A stretch of DNA of 48,012 nucleotides, taken from positions 1 to 48,012 of the forward strand of contig CALZHT010000055.1 in assembly GCA_945787445.1 (NCBI GenBank), read 5' to 3'. Numbering within the stretch: position 1 is the stretch's first letter; every line of letters begins with the position of its first letter. This document shows, piece after piece, positions 1 through 48,012 of the stretch. The DNA is from an uncultured Desulfobulbaceae bacterium. Lineage in GTDB: Bacteria; Desulfobacterota; Desulfobulbia; Desulfobulbales; CALZHT01. The notes below the pieces were generated by a model, which was not told the DNA's origin, ran no database searches, and saw only the letters and a list, made by a program, of their open reading frames with translations. Made by a program: the position numbers and the translations under genes.

Positions 1-177
1 CTCACTGTTATTGCCAGGCTCCGTTATCGCCAAGCTGACCAGGGTATTGCTGAAAGCATATTAGGTGCAGTGCCGGAAGACATTGATTTGCTGGAAACCT
101 ATGGTCTTGAGACAATTCCCGACCTGCCGGTGGTGGATATGGTAGAGAAAAAAGTTTCTGTGGCTTGCAGGGAGTAA
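1..177 (+). CDS. C-terminal fragment of an unrecognised protein
   Basis: An open frame enters from the left edge and runs 58 residues to a TAA at 175-177, so only a C-terminal tail is visible. The tail begins LTVIARLRYRQADQ and ends KKVSVACRE. I do not recognise the family. The RYRQ string recalls the C-terminal barrel of the tRNA 2-thiouridylase MnmA, but the later MnmA motifs (the GQ..VFY stretch) are absent, so I do not assign it. The gene converges on the HD-GYP gene, whose stop lies 40 bases downstream on the other strand. That the frame is coding is an inference from its continuity to the edge and its ordinary amino-acid composition. Confidence 0.5.
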   Translation, partial: LTVIARLRYRQADQGIAESILGAVPEDIDLLETYGLETIPDLPVVDMVEKKVSVACRE

Positions 178-217
178 GGAAGGGCCGGCATATTCAATTG
201 CTACGACAGAATTTTGG

Positions 218-1714
218 TCATTCCTGCAGAAGATATTGGGCGGGTTGTATCCCATACGCTGACGGGTGCACAGATTGGACAACATTTCTCAGAAAGTCCC
301 CGGTTTGCGGATGCCGTTCCCTAAGGTCCACCTCTGCGCCTTTCACAAAGCCCCTTTGACCATCCGGCTCCAGCAATAAAATTCGAGGCCGGTCCAGTTC
401 TTCCGACTCAGATGCACCAGATACAAGTCCCATAATCCCATTGTCGAGAAGAAGCAGGGTGCCGAGGGGGTACACTCCGAGCATGTTGATAAAAACCTTG
501 AGCAGAAGTGGATCAAAGTCTGTACCGCTGCCTTCCTGCATTTTTGCTAGGGCTTGATCCGGAGTCAAAGGTTCAGAACGATATACCCTTGCTGAAGTGA
601 GGGCGTCATAAACATCAGCTATTGCCAGGATACGGCCAAAAAGACTTATTGGTTTTTGCCACTGGACAAAGGGATAGCCTTGCAGATTATATTTGAGGTG
701 GTGCTCGAACGGAGCAAGAAGGATTTTGGCCTTGCGGTCACGGGAAGCTCTGAGCCTGACAATGAGGCGGGCACTATTGAGCGAGTGCATTTGAATTTCT
801 TTAAACTCTTGATCATTCAGCTTGCCGGGCTTGTTGAGAATATCCGGGGGCAGCCATATTTTGCCAAGATCATGAAACAGTCCGCAAATCCCAAGCCTTT
901 CCATGGCAGGCTTCGGCAACTTAATATGCTTTCCGAGGCACATGGAAAGGATCGCCACATTCACTGAATGGGTGTACGTATAGTCGTCATAAACTTTAAT
1001 GGTGCTCAAGGTCAGATATATGGACTCATCCTGTATAAGGTGTTCCACCATGTTTTGGACAATCCGTACTCCCTTCCTGATGCCGGAACGCTTTTTAGTG
1101 AATAGTTTTTGGCCCATCTCCTTAATTGATGCTAACGCATAGGAGTAATCTTTCCGTCCCCTGTCCTTACGTTCCTGAACGGATAATTCTTTTTTATCTT
1201 GTTCGACCGGAGAATCGTCCGTTTCTGGCGCGTCTTGTTCATCCGGGTGTTCGATAATAACCCATGGGAGATCTTCTTCCTCAACTCTGTGGATGAGCCA
1301 ATCCAAAGGTTTTTCTTCATGCTCAGCCTGGTTCAGAAGGCGTGCAAAAGTAAGAATCTGTTCACTTGCGGCATTGGTGATAGATTGATAAATGCACATT
1401 TCCTGCAGACCTCGTTTCTCAAAATACTGCAGCATATTTTTGAAAAGTTGCTCGCTTTTTTTACGGAGAGTTAGCTTCTCGTCCTGGAAATAAAACCTGC
1501 CGCCATAAACCTGAATAGTCAAAGAGTCATCATCACTGATGAGATGGTGGACAGAGTCGGTAAATTTTTTAACGCAATCTTTTACGAGTTGGTTATTGTC
1601 CTGGTGGATCCTGATTGTCTGGACAAGGCTGTTCAAGGCAATAAGAAATTGCTCTCCCATATATTTTTCAGAATGATTAGGAAAAGTATCCCGCGGTTGC
1701 AACGTATCAGACAT
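218..1714 (-). CDS. HD-GYP domain protein, probable c-di-GMP phosphodiesterase
   Basis: 498 residues, probably cytoplasmic, with no signal peptide or membrane span. The C-terminal half carries the HD-GYP signature: H249 (YTHSVNVA), H281-D282 with K285 (FHDLGK), the PPDILNKPGKL loop, H310, paired H338-H339 followed by QGYP at 345-348, and D367 in IADVYDALTSARVYR. Members of this family hydrolyse cyclic di-GMP and often control motility or biofilm formation. All expected metal ligands are present, so it is probably active. The N-terminal ~200 residues are helical, with an acidic stretch near 150-180, and match no domain I recognise; they may be the sensory part. The ATG lies one base after the stop of the upstream HEAT-repeat gene, so the two are almost certainly co-transcribed and translationally coupled. 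Substrate is inferred from family. Confidence 0.88.
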   Translation of the reverse strand: MSDTLQPRDTFPNHSEKYMGEQFLIALNSLVQTIRIHQDNNQLVKDCVKKFTDSVHHLISDDDSLTIQVYGGRFYFQDEKLTLRKKSEQLFKNMLQYFEKRGLQEMCIYQSITNAASEQILTFARLLNQAEHEEKPLDWLIHRVEEEDLPWVIIEHPDEQDAPETDDSPVEQDKKELSVQERKDRGRKDYSYALASIKEMGQKLFTKKRSGIRKGVRIVQNMVEHLIQDESIYLTLSTIKVYDDYTYTHSVNVAILSMCLGKHIKLPKPAMERLGICGLFHDLGKIWLPPDILNKPGKLNDQEFKEIQMHSLNSARLIVRLRASRDRKAKILLAPFEHHLKYNLQGYPFVQWQKPISLFGRILAIADVYDALTSARVYRSEPLTPDQALAKMQEGSGTDFDPLLLKVFINMLGVYPLGTLLLLDNGIMGLVSGASESEELDRPRILLLEPDGQRGFVKGAEVDLRERHPQTGDFLRNVVQSVHPSAYGIQPAQYLLQE

Positions 1715-1715
1715 G

Positions 1716-3476
1716 TTATTCCTCTATGGCCCTACGGTACGCTTTGCGTATATTTGGCACGAGACTTTTAGAAGCTTCCTCAAGAGCTGCTTTGCTGTTT
1801 TCAGTGCCCAAAGTTTTAAGGGCCAGAGCTGCTCCCTGTTGGTGGGCGGTGGAGCCGAGTGCTAATAAGCCACCTGACCAATTCAATAGGGTGCGTCGCA
1901 AATAGGGGACCGAGCGCTCGGAACCACATCGTCCAAGTGCTCTGTAACAGGCCAGGATATGATCATCGGTTTTAACCCTATGTTCCTGTTTTTCAAGATA
2001 TTGTCGGAGGAAATCCTCATTTACTGTGCTTCGATTTTGCCCCATATACTGGAGAAAGAGATAACGGATTTTTTCACTGGAATCATCAATAAGGAAATAG
2101 AGTTTTTTGAAATCCTGGTAATTTTTCCTGATAATTGCTCTGAGCGCTTCGTGTCTAATGCGATCGTTTTCATGGCAGAGCAGTTTGTTAAGGAGGAGGT
2201 CAATGGTTTTCGGACTTCCCAGTTGCCCCAGGACAGGAATAATCCTCTGAACCATCATTTCATCATCACTATCCATCAATGACTCCAGGGGGCTCATATC
2301 CTTTTTTGCCAGCGCAGTGATGATGGTAATCAGGAAGTCTCGATTTTGCTCCGAAGAGATTTCGGACAGCATTGGACTCAGGGCCTCAATTGCTAAAGGT
2401 TGCATGGAAACAAGGAGTTTTGATAAGAATGCCTTCTGACTTTCTTCTAAAGTGTTTATCGTTTGCAGGGTCGGTAACAAGCTGGCAAGAGTCTGCGAAC
2501 TGGAGATCGATCTAATAAATGCGACAAATGGGGGCAAGAACCATTTTTTTTCAGCTTTGCAGTACCGATAAAATCCATAGATGCTTTTGAGAAATTCTAC
2601 CGCAAAATGAAACTCCTGCTGTTTAAGGATATCCTTGAATTCGTCCTTAAGAAAGCTGAGAATATCCGTTAAATTTTCTTTATCATCCTCTTCCTTGAGG
2701 ATAATCATCAACAGATCCAGAGTATCCGTTATGGTATCCCGATTTTTGTCCTCTCTGATCAATTGTTCCAGGGCAGCCATTTCCTGAGGACTCAGTTCCC
2801 AGAGGGAGCTATCAGCAGATTGAGCGGCAATACTTAATGGTATACCGCCTTTCTGGCCTTCGGATTTTTCATTGCCTTCTTCGGTATCTTCCTCTTCTTC
2901 TTGCGATTGTTGTTCCTCGGATTGTTCCTGCTCAAGACTTTCCCTACCGTCAACATTCAGCTGGGAAAAATCCAGCAACGGTTCGGACATCCAGAGATCG
3001 TCCGAGGCCTCATAACGAATATGAGGGAATTCCGATTCCCACAGGGCTGTTACAATATCGCCTTCCGGGTCATCCTGAAGGATCCTGTAATGGTTGAGGA
3101 TCTTCAATAAGGAGGTGATTTCCTTTTGTTCCAGGTTTTTTTGAAATTCAATCCATTTGATGCCGTCCCGGTAAAGCAGAAAGGCAAAGTTTTCATCGGA
3201 GGCAGGTCCTTGATGAATGGTTTCTGTTTTGTAGAGGAGACGTTCCTTCTCCACTTGAAACCGGAGGTTGTGGTGGGCGTTCAGGAATGTTTCAAGATTG
3301 GTCTTGATATTTGCCAAGAATTTTTTTGAGGTTTCGTGTTCTTCCGGGTAGAGCCCATAGTTTTTGAAGGCAGTGAGAAACGATGTTATGACATCCTTGA
3401 CAACCTGCAACTCCTGCACGGAGATAGTATTGTCTGTTGTTTCTTTTTCCATAGGCAGTGCCATATCAGTTGTCAC
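1716..3476 (-). CDS. HEAT-repeat protein coupled to the HD-GYP gene
   Basis: 586 residues and the first gene of a two-gene unit with the HD-GYP protein. The N-terminal ~170 residues are globular. They are followed by a Glu/Gln-rich low-complexity linker (about 180-215) and a long helical region. The C-terminal part holds recognisable HEAT/PBS-type repeats, for example VLGQLGSPKTIDLLLNKLL and ALGRCGSERSVPYLRRTLL, which usually make protein-protein contacts. No enzymatic motif is seen. The annotated start is a GTG at 3474-3476; in-frame ATGs follow at residues 5 and 9 and none has a convincing Shine-Dalgarno sequence, so the start is uncertain by a few codons. Its tight coupling to HD-GYP suggests it is the scaffold or input partner of that enzyme (inference). 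Confidence 0.75.
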   Translation of the reverse strand: MTTDMALPMEKETTDNTISVQELQVVKDVITSFLTAFKNYGLYPEEHETSKKFLANIKTNLETFLNAHHNLRFQVEKERLLYKTETIHQGPASDENFAFLLYRDGIKWIEFQKNLEQKEITSLLKILNHYRILQDDPEGDIVTALWESEFPHIRYEASDDLWMSEPLLDFSQLNVDGRESLEQEQSEEQQSQEEEEDTEEGNEKSEGQKGGIPLSIAAQSADSSLWELSPQEMAALEQLIREDKNRDTITDTLDLLMIILKEEDDKENLTDILSFLKDEFKDILKQQEFHFAVEFLKSIYGFYRYCKAEKKWFLPPFVAFIRSISSSQTLASLLPTLQTINTLEESQKAFLSKLLVSMQPLAIEALSPMLSEISSEQNRDFLITIITALAKKDMSPLESLMDSDDEMMVQRIIPVLGQLGSPKTIDLLLNKLLCHENDRIRHEALRAIIRKNYQDFKKLYFLIDDSSEKIRYLFLQYMGQNRSTVNEDFLRQYLEKQEHRVKTDDHILACYRALGRCGSERSVPYLRRTLLNWSGGLLALGSTAHQQGAALALKTLGTENSKAALEEASKSLVPNIRKAYRRAIEE

Positions 3477-3659
3477 AGGATCTCAGGAGCGGTCTGCAAG
3501 AAAACATTCCACCTATTAGTATAGGTGAGAATTCCATATGATTCAAGTGATTGCAAACAATGGCAATGTGTGGAATGGCCAAATAGACGTGACTTAGGAG
3601 GGATACTTAACTGGTTTTTTGAATAGTGATCTCAGGCGAATTTTCAAGGATTAAAGAAT

Positions 3660-3978
3660 TATACAACAAATATGGACAAGCCCCGCCCTTGGCTCGGATG
3701 GCTTGCACACCGAGGGGTTGTACGACAATCTCGGCGGCAGAAAGCGCTATATAATCTTTGATGCGTTGCCGGTCTTCAATGAAGAAGGGACGCTGGGGAC
3801 GGTCGTCGAGACCTTGCAGGTGTCACTGAAAACAAGAATGCCGAAGAGCTTAAGGAAATCCATCGCTGGAAAGAAAAATTTTCCAGCCTTTATCCCCATC
3901 TGTGCTCCCTGCAAAAAAATCCGGGATGAAAAGGCTTGTTATCGTTTTTTTGGTAAAAGCACTACACGGATTTTATAA
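3660..3978 (+). pseudogene. Relic of a PAS-domain sensor protein
   Basis: One frame reads IIFDALPVFNEEGTLGTVVETLQ, typical of the end of a PAS domain. The natural continuation, VTENKNAEELKEIHRWKEK, lies in the next frame from about 3820. The reading then returns to the first frame as PICAPCKKIRDEK, a motif common after PAS domains in sensor proteins. At least two frame changes are therefore needed, there is no upstream start with a ribosome site, and the remaining kinase or cyclase domain is missing. I read this as a decayed fragment rather than the 91-residue open frame that happens to span it. Confidence 0.6.
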
Positions 3979-4380
3979 GCACAGTGAATTTACCACAAGC
4001 TCTCTTTCCATAATACCTGGATTTTCATAAAGCTCGTCCATGAGCCTTGCAGGTTCAGGATGGTTCGCGACCATTAACCATTTGAAATGGTTGTAGTTGA
4101 TGAGATCCATGGTTTGAAACTGCAAACCGATACCCGTGGCATTTGCATAGCACTCCGTGCATTCAAAGTCTATGACAACGCCACGTCTTTCCTCTGGCAG
4201 TTTCAGTATGCAATCAATCTGTTCGCCAGGATTAAATGCCAGATCATGGGCGGGATCTACCCGCATGCCGCCGAAACTGATATTTTTCGTCTGACATTGC
4301 AGGATTTTTCCGTTTTTGAATTTTAGAATAACTTGAAGAACTAAAGGCAGACGCTGGTGTAATCTTTTTTCAAACATCAT
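3973..4380 (-). CDS. PilZ domain protein
   Basis: 135 residues from the ATG at 4378-4380, chosen because GGGGGAG lies just upstream; a longer in-frame extension to 4434 lacks a ribosome site and adds a stretch unlike the family. It has the PilZ c-di-GMP-binding signatures: a basic EKRLHQR segment at the N-terminus, NISFGGMRV (the N/DxSxxG motif) about 30 residues later, and a beta-rich middle ending in GIGLQF. PilZ proteins are c-di-GMP receptors. With the HD-GYP gene it places two c-di-GMP proteins within 4.4 kb, though they are not one operon because the relic and a promoter-sized gap lie between. The last bases overlap the PAS relic on the opposite strand. Confidence 0.82.
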   Translation of the reverse strand: MMFEKRLHQRLPLVLQVILKFKNGKILQCQTKNISFGGMRVDPAHDLAFNPGEQIDCILKLPEERRGVVIDFECTECYANATGIGLQFQTMDLINYNHFKWLMVANHPEPARLMDELYENPGIMERELVVNSLCL

Positions 4381-4562
4381 CACTCCCCCTCTTCCCCAGT
4401 AGTAAAAAACAGAAAGCCTATATACTAGAAGCAAAGCAATAATTTTATCTGTTCCTTAACACTATGTATTTTAAAATGTAACTTGAGATACGGCAATAGA
4501 AAAGTGCCAAATGTACGGACAAAAGATTGAAGTTATGCTCTAAGCTGCTAAATTTTTTGTGT

Positions 4563-5996
4563 TTAATTTTTACCCTGGTTTAGCATGAAGTAGCGGTTCA
4601 CTGAGGGCATTTGATGGTCAGATATTGCGGATTTTCGTGGTGCCCTATAGCAGATATTTTTGAGCCTGTTGACCACATCGAAACTGAAGGTCCGGTCGCG
4701 CAGGGGGAGAAGGGAATTATTTTGCAGCTCGGGATCTGCGGTAAAATCAACCGGTGCGTTTTGTTGGGCATTAACAAATTCAATTGTTCCTGGGATTGGT
4801 GAGAATTCAGTGATATTGGCATTAACCCTGCAACTCCGGACAAATTCAAGACTCTCCTCCACACTTTCCACAGTTTGGCCAGGCAAACCTATCATGACAT
4901 AGATGCCGATGTGCTCTCTGGTAAATCCTGCCTCTTTCAGGATTTCAATCTTATTTTTACAATTGTGAAGCCGTATCTTAAGGCCGGTACGTATGCTCAA
5001 TTCCGGCTGTGCTGTTTCAAAGCCGAAGCGCAGCGTTTTGAAATTCGCTCTATACATCAGGTCTGCTGTTTTGTTATCCAGCAGATCGAGATGCATGCCG
5101 TTGGGAGTGTGGAATCTGAGAAGGGGAAATTCGTCAACCACTTGCTCGAGGAAGGGTAGAAGACGTTTTTCTTTTTGAAAAAGCAGGGCGTCATCATAAA
5201 AGGCGATATCCTGTATGCCTTGATCGGCAAAAAATTTGATTTCCTGAAGAGCCATTTCAACATTATGGCCGGTGTAATGGGGGCGCAGAATTTTTGATGC
5301 ACAGTAAGTGCAATTTTTCGGGCATCCCTCAGAAAGGTTAATCACTCCGTAAGACGGGTCCGGGTATGGATAGAAAAAGCAAGTATCTGCGTGGTCAGTG
5401 CGGCCGCTAATCGTAGTGCACAATCCTGTCTGTTGCAGAAGCGATATAAGCCTTTCTTTTGTAACTTTGCCGCTGAAGATAATGTCGGCGCCGCTATATT
5501 CTCTTGCATGTTCCGGGATGAGGCTCGGGTAAATACCGCCCAGGACCACCGGTGTGTAGGGGAAAATATCTTTTACAATGGCGATGGTTTCCTTAACGCC
5601 TCGGCACCAGTAAGTCATGATGCCGCTCACTCCGATAAGTGTAGGTTTGGTTTTGAGATTTTTTAGGCGCTCCCGGAGAAGATCAGGATGAATGCCAAAA
5701 CGGTACATTCTACGGGCAATCGTATTCATGTTGGGCGGTTTTTCAATCTCTTGGCGACAACAGCGGCCGGTCCCATACTGCTTGACCAGGGCCTGCTGGA
5801 TACCGGACCTTTGCCGGGCAAAGGCCGCCATATCTTTGTCTTCCTTGCAAAGGCAGTCAATGAGTTCGACAGTAAATCCCAGTTCGGTGAAAATTTTGCC
5901 GACCTCCAGTAAACCCTTGGGCTTGGCCCAGTAATCAAAGGCGGTGAAGTCATAGACAAAAGGATTGATGAGCAGGATATTTTTAGTAAACGTCAT
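4563..5996 (-). CDS. B12-binding-type radical SAM protein
   Basis: 477 residues. The N-terminus (ILLINPFVYDFTAFDYWAKPKGLL) is the Rossmann-like cobalamin-binding domain often found before radical SAM cores; the DxHxxG histidine that ligates B12 is not evident. The radical SAM core carries C225-x3-C229-x2-C232 (EGCPKNCTYC) for the 4Fe-4S cluster, preceded by a GGIYPSL motif typical of this class. The substrate is unknown; the family includes methylases, methylthiotransferases and uncharacterised enzymes. It is the last gene of a three-gene minus-strand unit, starting 7 bases after the stop of the DUF4416 gene, which argues that the three act together. The ATG at 5994-5996 is the natural start. 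Confidence 0.85.
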   Translation of the reverse strand: MTFTKNILLINPFVYDFTAFDYWAKPKGLLEVGKIFTELGFTVELIDCLCKEDKDMAAFARQRSGIQQALVKQYGTGRCCRQEIEKPPNMNTIARRMYRFGIHPDLLRERLKNLKTKPTLIGVSGIMTYWCRGVKETIAIVKDIFPYTPVVLGGIYPSLIPEHAREYSGADIIFSGKVTKERLISLLQQTGLCTTISGRTDHADTCFFYPYPDPSYGVINLSEGCPKNCTYCASKILRPHYTGHNVEMALQEIKFFADQGIQDIAFYDDALLFQKEKRLLPFLEQVVDEFPLLRFHTPNGMHLDLLDNKTADLMYRANFKTLRFGFETAQPELSIRTGLKIRLHNCKNKIEILKEAGFTREHIGIYVMIGLPGQTVESVEESLEFVRSCRVNANITEFSPIPGTIEFVNAQQNAPVDFTADPELQNNSLLPLRDRTFSFDVVNRLKNICYRAPRKSAISDHQMPSVNRYFMLNQGKN

Positions 5997-6003
5997 GTAG
6001 GGC

Positions 6004-6558
6004 TCAGGATTCCAAATTTTGAAGATCGACCAGCAACTGATTGCGTATACCGGTTAGAATCGCCGTGACTTCTGCTGAACTATAGTCAGGATATGTCCAT
6101 GGCAAGGTGGTAAATTGTTTATTCTGATAGATAAGGGTCACTTCGGCAAAAATACCTCTATGGAGGTAAATTCGGTGGGTAAAGTTCTTGCCGGTGGCAA
6201 GAATGAGGTTTTCCGGCGAAAGCAGTCCCGGATCAATGTTAACCATTCTCTTGCCGTATGCATCGGTAAATTTTTTTTCCACACCATTTGCTAACAGCTT
6301 GATGTCCACCAGCAGGTCCCTCTGCACAAGCTCCTTGAATGAGATGAATGTGCGGAGGAGAAAATCCCCCATTTCCCTGTTGTAGTATGCTGTATGGGTA
6401 AAGGGCATTATGGAGCTTTGATAGTCAATGGTCCCGATTTCCTTTGACAATGCATGTAAAACTTTTTGCATTGTTGCTGTTTCCCTTCCAGGTGCTTCCC
6501 CCTGAAAGATGATGGAGGCAATGAGCTTTGCCGGAGGTGGTGTTTTCGGATTACTCAT
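6004..6558 (-). CDS. DUF4416 family protein
   Basis: 184 residues matching the DUF4416 pattern as I know it: AKLIASIIFQ near the N-terminus, YYNREMGDFLLRTF, the segment VDIKLLANGVEKKF, then VNIDPGLL, LATGKNFTHRIYL, FAEVTLIY and the C-terminal LPWTYPDYSSAE. No catalytic role is established for this family to my knowledge. It sits between two radical SAM genes, overlapping the upstream TIGR01212 gene by 8 bases and lying 7 bases from the downstream one. That arrangement indicates translational coupling and a shared pathway, which I cannot name. The protein is soluble. Confidence 0.85.
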   Translation of the reverse strand: MSNPKTPPPAKLIASIIFQGEAPGRETATMQKVLHALSKEIGTIDYQSSIMPFTHTAYYNREMGDFLLRTFISFKELVQRDLLVDIKLLANGVEKKFTDAYGKRMVNIDPGLLSPENLILATGKNFTHRIYLHRGIFAEVTLIYQNKQFTTLPWTYPDYSSAEVTAILTGIRNQLLVDLQNLES

Positions 6559-7459
6559 GGTGTATGTATTTCCCTTGATATAAATCCTGTTCTTTCATGA
6601 TTTTCATAAGCAGAGCATTCAGTTCGTAGGCAGACATCTTCCACTGCGGAGCCACAAGCAGCTTAGGTGCGGCGGTGCTCCACAGGCGGTGCAGCACGAT
6701 ATGCCTCGGTACCTGGGCGAGAAGTCTGGCTAGCGTCTCCAGATATTCTGCCGGTGAATATATTGTGAAGGGCCTGTTGCTGTAAAGTCTTTCAAGCGGC
6801 GTGTCCCTGATCACCTGCAAATGATGGAATTTAATGTAATCAATGCCAAGATTGCAAACTGCTTGCACTGTTTTCAGCATGTCCGCGAATGTTTCGTCGG
6901 GCAGACCGAGAATGAGATGGACCCCAATTTTATTGGCTGCAGCCTTTCTGATTTTGCCGACAGCGTTTACAAAATCCTCAAATGTGTGATTGCGATTCAA
7001 GAAACGGAGTGTTTTTTCATGGGCTGACTGCAGACCGAGTTCAATGAGAATTTCCTTGTTGTCGGCAGCAAACGTGGCAAATTCGGTTAGAAATTCCTCT
7101 TTTATATAATCAGGCCTGGTGCTGATGATGAGCCCGATACAATCCGGATCAGATACCGAAGAGCGCAGCTGTGCGAGAAGTTCGGCCAAGGGTGCGGCAG
7201 TGGTTGTTTCTTGTTGGAAATAGGAAAAAAACTTGGTGAATTTTCTTTTGTGAAGAAAGGCTTTTCCTTTTTCAAGCTGTGTAGCAACGGAGTCATTCTT
7301 TTCAAGGTAGAAGGGGGTGAAGCTTTCGGCTGAACAGTAAATGCAGCCTCCTTTTTCCCGGTTGGGGCAGGTGCGGCCTGCGTCCAGAGTGATCTTGCCG
7401 ACCGGTGCTCCGTACTTTGCCGTGTAATAATTACTGAATGTATTGATAAAAGGCGCCAT
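6551..7459 (-). CDS. TIGR01212 family radical SAM protein (YhcC-like)
   Basis: 302 residues. The N-terminus carries the family cluster motif GRTCPNREKGGCIYC, with C31-x7-C39-x2-C42 binding the 4Fe-4S cluster. KYGAPVGKITLDAG before it and GLQSAHEKTLRFLNRNH and HLILGLPDET after it are also diagnostic. Related proteins are widespread and poorly characterised; the E. coli relative is YhcC. First gene of the unit with DUF4416 and the B12-type radical SAM gene. The ATG at 7457-7459 starts the conserved region directly. The promoter presumably lies in the ~280-base upstream region that also contains copy A of the hexamer repeat element. Confidence 0.88.
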   Translation of the reverse strand: MAPFINTFSNYYTAKYGAPVGKITLDAGRTCPNREKGGCIYCSAESFTPFYLEKNDSVATQLEKGKAFLHKRKFTKFFSYFQQETTTAAPLAELLAQLRSSVSDPDCIGLIISTRPDYIKEEFLTEFATFAADNKEILIELGLQSAHEKTLRFLNRNHTFEDFVNAVGKIRKAAANKIGVHLILGLPDETFADMLKTVQAVCNLGIDYIKFHHLQVIRDTPLERLYSNRPFTIYSPAEYLETLARLLAQVPRHIVLHRLWSTAAPKLLVAPQWKMSAYELNALLMKIMKEQDLYQGKYIHHE

Positions 7460-7495
7460 GGTTTTTGATCGTAATACGATTGTCTTTTAGACGAT

Positions 7496-7698
7496 CAGCT
7501 TTAGGTCGTATTTATTATTTTCGTGCTCGTGCTCGTAATCGTAATCGATCTTTTTTGTATTCATGATCAAATACATAATTATGTTTCTTTTTCGAGCACG
7601 AGCACGAGCACGAGCACGAAAAAAACGGGTTTATTTGGCCCTTATCCGGACTTTCAGTCCTTTTCGTTCTCCCATTGTCTTTAGATGGATGTTGTTGA
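7496..7698. repeat. Hexamer-array repeat element, copy A
   Basis: A dispersed non-coding element found three times in this window. Here a TCGTGC/TCGTAA hexamer run (about 7520-7548) faces four GAGCAC units (about 7593-7619), forming a long inverted repeat with a ~45-base loop. It begins with CAGCTTTAGGTCGTATTT and is followed by CGGACTTTCAGTCCTTTT (itself a small hairpin) and GTCTTTAGATGGATGTTG. Copy C at 36930 shares all these blocks. The Arg-Ala-rich open frames across it are artefacts of the hexamer. Confidence 0.8.
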
Positions 7699-7742
7699 GT
7701 TTTGACGATTTCGCAATTGCATTCTTTTTGCGTCATACTATT

Positions 7743-10157
7743 CTACTTGGCTTTTTTACCATGTTTACGGACATTCCGACTGTCTTTTCGGGTAAGCAGG
7801 GTCATCATGGCCGGCGCCAGAAAAAAGTCGGCCAGTAGCGCCATGCAGATGGTGAATCCGGTGATTATGCCGAAATTCATGGTACTGTTAAGTTCGGCCA
7901 GAAGCAGGACGAAAAAGCCGGCTGCCAAAATCACCGTGGTAAATAACATGGCCCTGCCTGAAGTTGTAAGGGTCCTTCGCACCGCTTCACGGGCGTCGCC
8001 GCTTTGCTGGTAGTAACGGCGGAAGTTGTGCATGAAATGCACTGTATCGTCCACAGCCAGCCCAATGGCAATCCCGCCGACCATTATGGTGGTATAGTCA
8101 AGAGGGATTTCTAAAATTTTCATAAGTCCCAGGCCAAGCACGATCGGCAGGAAATTGGGCGCCATACTGCATAAGCCTAACCGCACATTGCCGATCAGCA
8201 AAATCATCAGCACCGTGATGACACTGCCTGCCACCAGATAGCTTGTTGCCATGGTATGGATTATGGTTGAAAGGGTCCTGACAAAAATAACTCCCAAGCC
8301 GGTCATGGTCACCGACGCCTGTCCTGCAAAGAGGCTACGCAGTTTTTGCTCAAATTTAGGTAGCACTTTACTGTAGATAATTGCATCTACCCATGGTGCA
8401 GTAATCGTGAGTCTCGCCTTCTGGTAATCACGGTCCAGATACTTATCGAGATTTTCACCGCCCCCCACTTCATAGAGCAGCAATTCTTGGGCGATCAGCT
8501 CACGATCTTCCGGAATCCTGTATTCAGCGGAATTGCCGCCGTGCAATGCTTTATTGATTTCCTTGACAATATCAACAACTGCGGTAGCTTTGCCAACCGG
8601 CCTGTTATCAACAATGAGTTCTTTGGCAAGCTGTTGCGCCTGTTCGATTCCAGTCATGACGTTGGGTTCATAAAGTCCCTGTGGTTTGCCGCTATCCACC
8701 AGAACTTCGAGATTGAACGAGCCCTTCATTTTATGATCAATAAGCTCGGTAGCCTGACGCACTGCCATCTTTTCCTTAAGATAGTGTAAAGAATTGTGGG
8801 AAAATTTGAGCTGCAAAGCCAAAAGCAATGCGCCAAGGAAAATGCAGGTACTGATCGTTATCACAAGCCGTGGATAGCCGGTTGAGAAATCGCCAATGGC
8901 CGTCAGCAATCGGTCAAGCCTTGAAAGAGGCGCACCGCTGGTATTCCCTTTTCGCTTCTTGAGCGGGGTGATGGCCAACAGGGCCGGCAGGGTTACCAAG
9001 GAGAAAATGAGCGCCAGCAGGGCGCCGGCAGCCGCGAATATGCCCAGATCGGCAACCGGAGCAATACCCGAACTGACAAAGGAAAGCAGGCCGCCGGCCG
9101 TGGTCAGGCTGGTCATGACTACCGCCAGGCCGGAATGACCCAGCGCAAAGGAAATCGCTTCTGCTTTGTCCCAACTTTGTTTAAGGCGCTGGTAATAGAT
9201 AGCCAGAATATGCACGGAGTCGCCGATACCCACAGCCAGCAAAAACGATGGCAATACCGTAGTATTCAGGGTTATCGGTGCTCCAAGGGCTGCCATCAGC
9301 CCCATGGTGGAGAATAAGGCGCAATTGACCACCAGGAGGGGCAATATCACCGCGGATATCCTCCGGAAGAGTAAGGCAAAGACTATCACGATGACCAGTG
9401 TAGTCAAGGACATGAACCGGGCCATGGTGCGCATTGTCAGACGCTTTAGGACTTCTTCGACCATTACGTCCCCACCAAGGTGGATAGGGAAATCAGGTCC
9501 CTGAAACCGGTCGCAAACACTGCTGACTCCATCCACAAACTCGCTCACCTCTTCTTCATTGAGTAGGGGTAAAGTTCCAGTTGCTGTATTTTGAGAACCA
9601 TATTGGTTTGCAGCGGCCGGTGACATGAGAACCGGCTTGATAACAACCACGGTAAAGGTGCCGTCTTCGGAAATGAGAACATCACGATAAAGAGGATTGG
9701 TGAGAATCCGATTTTTGAGTTCCATCATTTCCTTTTCATTTGCAGGTAATTTTTCAAGGAGATCTTCGACAATCAGGTCGTCATTTTCACCATAAATAAA
9801 ATCCCCATTTATCAGACTTTTGACCTCAGCTACGTGAGGAACATCCTGTTCCAAGGCCCGGTGGAAATCCTTGAGCTTCTTTAAGAAACGCGGTTCAAAG
9901 ACATCTTTCGGATTGAGGCCGGCAATGATCATCTGGTCCCGGCCGAATTGTTGACGAAATGCCTCATAGGTCATCAGGGCAGGATCTTTTTTATGCAGCA
10001 ATCCTTCAGCCGAGGTGTCCATTTTGATATTAGGAAGCTGGGAGGCCATTGCCAGAACCGCTATTGCGCTGGCCAGGAGAAATAACCAAGCACGGCGGTA
10101 TACCAGATGTCCGAATTTGGCAAACCTCATTTCAATACGATTACGGAAGTCTTGCAC
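7743..10157 (-). CDS. MMPL/HAE3-type RND exporter
   Basis: 804 residues with about 12 predicted membrane spans in two similar halves. Each half has one span, a large periplasmic loop, then five spans. The first half contains PSFLLAVGIGDSVHILAIYY and the second GIAIGLAVDDTVHFMHNF, the paired G-x-(G/A)-x-D motifs of the RND proton relay. Length and layout fit the hydrophobe/amphiphile efflux-3 (HAE3, MMPL-like) group, which moves lipids, hopanoids or other hydrophobic substrates across or out of the inner membrane. The start is a GTG at 10155-10157 preceded by AAAGG about nine bases upstream; an internal ATG at residue 10 is possible. No outer-membrane or adaptor gene is adjacent. The next genes upstream are divergent, including the AsmA-like protein, so a role in envelope lipid transport is an inference only. 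Confidence 0.87.
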   Translation of the reverse strand: MQDFRNRIEMRFAKFGHLVYRRAWLFLLASAIAVLAMASQLPNIKMDTSAEGLLHKKDPALMTYEAFRQQFGRDQMIIAGLNPKDVFEPRFLKKLKDFHRALEQDVPHVAEVKSLINGDFIYGENDDLIVEDLLEKLPANEKEMMELKNRILTNPLYRDVLISEDGTFTVVVIKPVLMSPAAANQYGSQNTATGTLPLLNEEEVSEFVDGVSSVCDRFQGPDFPIHLGGDVMVEEVLKRLTMRTMARFMSLTTLVIVIVFALLFRRISAVILPLLVVNCALFSTMGLMAALGAPITLNTTVLPSFLLAVGIGDSVHILAIYYQRLKQSWDKAEAISFALGHSGLAVVMTSLTTAGGLLSFVSSGIAPVADLGIFAAAGALLALIFSLVTLPALLAITPLKKRKGNTSGAPLSRLDRLLTAIGDFSTGYPRLVITISTCIFLGALLLALQLKFSHNSLHYLKEKMAVRQATELIDHKMKGSFNLEVLVDSGKPQGLYEPNVMTGIEQAQQLAKELIVDNRPVGKATAVVDIVKEINKALHGGNSAEYRIPEDRELIAQELLLYEVGGGENLDKYLDRDYQKARLTITAPWVDAIIYSKVLPKFEQKLRSLFAGQASVTMTGLGVIFVRTLSTIIHTMATSYLVAGSVITVLMILLIGNVRLGLCSMAPNFLPIVLGLGLMKILEIPLDYTTIMVGGIAIGLAVDDTVHFMHNFRRYYQQSGDAREAVRRTLTTSGRAMLFTTVILAAGFFVLLLAELNSTMNFGIITGFTICMALLADFFLAPAMMTLLTRKDSRNVRKHGKKAK

Positions 10158-10348
10158 GGATTATTGCCTTTACTTTTTTTTAAAATAGTATAGAAAATAG
10201 TCGCTTATGGTCGTGAGCAGCATAGAAAAAGAAGCCCCTTACCTCTTTTTTCTAACAACTTTTTAAGGTGTTTGCATTGAAAAATTTTGATGGAACAATG
10301 ATTAGTGCTTCGACAACTTTTTGCCAAAAATGAATTCTTGATAAAGCC

Positions 10349-10429
10349 ACAAAAAGTCGGGAAAGCGGTTAACGTGCCATGCAATTTCAACTAAATACGA
10401 CGTAACATTTCGATCAATTCGTATTATTA
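10349..10429. repeat. Dispersed repeat (GGGAAAGCGGTTAAC type), copy A
   Basis: About 80 bases matching a second copy at 39579-39660 near base for base in its first half: AAAAAGTCGGGAAAGCGG, TTAACGTGCCATGCAATTTC, then a diverging ATCGAT-containing part. It is non-coding and lies in the ~420-base gap between the divergent RND exporter and AsmA-like genes. The rest of the gap (10158-10583) holds no gene I can support. Confidence 0.7.
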
Positions 10430-10583
10430 TGGTTTCATAAATTTTTTACTTCCAAGCAGAGTGATGTCGCTTTTAATTATTAGTGGCTTGACAATTTTGC
10501 TGCAGTCATGAAAAGCTCAAGCTAAGTTGGGGAGAAGAAGGGATCGTACTGGGAATAAATATCTAGAGCAAAAGGTAATACTC

Positions 10584-13500
10584 ATGAAATTGTCACGCCT
10601 AATACTGTTAATAATAATTGTGCTGTTGCTGGTAGTTTCCGGCCTGGTTGCCATGACTCCCAGTTGGCTTTCCGGTGCTTCTGGAAGGAATTTCCTTCTC
10701 AAAAAAATCAATGGCAGCATTCCGGGGAAGGTGGAAATCGGATCATTGGAACTTGCTTGGTTCGGCGGCCAGTCTATAGGAGATATGAAATTTACCGCGC
10801 CTGACGGCAAACCGGTCTTCACCCTTGACCGGTTTGCCTCCGAAGCATCGCTTTGGGCAATCATTCGGAAAAAACTATCGCTTGGTCGCACCGAAATCGT
10901 TGGTTTTCATGTCGAGCTTGCTACAGATGAGAGCGGTGTTTCCAATTTCCAACAGGCATTGGGAGTTGAAGAAGAGAAAGCAAAAAAGGAAAGGGTTTCT
11001 GACCGACGGCGTGAAAAGATCAGAGTTCCTTTACCCATAACCGGAGAGATCATTATTTCCGACTGCAGTATCCGGTTGCAGAGTATGGATATTGAGCCGG
11101 TATTGATCCACAATGTCAATGGTGGATTGCGATCTGCCGCTGGCACTACTCCCATTACATTGACTTTGGATGGTGATGCCGAGCAAGGAAAACGGACTGG
11201 GAATTTCAAAGTTGAAGGTACGCTTGATAAATTTGATGAAGAAAATATCCTGGCTCCAGACCACATGAAAGCCCAAATCACCGTTGCCGCAAGTAGCCTG
11301 CCTGTAGATGGTTTGGACCAGCTCCTGCAGATGCAGGGACTATTGCGCACAGCTTTGGGCAGCCAGTTGGATTCAGTAATCAAAGGCTCGGTGGATGAAG
11401 GGAAAGCCGAGATAGCCATATCGGTCAAGACTGAGAATGTGTCTGCTGAAGTGGCCTCAAAGATGGAAAATGGCCAGCTGGCACTTACGAAGCCTGCCAG
11501 GGTGACCGGTGACTTCACCTCGGATTTACTGGCCCTCCTTGCCAGGGATGTCGGAAAAGAAGTGCGTCTTGCTCGAAACGTGCCCTTTACCTTTGAAATC
11601 GAACAGTTGGATTTGCCGATTACCGGATTTAATATGAGGACTGCCGCGTTCAAGGCAACGTTTGCAGTGGCTGATGGTAAGATCCTTGGACAAGCACCCT
11701 ATGATGGGCTGGGTTGGGGCGACCTCAAAGCAATGATAGACTCACCGGCGCTCGGTCAGGAGCTTGCCTTGAATTTTTCGGGAAAGGCCTTGAAGGATTC
11801 AGAAAAAGGGGAGTTTCTGGTTGATGCAAAGTTGAAGGATCTTTTTGACAGCCATGGCGGTTTTCAACTTGAGGGGATGCAGGCCGATGCAATTGTCAAA
11901 CTTACTGCCTTGCCGGCCCCATTCATTGAAGGTTTTATAGGCCAGCCCGGACTTCTATCCGCTGCACTGGGATCAAATATAAACCTGACCATAGCCAGCA
12001 GGAGTAAAGGTGCTGAGGCTATTGAAATAGATGTTTCTTTGCAGACAAAGCAGATGCAGGCTGACATTCCTCTCATCATCAAGGAGAATCTGGAACTTAA
12101 AAATCAGGCCGATATCCGGATGAACATTTCGCCGGCTCTCGTTGAGAGATTTGTGCCGCCGGAAAAATTCCAACTGAACAAGGAGGCGCCTGTCCAATTG
12201 GCAATTACCCGAATTGTGGTACCGCGTCCCAAAATTGGAGAATCCCTTTTTCAGCCCCAACGCATGGCTGTTGATGCCAATTTATATGCTGCGGATGTCA
12301 GCTTTACTACTCCACAGACCGGAAAAGCGGGCACACGTGAGGTGCGCCTTAAAATGGATGGGAAGAGTCTTGAGGCTTTGATGTTTTTCGGTCAGGTCGA
12401 AATTGTCCAGGAGGAACCCAAGGGTCTTGTCCACACAACTCTGGGGGCTGCCACTAATCTTACCTTTAACGGCAAAGCTGGTATTGATGCTGACAAGGTT
12501 ATTGCGGTGCCTTCCTTTGCCATCAGCGGCGAGAGCGAAAAGCTTAAGAAGCTTACCTTGCGGGGGATGCTGGATCCGGGATTTTCGCGTTTCTCCCTCA
12601 GCGAACCGGCCATCATCCAGTATGCGTTATCACCTGCACTGCTCAGCAGTTTTATGCCGGAAAAAAAAGAGGCGCCGGTCCTTTTGGAAGAGGCTTTGGT
12701 GGATTTGACCATGGAAAAGGTTGACGTCCAATTGGATCCTGTGGATTTTCTCAAAACCCAATTATCTTTCAAGGGATCAATCCCGGAATTGCGTTTCAAG
12801 GGAGCAGAACCGCTTGGCAGAGTATCTCTCCATGATATAAACTTGACCATGCTGGCTGCTGGCCAGGAAAATCATGCTGCTATCCGTGCCGAAGGCAAGA
12901 CCTTTTATGAGGCGGCAAAAACTTCCGGCTTGTTTCTGCTTGATGCACGCATTGACAATATGTTGCAGAAAGAGGGGCTTGATATGGCCCAGGCCAGGAC
13001 TGATGCAAAACTCAAGCTGGATAATATACCGGTTGGACTTATTGAGGCGGCTGCCGGTCAGTCGGGAGAATTGGTGCCTGTGATCGGTGACAAAATAGGG
13101 GTGGACATGCAGGCCAAGCTTGAGGCGTTTTCCCCGCCAAAGGGCGTTATGGATATATCAGCAGAAAGCGATCGTCTTAAGATTGACGCCGGCCTCGGGT
13201 TTGCTGAAACTCTAAATCTTAAGCGCCCGGCAACCCTATCTTTAACCCTGACCCCGGAGGCGTTTACCAAGTTACTCCAAGGCAAGACCGAGGCGGGAAG
13301 TTCAAAAAAGGTCACGCCCTTGGTGCGGCTCGCAAAACCGGCTGCCATCAAAGCAGAAGTTCGCTCGCTCACCTATCCTTTGCTCCCGGAGGAAGAGAAA
13401 GCAAAGGTGCCTTATAACAATATTGCTTTTGCCATGCATGGATCGGTTGACGGTTTGCTCCTGAACCACGATCGTTCAAAGGAGGCGGCAGGCTTTGAGT

Positions 13501-14666
13501 CTCTCAATGCCGCGATCAATACCGGTAATCTGGCCAAGGAGGTTACTATCAGTATCAGAGGGCAGACCACAGCAAGCGGCGGAGGAGCAAAGGGACCGAT
13601 CACCATCGATGGCCGCCTGCAGGACATTATTACCGCAGATGGCACGCTGAACACAAAGGGATTTTCAACCACCTTTGATGCTGCTTTTGAAAATGCTCCG
13701 GTAGGATGGTTTGATGGGTTGCTGGATGCTGGAGAACGACTGACGGCGGTTCTGGGTGATGCGATAAACCTCAAAGCAAGTGCTAAACTCACCAAGATGT
13801 CGGGCCCGGTTTCAGTGGAGATCAATGCGACCAACACCAAGGCCAATCTCAAGGGAACAATAAAAGATACTGTTTTTGTGTTGAATGAACCGTTTCAGTC
13901 GGCAACAACGGTAACTCCAAAGTTCGGGCAGGTGATTTTAAAGGATGTGAATCCACTTCTGGTCCACGCGGTAAGTGCGGATCGTCCCCTCACGCTTGCG
14001 GTAGATAAAAAGGATTTTCTTGTGCCGCTGAAACCATTTTCTCTGAAAGACACGCGGATCGGCAACGCGAGGATTGAGGGGGGAACCTTTATCCTGCAAA
14101 ACGGCGGGGTGCTGCGGGCTCTTATGAATTTACTCAAGCGCCAGGCGCCGGAGCAATTGCAGGCGCAATTCACTCCATTTGCCGGCCACATGAAAGGCGG
14201 CATTGCGCAATATGAGAGGACTGATATTACCCTTGGAGGGAATGTCAAGGTTGCCAGTTGGGGTACCATCGATCTGATACACGATCAGATGGACATGAAA
14301 TTGGGGCTCACGGCCGTAACCTTAGACAAGGTTCTTGGTATCGACGGTGTCAGCGCAGATGATATTGTACAGATTCCGGTTAAAGGCCCCACCGGAAAGC
14401 CACGGATTGACTGGAGCAATGCAACACGCCAAATTGCCACGTATACGGCCGGGAAAAGCCTCGAACGAAAGGCACCCGGCGCCTCGAAAATAATTGAGAA
14501 AATTTTAGGCGGCGGCACTCCTGCTCCTAGAGCTAGTCAGCCTCCGCCTGGTCAGAAGCAGCCGCAAGGGAAGGAACAGCAAAAACCATCCACCGGCAAA
14601 ACGGAGGAGTTGTTTCCTTTTTCAAAAGAGCTGATTGATATTTTTCAGCAGCAAAAGAAAAGATAA
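10584..14666 (+). CDS. Very large AsmA/TamB-like envelope protein
   Basis: 1360 residues from the ATG at 10584, which has AAAGG ten bases upstream; the frame stays open to 10527 but the extension is hydrophilic and would bury the membrane anchor. MKLSRLILLIIIVLLLVVSGLVAM is a single N-terminal anchor, followed directly by an AsmA-like segment (INGSIPGKVEIGSLELAWFGGQ) and then repeated beta-rich blocks of amphipathic strands typical of the AsmA/TamB/YhdP superfamily. The C-terminal block (DIVQIPVKGPTGKPRIDW) resembles the end of AsmA-type domains. A Pro/Gln/Lys-rich tail follows. Superfamily members bridge inner and outer membranes and move phospholipids or affect outer-membrane assembly. Family assignment comes from architecture, since residue conservation is low. 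It stands alone, divergent from the RND exporter. Confidence 0.78.
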   Translation: MKLSRLILLIIIVLLLVVSGLVAMTPSWLSGASGRNFLLKKINGSIPGKVEIGSLELAWFGGQSIGDMKFTAPDGKPVFTLDRFASEASLWAIIRKKLSLGRTEIVGFHVELATDESGVSNFQQALGVEEEKAKKERVSDRRREKIRVPLPITGEIIISDCSIRLQSMDIEPVLIHNVNGGLRSAAGTTPITLTLDGDAEQGKRTGNFKVEGTLDKFDEENILAPDHMKAQITVAASSLPVDGLDQLLQMQGLLRTALGSQLDSVIKGSVDEGKAEIAISVKTENVSAEVASKMENGQLALTKPARVTGDFTSDLLALLARDVGKEVRLARNVPFTFEIEQLDLPITGFNMRTAAFKATFAVADGKILGQAPYDGLGWGDLKAMIDSPALGQELALNFSGKALKDSEKGEFLVDAKLKDLFDSHGGFQLEGMQADAIVKLTALPAPFIEGFIGQPGLLSAALGSNINLTIASRSKGAEAIEIDVSLQTKQMQADIPLIIKENLELKNQADIRMNISPALVERFVPPEKFQLNKEAPVQLAITRIVVPRPKIGESLFQPQRMAVDANLYAADVSFTTPQTGKAGTREVRLKMDGKSLEALMFFGQVEIVQEEPKGLVHTTLGAATNLTFNGKAGIDADKVIAVPSFAISGESEKLKKLTLRGMLDPGFSRFSLSEPAIIQYALSPALLSSFMPEKKEAPVLLEEALVDLTMEKVDVQLDPVDFLKTQLSFKGSIPELRFKGAEPLGRVSLHDINLTMLAAGQENHAAIRAEGKTFYEAAKTSGLFLLDARIDNMLQKEGLDMAQARTDAKLKLDNIPVGLIEAAAGQSGELVPVIGDKIGVDMQAKLEAFSPPKGVMDISAESDRLKIDAGLGFAETLNLKRPATLSLTLTPEAFTKLLQGKTEAGSSKKVTPLVRLAKPAAIKAEVRSLTYPLLPEEEKAKVPYNNIAFAMHGSVDGLLLNHDRSKEAAGFESLNAAINTGNLAKEVTISIRGQTTASGGGAKGPITIDGRLQDIITADGTLNTKGFSTTFDAAFENAPVGWFDGLLDAGERLTAVLGDAINLKASAKLTKMSGPVSVEINATNTKANLKGTIKDTVFVLNEPFQSATTVTPKFGQVILKDVNPLLVHAVSADRPLTLAVDKKDFLVPLKPFSLKDTRIGNARIEGGTFILQNGGVLRALMNLLKRQAPEQLQAQFTPFAGHMKGGIAQYERTDITLGGNVKVASWGTIDLIHDQMDMKLGLTAVTLDKVLGIDGVSADDIVQIPVKGPTGKPRIDWSNATRQIATYTAGKSLERKAPGASKIIEKILGGGTPAPRASQPPPGQKQPQGKEQQKPSTGKTEELFPFSKELIDIFQQQKKR

Positions 14667-14748
14667 ACAGAGAAGGGCAGGTCAATGTGATTTTTTTCTT
14701 GACTACATATCTTATAAATGATGCTTTATAAATAAAGGGGAGTGTCAA

Positions 14749-14795
14749 GGCCGATAAAGCCCCAAATAGGGTGAAGATGGCATGAGATATCGGCC
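14749..14795 (+). promoter_or_regulatory. Structured 5' leader of the small CxxC gene
   Basis: GGCCGATA at 14749-14756 pairs perfectly with TATCGGCC at 14788-14795. Inside, GCCCC..AAATAGGG can form a second short hairpin. The helix ends about 30 bases before the start of the 64-codon gene, with CAGGGGAGGC, a strong ribosome site, just after it. The layout fits a cis-acting RNA element, but I could not match it to any riboswitch class I know (c-di-GMP, cobalamin and fluoride were considered). A terminator of the preceding gene is possible but lacks a T-run. Confidence 0.35.
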
Positions 14796-14824
14796 CTGCC
14801 TTTCACATCAGGGGAGGCATGTAA

Positions 14825-15019
14825 ATGAAGTATCAATATGCGACAGGGAAAAAGCATTCATATCGAAAAGAAGTCTGGGTTTGTGATGAATGCCGCAAGG
14901 CCAACAGCGAATTGATCTTAATCGGCAAGTGGCGGTTGGTAGATAGAAACAGCGACCCAAAACTTGAATGTCAGACGGGGGTCGCATCTACCTTGAGGCG
15001 CTTTTTATCATTTCACTGA
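14825..15019 (+). CDS. Small CxxC-containing protein
   Basis: 64 residues starting with ATG at 14825 behind GGGGAGG. It opens with MKYQYATGKKHSYRKEVWVC and has one CDEC pair near residue 20, a single later Cys, and a basic C-terminus (TLRRFLSFH). The single CxxC plus one Cys could bind metal only incompletely or as a dimer. I do not know the family. The strong ribosome site and the folded leader upstream are the main support; length and the lack of a known relative keep confidence moderate. The region after it (15020-15186) contains a short CCACGAAG..CACGAAG repeat of a kind common in environmental genomes and no gene. Confidence 0.5.
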   Translation: MKYQYATGKKHSYRKEVWVCDECRKANSELILIGKWRLVDRNSDPKLECQTGVASTLRRFLSFH

Positions 15020-15186
15020 GGCAGCCCTCTTTCCCCTCATATTTTGGCAGACATATGATAATCCGGGAACGCTATTCCAGCGTTATGTGCCTTCATCCGT
15101 AAATTCGCTTAGCATTTTCAAACTAATTATTAGTGTGATATTCCACGAAGTTCACGAAGAGTACGAAGGTTTTTCATAGATGATAC

Positions 15187-15398
15187 TACCTAAATTGAGC
15201 GATTTTCGAGTTGGCCGAAGATGCGCGAAAGAGGACATTTCGCTATAGTAGGCTATGCGGGATGTTCTCTGACAAAGCAGATTCGGTTAAATCGAAAATC
15301 CCGGAGGGTTTCAAATTTTGAAAACTCAAATTAGTACACATACCTTATAAAAAACAAAATAAATTCCTTTTCAAAATTTGAAACGCACAATTTAGGTA
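15187..15398. repeat. MITE-like element with TACCTAAATTG ends, copy A
   Basis: About 212 bases bounded by TACCTAAATTGAGCG and the inverted form CGCACAATTTAGGTA. Inside are a second inverted pair (TTTCAAATTTTGAAAA against TTTTCAAAATTTGAAA) and a hairpin centred on ATAGTAGGCTAT. Copy B is at 25185-25430. No coding capacity. Confidence 0.8.
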
Positions 15399-15474
15399 AC
15401 ACTATTCTTCGTGCAGTTCTTACAAATTCATCAAATAGATAATCCCACCCAAAAAATATATCCAGGAGAGAATT

Positions 15475-16398
15475 ATGGCAAAAGTGATCATGGGGGCGCA
15501 CGGATTAGCAAACAAACCGGAACGGCCTATCCTTACAGGGTGGTGGCAGGCTGCAATTGCCGAAGGATTGAGAGAAAATACGGCTATGGAAAGAGCGGCT
15601 TTTGAATTTAAAATGATTTTCTGGGCCGATCTTCTCTACAAAAAGTTACAACATAATGACGAGCTCTTTTCTTTTGATAATTTATACAACAGCGAGCCAT
15701 ATGTAGAGGCGGTACCCGGCGCCCTAAAATCATATAAAGAGGGTTTTTTGGACAAAGTCAGAGCAGGTGCACTGGATGTGGTAGGGGAGACGCTGGATGT
15801 TCTCAAAGTCAAGTTTGACATGAACGCCGTGGCTGATTTGGTGCTCGGTAAATTTCTAAAGGACCTGGCTTTCTACTATGATGACCGGCAACAAATACGC
15901 AACCGCTCGAGCCAGCCGGAAACAGCATGCCAGGTTCTCCGGGATGAATTAATAAGCGCCATTAAAGAGGAGCAGGACAAGGAGATCATGCTTATCGCCC
16001 ATTCAATGGGTTCAATAATCGCCTATGATGCATTGCGGGACTTGGGCCAAAGTGATCCGGAAATCACGGTTTCTCATTTCGTTACAATTGGTTCACCGTT
16101 GGGTTTGCCGCATGTCAAAGGAAAAATTATTAAAGAACGTTATTACGATCCTAAGGTGCGGACCCCATCTGTTGTTACCGAGAGCTGGATTAATTATGCT
16201 GACAAGGACGATAAAGTGGCTTTCGATGTCCATCTGCGTGATGACTATGGCGAAAATAGCCATGGCGTGCGAGTAGTCGATGATCTGGTCGCGAACGATT
16301 ATGAGTCGCCAGCCGGCAAAATTAATCCCCATAAGTCATACGGCTATCTGCGGACGCCGGAATTAGCAGAGCATATTGGGGAATTCCTGGCATCTTAG
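15475..16398 (+). CDS. Alpha/beta-hydrolase-fold serine esterase
   Basis: 307 residues. LIAHSMGSIIAYDAL holds the nucleophile elbow with S177, and GSPLGLP follows as in lipase/esterase folds. Candidate acid and base are the Asp in NYADKDDKVAFD and the His in NPHKSYGYL near the C-terminus, in the right order. There is no signal peptide, so it is probably cytoplasmic. Substrate cannot be deduced; related proteins are called alpha/beta hydrolases or lipases. ATG at 15475 follows CAGGAGAGAATT, a good ribosome site. It sits just after repeat copy A, which lies between it and the small CxxC gene, so it probably has its own promoter. Confidence 0.75.
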   Translation: MAKVIMGAHGLANKPERPILTGWWQAAIAEGLRENTAMERAAFEFKMIFWADLLYKKLQHNDELFSFDNLYNSEPYVEAVPGALKSYKEGFLDKVRAGALDVVGETLDVLKVKFDMNAVADLVLGKFLKDLAFYYDDRQQIRNRSSQPETACQVLRDELISAIKEEQDKEIMLIAHSMGSIIAYDALRDLGQSDPEITVSHFVTIGSPLGLPHVKGKIIKERYYDPKVRTPSVVTESWINYADKDDKVAFDVHLRDDYGENSHGVRVVDDLVANDYESPAGKINPHKSYGYLRTPELAEHIGEFLAS

Positions 16399-16435
16399 CT
16401 GCCTTTTTTGTGTTTACACTAAACATGCTTGGAAA

Positions 16436-17305
16436 ATGTCTCTGCAAATTATGAGGAAAATAAAGAAGCAAACAATTCCACTGGTGGCGTTCCTCGTTAT
16501 AGCGCTTACTGTCGGAAGGGCCGATTGGGTGAATGGGGAAAAAGCGAGGCAGTCGCCGGCACCGGTGGATTCTATCAGCCCTATGGCTGCGCCAAATTCC
16601 CTTTCTGTTTCCACCTATACATACACTATCGTCAAATCATACCCTCACGACCGGCATGCTTTCACGCAGGGATTGGCCATTGACAATGGTGTTTTGTATG
16701 AAGGAACGGGACGTTTCGGACGATCCACTTTACGCAGAGTAGAATTGGGCTCTGGCAAGGTTGTGAAGATCCGTAGATTGCCGGATTGGTATTTCGGCGA
16801 GGGCATCACTGTTTACGGTGACAGGATAATTCAGTTGACCTGGAAGTCTAAAATCGGATTGGTCTATGACAAGGAGAGTTTTGAATTGATCCGGGAGTTC
16901 AGGTATCCCACCGAAGGCTGGGGCCTTACCCATAATGGAATCCACTTAATCATGAGCGACGGTACCGCAACACTTCATTTCCTGGATGTAGAAACCTTCA
17001 AGGAAATCAAAAGGGTGGAAGTATTTGACCACAACGGTCCGGTGTCCAGGCTCAATGAATTGGAGTATATGCAGGGGAGGGTTTATGCCAATGTCTGGCA
17101 GACAGACCGCATTGCAATGATTGACCCTGAAACAGGACAAGTGACCGGCTGGATAAAGTTGGAAGGGCTCCTAAATTCGGAAAACCGTGGTGAGTCGGGC
17201 GGTTTTTTAAACGGCATTGCTTATGATGCGGAAAATGACCGTTTGCTTGTAACCGGTAAACTATGGCCTCTACTGTTTGAGATAGAACTGAAACCTTTGC
17301 AGTAA
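16436..17305 (+). CDS. Glutaminyl-peptide cyclotransferase (plant/bacterial type)
   Basis: 289 residues from the ATG at 16436; the frame is open to 16376, but that would overlap the esterase gene, and GGA directly precedes 16436. An N-terminal basic plus hydrophobic segment (RKIKKQTIPLVAFLVIALTV) is a signal peptide or anchor, placing the enzyme in the periplasm. The body is the five-bladed propeller of the papaya-type glutaminyl cyclase: SYPHDRHAFTQGLAID, LYEGTGRFGRSTLR, LTWKSKIGLVYD, EGWGLTHNG, LNELEYMQGRVYANVWQTD and FLNGIAYD. The enzyme converts N-terminal Gln to pyroglutamate. Assignment is strong by motif string. It follows the esterase by 37 bases and may share its transcript. Confidence 0.88.
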   Translation: MSLQIMRKIKKQTIPLVAFLVIALTVGRADWVNGEKARQSPAPVDSISPMAAPNSLSVSTYTYTIVKSYPHDRHAFTQGLAIDNGVLYEGTGRFGRSTLRRVELGSGKVVKIRRLPDWYFGEGITVYGDRIIQLTWKSKIGLVYDKESFELIREFRYPTEGWGLTHNGIHLIMSDGTATLHFLDVETFKEIKRVEVFDHNGPVSRLNELEYMQGRVYANVWQTDRIAMIDPETGQVTGWIKLEGLLNSENRGESGGFLNGIAYDAENDRLLVTGKLWPLLFEIELKPLQ

Positions 17306-17347
17306 TGGCATAGCCCTATTTCCTGACCCTGATGAAGATTCGGTAAA

Positions 17348-17387
17348 AAATGAACTACTCCGCGGTAAGCCTCGGAGTAGTTCATTT
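17348..17387 (-). terminator. Perfect 15-bp hairpin between convergent genes
   Basis: AAATGAACTACTCCG at 17348-17362 pairs fully with CGGAGTAGTTCATTT at 17373-17387 around a 10-base loop. Read on the minus strand it ends in a T-run (TTTTTT), so it best terminates the MTH1187 gene; it may also slow the plus-strand transcript, whose T-run is weak. Confidence 0.7.
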
Positions 17388-17444
17388 GAAATCAGAAAAT
17401 TTTTGGCCTCTGTGCCCTTGCTCATCAGTGCCTAAATAAAATCT

Positions 17445-17750
17445 TTACTTCTGTATGTCTTTGCCAAGCCGCCTTTCCACGGACCGCAATTTTTCCTCGA
17501 TCCGGTTTGGTTTTCCCGGCCGTTCGTCAATTGAAATCGTGGTCAAAACTCTCGGACAATCCTTGATAATTTCATAATGGCATCTTTTTACAACAGCCAT
17601 GACTTCATCCCACTCTCCTTCAATGACTGTGCCCATGGGATTTGCCTTGAATGGGAGGCCGCTCTCTGAAACAATTTTAATCCCTTTTGCAATCTGATCC
17701 CCCAAACTTTCACCCTTGCCAATCGGTATGATGCTGAATTCCGCCAACAT
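17445..17750 (-). CDS. MTH1187 family thiamine-binding protein
   Basis: 101 residues, the usual length. MLAEFSIIPIGKGESLGDQI, GLPFKANPMGTVIEG and EIIKDCPRVLTTISIDER are characteristic of the MTH1187/YkoF-like fold (formerly DUF77), which forms tetramers and binds thiamine or related ligands. It is cytoplasmic. The ATG has GGGAGG eight bases upstream. It is a single gene converging on the glutaminyl cyclase. Ligand is inferred from family. Confidence 0.9.
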   Translation of the reverse strand: MLAEFSIIPIGKGESLGDQIAKGIKIVSESGLPFKANPMGTVIEGEWDEVMAVVKRCHYEIIKDCPRVLTTISIDERPGKPNRIEEKLRSVERRLGKDIQK

Positions 17751-17793
17751 AATTCCCTCCCATTTACTGAGTTCATACTATATTCTGATTTCA

Positions 17794-17994
17794 CCAATTA
17801 GTTTCCATCCGGAAACGCCCCTTTTTCGAAATCTCTGCGTCGATCTGCGGAATTGCTTGTGCGACGTACTCGAGTATGTCTCCGCCCAATCCCTTGATCT
17901 CCTTGACCTTTCGCAAAATTGTCAGTTTCCGAATTGGAAACAACTTGTTCCAGCATCCCCCAAGTCTGCGACTTTCCGGATGGGAACCAATTAG
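17794..17994. repeat. MITE-like element with CCAATTAG..CATCCGGAAA ends
   Basis: About 200 bases bounded by CCAATTAGTTTCCATCCGG and the inverted TTTCCGGATGGGAACCAATT. The centre has a hairpin around GACGTACTCGAGTATGTC flanked by GATCTGCG and CGCAAAAT arms. A shortened derivative (ends plus the CAGCATCCNCCAAGTCT block, centre missing) lies at 37160-37238. It has no coding role. Confidence 0.75.
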
Positions 17995-18164
17995 ATAACT
18001 TGAAGAGATTAAATCAAGGATATATGGACTCAAAGAATAGAGTCAAAGAATAATATCAGGAATAATTTACTTTACTTAGTCCGACATTTTTTCCTTGACC
18101 GGACATCTGCAAAAAAAATCCTTTTGCAAATAGGTTGAGATTGCCATTGAATACTGAATACTAT

Positions 18165-18332
18165 TGAGCCAGGAAGGGTAAGTTGAACATGCATAGCGAA
18201 GTGCATTCCCCGCAGCTTGCTGCGGGGTAAACGAGCGAATGTAATAAAATCAAAAAGTCCTTACATACGGAGAATCCCCGTGGCTTGCCACGGGGAGCTT
18301 CAATATTCCTTCCCGGCTTTCAAATATTTGAG
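18165..18332. repeat. REP-like paired palindromes
   Basis: Two hairpins with the same CTTG loop: CCCCGCAG/CTGCGGGG at 18208-18227 and CCCCGTGG/CCACGGGG at 18276-18295. The stems differ by compensating changes. Imperfect inverted flanks (GCCAGGAAGG.. and CCTTCCCGGC) enclose both. This is a bacterial interspersed mosaic arrangement of REP sequences; such sequences are typically mobilised by RAYT transposases, one of which is encoded at 30644-31660. The rest of 17995-18439 has no gene I can support. Confidence 0.75.
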
Positions 18333-18439
18333 GTCGAATGCATAATGCATACGGTGGTGTATGGTTCTGAAATGGTTATAGTTTACCCGATACCAGCCTA
18401 CCTAAAGAGCATCAGTTGATTTTACGAGGTCAAGGAATC

Positions 18440-19450
18440 ATGAAAGTGCTTAATAACATTCGGATAATTATTTTTTTACCCTGCCTTGCAGCGGTTTTCT
18501 TGTTTTGCCACTCTGTAATGGCAGAAAATTCAGAGACCTTGCAAGGGGAACCATTTACAGATCCCTCCTACACGCAACAGATGCCATCCAGTTGGAAAGA
18601 CCAACCAATAAGGCATGATCCGGATGTCGGTCAGGTCGATCTTGCCGTTACCCTTGATCAGCATCTTTATCGAGCTATAAAAGGAATGATTGAAAATTAC
18701 GCTGCTGAACACGGCTTGAAAATTTCCGTCAGTGATGGTACCTGTGGCATTACGGCCGGGAAATTAGTGCGCAAGGCCGTGGATGTGGGTGGATTTTGTT
18801 GTCCGCCGGGCAAGACCGACCGGTTGCCGGGTCTCCTGTTCCATACAATCGGGGTGGTGCCCATCGTCCTTCTGGTTCATCCTGAAAACCCTATAGGCGA
18901 TATCACCTTGCAGGAGGCCCGCAAGATTTTCCAGGGGGAAATGTATCGTTGGTCTGAACTCAAGAACTCAAATGGGCAACAGGGCCCTGATACTAAAATA
19001 CAGCCGATTGGGCGGCTGCATTGCAAGATCAGACCAGGCCACTGGCGGCTGTTGCTTGACAATGAAGATCTTTTCAGCCCCCGACTCCAGGAAGTCGGCA
19101 CCATTCCCGATATGATCTCTCTTGTTGCCGCAACTCCAGGTGCTATCGGTTATGAGGTCATGATGATGGTCGAGCGCTATCGGAGTGAAGGAAAGGTCAA
19201 AGCCCTGAAGATTGATGGCATTGCGCCGAACAGGACCAATCTTCTGTCCAGGAAATATCCTCTCTACCGTACTCTTAATATCACAACCTGGCAGGGGGAA
19301 AAGGTCAAAATGCAGCATGCTCAGGAGTTGGTTGATTTTTTGCTGGGCCAGGAAGTGCGCCTTGACAACAAATTTAACATCATCCCGGCGTCAAGCCTTC
19401 GGCAGATGGGTTGGCAATTTAAGGGCAATGAACTGATTGGTAGCCCCTAA
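18440..19450 (+). CDS. Phosphate-type periplasmic substrate-binding protein
   Basis: 336 residues from the ATG at 18440 (AAGGA seven bases upstream); an in-frame ATG at 18416 would only extend the signal peptide. MKVLNNIRIIIFLPCLAAVF..SVMA is a signal peptide. The mature part is a PBP-like fold of the PstS group: AIGYEVMMM, the hinge GVVPIVLLVHPENPIGDITLQEARKIFQGE and the C-terminal ALKIDGIAPN..YPLYRTLNI. The typical SGSG phosphate loop is replaced by DGTCGITAGK, with three Cys in the ligand region, so the ligand may not be phosphate. No ABC permease or ATPase is adjacent. The next gene, 21 bases downstream, is a membrane sensor kinase, so this protein probably serves as its ligand-binding partner (inference). 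Confidence 0.78.
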   Translation: MKVLNNIRIIIFLPCLAAVFLFCHSVMAENSETLQGEPFTDPSYTQQMPSSWKDQPIRHDPDVGQVDLAVTLDQHLYRAIKGMIENYAAEHGLKISVSDGTCGITAGKLVRKAVDVGGFCCPPGKTDRLPGLLFHTIGVVPIVLLVHPENPIGDITLQEARKIFQGEMYRWSELKNSNGQQGPDTKIQPIGRLHCKIRPGHWRLLLDNEDLFSPRLQEVGTIPDMISLVAATPGAIGYEVMMMVERYRSEGKVKALKIDGIAPNRTNLLSRKYPLYRTLNITTWQGEKVKMQHAQELVDFLLGQEVRLDNKFNIIPASSLRQMGWQFKGNELIGSP

Positions 19451-19471
19451 AAGATCCTGATAAGAAATACT

Positions 19472-21808
19472 ATGGCACGGCGGTTTTTACAAAGAATTCC
19501 TCTGACAGTAAAGATGGTCCTTCTTACCGTCGTAGTAGGGATTTTCACCGGGGCTGTGTTGGATTATTTTCAGACCCGCACAGTCAGAAATATTTTTGTG
19601 GCCCAGTTGAAGGAAAATCTCAACCTGGAGGCTCAGGAAGCACGTATCCGTTTTGACAACTATATAAAAGGACACCATCAATCCGTAAAACTGATTATTT
19701 CACAAAAACAACTCGCTGATTATATAGACCGAAAAGATTGGGCGTCCAGATCCGAGGTGGTATTCCATCGGCGCAGTCCACCATGGCTGCCGAGACCATC
19801 CGTGCTGCGCTCCCTGGTCCAGATACGCAATGCCTTACTTCTGGATGGAGATGGAAAGACAAGAGAAGTATATCAGAGCTTTCCGGAACCACTGCCTGAT
19901 TCACTCCTTGCTCCCACCGACCTCTTGCAGCGGCTGACCCACAATCAGGCCTTTATGACCTATATCGGTGGAGAGCCTTTTTTGGTTGCATCAGAATCTT
20001 TACGGGATTCTCAAGGCAAGTTCCTGGCTACAATGATGCTGGTCTGTCCTTTGGATGAGGAGTTTCTCCTTGCTTCGCAGGGACCTCATTATGGGCATGT
20101 GTTTGCGCTGGTGACAGGGGAGAAGGCAAGAGTCCTCATAAGCAGTGATCCTGCCCAGATACCATCATTCACAATGATCGATGATCTGGAAGACAGCTAT
20201 CTGGTCACCGGAAAGTCGCTTTTTGATTACGGCGCCTCAGACCTGGTCCTGGGATTCGCCTCCTTTATCTCATTGGAAGAGGTTGAGTCCTTAATCAGTA
20301 CAGTTATTGCAAGAGATAGACAGCAGCGGGTAATATCGGTCCTTATTTTTATCGTAGCCTTTGCGTTGATCATGTTTTTAATTACAAGACGTATCGAGCG
20401 ACTTACTGGGCGTATTTCCGATTTTTCTGAGAAGGTCCTGCGCGGTAAACCGCAAAGACTGGGACTTGGCGATGAATTGGATATTCTGGAAGACCGCTTC
20501 CAGCGTCTCACGGAAGAGGTTGTTTCTGCGCAGGAAATCATTAAAAGGGACTATTTTTTTCAGAGCACGATCAGTTCGATCTTAAAGATTGCTCTAGAGC
20601 CCATTTCCCTTGACAAACAACTTGACCGTATATTGGAGGCCATTCTTTCCATACCATTTCTTTCCCTGCAAGCAAAGGGCAGTATTTTTCTGGTTGAAGA
20701 TGAACCGCAAGTTCTGGTGATGAAAGCCCAATACGGCATGTCCAGAGCAATAAAGACTGCCTGCGCGAAAATTCCCTTTGGTAAGTGCCTCTGCGGATTA
20801 GCCGCATCTACACACGAAATTGTCTTTGCCGATCATGTTGACGACCGTCATGAAATCACCTGCGAAGGCATGCCGTCACATGGTCATTATTGTTTACCGA
20901 TCCTGTTGGGGAAAAACGTTCTTGGCGCACTAAATTTATACGTGGAAGAAGGTCATAAACGTAATCCCGATGAGGAGAAGCTGCTGGTTTCGGTGGCAAA
21001 TACACTGGCCGGAGTCATTGAGCACCGACATACGGAACAGGAAAAGGAGAAACTCCAGGAAGAACTTGCCCAGGCTGAAAAACTCACGGCGCTCGGCAGA
21101 CTTACGGCAAATGTTGCCCATGAAATACGAAATCCTCTTACATTGGTGGGGGGATTTGCACGGAGATTGAATAAGAAACTTTCATCGAATATAAGTGAAA
21201 AAAAATATTTAGAAATAATAATTTCAGAAGTAAGCAGGCTTGAAAAAATATTATTAAACGTCCTGACGTATTCCAAAGAAACCGGCCTTAAGTTGGATGA
21301 TCATGATATCAATGCAATAATTGAGGAAGTTTTACAGATGTATGAGACGAGGTTAAAGGAAAAGTCCATACAAATACGGAAATCGCTTCATGAGGTCCCC
21401 AAAATAATGATCGATAAGGAGCAGATTATAGGAACAGTAAGCAATCTGATATCAAATGCGATAGATTTCATGCCGGAGGGGGGAAGTTTGACCATCTCCA
21501 CTCAAAAGGAAATTCGAAAAGGGGCAGCGTATCTGAATGTGAAAGTTACCGACACCGGAGCCGGAATACCTGAAGATAAGTTAGGCATCATCTTTGAACC
21601 TTTTTTTACAACAAAGTTTTTAGGGCATGGCACAGGGTTAGGGTTGTCCATTTGTAAGAAGACCGTGGAAGACCACGGTGGTTTTATTACTGTGGAAAGC
21701 AGCATCGGCAGAGGTTCACGGTTTATTATCCTCCTGCCTTATGAACACAAGGAATTACGTTCTGGAAAGATCCTTGCGATACAAAAAAAGACCGGGACAA
21801 ACAATTAA
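19472..21808 (+). CDS. Membrane sensor histidine kinase with GAF domain
   Basis: 778 residues. One span near 13-31, a ~250-residue periplasmic sensory region, a second span (VISVLIFIVAFALIMFL, about 286-308), a HAMP-like linker, a GAF domain (about 360-510, with three Cys in PFGKCLCG and EITCEGMP), a coiled coil, and a kinase core. The H-box VAHEIRNPL has H550; the N-box is LISNAIDFMP, then DTGAGIPEDKLGIIFEPFFTTK regions and a G-box GHGTGLGLSICKK near 718. It is a complete, probably active kinase. No response regulator is encoded nearby, so the partner is orphan. It is 21 bases from the binding-protein gene and almost certainly in the same operon. Confidence 0.9.
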   Translation: MARRFLQRIPLTVKMVLLTVVVGIFTGAVLDYFQTRTVRNIFVAQLKENLNLEAQEARIRFDNYIKGHHQSVKLIISQKQLADYIDRKDWASRSEVVFHRRSPPWLPRPSVLRSLVQIRNALLLDGDGKTREVYQSFPEPLPDSLLAPTDLLQRLTHNQAFMTYIGGEPFLVASESLRDSQGKFLATMMLVCPLDEEFLLASQGPHYGHVFALVTGEKARVLISSDPAQIPSFTMIDDLEDSYLVTGKSLFDYGASDLVLGFASFISLEEVESLISTVIARDRQQRVISVLIFIVAFALIMFLITRRIERLTGRISDFSEKVLRGKPQRLGLGDELDILEDRFQRLTEEVVSAQEIIKRDYFFQSTISSILKIALEPISLDKQLDRILEAILSIPFLSLQAKGSIFLVEDEPQVLVMKAQYGMSRAIKTACAKIPFGKCLCGLAASTHEIVFADHVDDRHEITCEGMPSHGHYCLPILLGKNVLGALNLYVEEGHKRNPDEEKLLVSVANTLAGVIEHRHTEQEKEKLQEELAQAEKLTALGRLTANVAHEIRNPLTLVGGFARRLNKKLSSNISEKKYLEIIISEVSRLEKILLNVLTYSKETGLKLDDHDINAIIEEVLQMYETRLKEKSIQIRKSLHEVPKIMIDKEQIIGTVSNLISNAIDFMPEGGSLTISTQKEIRKGAAYLNVKVTDTGAGIPEDKLGIIFEPFFTTKFLGHGTGLGLSICKKTVEDHGGFITVESSIGRGSRFIILLPYEHKELRSGKILAIQKKTGTNN

Positions 21809-21850
21809 GATCTTTGCAGTTGAACCAATCACCTCTTGGAGTGGAGGGAT

Positions 21851-22264
21851 TTACTCCAATACCGTTTTGCTGAGCAAATCGTTAGCGGTTTCCTGTTCCT
21901 CCCGGGAGAGAGGCGTATACCCTCGGGGATAGGGCCAACCATAACCCCAGCGGAATGAGGTGGGCCAGTAAGGAGAGCCCCCGACCCGCACGCCTTTGAG
22001 CATTAATTCGGCGATTGCCGGTTCACCAACCTCAGCGACGCATTCACGCAGACGCAGGTCGGCAGCCTTTCTTTCCTTGTATGTACCTCCTTTCCAGTAG
22101 GCAATGTCATGCTCTAAACAGCAATTGAGCCAGAGGTCCTTGTGCTCAAGGGTGCCTTCGGGGAACATACTGCAGCCGTCAGTGGAGAAAGGCTTAATTG
22201 TTGCTGACGAATTACAGCCGGCCAGGAAAAGCGTCAAGAGAATGATTGATAAGGATTTATGCAT
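21851..22264 (-). CDS. Phospholipase A2-like lipoprotein
   Basis: 137 residues from the ATG at 22262-22264. MHKSLSIILLTLFLAGC is a lipoprotein signal with lipobox Cys17, so the protein should be membrane-anchored in the periplasm or outer membrane. LNCCLEHDIAYWKGG contains the CC-x2-HD-x2-Y core of the secreted phospholipase A2 fold (C48, C49, H52, D53, Y56), where His is catalytic and Asp binds Ca2+. Further Cys at about 31 and 75 could form disulfides. The C-terminus is aromatic-rich (WPTSFRWGYGWPYPRGY). I infer PLA2-like activity from the motif only; the Ca2+ loop is not clearly recognisable. The frame is open upstream to 22342, but that would remove the signal peptide from the N-terminus. 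It converges on the kinase gene. Confidence 0.6.
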   Translation of the reverse strand: MHKSLSIILLTLFLAGCNSSATIKPFSTDGCSMFPEGTLEHKDLWLNCCLEHDIAYWKGGTYKERKAADLRLRECVAEVGEPAIAELMLKGVRVGGSPYWPTSFRWGYGWPYPRGYTPLSREEQETANDLLSKTVLE

Positions 22265-22349
22265 TGTTTTTTTGTACTCAGTACATGTATCGGCAAATAT
22301 TGTGATTTTATTAATCCCAATTAAGGTTATCCCTCCAGCCATTTAGGAG

Positions 22350-22545
22350 GGCAGCTTTAGGTCGTATTTGTTATTTTCGTGCTCGTGCTCGTGCTCGTGC
22401 TCGTAATTGTAAGCGATCTTCCTCTAAATACCCAAGTGACGAATTGTAAACGTACCTGGTACACATCAAGTTTTTCATGATCTAACACGAAACTTTGCTT
22501 CCTTTTCGATTACGAGCACGAGCACGAGCACGAGCACGATTAAAA
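22350..22545. repeat. Hexamer-array repeat element, copy B
   Basis: Starts GGAGGGCAGCTTTAGGTCGT like copy C. Four TCGTGC units plus TCGTAA/TTGTAA variants (22377-22412) face four GAGCAC units (about 22514-22540). The 3' flank differs from copies A and C. The upstream block AATTAAGGTTAT.. also recurs before copy C. Confidence 0.8.
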
Positions 22546-22561
22546 CTGTTACATCACCTAA

Positions 22562-22780
22562 TGTTGATGTACTCGCAAAAAGTGTCGGGGTGGCTAAGCA
22601 TAAAAGTCCGATATACGCCCAACGGAAGTGCCCTTGGGGTGCAAGGCGTAGTGGTGTCGAGGAAGCGGAGACATACATAAGGTATGTTGAGAATTCCGAG
22701 AACCCGCTACGCCCCGCAGGAAGTGCCCTTGGGGTGCAATGCAGTAGATCGGACTTTTTGCGACGCCATCAATGTTCAGT
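22562..22780. repeat. Inverted-repeat element carrying two GGAAGTGCCCTTGGGGTG motifs
   Basis: Bounded by TTGATGTACTCGCAAAAAGT and, inverted on the right, TTGATGGCGTCGCAAAAAGT. A direct pair of GGAAGTGCCCTTGGGGTGCA motifs lies inside at 22624 and 22719; a third related motif is at 25230. The right end overlaps the 3' end of the HAD gene and supplies its TGA stop. Confidence 0.65.
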
Positions 22781-23503
22781 AACGTATTGTTTGACCATAT
22801 CCACCAGTCCAGGATTGGATTCCACAATCCAGCGCCCATCAAGTAATTTACTCTTATGCATTGAATCCCTGGTGTAGTCCGACACTACGCTTATGCAGCC
22901 CATTTCCGCGGCCAGCGCCGCTTTCACCCCGGCAACCGAATCTTCCATGACCAGGCATTCTGCAGGTTTTACACCCAATTCCTTTGCCACCAGAAGATAT
23001 ATTTCCGGATCGGGTTTGCCTTCCTGCACATCGTCCCGAGTGGCAATAAAGGTGAATTTATCGTGCAGGTCAAGTATTTTCAGGACCCGTTTGGCCTGGG
23101 GCCAATGGGACATGGTGGCCAGGCCGGTTGGATAGTTGTTTTGCCTGGCCCAGGTAAGTACGGCAAGGTTATAGGGGCACAGATGGTCAAGAATGATTTG
23201 GGGATTGTCCAGCATTGACTGGTACATATTCATGCGCATCTGGACAAAGGCCTGCCATGGTTTCTGCACGCCATATTCGGCCATCCGGGCGGCTGAAGGT
23301 TTCTCTAAATGGAACCGGGTTATGAGGTTTTCCGCCACTTCCTGGCGGGGCAGGCCGACAACCTCCTTAAAAGCATTGATGAAATCCTCGGGATTGATGC
23401 ATTCTTTGCACAATTCTGCGGCTGCCTCACCATATGATTCAGCTTTGAGTGCTTCGGTCTGCACCAGGGTGCCGTCAAGATCAAAGATAATCGCTTTAAT
23501 CAT
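22769..23503 (-). CDS. HAD-IA hydrolase, phosphoglucomutase-like
   Basis: 244 residues, soluble. Motif I FDLDGTLVQT (nucleophile D8 and acid D10), a helical cap at about 15-110, motif II/III region TGLATMSHW, and motif IV VMEDSVAGVKAALAAEMG match HAD subfamily IA enzymes such as beta-phosphoglucomutase or sugar-phosphate phosphatases. The exact substrate cannot be read from sequence. It overlaps the upstream metallo-beta-lactamase-fold gene by 4 bases (ATGA), so they are translationally coupled. The last codons and stop lie inside a repeat element, so the natural C-terminus may have been replaced or trimmed. Confidence 0.82.
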   Translation of the reverse strand: MIKAIIFDLDGTLVQTEALKAESYGEAAAELCKECINPEDFINAFKEVVGLPRQEVAENLITRFHLEKPSAARMAEYGVQKPWQAFVQMRMNMYQSMLDNPQIILDHLCPYNLAVLTWARQNNYPTGLATMSHWPQAKRVLKILDLHDKFTFIATRDDVQEGKPDPEIYLLVAKELGVKPAECLVMEDSVAGVKAALAAEMGCISVVSDYTRDSMHKSKLLDGRWIVESNPGLVDMVKQYVTEH

Positions 23504-24483
23504 TTTTTATTCTTCAAGTCATGATACGCAGCAGGCACATTCAAACCCGGATGCACCCAATTAAATAGTGCATACCCTTTAAATTTCTCCATTTTCACTT
23601 TCTCAACCGTTTCCTCCAGGGTAAGACCCTGGTCCACTGCTTTTTGCACGTTCTGTTTCACGGTTCTTAAATAAACAATATGCCATGGGATATCATTTCG
23701 GCCCATTATTGGCCCGTGGCCCGGCACAATCCGGGCATCCGGTGGAAGAAAGTCATAGACCCTGTTTAAAGTTGCCAATGTTTCGATAAGGTGTCCGTCA
23801 AGCAGCCATGGCAGCGACGGCTTAATGGCGATGATCGGATTTCCCGTCCACATGACTTTTGATTCCGGCTCCCAGACAAACAAGTCACCGCCGGTCTGAG
23901 CAAACCCGAAGTCGATCACTTCCACTGATTTGCCCCCTAAATCAATCACCAACTTTCCTTCTGCAGGAACGAGTATATCTCCTGTTCTCGGGACAATTTC
24001 TTCAATGCCGCGGCCTGCACCAAAGTTCTTGATCATAAACTCGGTATCAGCTTTAAAATGTTTGTCTATATACGCTTTGGCATTGATGTGTTGGATGATT
24101 TTCGTATCGCTCGGTAGATACATATTTCCATACGAATGATCACCATGATAGCTGGTATTCAAAGCATACAGGATCGGTTTTTTAGTAACAGCGCCGATCA
24201 TGCTCTGAACCTGGCTGTTAAGGCGTTTATTCAGCATGGTATCGATAATCAAAACACCCTTGTCACCGATAATAAAACCGCCACTGGTCGCGATTGGCAG
24301 ACCTTGCGGGGCAAGGTCATGGGCATTGTCGGGATAAAAGGCATATACGCCTTCGGCAAGTTTTTCCGACATCAATACAACCGTATTGCCATCCCAGACA
24401 GGTTCATCCGCAATCGCAAATCCAATAGAAAACAGTGATGATATCCATACAGTGAGGAAGCAGAAAATTGTATATGACTTCAT
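23500..24483 (-). CDS. Exported metallo-beta-lactamase-fold protein with altered metal ligands
   Basis: 327 residues with a signal peptide (MKSYTIFCFLTVWISSLFSIGFAIA). The fold is clear: GGFIIGDKGVLIIDTML, NTSYHGDHSYGN, a GGD segment and VPGHGPIMG. Measured against the canonical ligands, the first His of HxHxDH is Ser111 and the third site is Gln196 (FAQTGGD). The bridging Asp of the xTGD motif is Asn215 (WTGNP). H113, D115, H116 and H256 remain. Site 1 has lost two of three His and site 2 is intact, so it is either a mono-metal enzyme or a binding protein. Relatives of this length are exported MBL hydrolases of unknown substrate. Start ATG at 24481-24483. Probably in an operon with the HAD and the small exported protein. 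Confidence 0.82.
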   Translation of the reverse strand: MKSYTIFCFLTVWISSLFSIGFAIADEPVWDGNTVVLMSEKLAEGVYAFYPDNAHDLAPQGLPIATSGGFIIGDKGVLIIDTMLNKRLNSQVQSMIGAVTKKPILYALNTSYHGDHSYGNMYLPSDTKIIQHINAKAYIDKHFKADTEFMIKNFGAGRGIEEIVPRTGDILVPAEGKLVIDLGGKSVEVIDFGFAQTGGDLFVWEPESKVMWTGNPIIAIKPSLPWLLDGHLIETLATLNRVYDFLPPDARIVPGHGPIMGRNDIPWHIVYLRTVKQNVQKAVDQGLTLEETVEKVKMEKFKGYALFNWVHPGLNVPAAYHDLKNKK

Positions 24484-24540
24484 AAGATTACCTTTTTTGA
24501 ATTTTACTGCCTGAACAAAAAAATTCTTTAACGGGACGTG

Positions 24541-24999
24541 TTAGTTTACGGGCTGCAGGGGAATAATTGAGGGAAATCGAGAAATTGCCTCTAAAATCAG
24601 AACCAATGTGTCATGGAAGGATTCAGCTGGGGCTTCGACATCAAAGGTCCAGGCTTTTTCACCATGTATCGCTGCGCCGTTCACTATGAATTTGTCTGAC
24701 CTCTTGTCGTCACGGTAACAAACGAGCGAATAAATGACTGGTCCCAATTTTCCGTAACGGCGTTTTATCAATATCTCGTGCTGCGGATACAATGCAGGTA
24801 TCGAATTCATAGCCTGATCGTAGGAGGAATGCGGAAGCCCCTTATGGCTCGGAATTTCTCTAATTGACAGGGCTACTCCATTGTCCAGGTTTATTTTTGC
24901 AGCCTGGCCTGCAGCCGTCACCGCAGAAAGAAGCCACAATAGCAATCCGAGGGCGAGGATCTTTTTCCAACAAAGCATTTTACTGTTTGAAATGTCCAT
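24541..24999 (-). CDS. Small exported protein of unknown function
   Basis: 152 residues from the ATG at 24997-24999, preceded by GGATG; a second ATG at 24978 (MLCWKK) and a longer open frame to 25053 are alternatives. KKILALGLLLWLLSAVTAAGQA is a signal peptide, so the mature part (NLDNGVALSIREIPSHKG.. to ..FPSIIPLQPVN, about 120 residues) is periplasmic. It has alternating beta/polar sequence and no motif I recognise. It lies 57 bases upstream of the metallo-beta-lactamase-fold gene in the same direction, likely one transcription unit. Confidence 0.65.
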   Translation of the reverse strand: MDISNSKMLCWKKILALGLLLWLLSAVTAAGQAAKINLDNGVALSIREIPSHKGLPHSSYDQAMNSIPALYPQHEILIKRRYGKLGPVIYSLVCYRDDKRSDKFIVNGAAIHGEKAWTFDVEAPAESFHDTLVLILEAISRFPSIIPLQPVN

Positions 25000-25184
25000 G
25001 TCATCCAATAAACAAAAGGATACATTCTTCCGGCGACAGTTTGCTGGCCGCATACTGTTCCGTTTGTGAAAATGGTATCATAATGAATTGGAGAAACAAG
25101 AGATAAGCTCTCTAAATCGGAAGGTAAAGCGGATATACAAGGTGGGAGGGAAGGAGCGTAGAACTTTATCGATCAATTTATGTA

Positions 25185-25430
25185 TACCTAATTTGAGCGA
25201 TTTTCGAGTTGGCCGAAGATGTGCCCGAAGGAAATGCCCTTGGGGTGAACGAAAGAGGACATTTCGATATAGTAGGCTATGTGGGATGTTCTCTGACAAA
25301 GTCCCGCTGTAACGGGATGAAATCGAAAATCCCGGAGGGTTTCAAATTTTGAAAACTCAAATTATTATAAATACCTTATAAACAACCAAATAAATTCCTT
25401 TTCAAAATTTGAAACGCTCAATTTAGGGTA
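25185..25430. repeat. MITE-like element with TACCTAAATTG ends, copy B
   Basis: Same element as 15187-15398, about 246 bases. It differs by extra internal blocks: one of 26 bases containing GGAAATGCCCTTGGGGTG and a shorter one with the hairpin TCCCGCTGTAACGGGA. The ends are TACCTAATTTGAGCG and the inverted CGCTCAATTTAGGGTA. It lies at the left border of the A+T-rich island. The gap 25000-25184 holds no gene I can support. Confidence 0.8.
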
Positions 25431-25490
25431 TAGTAACTGCTATACGATCTGACAAATACAAAAGCCAAATTAAAACCTCCTGCTCTAGAC

Positions 25491-25520
25491 CAAAAGCCTT
25501 GGTACTCTCAAGGGCTTTTT
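25491..25520 (+). terminator. Hairpin with T-run
   Basis: AAAAGCCTTG and CAAGGGCTTTTT form a hairpin with one bulge, followed by TTTTTCATTT. It is a Rho-independent terminator by shape. No plus-strand gene precedes it here, so it may be the remnant of a lost gene or may protect the downstream gene from read-through. Confidence 0.45.
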
Positions 25521-25705
25521 CATTTCCAGATTAAATGAAAGCTTGCGGTAAGCGTATTGGCTTGCTAGGTTATTGGAATGAAGTCGAAATCTGGGCTGCA
25601 ATTTTCTGGATTCTAATTTGCACGTGATATCTTGAAAAAGAACAGAGTAAATAAACTTTGGAAACATATTGACTGTCGCTATTTTCGTGAATGAGGGCCA
25701 CAAAA

Positions 25706-28700
25706 ATGTCAACATTATTTAGGGTTGAATCAAAAGATATAGAAGGTCTAAATGACCTTCAATTGACAAAATTATTGAAATTGTTGCTTCATCTTGAGGC
25801 CAGGAGTGCCGGTATTGCGGAAAGAGCGGTAGAAGTGGCTCTAAATATCAATGTTCGAGATGGGGGGGAGGACGGGAGAATTCAGTGGTCCGGTGACCCT
25901 ATACACACCGACTTCCTTCCACATAATTTTATTCAGTTTCAAAATAAAGCTACCAATATGGGGCCTGCCGATTGTGCGAAGGAAATAACTAATACTGATG
26001 GGTCAATGAAGCATCTTGTCGAGGAAGTACTCGATAACGGTGGCGCATATATTCTTTTCACAACACAAGAACTAAATAAAGATCAGAAAAAAAATGAAAG
26101 AATAGCAAAGATCAGAAAAAAACTGGAAGAATTAGGCAAAGGATATGCGCATACAGTAATGATCGATATTTATGACGCTTCCAAAATTGAAGGCTGGGTG
26201 AATAAGTTCGTACCAGCAATTGTAGCAGTGTTGAATTGGGTCGGGAAACCCCTTGAGCGTGGACTTAAAACTTGGGAAAACTGGAGTCAGCACCCCGAAT
26301 ACCATCGATTTCGTTTTGTGGTTGATGAAAATAGAGCGGCTGCAATAAAAAGTTTGAGGAGTCTGTTGAACCTCAGACAGAAGTGCGCAAGAATTATCGG
26401 CCTTTCTGGCCTTGGAAAAACAAGATTAGCATATGAGTGCTTTAAAGATTCTGAGGAAATTGATGATCTGCAGATTCGGGTTGTGTATTTGAATGCCAAT
26501 GCAAATTCAGCGGCGCTCGGTTTGGTGAGTGATTGGATACAGTGCGGTTTGGAAGGAATAGTAGTCGTTGACAATTGCGATATCTCCTTGCATGACAAAT
26601 TACATAGAGAGGTTCAGAGATTTGACAGCAAACTCAGCCTGTTGACGCTGGATTACAATCTTGACCGTGCTAGCCAGACTGAAATTATTCACCTGAAAAA
26701 ATTACCAGATAAACTTATCAAAGAAATGTTAGAGCCCGTTTATGGAAGAGAAATTCATGACTTAGATCGAATAATTTCTTTTGCTCAGGGATTTCCTCAA
26801 ATGGCTGTTTTGCTTGCTGATGCCCGTTTAGATAGAGAGCCAGAAATGGGACGGTTAACTGATGATGAGTTGGCGTCTAAATTATTATGGGGTGGACGTA
26901 TTCCGTCAAAAGATGATGAGAATGTTTTGCGAGGGTGCTCTCTCTTTGATCGTTTCGGTGTTGAAGAGGAGGTTGCGATTGAGTATCAATTTATAGCGGA
27001 TGTGGTTGTTGGTACTGATCTGGACAGGTTTTATAGTTGCCTAAAAAGGTTTGAAGAAAGAGGGCTCATCGATCGGCGGGGGCGTTTCGCACGACTTGTA
27101 CCTAAACCGCTTGCAATTAGGCTTGCGGCTGAATGGTGGTGTAGAACTCGACCGGAGAGGCAAATTGAGATTATTCAATCAGAAATGCCAGGAAACCTAA
27201 TAGAGAGTTTTTGTAATCAAATTTCCCGCCTTGATTTTCTCCCAGAGGTAAAAGCACTTACTGAAAAATTATGTGGGGCGCAAGGCCCTTTTGGACAAGC
27301 GGAAGTGATCCTGTCTAACCGGGGTTCACGTCTCTTCCGCTCTTTGGTCGAGGTGAATCCCGAAGCAACTAGTAGAGTTCTCTCAAAAATACTCAAACAA
27401 TATAGTAATGAAGAATTATTCAATATTAGTGGTGACGTTCGTAGAAATCTTGTTTGGGCATTGGAAAAATTATGTTTCCACGAAGCATGCTTCGAGGAAT
27501 CGGCGAATTCTCTTCTGTTGTTAGCTTCTTCTGAAAACGAAAGTTGGGGTAATAACGCTACAGGTATTTTTAAGCAGTTGTTCAGAACTTTTTTGTCTGG
27601 GACCGAGGCACCGCCAACTTCGCGTCTACGGGTGATAGATAATGCTCTTAATAGCGATGGAGACACAGTAAGGGTATTAGCAGTCTCAGCACTTGAAGAA
27701 GCAATATGCACTTATAGTGGAGCTCGGTCAATAGGTGCTGAATACCAAGGAAGTGGTGAACCTCTTAAAGAATGGCGACCTAAAATTTGGAGTGAAGTTT
27801 TTAATTATTGGGAACAAGCGCTCGGACGATTGAGTAACTTAGTGACGGAGCGTGATCCTCTAGCTCTTGATGCAAAATCAGCCATTGCCAGAAATATTCG
27901 AGGTCTTATGCAATATGGTCGGGTTGAGGTACTCGATAATATAATAAAGAAATTTGTGGTTAAAGATGGCCCGCTTTGGCCGGAAGCACTTCAGAGTATC
28001 AAAGATGTCCTTCAATATGATGCTGATAAGATGCCAGATGATGGTAAAAATAAACTTTTTGAGTGGATGGCTCTGTTAACCCCAAGTGAATTGAGTGATA
28101 AACTAAACCTCATTGTCTCAAACCCATCTTATGAGCATGAAGAGGGAGAAGATGGGCACTACGTGAATGTTTCTGCAATTAATGCTAAAAAACTGGCTCA
28201 AGAATTAGCTTCAAACTTGTCAAGTATTCTTCCTTTTCTAGAAAATCTATTACATGGGGAGCAACGCCAGGCATATTGGTTTGCGAAAAATTTAGTGGAG
28301 GCTTCTGGGAACTGGGAGCCTCTTTTATCTAAAACAATAAGCGAAGTAGAAACCATTGATGAGCCAAATATCAGCTTATTACTCGGGATTCTAAACGGTA
28401 TTTTCTACCTGGATTCTTCTCAGTGGGAAGCAATTGTTGATAGTTTTACGGAATCAGAAAAGTTAATCCAGTTCTTCCCGTATGCAATAACCTCAGGCAA
28501 AGTAACAATTAATCAGCTCGATCGTTTAATCGAGCTTATAGGTCAGGATAAAATTGATGCAGTTAGCGCCAATAACTTAGTCTATGCGAGACCACTTGAA
28601 CATCTTACGTATGAAAATGTTTCTCAGTTTGTTGAAAACATGGCTTCGATATCAGAAAAGGCTGCCTGGGTGGGGCTCGATATACTTTTTATGTTTTGCC

Positions 28701-29467
28701 ATAGTGACTCAGAGAGGTGGGACGCATGCAAATCTACTTTCAGAAAAATTCTCGTCAAGTTGCCCTTTGATAAAGTCTATAAAAAACAGGGGCAACTCAA
28801 TATGTATCACTGGCATGATACCACAAAAAAATTATTGCAGGATGATGATGCACTTTTTGCCGTTGCTTTAACTAGAAAGATTGTCGAAAGCTGTTCAGAC
28901 AAGTTAAGTTTGGGGGATTTGTGGCACTACATTCACCCGGTAATAAGAATATTATTTAAACAATATGGGAAAGATGTTTGGCCAATTATTGCCGAGGCTA
29001 TCAAGGAAGCTGATCCTCTTGACCAATATAGGTTAATGCAGCTTCTGGACTCTGGGAATTCGTTTGACAAGAAATCTCCAAGTGTTTTGGCTGACCTTGA
29101 TACTGGTTTACTGCAAGAATGGTGTTTTCAAGAACCTGAAATGGCACCAGAATTTGTGGCCAGGGCAACAGATGTGCTGTTAGAGGAAGGAGAAAAGTAC
29201 TATGTTTCTCCAAGAGCTAAATTCTTAATAGATAATTTTGGGGATAATGAACATGTTTTATCTGCTTTATCCGCAAATATGTCTTCTTTTGGTTGGAGCG
29301 GCTCTCTAGTTCCATATTTACAGAAAGAGGTAGAAGCTCTTCAGTTTTTAAAAGAACATAAAAAAACGAGTGTTAGGTCTTGGGCCAAAAGAAGAATTGA
29401 TTACCTCAACAAAATGATAGAGCGAGAAAAGCGCCGCGATGAAGAACATGATTGGGGTATTCATTAA
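25706..29467 (+). CDS. Nuclease-STAND NTPase-helical repeat protein, probable anti-phage defence
   Basis: 1253 residues from the ATG at 25706, chosen because GAGGG lies eight bases upstream; an ATG at 25691 has none. Residues ~1-170: D52-GGED-G57 followed by FIQFQNKAT (Q79-x-K81), the D..QxK pattern of a PD-(D/E)xK restriction-type nuclease. Residues ~190-370: STAND/AP-ATPase core with P-loop GLSGLGKT (232-239) and Walker B GIVVVDNCD (284-292). Then a winged-helix segment (FEERGLIDRRGRFARLVPKPLA). Residues ~450-1250: long all-helical repeats ending in a coiled, basic tail. This is the layout of Avs-type defence proteins: effector, NTPase switch, target sensor. Codon use is much richer in A/T than in the flanking core genes. 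It is a single gene with no partner. Family and function are inferred; I cannot tie it to a named Avs type. Confidence 0.72.
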   Translation: MSTLFRVESKDIEGLNDLQLTKLLKLLLHLEARSAGIAERAVEVALNINVRDGGEDGRIQWSGDPIHTDFLPHNFIQFQNKATNMGPADCAKEITNTDGSMKHLVEEVLDNGGAYILFTTQELNKDQKKNERIAKIRKKLEELGKGYAHTVMIDIYDASKIEGWVNKFVPAIVAVLNWVGKPLERGLKTWENWSQHPEYHRFRFVVDENRAAAIKSLRSLLNLRQKCARIIGLSGLGKTRLAYECFKDSEEIDDLQIRVVYLNANANSAALGLVSDWIQCGLEGIVVVDNCDISLHDKLHREVQRFDSKLSLLTLDYNLDRASQTEIIHLKKLPDKLIKEMLEPVYGREIHDLDRIISFAQGFPQMAVLLADARLDREPEMGRLTDDELASKLLWGGRIPSKDDENVLRGCSLFDRFGVEEEVAIEYQFIADVVVGTDLDRFYSCLKRFEERGLIDRRGRFARLVPKPLAIRLAAEWWCRTRPERQIEIIQSEMPGNLIESFCNQISRLDFLPEVKALTEKLCGAQGPFGQAEVILSNRGSRLFRSLVEVNPEATSRVLSKILKQYSNEELFNISGDVRRNLVWALEKLCFHEACFEESANSLLLLASSENESWGNNATGIFKQLFRTFLSGTEAPPTSRLRVIDNALNSDGDTVRVLAVSALEEAICTYSGARSIGAEYQGSGEPLKEWRPKIWSEVFNYWEQALGRLSNLVTERDPLALDAKSAIARNIRGLMQYGRVEVLDNIIKKFVVKDGPLWPEALQSIKDVLQYDADKMPDDGKNKLFEWMALLTPSELSDKLNLIVSNPSYEHEEGEDGHYVNVSAINAKKLAQELASNLSSILPFLENLLHGEQRQAYWFAKNLVEASGNWEPLLSKTISEVETIDEPNISLLLGILNGIFYLDSSQWEAIVDSFTESEKLIQFFPYAITSGKVTINQLDRLIELIGQDKIDAVSANNLVYARPLEHLTYENVSQFVENMASISEKAAWVGLDILFMFCHSDSERWDACKSTFRKILVKLPFDKVYKKQGQLNMYHWHDTTKKLLQDDDALFAVALTRKIVESCSDKLSLGDLWHYIHPVIRILFKQYGKDVWPIIAEAIKEADPLDQYRLMQLLDSGNSFDKKSPSVLADLDTGLLQEWCFQEPEMAPEFVARATDVLLEEGEKYYVSPRAKFLIDNFGDNEHVLSALSANMSSFGWSGSLVPYLQKEVEALQFLKEHKKTSVRSWAKRRIDYLNKMIEREKRRDEEHDWGIH

Positions 29468-29669
29468 TAGGAAATAGTGTCTGGCTGGAAAAATGGGTAT
29501 TTTTGTAAGAATAAAAAATATGATTAGCTCCCTACTTTTTGACCATGAAGAAAGTCAACATATCTATATTAAATCTTGTCCGGAGCATTTGAAATATTCT
29601 GACTGAGATGTTTGAGTATTATCAATGCAAGAAATTAATCCCACCAGTTTTTCTTTCCAATGAAAAGGG

Positions 29670-29697
29670 AAAGGCCTCGGAGAAAAACAAGGCCTTT
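29670..29697 (+). terminator. Hairpin after the STAND gene
   Basis: AAAGGCCT and AGGCCTTT pair around a 12-base A-rich loop about 200 bases past the stop codon. The T-run is short, so this is a weak terminator candidate. The surrounding 29468-30257 is otherwise non-coding: A+T-rich, with an inverted pair (CAGGTCTTGAAAAAT at 29822 against ATTTTTCAAGTCCTG near 30005) and one element end at 29863. Confidence 0.4.
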
Positions 29698-29862
29698 GAA
29701 TGATAGCAGTAATGACAACAAATGCTGTCCCTTTTATAATAAGTGATTGATTTTGGTTTATTATGAAACTTAATGTCCTCTAAATGAAAAAAATGTCGAC
29801 CGTTAATAGACTCCTAAAAAACAGGTCTTGAAAAATTAGATTTCCACAATTCAGTAAGTGTT

Positions 29863-29884
29863 GGGGTCAGGTCTTGCAATATAA
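29863..29884. mobile_element. Solo element end GGGGTCAGGTCTTGCA, copy 1
   Basis: GGGGTCAGGTCTTGCA followed by ATATAA, matching 32679-32700 in the same orientation with one difference. Its form (GGGG start, then a TATAA stretch) resembles the terminal repeat of the Y1 transposase element at 30629, so I read it as a solo end of a related element whose body is gone. Confidence 0.5.
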
Positions 29885-30257
29885 GATTTCTTGTTATCAT
29901 AAGAGGAGTTTACTCCAATTTTTTCATAATTTCTCTTGTTAAATACGGTGGTTATCCAATAGGTTTCAAAAATGGCTAATGTTAGGAAGAATAAAATACA
30001 AAAATGATTTTTCAAGTCCTGCCTTCAAATCCTAATTCGATTTGGGGTAGATGGAAATTGCCGGAAGTTGTCATGATTACTCCTTGCAACACCTATCCAA
30101 ATCTCATATATTCCTAACCGGAAAGTATACTTCTTAAATTAATCTCCAAAAAGAACGGCTTGCGAAGGCGGTTCAGGCCAACTGGAGTTTTGACAGAGGC
30201 TCTGCGCCGTAAAAATCCTTAATTTGTTATGATTCAGGAAAAACAAATCCGCCTTAA

Positions 30258-30545
30258 ATGACCATTTCAACATTCAATCATATTGAAGCTTTGTTTTGGT
30301 GGGTTATCGCGGGAACGATTTTTATTAGATCAAGAAATATTGGCCAAAGTAGCAAAAGAATTGCCTATATATCAGGAAAGGTATTTATTCTATTTGGGAT
30401 TACAGATTTAATTGAGGCAAAAACTGGCGCTTGGTGGAGTCCACTGTGGCTATTTTTTATAAAAGCAGGTTGTGTCCTGACTCTCGCATATTGTTTTTTC
30501 AAATATAAGGAGATACAAAAGTCTGACAATGGGCCAAAGAAATAA
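30258..30545 (+). CDS. Small membrane protein
   Basis: 95 residues with three likely spans: HIEALFWWVIAGTIFIRS, IAYISGKVFILFGITDLIEA and LWLFFIKAGCVLTLAYCFF, then a basic tail. It resembles short multi-span proteins of unknown function; an amphipathic start and TG(A/W)WWSPLW between spans 2 and 3 are notable. AGGA lies too far upstream (about 20 bases) to be a good ribosome site, so expression is uncertain. It sits alone between the STAND gene and the Y1 transposase element. Confidence 0.55.
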   Translation: MTISTFNHIEALFWWVIAGTIFIRSRNIGQSSKRIAYISGKVFILFGITDLIEAKTGAWWSPLWLFFIKAGCVLTLAYCFFKYKEIQKSDNGPKK

Positions 30546-30628
30546 ATGTATTTTGCAATATTAACTCCTCTACTTCTCTGTTTTGGCTGGTTTCTTATGC
30601 CCTATACATTCCTGTCTTTGGGCAATAG

Positions 30629-31721
30629 GGGACGTACTTCAGATTATAAGTTTCTATCGTCAACGATTGTATAATTCTTTTCTTCCGCTAATTTTCTTCC
30701 CCGGTCCACTGCTGAACTCACAGCCGGTTGCGATATCCCAAGCCTCTGGGACAGCCAGGCCTGGCTCAAACCCAACTCACTTGTCACCCAGAAACACAGT
30801 AAACTTCGCGCTGCAACAGTTTGCCTTTTTTTCCCACTGGCCAGTACATCACTTGAAGATATCTTCAGAAGATCTGTAATTTGTTCCACCACTTTGTCAA
30901 AGTCAACACCCTGGGCCTGCAGCAGAAATTTCCTTTCCATTTTTTCCACGGATTTTCGAAGAACTTCCTCGACAAAATCATCATCGCCAAGAATGCGCTC
31001 ATCCCCTTTCTGATACGCCTTGGCCCTGCGAAGTTCCCTTACCGCTGCCCAGCCTCCATGACTGCGAATCAAGCCGCCTCCAATAAGATCTTTTCGCCTG
31101 CCCATGGCAATTCCATCCTGGACATACAACTGGTAACCTGATCGCGCTGCCGACAACCTGGAACCAAACAGAGAAAGCACATGATCGGTATCCTGCCATT
31201 CCCGTGCAACCTTGCCCATGATGGCGCTGTGGCCGCAAAATGGGTAGCTCTGCAACTCTTGGTAGTTTTTGACCAGTTTAGCACGTAACGGATTGAGATG
31301 AATGTAACGGACCAGTTCGAGCAGATAGACATCTTCCTGACAGAGTATGGATTTATAACGGTTCTGGAAAAGATGGCCGCTACGGCGGTAGCGCCGATTA
31401 AAGTATATCGCATATCCGGTTAATAATCGGCGCATAACGGATGAGATCGGCGTGGAGCCGGTTCGCAGAAGGAGATGAAAATGGTTCGGGATTAAGGACC
31501 AGGCAAAACAGGGTGTTTGCGTGTCAGAAAGAATAGCGTCAAGGCGCTCAAGAAACTTGCCCCGGTCCGTGTCATCTTTGAAAATTTTCTTCCGCTCGAT
31601 GCCCCTGACTATGATATGATGAAGCGCACCAGGAGCATCGATTCTCGATTTGCGTGGCATGTGTCAGTATTATCAAAATCAGACACTGAATGCAAGAAAC
31701 TTATAATCTGAAGTACGTCCC
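30629..31721 (-). mobile_element. REP-associated Y1 transposase element
   Basis: A 1.1-kb unit with perfect 27-bp inverted ends at 30629-30655 and 31695-31721, starting GGGACGTACTTCAGATTATA. The only gene is the Y1 transposase, whose TAA stop is inside the left end. Flanks beyond the ends share an ATAGG/ATAAG-like stretch, but no clear target duplication is visible, as expected of Y1 elements. It appears complete. Confidence 0.8.
30644..31660 (-). CDS. REP-associated tyrosine (Y1) transposase
   Basis: 338 residues. N-terminal Y1_Tnp (IS200-like) domain: PRKSRIDAPGALHHIIVRG start, the HUH pair H60-F-H62 in PNHFHLLL, and LLELVRYIHLNPLRAKLV with the likely catalytic Tyr119. The C-terminal third adds a DnaA/Trp-repressor-like helix-turn-helix (LGLSQAWLSQRLGISQPAVSS), typical of RAYT proteins. 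HUH Y1 enzymes cut and join single-stranded DNA using hairpins near the element ends. It is intact, so it could act on the REP-like palindromes elsewhere in this genome. Coding runs to within 70 bases of the right inverted end. Confidence 0.9.
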   Translation of the reverse strand: MPRKSRIDAPGALHHIIVRGIERKKIFKDDTDRGKFLERLDAILSDTQTPCFAWSLIPNHFHLLLRTGSTPISSVMRRLLTGYAIYFNRRYRRSGHLFQNRYKSILCQEDVYLLELVRYIHLNPLRAKLVKNYQELQSYPFCGHSAIMGKVAREWQDTDHVLSLFGSRLSAARSGYQLYVQDGIAMGRRKDLIGGGLIRSHGGWAAVRELRRAKAYQKGDERILGDDDFVEEVLRKSVEKMERKFLLQAQGVDFDKVVEQITDLLKISSSDVLASGKKRQTVAARSLLCFWVTSELGLSQAWLSQRLGISQPAVSSAVDRGRKLAEEKNYTIVDDRNL

Positions 31722-31931
31722 TTATCCTCCTCTTATCCTCCCCCCCAACGGTGTCCAAAGATTCAAATAGAAACCCGTGAAATTTGTATGATAAATGGCC
31801 CACAGAGCCGTTTTGGCAGGTGCTGAAACGAGGAGATCTTTTTGGGATAGTATTGCAATAATATACTGAAAATATTGAAATAAATGGCAAATAAAGCTTG
31901 ACTTTGAAGTGGGGGCGGAAAAATTTTTTAT

Positions 31932-32735
31932 ATGACTACAAGACCCCCTACATCAAAGACGGTATTCGGGAAGTTGATTCAGCCATTAACTGGCCTGGTT
32001 CAACAATGCAATCACAAACGAAAATGTAACACCCTGACTGATCAGGAGTGGATCGAAACGGGATTATTGAGAACTTTGTCCCAAGAGCCAAGTGGAAGAG
32101 CATTTCTTCAAAAGCTGTTCGATTCAGGAAGATCTATTGTAAAACGGAGCCTTTTCTTTGAAACGCTTAAAAGCAAACGGCGATTAAAGTTATGCCGGGA
32201 GGTCAGCCTTTCCTTATATGAAAAAACGAAGATAAATAATCGGCAGACAGATCCTTTTGAACGGTTAGCAGAGCTTGACGGATATGACATTTATGCTGGA
32301 GATGGCCATTATCATGCAGCTGCCGTCCACGATGAAAAGAAGTCCGGGAAGAAATACCCAACACAGCATTTTTATACTGTCGATTTGCGAACCCATACTT
32401 TGAGGCATTTAACATTAGCCGATACGAGTGGCACCCGAAAAAGAGAGCATGATACACGCGCCCTTAAACGTCTTGATATTGAAACTCTTCGTCAGTCAGC
32501 CCCGAAAGGTCGAAAGGTGATCTATGTGTGGGATAAAGCCGGCATCGATTTCTTGCAGTGGTTTAAATGGAAACATGCCGGCGGGATTTATTTTGTCAGT
32601 CGAGAGAAAAAGAACATGGAATTAATGGTCATGGCCGAGTTGGGTTACGATAAAAAAGATCCAATTAACACAAATCCTGGGGTCAGGTCTTGCAGTATAA
32701 CATTTACAGTAGTTTCATGGGCTCACCGAAAGTAA
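31932..32735 (+). pseudogene. IS4-type DDE transposase, 3'-truncated
   Basis: 267 residues remain of a protein normally about 400 long. The N-terminal region (TVFGKLIQPLTGLVQQC) and the first two acidic motifs are visible: LDGYDIYAGDGHYHAAAV (first Asp) and KVIYVWDKAGIDFLQWFKW (second Asp). Homology stops near residue 247, exactly where GGGGTCAGGTCTTGCA begins at 32679; the last ~18 codons are read-through of that element end. The catalytic Glu and the C-terminal part are missing, so it is inactive. The left end of the IS may lie near 31740 (CCCCCAACGGTGTCC); no matching right end is seen. Confidence 0.8.
32679..32700. mobile_element. Solo element end GGGGTCAGGTCTTGCA, copy 2
   Basis: GGGGTCAGGTCTTGCAGTAT followed by AACATTT. 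It breaks the IS4-type transposase frame. Same orientation as copy 1 at 29863. Only one end is visible and no transposase accompanies it. Confidence 0.5.
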
Positions 32736-32773
32736 ACCTATCTCCCTAAAGGTTTGACAGGATAGGAGTCAAC

Positions 32774-32876
32774 ATATCTAAGAATAGCGTTTCATCAATA
32801 ATTGCAAATGGATATGTCTTTATCCCCAACATCTGCTATACGCGCAACAATTGATAAAACGCTATTCTTAGATATA
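32774..32876. repeat. Short inverted-repeat element (about 100 bp)
   Basis: ATATCTAAGAATAGCGTTT at the left is matched by the inverted AAACGCTATTCTTAGATAT at the right, extending to about 25 paired bases with one mismatch. About 40 bases lie between the arms. Small MITE-like element or large hairpin. The rest of 32736-33068 contains nothing else I can support. Confidence 0.7.
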
Positions 32877-33068
32877 AAAACCAAGTGTTGATTTTTGTCA
32901 GGTCGAATTTGAATCACGACAATTCATTTTACCTGCAAAGTCTTGAAACCGGTTTGGCCTTTCCACTTGTTTTGTATTTATAATAAAGGCGAACTTGTGT
33001 TAAAATTAACAACTATCATACTATTATGAATTAATTGACGATAAGTTTCGTAATTACTGGAGGGGTAT

Positions 33069-33380
33069 ATGGTTGAACAGGATACAGAAAATTTATCTGA
33101 AGATACTGAAGCAGAAATAATGGGTGACACCACACCAGTGGATTCAGAAAGCCATGCCGAAGATGGTGGTGAGCAGGAGAAAGGGAGTGTATCTCCCAAA
33201 GATTTTCGAGAAATAAGCTATTTCATCTTATTCATCGCGGCTGTTTTCGTGATCAACGCCATGGAGACCGGCAGCTACCGCACTCCATGGCCGGTTGCCA
33301 TAGCCGTCAGCGCGGCAGGCTTAGGTCTTTATGGATATTCCTGGTATAAGGAATCAGTGAACAAAAAACAACAGACATAG
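33069..33380 (+). CDS. Small acidic membrane protein
   Basis: 103 residues. The N-terminal ~55 residues are strongly acidic and unstructured (EDTEAEIMGDTTPVDSES). Two spans follow (YFILFIAAVFVINAM and PWPVAIAVSAAGLGLYGYSW) and a basic tail (KESVNKKQQT). By the positive-inside rule the tail is cytoplasmic. No family recognised. The ATG at 33069 has GGAGGGG eight bases upstream, and a strong terminator closes the gene, so it is probably a true single-gene unit. Confidence 0.72.
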   Translation: MVEQDTENLSEDTEAEIMGDTTPVDSESHAEDGGEQEKGSVSPKDFREISYFILFIAAVFVINAMETGSYRTPWPVAIAVSAAGLGLYGYSWYKESVNKKQQT

Positions 33381-33450
33381 CCAGATTTCTAAGTCAACTG
33401 CTTTTAACAATCAGATTTGATAAGCAGATTCCCAAACAGCTTTCGAGGTA

Positions 33451-33493
33451 AAAAAAACCCGACCGAGCAGAACTTTGCTCAGTCGGGTTTTTT
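33451..33493 (+). terminator. Rho-independent terminator
   Basis: AAAAAACCCGACCGAGC, an 8-base loop and GCTCAGTCGGGTTTTTT form a near-perfect stem with T-run; the A-run on the other side makes it usable for the minus-strand FmdB gene as well. Confidence 0.9.
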
Positions 33494-33535
33494 GTATTCT
33501 GTTTGTCGGCCACCCGGGCCGTTCTGAGGTTATTT

Positions 33536-33754
33536 TCAAGAGAATCCGGATTTAGAGGAACAGCCGGACAGGGCTCCTGCAGGTATGGAACCGGCGGATG
33601 AAGAACTCAGCCTGTAGCTTGAAGCGGAAATTGCTTTTTTAACGTTCTTGCTTCCACATTTCCGGCAGGTAACACTGCATTCTTCGGATGATGAAAGAAC
33701 CAGCTTTTCAAAAAGTGTTTTGCAATCCTGACATTTGTATTCAAAAATCGGCAT
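33536..33754 (-). CDS. FmdB family zinc-ribbon protein
   Basis: 72 residues from the ATG at 33752-33754 (GAGG upstream), since MPIFEYKC is the invariant family start; the frame extends five codons further. C-x2-C pairs in YKCQDCKTLF and TCRKCGS bind one zinc. The Ser-rich, Gly-rich C-terminus (SSSSAGSIPAGALSGCSS) is typical. The family is a putative regulatory or accessory protein whose role is poorly known. Confidence 0.9.
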   Translation of the reverse strand: MPIFEYKCQDCKTLFEKLVLSSSEECSVTCRKCGSKNVKKAISASSYRLSSSSAGSIPAGALSGCSSKSGFS

Positions 33755-33783
33755 AGTTGGAAACCTCACAAAGTGTTTTTTTG

Positions 33784-33966
33784 TAGGAGTCTGTCGGATT
33801 ACTCTGTTTTATTACGATTGGCTGCAAATTTCGTGTTCTGCGTTGCCAAGCTCAAAATCTCCTCAACATAGCTACGGCTATGCTTCCGGGGATTTTGAGC
33901 TTGTCGCCTTGCTCACAAAATTTTCGCTCGATCTCATGACAAACTGAGTTCTCCGACAGGCTCCTA
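33784..33966. repeat. MITE-like element with TAGGAGYCTGTCGG ends
   Basis: About 183 bases with 26-bp imperfect inverted ends (TAGGAGTCTGTCGGATTACT against the inverted TAGGAGCCTGTCGGAGAACT). The centre is a long hairpin, CTCAAAATCTCCTCAACATA pairing with the inverse of TATGCTTCCGGGGATTTTGAG around CTACGG. It lies just upstream of FmdB, so it probably touches that gene's promoter. The remaining 33967-34181 has no supported gene. Confidence 0.8.
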
Positions 33967-34181
33967 GTGGTTTTATTGATTAAGGTTAAGAAAATTATTA
34001 ATTAATAATATATCTAATGCTCGGCTTTGTCCAGAGCTGATTAGAAATTTGTAATATATAATATTGGTGATTCGTCTGTCAATTAATCAATCAACTCTTG
34101 ATAACCGGAACATCCTTGTGATAATGGTATACATCACATAGCACACAAAGAACAGGAAACCTTACCATAAGGGAGCAGGGC

Positions 34182-34807
34182 ATGGATTTTCAGGGCCATT
34201 TGGAAAATGTTTACAGAATGGTGAAGGACGAACCGCTCATTTTCATCCTGTGCGGCGTGCTGACTCATTTGCTGGTTATCTTCAGCCTGGCGTTTCTGGC
34301 CGGGCCGATAATGGGATCATATACCCTGATGGCGGTCTATTATTTGCGGGACGGCAGAAAACCGGCATTCAATGACCTGTTTTCCGGGTTGAGCCGTTTT
34401 GGAGAACTTTTTCCCTATTTCTTCCTGATCTGGCTCATCATTGCAGGTTTTTTTATTTTTATCGTGCCCGGCATTCTTTTTATGACCTGGTGGCTCTACG
34501 TACTCGTGCTCATGGCTGACAAGAGATTATCACTGGGGATTGCCATGCGGCAGAGCAAGAACAAAGTGCAGGAATTAGGATTGTCAATATCCTGTCATCT
34601 ATTGTTCCATTTCTTATTGTCCTCAATTTTCTGGTTTTGCCCTTGCAATTAGGCTGCATTGCAAGCCTGTATCTTGAGCAGTTCGAAGGATTTGACCCGA
34701 AAAAGGTTAAGGCGACTAGGAACTGGGACCAGCGCATGGTTATCCAGCAACCGCCAACTGATAACAGCGGGCCGCCTGACATGCCCCCTCCGCCGCCACC
34801 AGAATAG
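34182..34807 (+). pseudogene. Frameshifted integral membrane protein (DUF975-like)
   Basis: The first frame gives 156 residues with several spans (LIFILCGVLTHLLVIFSLAFLA, ELFPYFFLIWLIIAGFFIFIV) and the conserved-looking LAGPIMGSYTLMAVYYLRDGRKPAF and DKRLSLGIAMRQSKNKV. Soon after, at about 34571, the sense of the sequence passes to another frame: RIVNILSSIVPFLIVLNFLVL, QLGCIASLYLEQFEGFDPKK and a Pro-rich tail ending with TAG at 34805-34807. The joined product would be ~208 residues, a normal length for such proteins. A one-base change or a read error explains it. ATG at 34182 has GGGAGCAGG upstream. Confidence 0.65.
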
Positions 34808-34847
34808 AATTTTTTGGTATGGGATTTATCGTTTAGCGGTCACGGAT

Positions 34848-35225
34848 TCAGGAATATTTTTTATGCCAGAACAATACTGCAACTATAGCGCCTACTCCAT
34901 CCGCCACCACATCCCACAGACTGACATATCGGTCCGGAATGAATGACTGGTGAATTTCATCACTGATTCCGTAAACTATGCAGAATATAATTACTCCCAG
35001 AGCAAGCTTTCCTGTGGGGATGGAGTTTCGCTGCTGATGAAAAGGATAGAGACAGGTCCCGGCAAGCACTGCATATGCAGCAATATGGGCAAGCTTATCC
35101 AGTCCGAATCTGCCTGAGAGATTGATAGCGTCGCCTGGCTGGTGCGAAATATAGAAAAGAATAGCCATCATGATGAGCATAGGGATGAACCGCAATGGCT
35201 GGAATCGTATTTCGTTGGAATGCAT
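34848..35225 (-). CDS. VanZ-like membrane protein
   Basis: 125 residues, four spans. LDKLAHIAAYAVLAG and GISDEIHQSFIPDRYVSLWDVVADGVGA are the VanZ-like core (H-x2-A-Y and DE-x-HQ-x-F-x-PxR). The family's function is unclear; it was named from a teicoplanin-resistance accessory gene. It follows the GT9 glycosyltransferase by 29 bases on the same strand and may share that transcript, consistent with an envelope role. Confidence 0.85.
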   Translation of the reverse strand: MHSNEIRFQPLRFIPMLIMMAILFYISHQPGDAINLSGRFGLDKLAHIAAYAVLAGTCLYPFHQQRNSIPTGKLALGVIIFCIVYGISDEIHQSFIPDRYVSLWDVVADGVGAIVAVLFWHKKYS

Positions 35226-35254
35226 AAGAAGTATGGGTGGTAGAATAACGGTGT

Positions 35255-36289
35255 TTATATCCTATCAATTTTTTGCATAATCGCATTATAGACACGGTCC
35301 ACAGTGATCGCCTCCATACACCGCCAATGGTCGCAGGGTTTCCAGGCATAGCAGGGGGAACATTCCAGATCCTCGCGGATCACCGTGTGGATAGTGCCAT
35401 AGGGCCCTGTCCGTGCAGGGTTGGCCGGTCCGAAAATGGCAAAAACCGGCACGTTGAGAGCGGCTGCAAAATGCATGGGGCCGGTATCATTGGTCACAAA
35501 GAATTTTGCTTTTTTGATAACAGCGATCATCTCCTTGAGATTGGTTTTGCCGGCAAGGGAGATAGCCTTGCCGTTTGATGCATTAACAGCTTCCTGGACA
35601 AGTTTTTGGTCCGCCATGCTGCTAATCAACACGGAAGGAAGAGGGAGCTTTGCGGCAAGCTGCCCAAACCGTTCAGCCGGCCATCGATTGGCTGCCTTGC
35701 CGGCAGAAGGTGCAAGAACCGCATATTCTTCAGGTAATGTTTCCAGGATTGGTGGATGTTCCGGATATGGCGCAAAAGGGTATCTTATTTCGCTGGTATC
35801 GCAACCCATAAAAGCCGCGATTCTCAGATAGCGGTCAATGGCATGGATCTCTTTGCCGCCCTCTATTTTATGAGTGTAAAAAAAAGGGCTGCCTTCATTG
35901 GATTCCTTAAAACCAAGCTTATATTTTGCTCTTGAAGCCAGGGTGATCAGGCCGCTGCGCAACAACCCGGAAAGGTCCACGCTAACATCGAACTGCTCTT
36001 TCTTCAGGCCCGAGATCAGTGCTCCCATTTCACCCAACGTGTTTGGCAGATAGGAAAACCGTTTCCACTGGTCCTTATTGATAATCCATAATTTGTCAAT
36101 CAAGGGATGGCCTTCGAGAAAGGTATGAAGCCCTTTGGCGACAACCCAGTGGATGGATGCTTCTGGAAAGCATTTCTTGATATTGTGAAGAAATGGCAGG
36201 CTGTGGACAATATCGCCCAGGGCGCTGGGTTTGATTATGAGAATTTTTTTGGGTGAGAACGAAAGGGTCGATTCCATGTTATGGAGCAT
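35255..36289 (-). CDS. GT9 heptosyltransferase-like glycosyltransferase
   Basis: 344 residues, cytoplasmic/peripheral. ILIIKPSALGDIVHSLPFLHNI is the GT9 acceptor-domain motif; FVTNDTGPMHFAAALNVPVFAIFG with a following GPANPARTGPYG is the ADP-heptose-binding site. It transfers heptose onto the LPS core. The C-terminus has paired Cys (ECSPCYAWKPCDHWRCM), seen in some relatives. ATG at 36287-36289 has AGGAAA upstream and overlaps the gmhB stop by 11 bases; an ATG four codons later is possible. Probably heptosyltransferase I or a later one; exact step uncertain. Confidence 0.85.
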   Translation of the reverse strand: MLHNMESTLSFSPKKILIIKPSALGDIVHSLPFLHNIKKCFPEASIHWVVAKGLHTFLEGHPLIDKLWIINKDQWKRFSYLPNTLGEMGALISGLKKEQFDVSVDLSGLLRSGLITLASRAKYKLGFKESNEGSPFFYTHKIEGGKEIHAIDRYLRIAAFMGCDTSEIRYPFAPYPEHPPILETLPEEYAVLAPSAGKAANRWPAERFGQLAAKLPLPSVLISSMADQKLVQEAVNASNGKAISLAGKTNLKEMIAVIKKAKFFVTNDTGPMHFAAALNVPVFAIFGPANPARTGPYGTIHTVIREDLECSPCYAWKPCDHWRCMEAITVDRVYNAIMQKIDRI

Positions 36290-36875
36290 TCATTTCCTGC
36301 TTTGTATTGAGATCATTGACGATCCATTCCACCGCATCGGGAAGATCCTGGGCAACAAAAAAGGGCTGGATTTCCTGGCCAGGGCCTATATATTCCAAAT
36401 CACCCATGCCGTAGCCGGTAAGCACCAGAATCCCGGTGGCCCGGCATGCTGCTGCCGCTTTGAGGTCTGACCACCTGTCGCCTACCACATACGAGCGGCT
36501 CAGGTCGATATTGAGCTCCTGTGCCGCCTTGGTCAGCAGGCCGGTTCCCGGCTTTCTGCAATCACAGGCCACACGGTATTTCTCTTCCTTGGCCTCCGGG
36601 TGGTGGGGACAGATATAGAGTCCGTCAATGCGGGCCCCATCCTCAGCCAGCAACCTCTGCATGAGATCATGCAGTTCCTCCAGCAGAGATTCGGGAAAGT
36701 ATCCGCGTGCCAGTCCTGACTGATTGGTAATCACGACAACAGGGATATTTTGATCGTTGAGAAGACGGATGGCTTCTCCCACTCCCGGCAGCAAATGAAA
36801 CCTGGAGATATGGTTGATATACCCCATCTGTTCGTTGATTGTTCCGTCTCTGTCAAGAAAGACCGCCGGCTGCAT
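36279..36875 (-). CDS. gmhB: D-glycero-beta-D-manno-heptose 1,7-bisphosphate 7-phosphatase
   Basis: 198 residues, HAD-IIIA phosphatase. VFLDRDGTINEQMGY holds the nucleophile DRDGT; VVVITNQSGLARGYF and the Cys/His zinc site CPHHPEAKE..CDCRKPGTG are diagnostic of GmhB. SYVVGDRWSDLKAA is motif IV. It makes the sugar phosphate for ADP-heptose, the donor for the adjacent glycosyltransferases. AAAGGA lies upstream of the ATG. First gene of a minus-strand unit with the GT9 gene. Confidence 0.92.
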   Translation of the reverse strand: MQPAVFLDRDGTINEQMGYINHISRFHLLPGVGEAIRLLNDQNIPVVVITNQSGLARGYFPESLLEELHDLMQRLLAEDGARIDGLYICPHHPEAKEEKYRVACDCRKPGTGLLTKAAQELNIDLSRSYVVGDRWSDLKAAAACRATGILVLTGYGMGDLEYIGPGQEIQPFFVAQDLPDAVEWIVNDLNTKQEMNAP

Positions 36876-36929
36876 CTGGATATCCTTTTATTAGTCTCAG
36901 TTAAGGTTAATTCCCCTGCTTTTTAGGGA

Positions 36930-37156
<227 letters not shown>

Positions 37157-37159
37157 TAT

Positions 37160-37238
37160 AATTAGTTTAGTATCCGAATGGAAACAACTTTTTCCAGCAT
37201 CCTCCAAGTCTCTGACTTTCCGGATGGGAACTAATTAA
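37160..37238. repeat. Short derivative of the CCAATTAG element
   Basis: ATTAGTTTAGTATCCGAATGG on the left, the CAGCATCCTCCAAGTCTCTG block, and TTTCCGGATGGGAACTAATTA on the right: the ends and 3' block of 17794-17994 without its centre. Its right end supplies the TAG stop (37231-37233) of the waaF-like gene. Confidence 0.7.
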
Positions 37239-38277
37239 AATTATTAGCGAGCAATTTTTTAACCGCCTCTGCCACCTCAGTACTCTGAATATCCATCATA
37301 CACCGAAAGTCGGTCTTGCAGTCTGTTTCCAGGCAGGGACTACAGGCCAGATCTTTTCGGATGACCACGGAATTATCAGAAAACGGACCGGTAGCCACAT
37401 CATCGGTGGAGCCGAATATGGCGATCAGCGGTGTTTTGAGCGCCGCGCCCACGTGCATGAGGCCTGAATCGTTTGTAACAAAGGCGTCGCATTCTCCGAT
37501 CAGAGCCATTGCCTCAGCCAGAGTGGTATTGCCGGCAAGGTTCTTAACATGTTCCGGCACATAACTTTGGATGGTGACAGATGCCTCTTCATCGGCCTTT
37601 GTGCCGAAAACAAGAAATGTTGCCTTGAGATCATGGTGAAGCTTTTTGGCCAATTCGCCGTATTTTTCTGCAGGCCAGCGCTTTGCAGGGCCATATGCTG
37701 CGCCGGGATTCAGGCCAATTACCGGTCCCTCTCCCAATTTTGTTTTGATGTCGTGAGCCCATTTCTGCACCGTATCCGGCATGCGGAGAAACAGTTCATC
37801 CGGACCAGGGGTCAGGCCGAGCTTTTGCAGCATACCCTGATAATAATGGACCTGATGCAGTTTTTTAACATCTCTTTTCAGGGTGATCGGGTGGGTCAAA
37901 AAGAGGGAGCGGCCGTCGGTGTTGTATCCTGCCCGGACAGGAATGCGGGCAAGCATGGCGATCAATGCCGCTTCAAATGCGTTTTGCAGCAGGATGGCAA
38001 GATCAAAGCGGAATGGCGCCAGTTCACGGGACAGCCGCCACATGCCTTTGAGACCTCCATGCTCTCCTTTTTTCTGGTAGTGCATTACTTTGTCCACATG
38101 GGGACTTGCATTAAATACATCAGCGACCCAGGGGTGACAAAGGATTGTTATTTCCGAATCCGGGAAGTTTTCCCTGATGGTCCGGACCGCCGGCGTCGTT
38201 ATGACGGCATCACCGATCCAGTTTGTTGAACGGATGAGAATTCTTCGGGGATTTAGGCCAATGATTGTTTTTTGCAT
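37231..38277 (-). CDS. waaF: ADP-heptose:LPS heptosyltransferase II-like
   Basis: 348 residues from the ATG at 38275-38277; a TTG start at 38292 would add five residues, and neither has a clear ribosome site. IRSTNWIGDAVITTPAVRTI is the WaaF N-terminal motif, GLNPGAAYGPAKRWPAEKYGEL the central one, and FVTNDSGLMHVGAALKTPLIAIFGS the donor site. It adds the second heptose to the LPS inner core. Paired Cys near the C-terminus (CSPCLETDCKTDFRCM) parallel those in the GT9 neighbour. It is separated from gmhB by two repeat elements, so the LPS genes are not contiguous. The stop codon comes from the short repeat. Confidence 0.88.
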   Translation of the reverse strand: MQKTIIGLNPRRILIRSTNWIGDAVITTPAVRTIRENFPDSEITILCHPWVADVFNASPHVDKVMHYQKKGEHGGLKGMWRLSRELAPFRFDLAILLQNAFEAALIAMLARIPVRAGYNTDGRSLFLTHPITLKRDVKKLHQVHYYQGMLQKLGLTPGPDELFLRMPDTVQKWAHDIKTKLGEGPVIGLNPGAAYGPAKRWPAEKYGELAKKLHHDLKATFLVFGTKADEEASVTIQSYVPEHVKNLAGNTTLAEAMALIGECDAFVTNDSGLMHVGAALKTPLIAIFGSTDDVATGPFSDNSVVIRKDLACSPCLETDCKTDFRCMMDIQSTEVAEAVKKLLANNFN

Positions 38278-38608
38278 ATGAATAAATGTCAAGAGTGGTC
38301 AAAAAGTGTTGCACTATTATTGACTGGCCTGTTTGAGTCAAGTTTTTTTATGTTGCCAAAGGGGTTCGGCCTTGCAAAATGAATCATCAAATGGTAAAAA
38401 GGTGCGTTTCAAAAAAAGAAATTGTGCGTATTTTTCGTTGTGACACGCGGTTATCATACAACAACAGTGTGTTATTTCGCAATGTATCGATGAGATCGCC
38501 ATTTTGGTGGTTTCATGAGTAATCACATCCCCTGAAAATTCCCTCTGGTGCCCTATGGGGTTGGGAAAGCGGGATGGAAGTGTAACCAAAATAAAAGAGG
38601 AGTTAACC

Positions 38609-39424
38609 ATGTCAAAAATCACCATGAAAGAAATGCTCGAAGCAGGGTTGCATTTTGGCCACCACACACGCCGCTGGAATCCCAAAATGAAGCCTTACAT
38701 CTTCGGCGCCCGGAATAAGATTTACATTATCGATCTGGATAAAACGCTGCCCCTATTCAACAAAGCCCATAATTATATTGTTGATCTTGTGGCCAAGGGT
38801 GGCTCTATTCTTTTTGTCGGCACAAAAAGACAGGCCCGGGATATTATTAAGGAAGAGGCCGAGCGCTGCAGCATGTACTTTGTAAATCACCGGTGGCTTG
38901 GCGGTATGCTGACAAATTTTCAGACCATTAAAAAAAGCGTTGACCGGCTGAAAAACATCGAGGCAATGAAAGCAGATGGTTCCATTGCTCGCTATAAGAA
39001 GAAAGAGGCTCTCCGCATGGAAAAGGATCTGGGTAAGCTTGAGCGCAACCTTGGCGGCATCAAGAATATGCGATCATTGCCATCTGCGATTTTCGTAGTG
39101 GACACAAAGAGGGAAAAGATTGCCATTGATGAGGCAAACAGGCTTAAAATTCCAGTGATAGCCATTGCCGACACCAACAGCGATCCGGACGGCATTGATC
39201 ATCTTATCCCGGGTAACGATGATGCGATTCGGTCGATCAGGTTGCTTACCTCTAAAATGGCTGAAGCTGTCCTCTCCGGCCAGGAACGATACCAAGAAAG
39301 TGAAAAGGCTGAAGCTGAAAGGGAGCTTGCTGCCAAGATAGAAGCGGCAAGAGAAACCGCCCCGGAAGACGTTCCTGCTGATGAGGATGCTGGCACTGAT
39401 ACCGAGGCTCCGGCCGAGGCCTAG
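38609..39424 (+). CDS. rpsB: 30S ribosomal protein S2
   Basis: 271 residues from the ATG at 38609 (AGAGGAG upstream); the open frame to 38555 is leader. [30 protein letters not shown] and [20 protein letters not shown] are invariant S2 strings. The C-terminus is long and acidic (about 30 residues rich in Glu/Ala), a lineage extension. First gene of the translation and lipid block. The ~330-base upstream gap (38278-38608) contains no gene; part of it may be the leader of this transcript. Confidence 0.97.
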
Positions 39425-39578
39425 GTCCCTCTCTTTATATTGATTTACTACCCTGCCTGCGACAGGCCCTGTTGGAGTTTTTAGTTTTTTCATAGTAATC
39501 CTTGGGCAGGGAAGGATGTCCTGCTGTGTGGGAAAGCGACATTCTTTTTTCTAGATTCGCCTGAAATTTGACGGTTCC

Positions 39579-39660
39579 GCAAAAAGACCGGGAAAGCGGT
39601 TAACTTGCCATGTAATTTCAACTAGTTACAACATAATACATCGATGAACTGGCAATTATT
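39579..39660. repeat. Dispersed repeat (GGGAAAGCGGTTAAC type), copy B
   Basis: AAAAAGACCGGGAAAGCGG, TTAACTTGCCATGTAATTTC and the following A/T-rich part match 10349-10429. It sits within the 400-base gap between rpsB and tsf, which is usually short. The rest of the gap has no supported gene. Confidence 0.7.
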
Positions 39661-39825
39661 TTTTTTAGAAATCCCGGCTGAACTTATCGCCCGTTTCATC
39701 GCAAAAAATAAAGGTGGTCAACGCGTCCGCGCAGCAGACAAATCGTATTTTTTACGATTTCATCAAATTTGCACGAATGAAAAATCAATACATATTTATA
39801 TAGTTGAATAAAAGGAGTTGATACG

Positions 39826-40419
39826 GTGACAATCACAAGCCAAATGGTTAAAGAACTCCGCGATAAAACCAACGCGGGAATGATGGATTGTAAGAAAGCG
39901 CTGATCGAAACGGCTGGCGATATGGAGAAGGCTGTTGATTTTTTACGGCAGAAGGGGCTGGCTGTTGCCCAGAAAAGGGCCGAACGCGCTACTAATGAAG
40001 GTGTAATCCACAGCTACATTCATGCCGGTGGAAAAATCGGCGTCATGGTTGAGGTTTCTTGCGAGACCGATTTTGTTGCCAAGGCTGATGTCTTTATTGA
40101 GTTTGCCAAGGACGTGGCAATGCAAATCGCTGCTACTAATCCAGTGTCTCTTAAAAGGGAGGATATCACGGAAGATCTATTGAATCGTGAAAAAGAAATC
40201 TACCGACAACAGGCGCTTGATTCCGGTAAGCCGGAGAACATCATTGAGAAAATCGTTCTAGGAAAGATGGATAAATATTTTTCTGAGGTTTGTCTGTTGG
40301 AACAGAAGTTTGTCAAAAATCCCGATTTGAGCATTCAGGATCTTCTCAATGAACTAATCGCAAAACTGGGTGAAAATATATCGGTTAAACGTTTTGTCAG
40401 GTTTCAAATCGGCGCATAA
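39826..40419 (+). CDS. tsf: Elongation factor Ts (short form)
   Basis: 197 residues, start GTG at 39826 with AAGGAG eight bases upstream. VKELRDKTNAGMMDCKKALIE is the N-terminal UBA-like region, and MVEVSCETDFVAK contains the TDFVA motif that contacts EF-Tu. It lacks the second core subdomain of the E. coli protein, as in other short EF-Ts. Catalyses GDP/GTP exchange on EF-Tu. Confidence 0.96.
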   Translation: MTITSQMVKELRDKTNAGMMDCKKALIETAGDMEKAVDFLRQKGLAVAQKRAERATNEGVIHSYIHAGGKIGVMVEVSCETDFVAKADVFIEFAKDVAMQIAATNPVSLKREDITEDLLNREKEIYRQQALDSGKPENIIEKIVLGKMDKYFSEVCLLEQKFVKNPDLSIQDLLNELIAKLGENISVKRFVRFQIGA

Positions 40420-40464
40420 AAACAATACCGCAAAAACTGGGAAATCATCATTAAGAAGATGGAG

Positions 40465-40558
40465 ACCACAGAGAATGTTTAAAAGAATACGGTTTTTTTG
40501 TGTTCACAAGACCCTTTGTGGTAAAAAAGAATATTTGCGATTTAAAGCTCTCTGTGGC
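40465..40558. repeat. Short inverted-repeat element between tsf and pyrH
   Basis: CCACAGAGAATGTTTAAA at the left and the inverted form TTTAAAGCTCTCTGTGG at the right, with GTTCACAAGACCCTTTGTGG in the middle. It resembles widespread CCACRGAG-type repeats. The rest of 40420-40701 has no supported gene. Confidence 0.55.
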
Positions 40559-40701
40559 CCCGCTAAACCGGATTCCCATTTTGCTGCAACAAGCTGGAGG
40601 AAAAATGCCCGAAGCACCCTGCAAAGGGGAATGAGGCGAAAATGCTCGCTGATCGTGTTCGGTGATTGGTATTGAGAAATAGCTCATAATTGGAGGTTTT
40701 C

Positions 40702-41433
40702 TTGGCAGACAGCAAATATAAAAGTGTGTTGTTGAAGTTAAGCGGCGAGGCGTTGATGGGCGAATCCGCATTTGGGATCAGCCCGAAAATGTTGACCTAT
40801 GTAGTCGATGAACTCAAACCCCTGCGGTCCCTTGATGTGAAGATCGGCCTGGTTGTCGGCGCCGGAAACATCTTCAGGGGAGTGGCCGGGGCCTCCAATG
40901 GTATGGACAGAGCCTTGGCCGACAATATGGGCATGCTGGCCACGGTAATCAATGCCCTGGCCCTGAAAGACTGTCTTGAAAGGAGCGGCCTGGATGCCCG
41001 AGTGCTTTCCGCCATTCCCATGTATACCGTCTGTGAAACGTATACACGGCAGCTCGCTCTTGAGCACCTCAGAAAGGGCAGGGTGGTTATTTTTGCCGCT
41101 GGTACCTCCAATCCGTATTTCACGACAGACACGGCAGCTGTGCTTCGAGGTCTGGAGATCAATGCGGACCTCATCTGTAAAGCCACCAGGGTTGACGGCG
41201 TGTATGACAAGGATCCACTTAAATATCCCGACGCCCGGAAATTTACAGCACTGACCTATACAGACGTACTCCAGCAACGCTTGAAGGTGATGGATGCTGC
41301 GGCGATCTCCTTAGCCAGGGATAATGATAAGGCCATTATGGTTTTTGACATGAACATACCTGGAAACATCCGCAAGGCAATCTGCGGAGAAAGGATCGGT
41401 ACAATCATTAAAGGGGGTAATGATGAAGAATGA
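40702..41433 (+). CDS. pyrH: UMP kinase
   Basis: 243 residues. Start TTG at 40702, so the product begins M-ADSKYKSVLLKLSGEALMG, the standard PyrH N-terminus; GGAGG lies five bases upstream. A TTG at 40690 would overlap that site. GLVVGAGNIFRG, ADNMGMLATVINALAL and TRVDGVYDKDP are family motifs. Phosphorylates UMP to UDP. Overlaps frr by 11 bases. Confidence 0.96.
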   Translation: MADSKYKSVLLKLSGEALMGESAFGISPKMLTYVVDELKPLRSLDVKIGLVVGAGNIFRGVAGASNGMDRALADNMGMLATVINALALKDCLERSGLDARVLSAIPMYTVCETYTRQLALEHLRKGRVVIFAAGTSNPYFTTDTAAVLRGLEINADLICKATRVDGVYDKDPLKYPDARKFTALTYTDVLQQRLKVMDAAAISLARDNDKAIMVFDMNIPGNIRKAICGERIGTIIKGGNDEE

Positions 41434-41980
41434 AGTGCTAGAAGCGATGGCTGAGAAAATGGAAAACAGCTTGAATGCTTACAGGAAGGAGCTTTCTAAA
41501 ATCCGTACTGGTCGTGCATCATTATCACTTTTAGACGGGATCAAGGTGGATGCCTATGGCTCCATGATGCCGCTCAATCAGGTTGCCACCCTTACCATTC
41601 CTGAAAGTAGACTGATTGCCATCCAACCCTGGGATCCGCAGCTTATAAGTGAAATTGAAAAGACCATCCTCAAGTCAGACCTGGGAATAACACCGGCTTC
41701 TGACGGAAAGATTATCCGTATTTCCATCCCGCAATTGACGGAAGAACGCCGAAAAGAGCTGGTCAAGCAGGTCAAGAAGATCAGTGAGGAATACCGCGTC
41801 GCTGTCCGTAATGCCCGACGTGAGGCTATTGATACCTTGAAAAAGATGAAAAGCAATAAAGAAATCGCTGAGGATGATCTTTTCAAACTGCAGGATGAAG
41901 CACAGAAAGTAACCGACGAATACACCGATAAAATCGATGCCATTTTGGCTGAAAAGGAAAAAGAGGTGATGGAGGTTTAA
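41423..41980 (+). CDS. frr: Ribosome recycling factor
   Basis: 185 residues, the usual length, from the second of two tandem ATGs (41423), which has better spacing from AGGGGG at 41412-41417. LSKIRTGRASLSLLDGIKVDAYG, LNQVATLTIPESR and LTEERRKELVKQVKK are diagnostic. Splits post-termination ribosomes with EF-G. Coupled to pyrH by overlap. Confidence 0.97.
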   Translation: MKNEVLEAMAEKMENSLNAYRKELSKIRTGRASLSLLDGIKVDAYGSMMPLNQVATLTIPESRLIAIQPWDPQLISEIEKTILKSDLGITPASDGKIIRISIPQLTEERRKELVKQVKKISEEYRVAVRNARREAIDTLKKMKSNKEIAEDDLFKLQDEAQKVTDEYTDKIDAILAEKEKEVMEV

Positions 41981-42060
41981 TATCGTACCGATTCCATAGC
42001 GACAATAAAAAAGTCCTCCATGCCTCAGGTCGAGATGGAAACTATACCCTCCTTTGAATA

Positions 42061-42813
42061 ATGCCCTCCTTGCCGGAACTGGATAAAAACAACATTCCCA
42101 CCCACGTAGCCATAATTATGGATGGTAATGGCAGATGGGCCCAGGACCGTGGTTTGCCAAGAGTAATGGGCCACAAGGCTGGGGTGAAATCTGTGAATGC
42201 CATAGTCAGAGCAGCAGGGGAACTGGGTGTCAAAGTCCTTACCCTTTATGCCTTTTCAACCGAGAACTGGAACCGGCCACCCGTTGAAGTGCAGACCCTT
42301 ATGTCATTACTAAAGTCTTATCTGGAGAAGGAGCTGGAGAGCCTTGTCAAAAACGACGTTTCTCTAAGGTGCACCGGGCAAAAGGAAAAATTACCCCAGG
42401 AAGTTCAGAAAGTTCTCAACCAGGTGATTGCCCGGACATCTCTGAATAAGGGATTAATTCTTAACCTTGCTTTGAGTTACGGAAGCCGTAACGAAATAAC
42501 CATGGCGGCCCGGTGTCTCGCGCAAAAATGTTGTGCAGGAGAGATTGCTGTCGAAGACATATCCGAGGAAGTTTTTTCGGAGCATCTGTATACGGCCGGA
42601 CTTGCTGATCCTGATCTGTTGATTCGCACAGGTGGTGAGCACCGGTTGAGTAATTTTTTGCTCTGGCAGGCCTCCTATTCAGAATTGTATATAACAAATA
42701 CCCGGTGGCCCGACTTTGACAAAGATCACTTGATCGATGCTCTCATTGATTACCAGGACCGGCAGAGGCGATTTGGAAAAACCACGGAACAGGTTCTCGT
42801 TAAGGAGTCATGA
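42061..42813 (+). CDS. uppS: Isoprenyl (undecaprenyl) diphosphate synthase
   Basis: 250 residues. HVAIIMDGNGRWAQDRGLPR carries catalytic D21 and the diphosphate-binding N/R; LYAFSTENWNRP and DLLIRTGGEHRLSNFLLWQ are family signatures. Makes the C55 lipid carrier for peptidoglycan and LPS. No strong ribosome site precedes the ATG, 80 bases after frr. Confidence 0.96.
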   Translation: MPSLPELDKNNIPTHVAIIMDGNGRWAQDRGLPRVMGHKAGVKSVNAIVRAAGELGVKVLTLYAFSTENWNRPPVEVQTLMSLLKSYLEKELESLVKNDVSLRCTGQKEKLPQEVQKVLNQVIARTSLNKGLILNLALSYGSRNEITMAARCLAQKCCAGEIAVEDISEEVFSEHLYTAGLADPDLLIRTGGEHRLSNFLLWQASYSELYITNTRWPDFDKDHLIDALIDYQDRQRRFGKTTEQVLVKES

Positions 42814-42981
42814 CAAGTTTTTAGCAATCCCTTGCAACTTGACGGCATTCAAAGTAGTTTTGCACGGCATGGGTTCATAAACTTTGCAACAATGTTCACA
42901 TTTATTTTTTGTCGATCATCATGTCGTTTGACAAGAAAGCGATCATCTTTAACGATGGATTAACTGTTCTCCTGGGAGTAT

Positions 42982-43785
42982 ATGAAACGGATTATTACTG
43001 CTTTGATTGCAGGGGGCGGATGGCTGCTCATTCTTTTTGCCGGATCATTCGCTCTTTTTTGGACGGTTGTTTTCGTTGTCACTGCAGTAGCTCTTTTTGA
43101 ATACTTTACGATCATAACTGCTTCTCAAGGGCGAGCATACAGAACATTTGGGATATTTTTCGGTCTGTTTCCTCTTCTGGGGGCTTACTTTAACCGTGTT
43201 GACACTATGAGCGCTGCAACAGTTTTTGCCTTTATTCTGCTGCTGGCTCTAATAATTCTGCGTTCCCGCTTTCTTGAGAATCCCTATGAAGTCATGAGCA
43301 GTTTTGCCTTTGGCGTAATTTTTGTGGGATTTTTTGCAGCGCATATAGTATTGATTATGGGCCTGCCTAAAGGGCCTTTCTGGCTGGTGATGCTCACTGC
43401 TGTGACCATCGCCTCTGATTCAAGCGCATATTACTCCGGTTGTTACCTCGGCAAAAACAAACTTTGTCCTGCTATAAGTCCCGGCAAAACTGTTGAGGGA
43501 TTAGTAGGTGGATTGATCGGGGGTTGTATTGCCGCGTTGATCGTGAAATTTTTGTTTTTTGAGAAACTCATCTTGTGGCAGTTGATCCCAGTTGCGCTCT
43601 TTCTTAGCGGCATCGGGGTTTTTGGCGATCTGACCGAGTCAATTTTTAAACGGGCCGAAGGGATAAAAGACTCTGGATCCCTGCTTCCCGGTCATGGGGG
43701 AATCCTGGATCGGGTGGATTCATTGTTGCCGGCAGCGCCGGTTTTCTTTTATATTATATATTTCGGTTTTTTCTCGGTGTCGTGA
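42982..43785 (+). CDS. cdsA: Phosphatidate cytidylyltransferase
   Basis: 267 residues with about seven to eight spans. The CDP-diglyceride synthetase signature lies at the C-terminus: FGDLTESIFKRAEGIKDSGS then LLPGHGGILDRVDSLL. SPGKTVEGLVGGLIGG precedes it. Makes CDP-diacylglycerol from phosphatidate and CTP. ATG at 42982 with GGGAG upstream. Confidence 0.95.
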   Translation: MKRIITALIAGGGWLLILFAGSFALFWTVVFVVTAVALFEYFTIITASQGRAYRTFGIFFGLFPLLGAYFNRVDTMSAATVFAFILLLALIILRSRFLENPYEVMSSFAFGVIFVGFFAAHIVLIMGLPKGPFWLVMLTAVTIASDSSAYYSGCYLGKNKLCPAISPGKTVEGLVGGLIGGCIAALIVKFLFFEKLILWQLIPVALFLSGIGVFGDLTESIFKRAEGIKDSGSLLPGHGGILDRVDSLLPAAPVFFYIIYFGFFSVS

Positions 43786-43827
43786 TTGCATCAAATTTCA
43801 TCAACTTAATTTTTTAGTACAAATCTT

Positions 43828-45060
43828 ATGGCTAAAAAAATCGCCATTCTCGGCTCAACAGGATCCATCGGTAGAAATGTAATCGATGTGGTGCGGAAGT
43901 TTCCCGGGCGCTTTCAGGTTGTCGGATTGGCCGCTGGCAGAAACATTTCTGTTTTGCGCGATCAGATTGATGCCTTTCATCCCCAGCTTGTTTCGGTTGC
44001 TGAGGAAAATGCAGCTCGTGAACTTATCCAGATGCTGCCTTCAGGGTGGGCGGAAAGGATTGTAATAGGCCGGCAAGGCAATGAACAGGTGGCCACACTT
44101 CCAGATGCTGAAATGGTGGTTTCCGCCATTGTGGGTGCTGCAGGATTGACGCCTACACTGGCTGCCATTCAAGCAGGAAAGGATGTTGCCCTTGCAAACA
44201 AGGAAACACTGGTGATGGCCGGTGACTTGGTAATGCAAGAGGTTCGGCGTCATAATGTCCAGCTCCTCCCAGTGGACAGTGAACACAGCGCAATTGCCCA
44301 GGCCTTGTCTGCTGGGAACCAAAACGAAGTGAGAAAGATTATACTCACTGCCTCCGGTGGACCGTTTAGATCCATGCCCGAAGCCGATTTTTGGACGGTT
44401 ACCCCTGAGCAGGCCCTGGACCATCCCAACTGGGATATGGGCAAGAAGATCTCCATTGATTCAGCTACCTTGATGAACAAGGGCCTTGAAGTTATAGAGG
44501 CCAAGTGGCTTTTTGATCTGGAGGCGGAAAATATCGAAGTGGTAATCCATCCGCAGAGTATCGTCCATTCCATGGTGGAATTTATTGATGGTTCCGTGGT
44601 TGCCCAGATGGGTATTCCTGACATGCGAATTCCCATAGCGTATGCCCTTTCCCATCCTGAACGACTCCGTTGTGATTTGCCGCGCTTGAATCTTATCAAA
44701 AGCGGAGATCTTTCGTTTTATTCGCCGGATTTTAAAAGGTTCCCGGCCTTGAGGTTAGCCTATCAAGTATGTAAACGCGGCGGGATACTTCCTGCCGTGC
44801 TTAATGCTGCCAATGAAATTGCGGTTGAGAGTTTTTTGGGCGGCAGGATACGTTTTCCGGAAATCGCCCTGGTAGTTTCTGAAACGGTAAACCGTACCCA
44901 GGCAAAACCAACAACGGATGTTGCCACGGTAATGGATGCTGATCTTGCTGCCAGAATGCTGGCTGAGTCGGTGGTGGAAGCCCTCCACCTTAAGAAAAAG
45001 CAAAGGCTTGGCGAGGAGGTAGATCCCTCTGTGACGCCGGCTGGTTTAGATTCCTATTAA
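43828..45060 (+). CDS. dxr: 1-deoxy-D-xylulose 5-phosphate reductoisomerase
   Basis: 410 residues. KKIAILGSTGSIG (GSTGSIG at 9-15) binds NADPH. ALANKETLVMAG, LLPVDSEHSAIAQAL and ASGGPFR with the SIDSATLMNKGLE(V/I)IEA string hold the metal and substrate residues. Second step of the non-mevalonate pathway, feeding the uppS substrate. The C-terminus is slightly longer than usual. Lies 42 bases after cdsA. Confidence 0.96.
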   Translation: MAKKIAILGSTGSIGRNVIDVVRKFPGRFQVVGLAAGRNISVLRDQIDAFHPQLVSVAEENAARELIQMLPSGWAERIVIGRQGNEQVATLPDAEMVVSAIVGAAGLTPTLAAIQAGKDVALANKETLVMAGDLVMQEVRRHNVQLLPVDSEHSAIAQALSAGNQNEVRKIILTASGGPFRSMPEADFWTVTPEQALDHPNWDMGKKISIDSATLMNKGLEVIEAKWLFDLEAENIEVVIHPQSIVHSMVEFIDGSVVAQMGIPDMRIPIAYALSHPERLRCDLPRLNLIKSGDLSFYSPDFKRFPALRLAYQVCKRGGILPAVLNAANEIAVESFLGGRIRFPEIALVVSETVNRTQAKPTTDVATVMDADLAARMLAESVVEALHLKKKQRLGEEVDPSVTPAGLDSY

Positions 45061-45074
45061 CTTTTAATTATATT

Positions 45075-46151
45075 ATGAACTCAATTATTTCTTTTATCAT
45101 TGTTCTCGGACTTCTGATTTTTGTCCATGAATTCGGTCATTTTCTGTTTGCAAAGCTCTTTAAGGTAAAGGTCCTTAAATTTTCCCTGGGATTTGGCCCA
45201 AAGCTTATTGGGAGAACGTATGGAGACACAGAGTACCTGGTGAGTGCTTTTCCACTTGGGGGCTATGTGAAAATGCTCGGTGAAAATCCCAATGAAGAGG
45301 TGCCGGAAGAAGAAGGGCAAAATTCTTTTTCAACAAGGCCGGTATGGCAACGCTTCATTATTGTTGCCGGAGGCCCGAGTTTCAATCTTCTCTTTTCGGT
45401 GGTGTTATTTTTTCTCATATTCTGGATCAGTGGAATGCCCCATCCTGTGGACAACGCCAAGGTTGGCGGAGTGTCAAAAGAATCCCCGGCCGAGGCGGCC
45501 GGACTGCAACAAGATGATATTATCGTGGCAATAAATGACCAGCCTACCAATACATGGGACGACATATCGGAATTCATCCGGAAAAGCGGCGGGGATCCAG
45601 TAATCTTCAAGGTGAAACGCGGCGATGAAATACTTGAACTAACGGGGCAGCCGGAAGAACAGGATATAAAGAATATTTTTGGCGAGGTGGTTGGTCAACG
45701 TCTGATGATAGGCATATCGCGGACCGATGAAGTGCGATATGAGAAAATATCCTTTATCAGTGCCCTTGGCGCCGGATTCCAGCAAACCTGGACATTTATC
45801 TATCTGACCATAATGGCTGTGGTGAAGATAATCCAGAAGGTTGTGCCGGCTTCAGAAATTGGAGGCCCCATTTACATCGCACAGATAGCCGGCAAACAAC
45901 TTGAGGCTGGCTGGCTGAATCTCTTTTATTTCATGGGTCTTCTCAGTGTTAATCTCGGCATTCTTAATCTTTTCCCCATTCCCATCCTGGATGGCGGCCA
46001 TTTATTTTTCTATACCCTTGAGGGGATTCGGAGAAAGCCGTTAAGCTTACGTGCTCAAGAGATCTGTCAGCAAATAGGCCTATTCCTGTTGGGTTCTCTC
46101 ATGCTGTTCATTTTTTATAACGATTTGGTCAGATTGTTTTCAGGGGGCTGA
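45075..46151 (+). CDS. rseP: Site-2 protease RseP
   Basis: 358 residues. FVHEFGHFLFAK has the zinc motif H18-E-x2-H22; NLFPIPILDGGHLFFY near 300 gives the third ligand (LDG). One PDZ domain (about 115-185, SPAEAAGLQQDDIIVAINDQ) instead of the two in E. coli. Three to four spans. Cleaves anti-sigma factors and signal-peptide remnants in the membrane. 14 bases after dxr. Confidence 0.95.
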   Translation: MNSIISFIIVLGLLIFVHEFGHFLFAKLFKVKVLKFSLGFGPKLIGRTYGDTEYLVSAFPLGGYVKMLGENPNEEVPEEEGQNSFSTRPVWQRFIIVAGGPSFNLLFSVVLFFLIFWISGMPHPVDNAKVGGVSKESPAEAAGLQQDDIIVAINDQPTNTWDDISEFIRKSGGDPVIFKVKRGDEILELTGQPEEQDIKNIFGEVVGQRLMIGISRTDEVRYEKISFISALGAGFQQTWTFIYLTIMAVVKIIQKVVPASEIGGPIYIAQIAGKQLEAGWLNLFYFMGLLSVNLGILNLFPIPILDGGHLFFYTLEGIRRKPLSLRAQEICQQIGLFLLGSLMLFIFYNDLVRLFSGG

Positions 46152-46169
46152 GTCCGGAGTGGATGAATA

Positions 46170-46898
46170 ATGGAGCAGCTCGGCGGCAGTCTAACGCATA
46201 ATCCGGTTATTCTTGCCATTGAGACAGCAGGCATGGTCGGCAGTGTGGCTTTGGTTGCAGATGGTATGTGTATTGCCGAGAATTCCCTGCAGTCCCATCT
46301 CACCCACTCAAGGCGGCTGCTGGTCGGGATTGACCAGCTGATGGAAGGGGCCCGATTGTCCCTGGCCGATATTGACGCAGTTGTGGTGAGCATGGGGCCT
46401 GGAAGTTTTACCGGCCTCCGGATAGGGCTGTCCACTGCCAAAGGCCTTATTATGGCGACGGAAAAACCCCTCATCGGAGTATCAACCCTTGACAGCCTGG
46501 CCTGCCAATTGATGTTTGTCCCGCAACTCATTTGCCCCATTCTCGATGCCAGAAAAAAAGAGGTCTTTTGTGCCTTATATCGTTGTGACGCACAAGGATA
46601 TGCCAGAAGAACAAGTGATTATATGGTATTGTCACCGGAACGACTTGCAGAAGAAATACATGAACCGACCGTGTTTGTCGGAGACGGGATTCAGGCGTAT
46701 GGGTCGTTGTTCAAATCTGTTCTGGGTGATAATGCCATGTTTTCTCCAACCGAGATTTTTTTTCCCAGGGCTGCAAGTATTGGCATGTTGGCAATTAGTA
46801 AGTTCCGGGAAAGGAATTTCCTGGACCCTGTCACTGCTACTCCCACTTATATCAGAGCTTCTGATGCTGAACTGAATTTCGGTAAGCTCAAAAAATAA
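46170..46898 (+). CDS. tsaB: tRNA t6A biosynthesis protein TsaB
   Basis: 242 residues. ILAIETAGMVGSVALV and VVVSMGPGSFTGLRIGLSTAKGL are the TsaB (YeaZ) ASKHA motifs; ICPILDARKKEVFCALY follows. Partner of TsaD in forming N6-threonylcarbamoyladenosine in tRNA. ATG at 46170 with GGAGTGG upstream, 18 bases after rseP. Its 3' end overlaps the converging hrpA by 11 bases. Confidence 0.95.
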   Translation: MEQLGGSLTHNPVILAIETAGMVGSVALVADGMCIAENSLQSHLTHSRRLLVGIDQLMEGARLSLADIDAVVVSMGPGSFTGLRIGLSTAKGLIMATEKPLIGVSTLDSLACQLMFVPQLICPILDARKKEVFCALYRCDAQGYARRTSDYMVLSPERLAEEIHEPTVFVGDGIQAYGSLFKSVLGDNAMFSPTEIFFPRAASIGMLAISKFRERNFLDPVTATPTYIRASDAELNFGKLKK

Positions 46899-48012
46899 TT
46901 CGTTTAATTTCTTGCCATTTGGCATCAAGCCGTTTTGCAGATATGGGAAAGGCGGTTTTGAGTTCCTGCGCAAAGATGGAAAGCTTGTATTCTTCGAGCA
47001 TCTTGCGGTATTCTTCGACCGGTATTTTCTTCTCAAACAGGTTTTGGCCGGATAAATGGGAAAGTTTTTCCTCACACTGCGCAAGACGATCTTCATGGGG
47101 AACAATCAGTGTTGCCTTTACCGCATCTCGGCCTGGAGAAGAATGGGCCCGTTCAATCCGAATGCAAAGAGCTTTCAGGTAGCGCCTGCTTTTAACAATT
47201 TTTTGTAAATCATACTGATTGAGAAAATCAGGCGGCATGATCTTGTATGCTTGGGAACGGAATTCTTTGAAGTTTTCAGGCGTGAGGCCGGTTTTAGTCA
47301 TTCCTTCATACTTGGCAATGCAGTTTAGGGTTTCCCGTCTCGTTTCAAGGACGGCGATAACCGCATCAAAGATAGGTTTCCCAGCATTGTAGAGACCTTG
47401 TGCTTTCACTTCTCCAAGTTTTTTTTCAAAAAAGGATTTGTCAGGTACGGTGCCGTGCCGGGCAGCAAAAATTTCTTCCATGATGAAATTGAAAAGATCG
47501 GCATTGAACTGTTCGTAGTTTGCCAATCCTTCGTAAAGTGGCCATTGTGACTGGGCAACAGAAAAGTCTTTTTTCAGGGATTTTATCTTCTGAAAGTTGC
47601 TGAGGTAGAGGGCAACAAGCCCCTTGCTGGTTTTTTTTCTGCTTTCTTCCTCATCGGTCAGCAGTCTGAGCGCCACCGCGCCTTTTTTTTCAACGACCAG
47701 GGCAGGAAAGGCAAATCCGCTCAAGGTATTGTGCGCTGTTTTGAGAGGTATGCGCTGCGGAAGTCCCTCTAGATCGGGAAATGTGATTGTGCTTTTTTCC
47801 CATTGTTTCTTGAGTTCCAGTACTATTTCGTTTTTGGGTGGAGGCGCTGAAATCCCGATAAGGTCGGCAAAATTTCTGCTTATTTTCAAAATATTCTCGC
47901 GGGAGTCGACAAGACACAATCGCATTCTATATAAATCAGGCATTGCAGCGATCGGCCAGGAGTGTCGATCTATATGGATCCGAAAACGTTGGTATATGCA
48001 ATCCTCCAAAAC
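46888..48012 (-). CDS. hrpA: ATP-dependent helicase HrpA, C-terminal part
   Basis: The frame is open to the right edge; the 373 residues visible are the C-terminal DUF3418 region of HrpA, so the helicase core lies outside the window. ITFPDLEGLPQRIPLKTAHNTLSGFAFPALVVEKKGAVALRLL, GLVALYLSNF and RRYLKALCIRIERAHSSPGRDAVK are typical of this tail. The Met at 48007-48009 is internal, not the start. HrpA is a DEAH RNA helicase that rescues stalled ribosomes in E. coli. Convergent with tsaB. Confidence 0.85.
   Translation of the reverse strand, partial: VLEDCIYQRFRIHIDRHSWPIAAMPDLYRMRLCLVDSRENILKISRNFADLIGISAPPPKNEIVLELKKQWEKSTITFPDLEGLPQRIPLKTAHNTLSGFAFPALVVEKKGAVALRLLTDEEESRKKTSKGLVALYLSNFQKIKSLKKDFSVAQSQWPLYEGLANYEQFNADLFNFIMEEIFAARHGTVPDKSFFEKKLGEVKAQGLYNAGKPIFDAVIAVLETRRETLNCIAKYEGMTKTGLTPENFKEFRSQAYKIMPPDFLNQYDLQKIVKSRRYLKALCIRIERAHSSPGRDAVKATLIVPHEDRLAQCEEKLSHLSGQNLFEKKIPVEEYRKMLEEYKLSIFAQELKTAFPISAKRLDAKWQEIKRIIF

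What the first reader, a model, noticed from the sequence alone, without database searches (positions are those of the whole stretch)
18440..21808. Periplasmic binding protein paired with a sensor kinase, no transporter
The PstS-like gene ends 21 bases before a complete GAF-containing histidine kinase. There is no ABC permease or response regulator. The ligand loop (DGTCGITAGK) and extra Cys differ from PstS. The pair may be a ligand-sensing module for an unknown anion or metal.
Basis: partly seen in the sequence, partly recalled or inferred. Interest (0 to 1): 0.55.

Follow-up and report, generated by a model that had tools for sequence, protein, structure and literature searches.

The report
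Cysteine-armed binding protein feeding LuxQ-like sensor
A protein related to bacterial phosphate-binding proteins has had phosphate-gripping residues replaced by a conserved set of cysteines and histidines and travels with a membrane sensor shaped like the quorum sensor LuxQ, so it most likely reports an as yet unknown chemical outside the cell instead of importing phosphate.

Summary
In detail: a PstS-fold periplasmic binding protein (18440-19450) ends 21 bases before a complete GAF histidine kinase (19472-21808); no permease or response regulator was found in the window. The pair is conserved. In 95 distinct relatives (Desulfobulbaceae, Nitrospirae, Magnetococcales, Gammaproteobacteria, Magnetovibrio) the next gene encodes a receptor with the same sensor domain in 79, in 42 of these with overlapping genes. 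No PstC/PstA-like permease was found in the family loci held. The predicted sensor domain matches solved LuxQ periplasmic domains best (Z 15.1; next fold 12.3). The receptor's output varies: histidine kinase, kinase-receiver, GGDEF, GGDEF-EAL or HD, with at least 6 to 10 switches on a quick tree. The binding protein keeps C102, C120, C121, H194, C195 and H201; C102 and C120 align with E. coli PstS Ser38 and Asp56. Best reading: a LuxPQ/NspS-MbaA/AioXS-like sensing pair with a thiol-rich pocket, for a soft metal or metalloid, a sulfur species, or redox state. The ligand is not shown. Against strict pairing: 14 of 72 Magnetococcales-class binding proteins lack an adjacent downstream receptor, and 51 of 109 receptors were not matched to one. 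New variant of a known kind; ten paper searches listed no description of it.

The parts
18440..19450 (+). Periplasmic binding protein of PstS fold (336 aa), no permease partner
18440..18523 (+). Likely Sec signal peptide, residues 1-28 (cut site after VMA read by eye)
   Evidence: hydrophobic 1-29; cut site is inference
18737..18748 (+). Loop 1, G100-T-C102-G103; C102 aligns with E. coli PstS Ser38
   Evidence: C102 in 95 of 95
18797..18808 (+). Loop 2, C120-C121-P-P; C120 aligns with E. coli PstS Asp56
   Evidence: C120 94 of 95, C121 95 of 95
19019..19048 (+). Second-lobe signature H194-C195-K-I-R-P-G-H201-W-R; H194 aligns with E. coli PstS Asp137
   Evidence: H194 and C195 95 of 95, H201 93 of 95
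19451..19471 (+). 21-base gap between the two genes (4-base overlap in 25 of 79 adjacent pairs of relatives)
19472..21808 (+). Sensor histidine kinase (778 aa)
19487..19573 (+). First hydrophobic segment, residues 6-34
19574..20317 (+). Periplasmic sensor domain, residues 35-282, predicted fold closest to LuxQ
20318..20401 (+). Second hydrophobic segment, residues 283-310
20606..21022 (+). GAF domain, residues 379-517
   Evidence: PF13185, E 3.2e-10
21092..21277 (+). HisKA domain, residues 541-602, HEIRNP box at 550
21416..21745 (+). HATPase_c domain, residues 649-758, N, G1 and G2 boxes intact

Best explanation
The two genes form one extracytoplasmic sensing unit of the LuxPQ / NspS-MbaA / AioXS type. 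The binding protein is exported, binds its ligand between its two lobes with a thiol-rich pocket (C102 and C120/C121 from one side, H194, C195 and H201 from the other), and its closed or open form acts on the LuxQ-like periplasmic domain of the membrane receptor, which changes the receptor's cytoplasmic kinase activity. In relatives the same input is wired to c-di-GMP enzymes or other kinases. Shown by computation: conserved pairing, no transport partner found, conserved Cys/His set, predicted folds, exchange of outputs. Inferred: contact between the two proteins, ligand-driven switching, and that the cysteines touch the ligand. Likely ligand class: something that thiolates hold (soft metal or metalloid such as copper or arsenite, or a reactive sulfur species).
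For: Receptor is the next same-strand gene in 79 of 95 distinct loci, with a 4-base overlap in 25 and any overlap in 42 of the 79. In 16 genomes searched with both profiles, 22 of 23 full-length binding proteins have the receptor directly downstream (compared by eye). In all 48 genomes held of the Magnetococcales class, 58 of 72, and the 38 genomes with the binding protein all have the receptor domain. Distances of binding protein and sensor domain correlate: 77 pairs r 0.784 (2000 permutations, largest 0.166); six paralogue pairs of one genome r 0.836, rank 5 of 720. No PstC/PstA-like permease among the ORFs of the family loci held, while PstS control loci ring. Sensor-domain model: the five best solved structures are all LuxQ (Z 15.1 to 14.6), then 12.3. 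Binding-protein model: best matches are phosphate-binding proteins (Z 26.0). C102, C121, C195 and H194 in 95 of 95, C120 94, H201 93; 78 of 95 hold exactly four Cys from F39 on. C102/Ser38 and C120/Asp56 in the alignment. GGDEF, EAL or HD domains in 38 of 95 neighbourhoods against 7 of 243 control neighbourhoods of the same loci.
Against: 14 of 72 Magnetococcales-class binding proteins have no adjacent downstream receptor, and 51 of 109 receptors were not matched to an adjacent binding protein (two of the 51 do lie near one: G577:C40 and G622:C160). Four of 27 receptors also lack one. One receptor keeps its operon slot without the binding protein (L264). 13 of 95 loci show no receptor within reach, one of them cut by a contig end. 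Five of 43 receptor-bearing genomes of that class have no strong binding-protein match. The Cys positions rest on alignment; no model coordinates were available, so sulfur distances were not measured. Four Cys in a periplasmic protein could simply be two disulfides. The correlation is not corrected for species descent except in the single-genome test. No ligand, binding or signalling experiment exists.
Confidence: 0.75

Rival explanations
1. Redox sensor: the four cysteines switch between thiols and disulfides, perhaps through the adjacent C120-C121 pair, and the oxidation state, not a bound solute, drives the receptor.
For: Exactly four Cys from F39 on in 78 of 95, so few others to pair with. 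Carriers include groups known from oxic-anoxic interfaces (names; ecology recalled).
Against: Does not by itself explain the conserved H194, H201, R192, R198 and W202 nor the kept two-lobed fold.
Confidence: 0.2
2. Structural disulfides only: the cysteines brace the loops, and the ligand is an ordinary oxyanion (phosphate-, sulfate- or molybdate-like) sensed for the receptor.
For: PstS fold with Arg135 kept as R192; other PstS-like proteins beside chemoreceptors or kinases occur in the same order.
Against: C102 and C120 fall on two phosphate-binding positions and Asp56 is lost; an adjacent CC pair is an unusual brace (recalled).
Confidence: 0.2
3. Arsenite (or antimonite) sensor like AioX, in which Cys106 holds the arsenic.
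For: AioX uses a cleft cysteine and belongs to a kinase system (PMC5908839, abstract and Results read).
Against: No arsenic gene among the neighbours whose Pfam domains were looked up, which are all larger window genes but only a small part of the relatives' neighbours; AioX resembles PhnD, this protein PstS.
Confidence: 0.12
4. Phosphate-binding protein of a scattered Pst transporter, next to an unrelated kinase by chance.
For: Match to TIGR02136 below the cut-off.
Against: Conserved pairing and no permease found; phosphate residues replaced. Two other loci of the same genome score higher on the PstS model (177.7 and 101.7 bits, both also below the 206.6 cut-off). The genome was not searched for a Pst permease.
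Confidence: 0.03

Closest known systems
LuxP-LuxQ (Vibrio autoinducer-2 sensing)
   Same: Periplasmic binding protein plus membrane kinase; the predicted sensor domain matches solved LuxQ periplasmic domains best, two of them from LuxP-LuxQ complexes.
   Different: Here the binding protein has the PstS fold with a Cys/His set, not the LuxP sugar-binder type (recalled), and the output varies.
NspS-MbaA (Vibrio polyamine sensing)
   Same: Binding protein controls a GGDEF-EAL receptor (PMC8967002, abstract and first part of the Introduction read); relatives here have GGDEF-EAL outputs.
   Different: NspS binds polyamines; another binding-protein family (recalled). The window receptor is a kinase.
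AioX-AioS (arsenite sensing)
   Same: Binding protein with a sensing role, a kinase partner and a cysteine in the cleft (PMC5908839, abstract and Results read).
   Different: AioX is PhnD-like with one key Cys, and the XSR cluster includes the regulator; here PstS-like, four Cys, no regulator in the window and outputs exchanged among relatives.
PstS / TIGR02136 phosphate-binding proteins
   Same: Fold and ancestry.
   Different: Below the model cut-off, Ser38 and Asp56 replaced by Cys, no Pst permease found.

Membership tests
PBP_like_2 (PF12849) | Score over the curated cut-off | tested here: met
   50.2 bits against 27
PstS (TIGR02136) | Score over the curated cut-off | tested here: not met
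   65.7 bits against 206.6; the cut-off rings in 8 of 14 control genomes
PstS (TIGR02136) | Phosphate-binding residues kept | tested here: not met
   Ser38 to C102, Asp56 to C120, Asp137 to H194; Arg135 kept as R192
PstS (TIGR02136) | Encoded with PstC/PstA/PstB | tested here: not met
   none in the window; no PstC/PstA among ORFs of the family loci held; PstS loci L038, L039, L175, L176, L189 ring
LuxP-LuxQ | LuxQ-type periplasmic domain | tested here: met
   top five solved structures are LuxQ, Z 15.1 to 14.6, next 12.3; a predicted model
LuxP-LuxQ | LuxP-type binding protein | tested here: not met
   only PF12849 among Pfam families at E 0.1; phosphate-binding proteins fill the top structural matches
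LuxP-LuxQ | Binding protein contacts the receptor and sets its activity | not testable with these tools
   adjacency and correlated distances only
AioX-AioS | PhnD-like AioX binding protein with Cys106 | tested here: inconclusive
   not among the 50 listed structural matches, which does not exclude it; Pfam shows PF12849 only
AioX-AioS | Adjacent response regulator (XSR cluster) | tested here: not met
   no receiver domain among 35 window proteins
NspS-MbaA | Binding-protein gene beside a GGDEF-EAL receptor | tested here: not met
   not in the window (kinase output), though met in relatives such as L009 and L012
NspS-MbaA | Polyamine binding | not testable with these tools
   no ligand assay

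The most novel reading that the evidence does not exclude
A hitherto undescribed, output-swappable sensing module in which the phosphate pocket of PstS was rebuilt into a four-cysteine, two-histidine site that captures a soft metal, metalloid or reactive sulfur species in the periplasm and reports it through a LuxQ-like receptor, often to c-di-GMP. A second group with the same GGC/CCP/HC signature (L177-L183) sits before another type of kinase, so the pocket may be older than the receptor it now serves.
Probability: 0.4. Interest if true: 0.72.

Novelty: new variant of a known kind. Interest (0 to 1): 0.55.

Why it matters
Ligands of most bacterial receptors are unknown. Here one conserved pocket is linked to at least five kinds of output in several phyla, so one ligand identification would inform all members. 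It would also show how a transport binding protein was turned into a sensor by swapping oxyanion-binding residues for thiols. The only NCBIfam model that the three family members scanned touch is PstS, always below its cut-off, so a name drawn from it would mislead.

Tried and rejected
Phosphate transport: rejected by the lost Ser38 and Asp56 and the missing permeases. Chance neighbourhood: rejected. Strict one-to-one pairing: rejected by the orphans. Neighbour genes as ligand clue: a DUF3369-HD protein, rhodanese, MOSC, aldose epimerase and others near relatives show no common metabolic partner; only GGDEF, EAL or HD domains recur. The structure list for the binding protein shows no AioX or PhnD rows among the 50 shown; this excludes nothing. 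Ten paper searches listed no paper whose title or abstract start describes this family; supplements and most subscription papers were not searched. A tie to magnetotactic lineages (38 of 48 in the Magnetococcales class; 1 of 289 in the class of Magnetovibrio) was noticed but not tested.

Limits of my own scans. My ORF filter drops genes under longer antisense frames; it lost G009 (L026, L192). My single-sequence receiver seed misses receivers that Pfam finds (L160 and the GGDEF gene of L013), so kinase and kinase-receiver labels are rough and I rest the window claim on Pfam. Left out of the 95: G009, G602 (L144, stop inside), G1038 (L259, partial and weak), L023 (remnant), and repeats of one locus. 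The 95 are not all hits: only part of the 72 strong Magnetococcales-class copies was fetched with flanks. A first count of output switches (11) had counted loci without a receptor as a state; recounted on 72 labelled of 95 rows it is 10, or 6 with kinase and kinase-receiver merged.
Full report
Observation. Both genes are as described: a binding protein at 18440-19450 and a kinase at 19472-21808, 21 bases apart on the + strand. The binding protein belongs to PF12849 (E 4e-13) and falls well short of the PstS model TIGR02136 (65.7 against 206.6 bits). The kinase has a GAF, HisKA and HATPase_c domain, intact catalytic boxes and two hydrophobic segments that bracket a periplasmic region. No permease or receiver domain is among 35 window proteins scanned with Pfam, and PstC, PstA and PstB seeds find nothing. 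The same genome has two other loci with higher PstS-model scores (177.7 and 101.7 bits, also below the cut-off).

Relatives. One scan of genome contigs gave 22 loci: 21 relatives at 42-65% identity in Desulfobulbaceae, Nitrospirae/Thermodesulfovibrionia, Magnetococcales, Magnetovibrio and Gammaproteobacteria (one named Thiohalobacter), and one remnant (L023). Genome searches found strong matches in 5 of 193 genomes of the window's order, the window's included (20 of 193 at E 1e-10, the rest distant PstS-like), 2 of 395 of its phylum, the window's included, 38 of 48 of the class of the Magnetococcales genome G574 (39 of 48 at E 1e-30; up to six strong copies per genome), 11 of 369 of the gammaproteobacterial sample, 18 of 245 of the Nitrospirae sample, one of them partial, and 1 of 289 of the class of Magnetovibrio, which is that genome itself. 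The larger groups are even draws, not censuses.

Pairing. In 16 genomes searched with both profiles, 22 of 23 full-length binding proteins (in 15 genomes) have the receptor directly downstream and the last has it upstream on the same contig; 4 of 27 receptors stand alone (compared by eye). In the class of 48, 58 of 72 have the receptor directly downstream; the 14 others lie in genomes that all hold a receptor not matched to a binding protein; 51 of 109 receptors are not so matched; 38 genomes have the binding protein, 43 the receptor, and the 38 lie within the 43. Over 95 distinct loci the receptor is next in 79, one gene further in 2, upstream in 1 and not seen in 13 (one cut by a contig end). 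Of the 79, 25 overlap by 4 bases, 42 overlap at all and 71 lie within 50 bases (starts are the first possible ones). Distances of binding protein and sensor domain correlate over 77 pairs (r 0.784; permutations up to 0.166), over 33 pairs of the Magnetococcales class (0.887) and over six paralogue pairs of one genome (0.836, rank 5 of 720).

Output exchange. Pfam shows GAF or PAS histidine kinases, kinase-receivers, HisKA_2 kinases, GGDEF, GGDEF-EAL or HD outputs behind the same sensor domain. On a quick tree of the 95 binding proteins the receptor output changes at least 10 times among 72 labelled rows, or 6 if kinase and kinase-receiver are merged. In eight loci the binding protein follows a receiver or GGDEF gene; of three checked with Pfam, two are receiver-PAS-GGDEF and one, cut at a contig start, receiver-PAS. 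L013 carries receptor, receiver-PAS-GGDEF gene and binding protein in one row, which suggests how the split loci may work together. GGDEF, EAL or HD domains occur in 38 of 95 neighbourhoods and in 7 of 243 control neighbourhoods from the same loci.

Folds. The binding-protein model (pLDDT 87.2) matches phosphate-binding proteins best (4gd5, Z 26.0, rmsd 2.1, 238 aligned). The receptor's N-terminal model (pLDDT 84.5) matches LuxQ periplasmic domains in ranks 1 to 5 (2hje Z 15.1, rmsd 3.4, 194 aligned), then a drop to 12.3. Two of these five, 2hj9 and 1zhh, are complexes of LuxQ with its binding protein LuxP.

Pocket. In 95 sequences C102, C121, C195, H194 and R128 are invariant, C120 is kept in 94 and H201 in 93; 78 have exactly four Cys from F39 on, 16 five and 1 three. 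Aligned with E. coli PstS, Ser38 falls on C102, Asp56 on C120, Arg135 on R192 and Asp137 on H194; Ser139-Thr141 fall in a gap beside C195. That Ser38, Asp56 and Arg135 bind phosphate is established knowledge (recalled, Luecke and Quiocho). Cysteines on both sides of the cleft would let a soft ligand close it; this is inference, as no coordinates were at hand. AioX gives precedent for a cleft cysteine: Cys106 holds arsenite (PMC5908839, Results read).

A second group. Seven loci of the same order (L177-L183) encode shorter binding proteins with the same GGC, CCP and HC signature. In all seven the next gene, of 574-586 aa, overlaps by 4 bases and matches the kinase part of the window kinase (as L028, L032-L036 and L043). 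In L177, the one checked with Pfam, it is a HAMP kinase followed by a sigma-54 response regulator, with a MacB/FtsX-type transporter and a propeller-like protein on the other strand. The signature therefore is not tied to the LuxQ-like receptor. Other PstS-like proteins of the order sit beside chemoreceptors (L184, L185, L187 and the window's own genome, L190).

Verdict. A real, widespread but patchy sensing pair, working like LuxPQ, NspS-MbaA or AioXS, and a full member of none of them by the features tested. Steps shown: pairing, no transport partner found, output exchange, predicted folds, residue conservation. Steps inferred: ligand class, contact, direction of switching. Binding proteins that stimulate receptors are a known general mechanism (PMC9602780, passages read); the new points are the family, its thiol signature and its exchanged outputs.

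Noticed in passing
L177-L183 (e.g. L177:6582-7418): Second group of PstS-like proteins with the same GGC/CCP/HC signature, overlapping a kinase gene; in L177 also a sigma-54 regulator, a MacB/FtsX transporter and a propeller-like protein nearby.
   Followed up: partly
L190 and L191 (own genome C14 and C84): Two other PstS-like proteins of the window's genome: one beside a chemoreceptor, one followed by a kinase-receiver protein.
   Followed up: partly
L184, L185, L187: PstS-like proteins with a Cys at the Asp56 position (GGTCR or GGSCR) directly before chemoreceptors in the same order.
   Followed up: partly
L023:6031-6318: Remnant of the binding protein with the middle missing: the GTCGITSGR stretch runs straight into LHCKIRPGHWR.
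   Followed up: no
L137, L138, L151, L157, L160, L161: Binding-protein gene behind a GGDEF gene, preceded in several by genes that look like pilus ATPases PilT/PilU (recalled from sequence, no Pfam test).
   Followed up: no
window 18210-18227 and 18278-18295: Two similar GC-rich hairpins (expected 0.04 by shuffling) just upstream of the binding-protein gene; an IS200-like (Y1) transposase lies at 30647-31660, so a REP-type link is possible.
   Followed up: no
window 221-1714 and 3976-4434: An HD-domain protein and a PilZ-domain protein about 14-18 kb away: possible c-di-GMP genes in the same window, no link shown.
   Followed up: no
window 10527-14666 and 25691-29467: Two very large proteins (1379 and 1258 aa) without any Pfam match at E 1e-6.
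   Followed up: no
class of Magnetococcales and class of Magnetovibrio: Family in 38 of 48 Magnetococcales-class genomes but 1 of 289 in the Magnetovibrio class; a tie to magnetotactic lineages is untested.
   Followed up: no
window 18440-19450: On the quick tree the window's binding protein groups with Desulfobulbaceae copies next to a Nitrospirae-sample copy (L243), apart from other copies of its own order (L024, L025, L027), which suggests horizontal transfer.
   Followed up: partly
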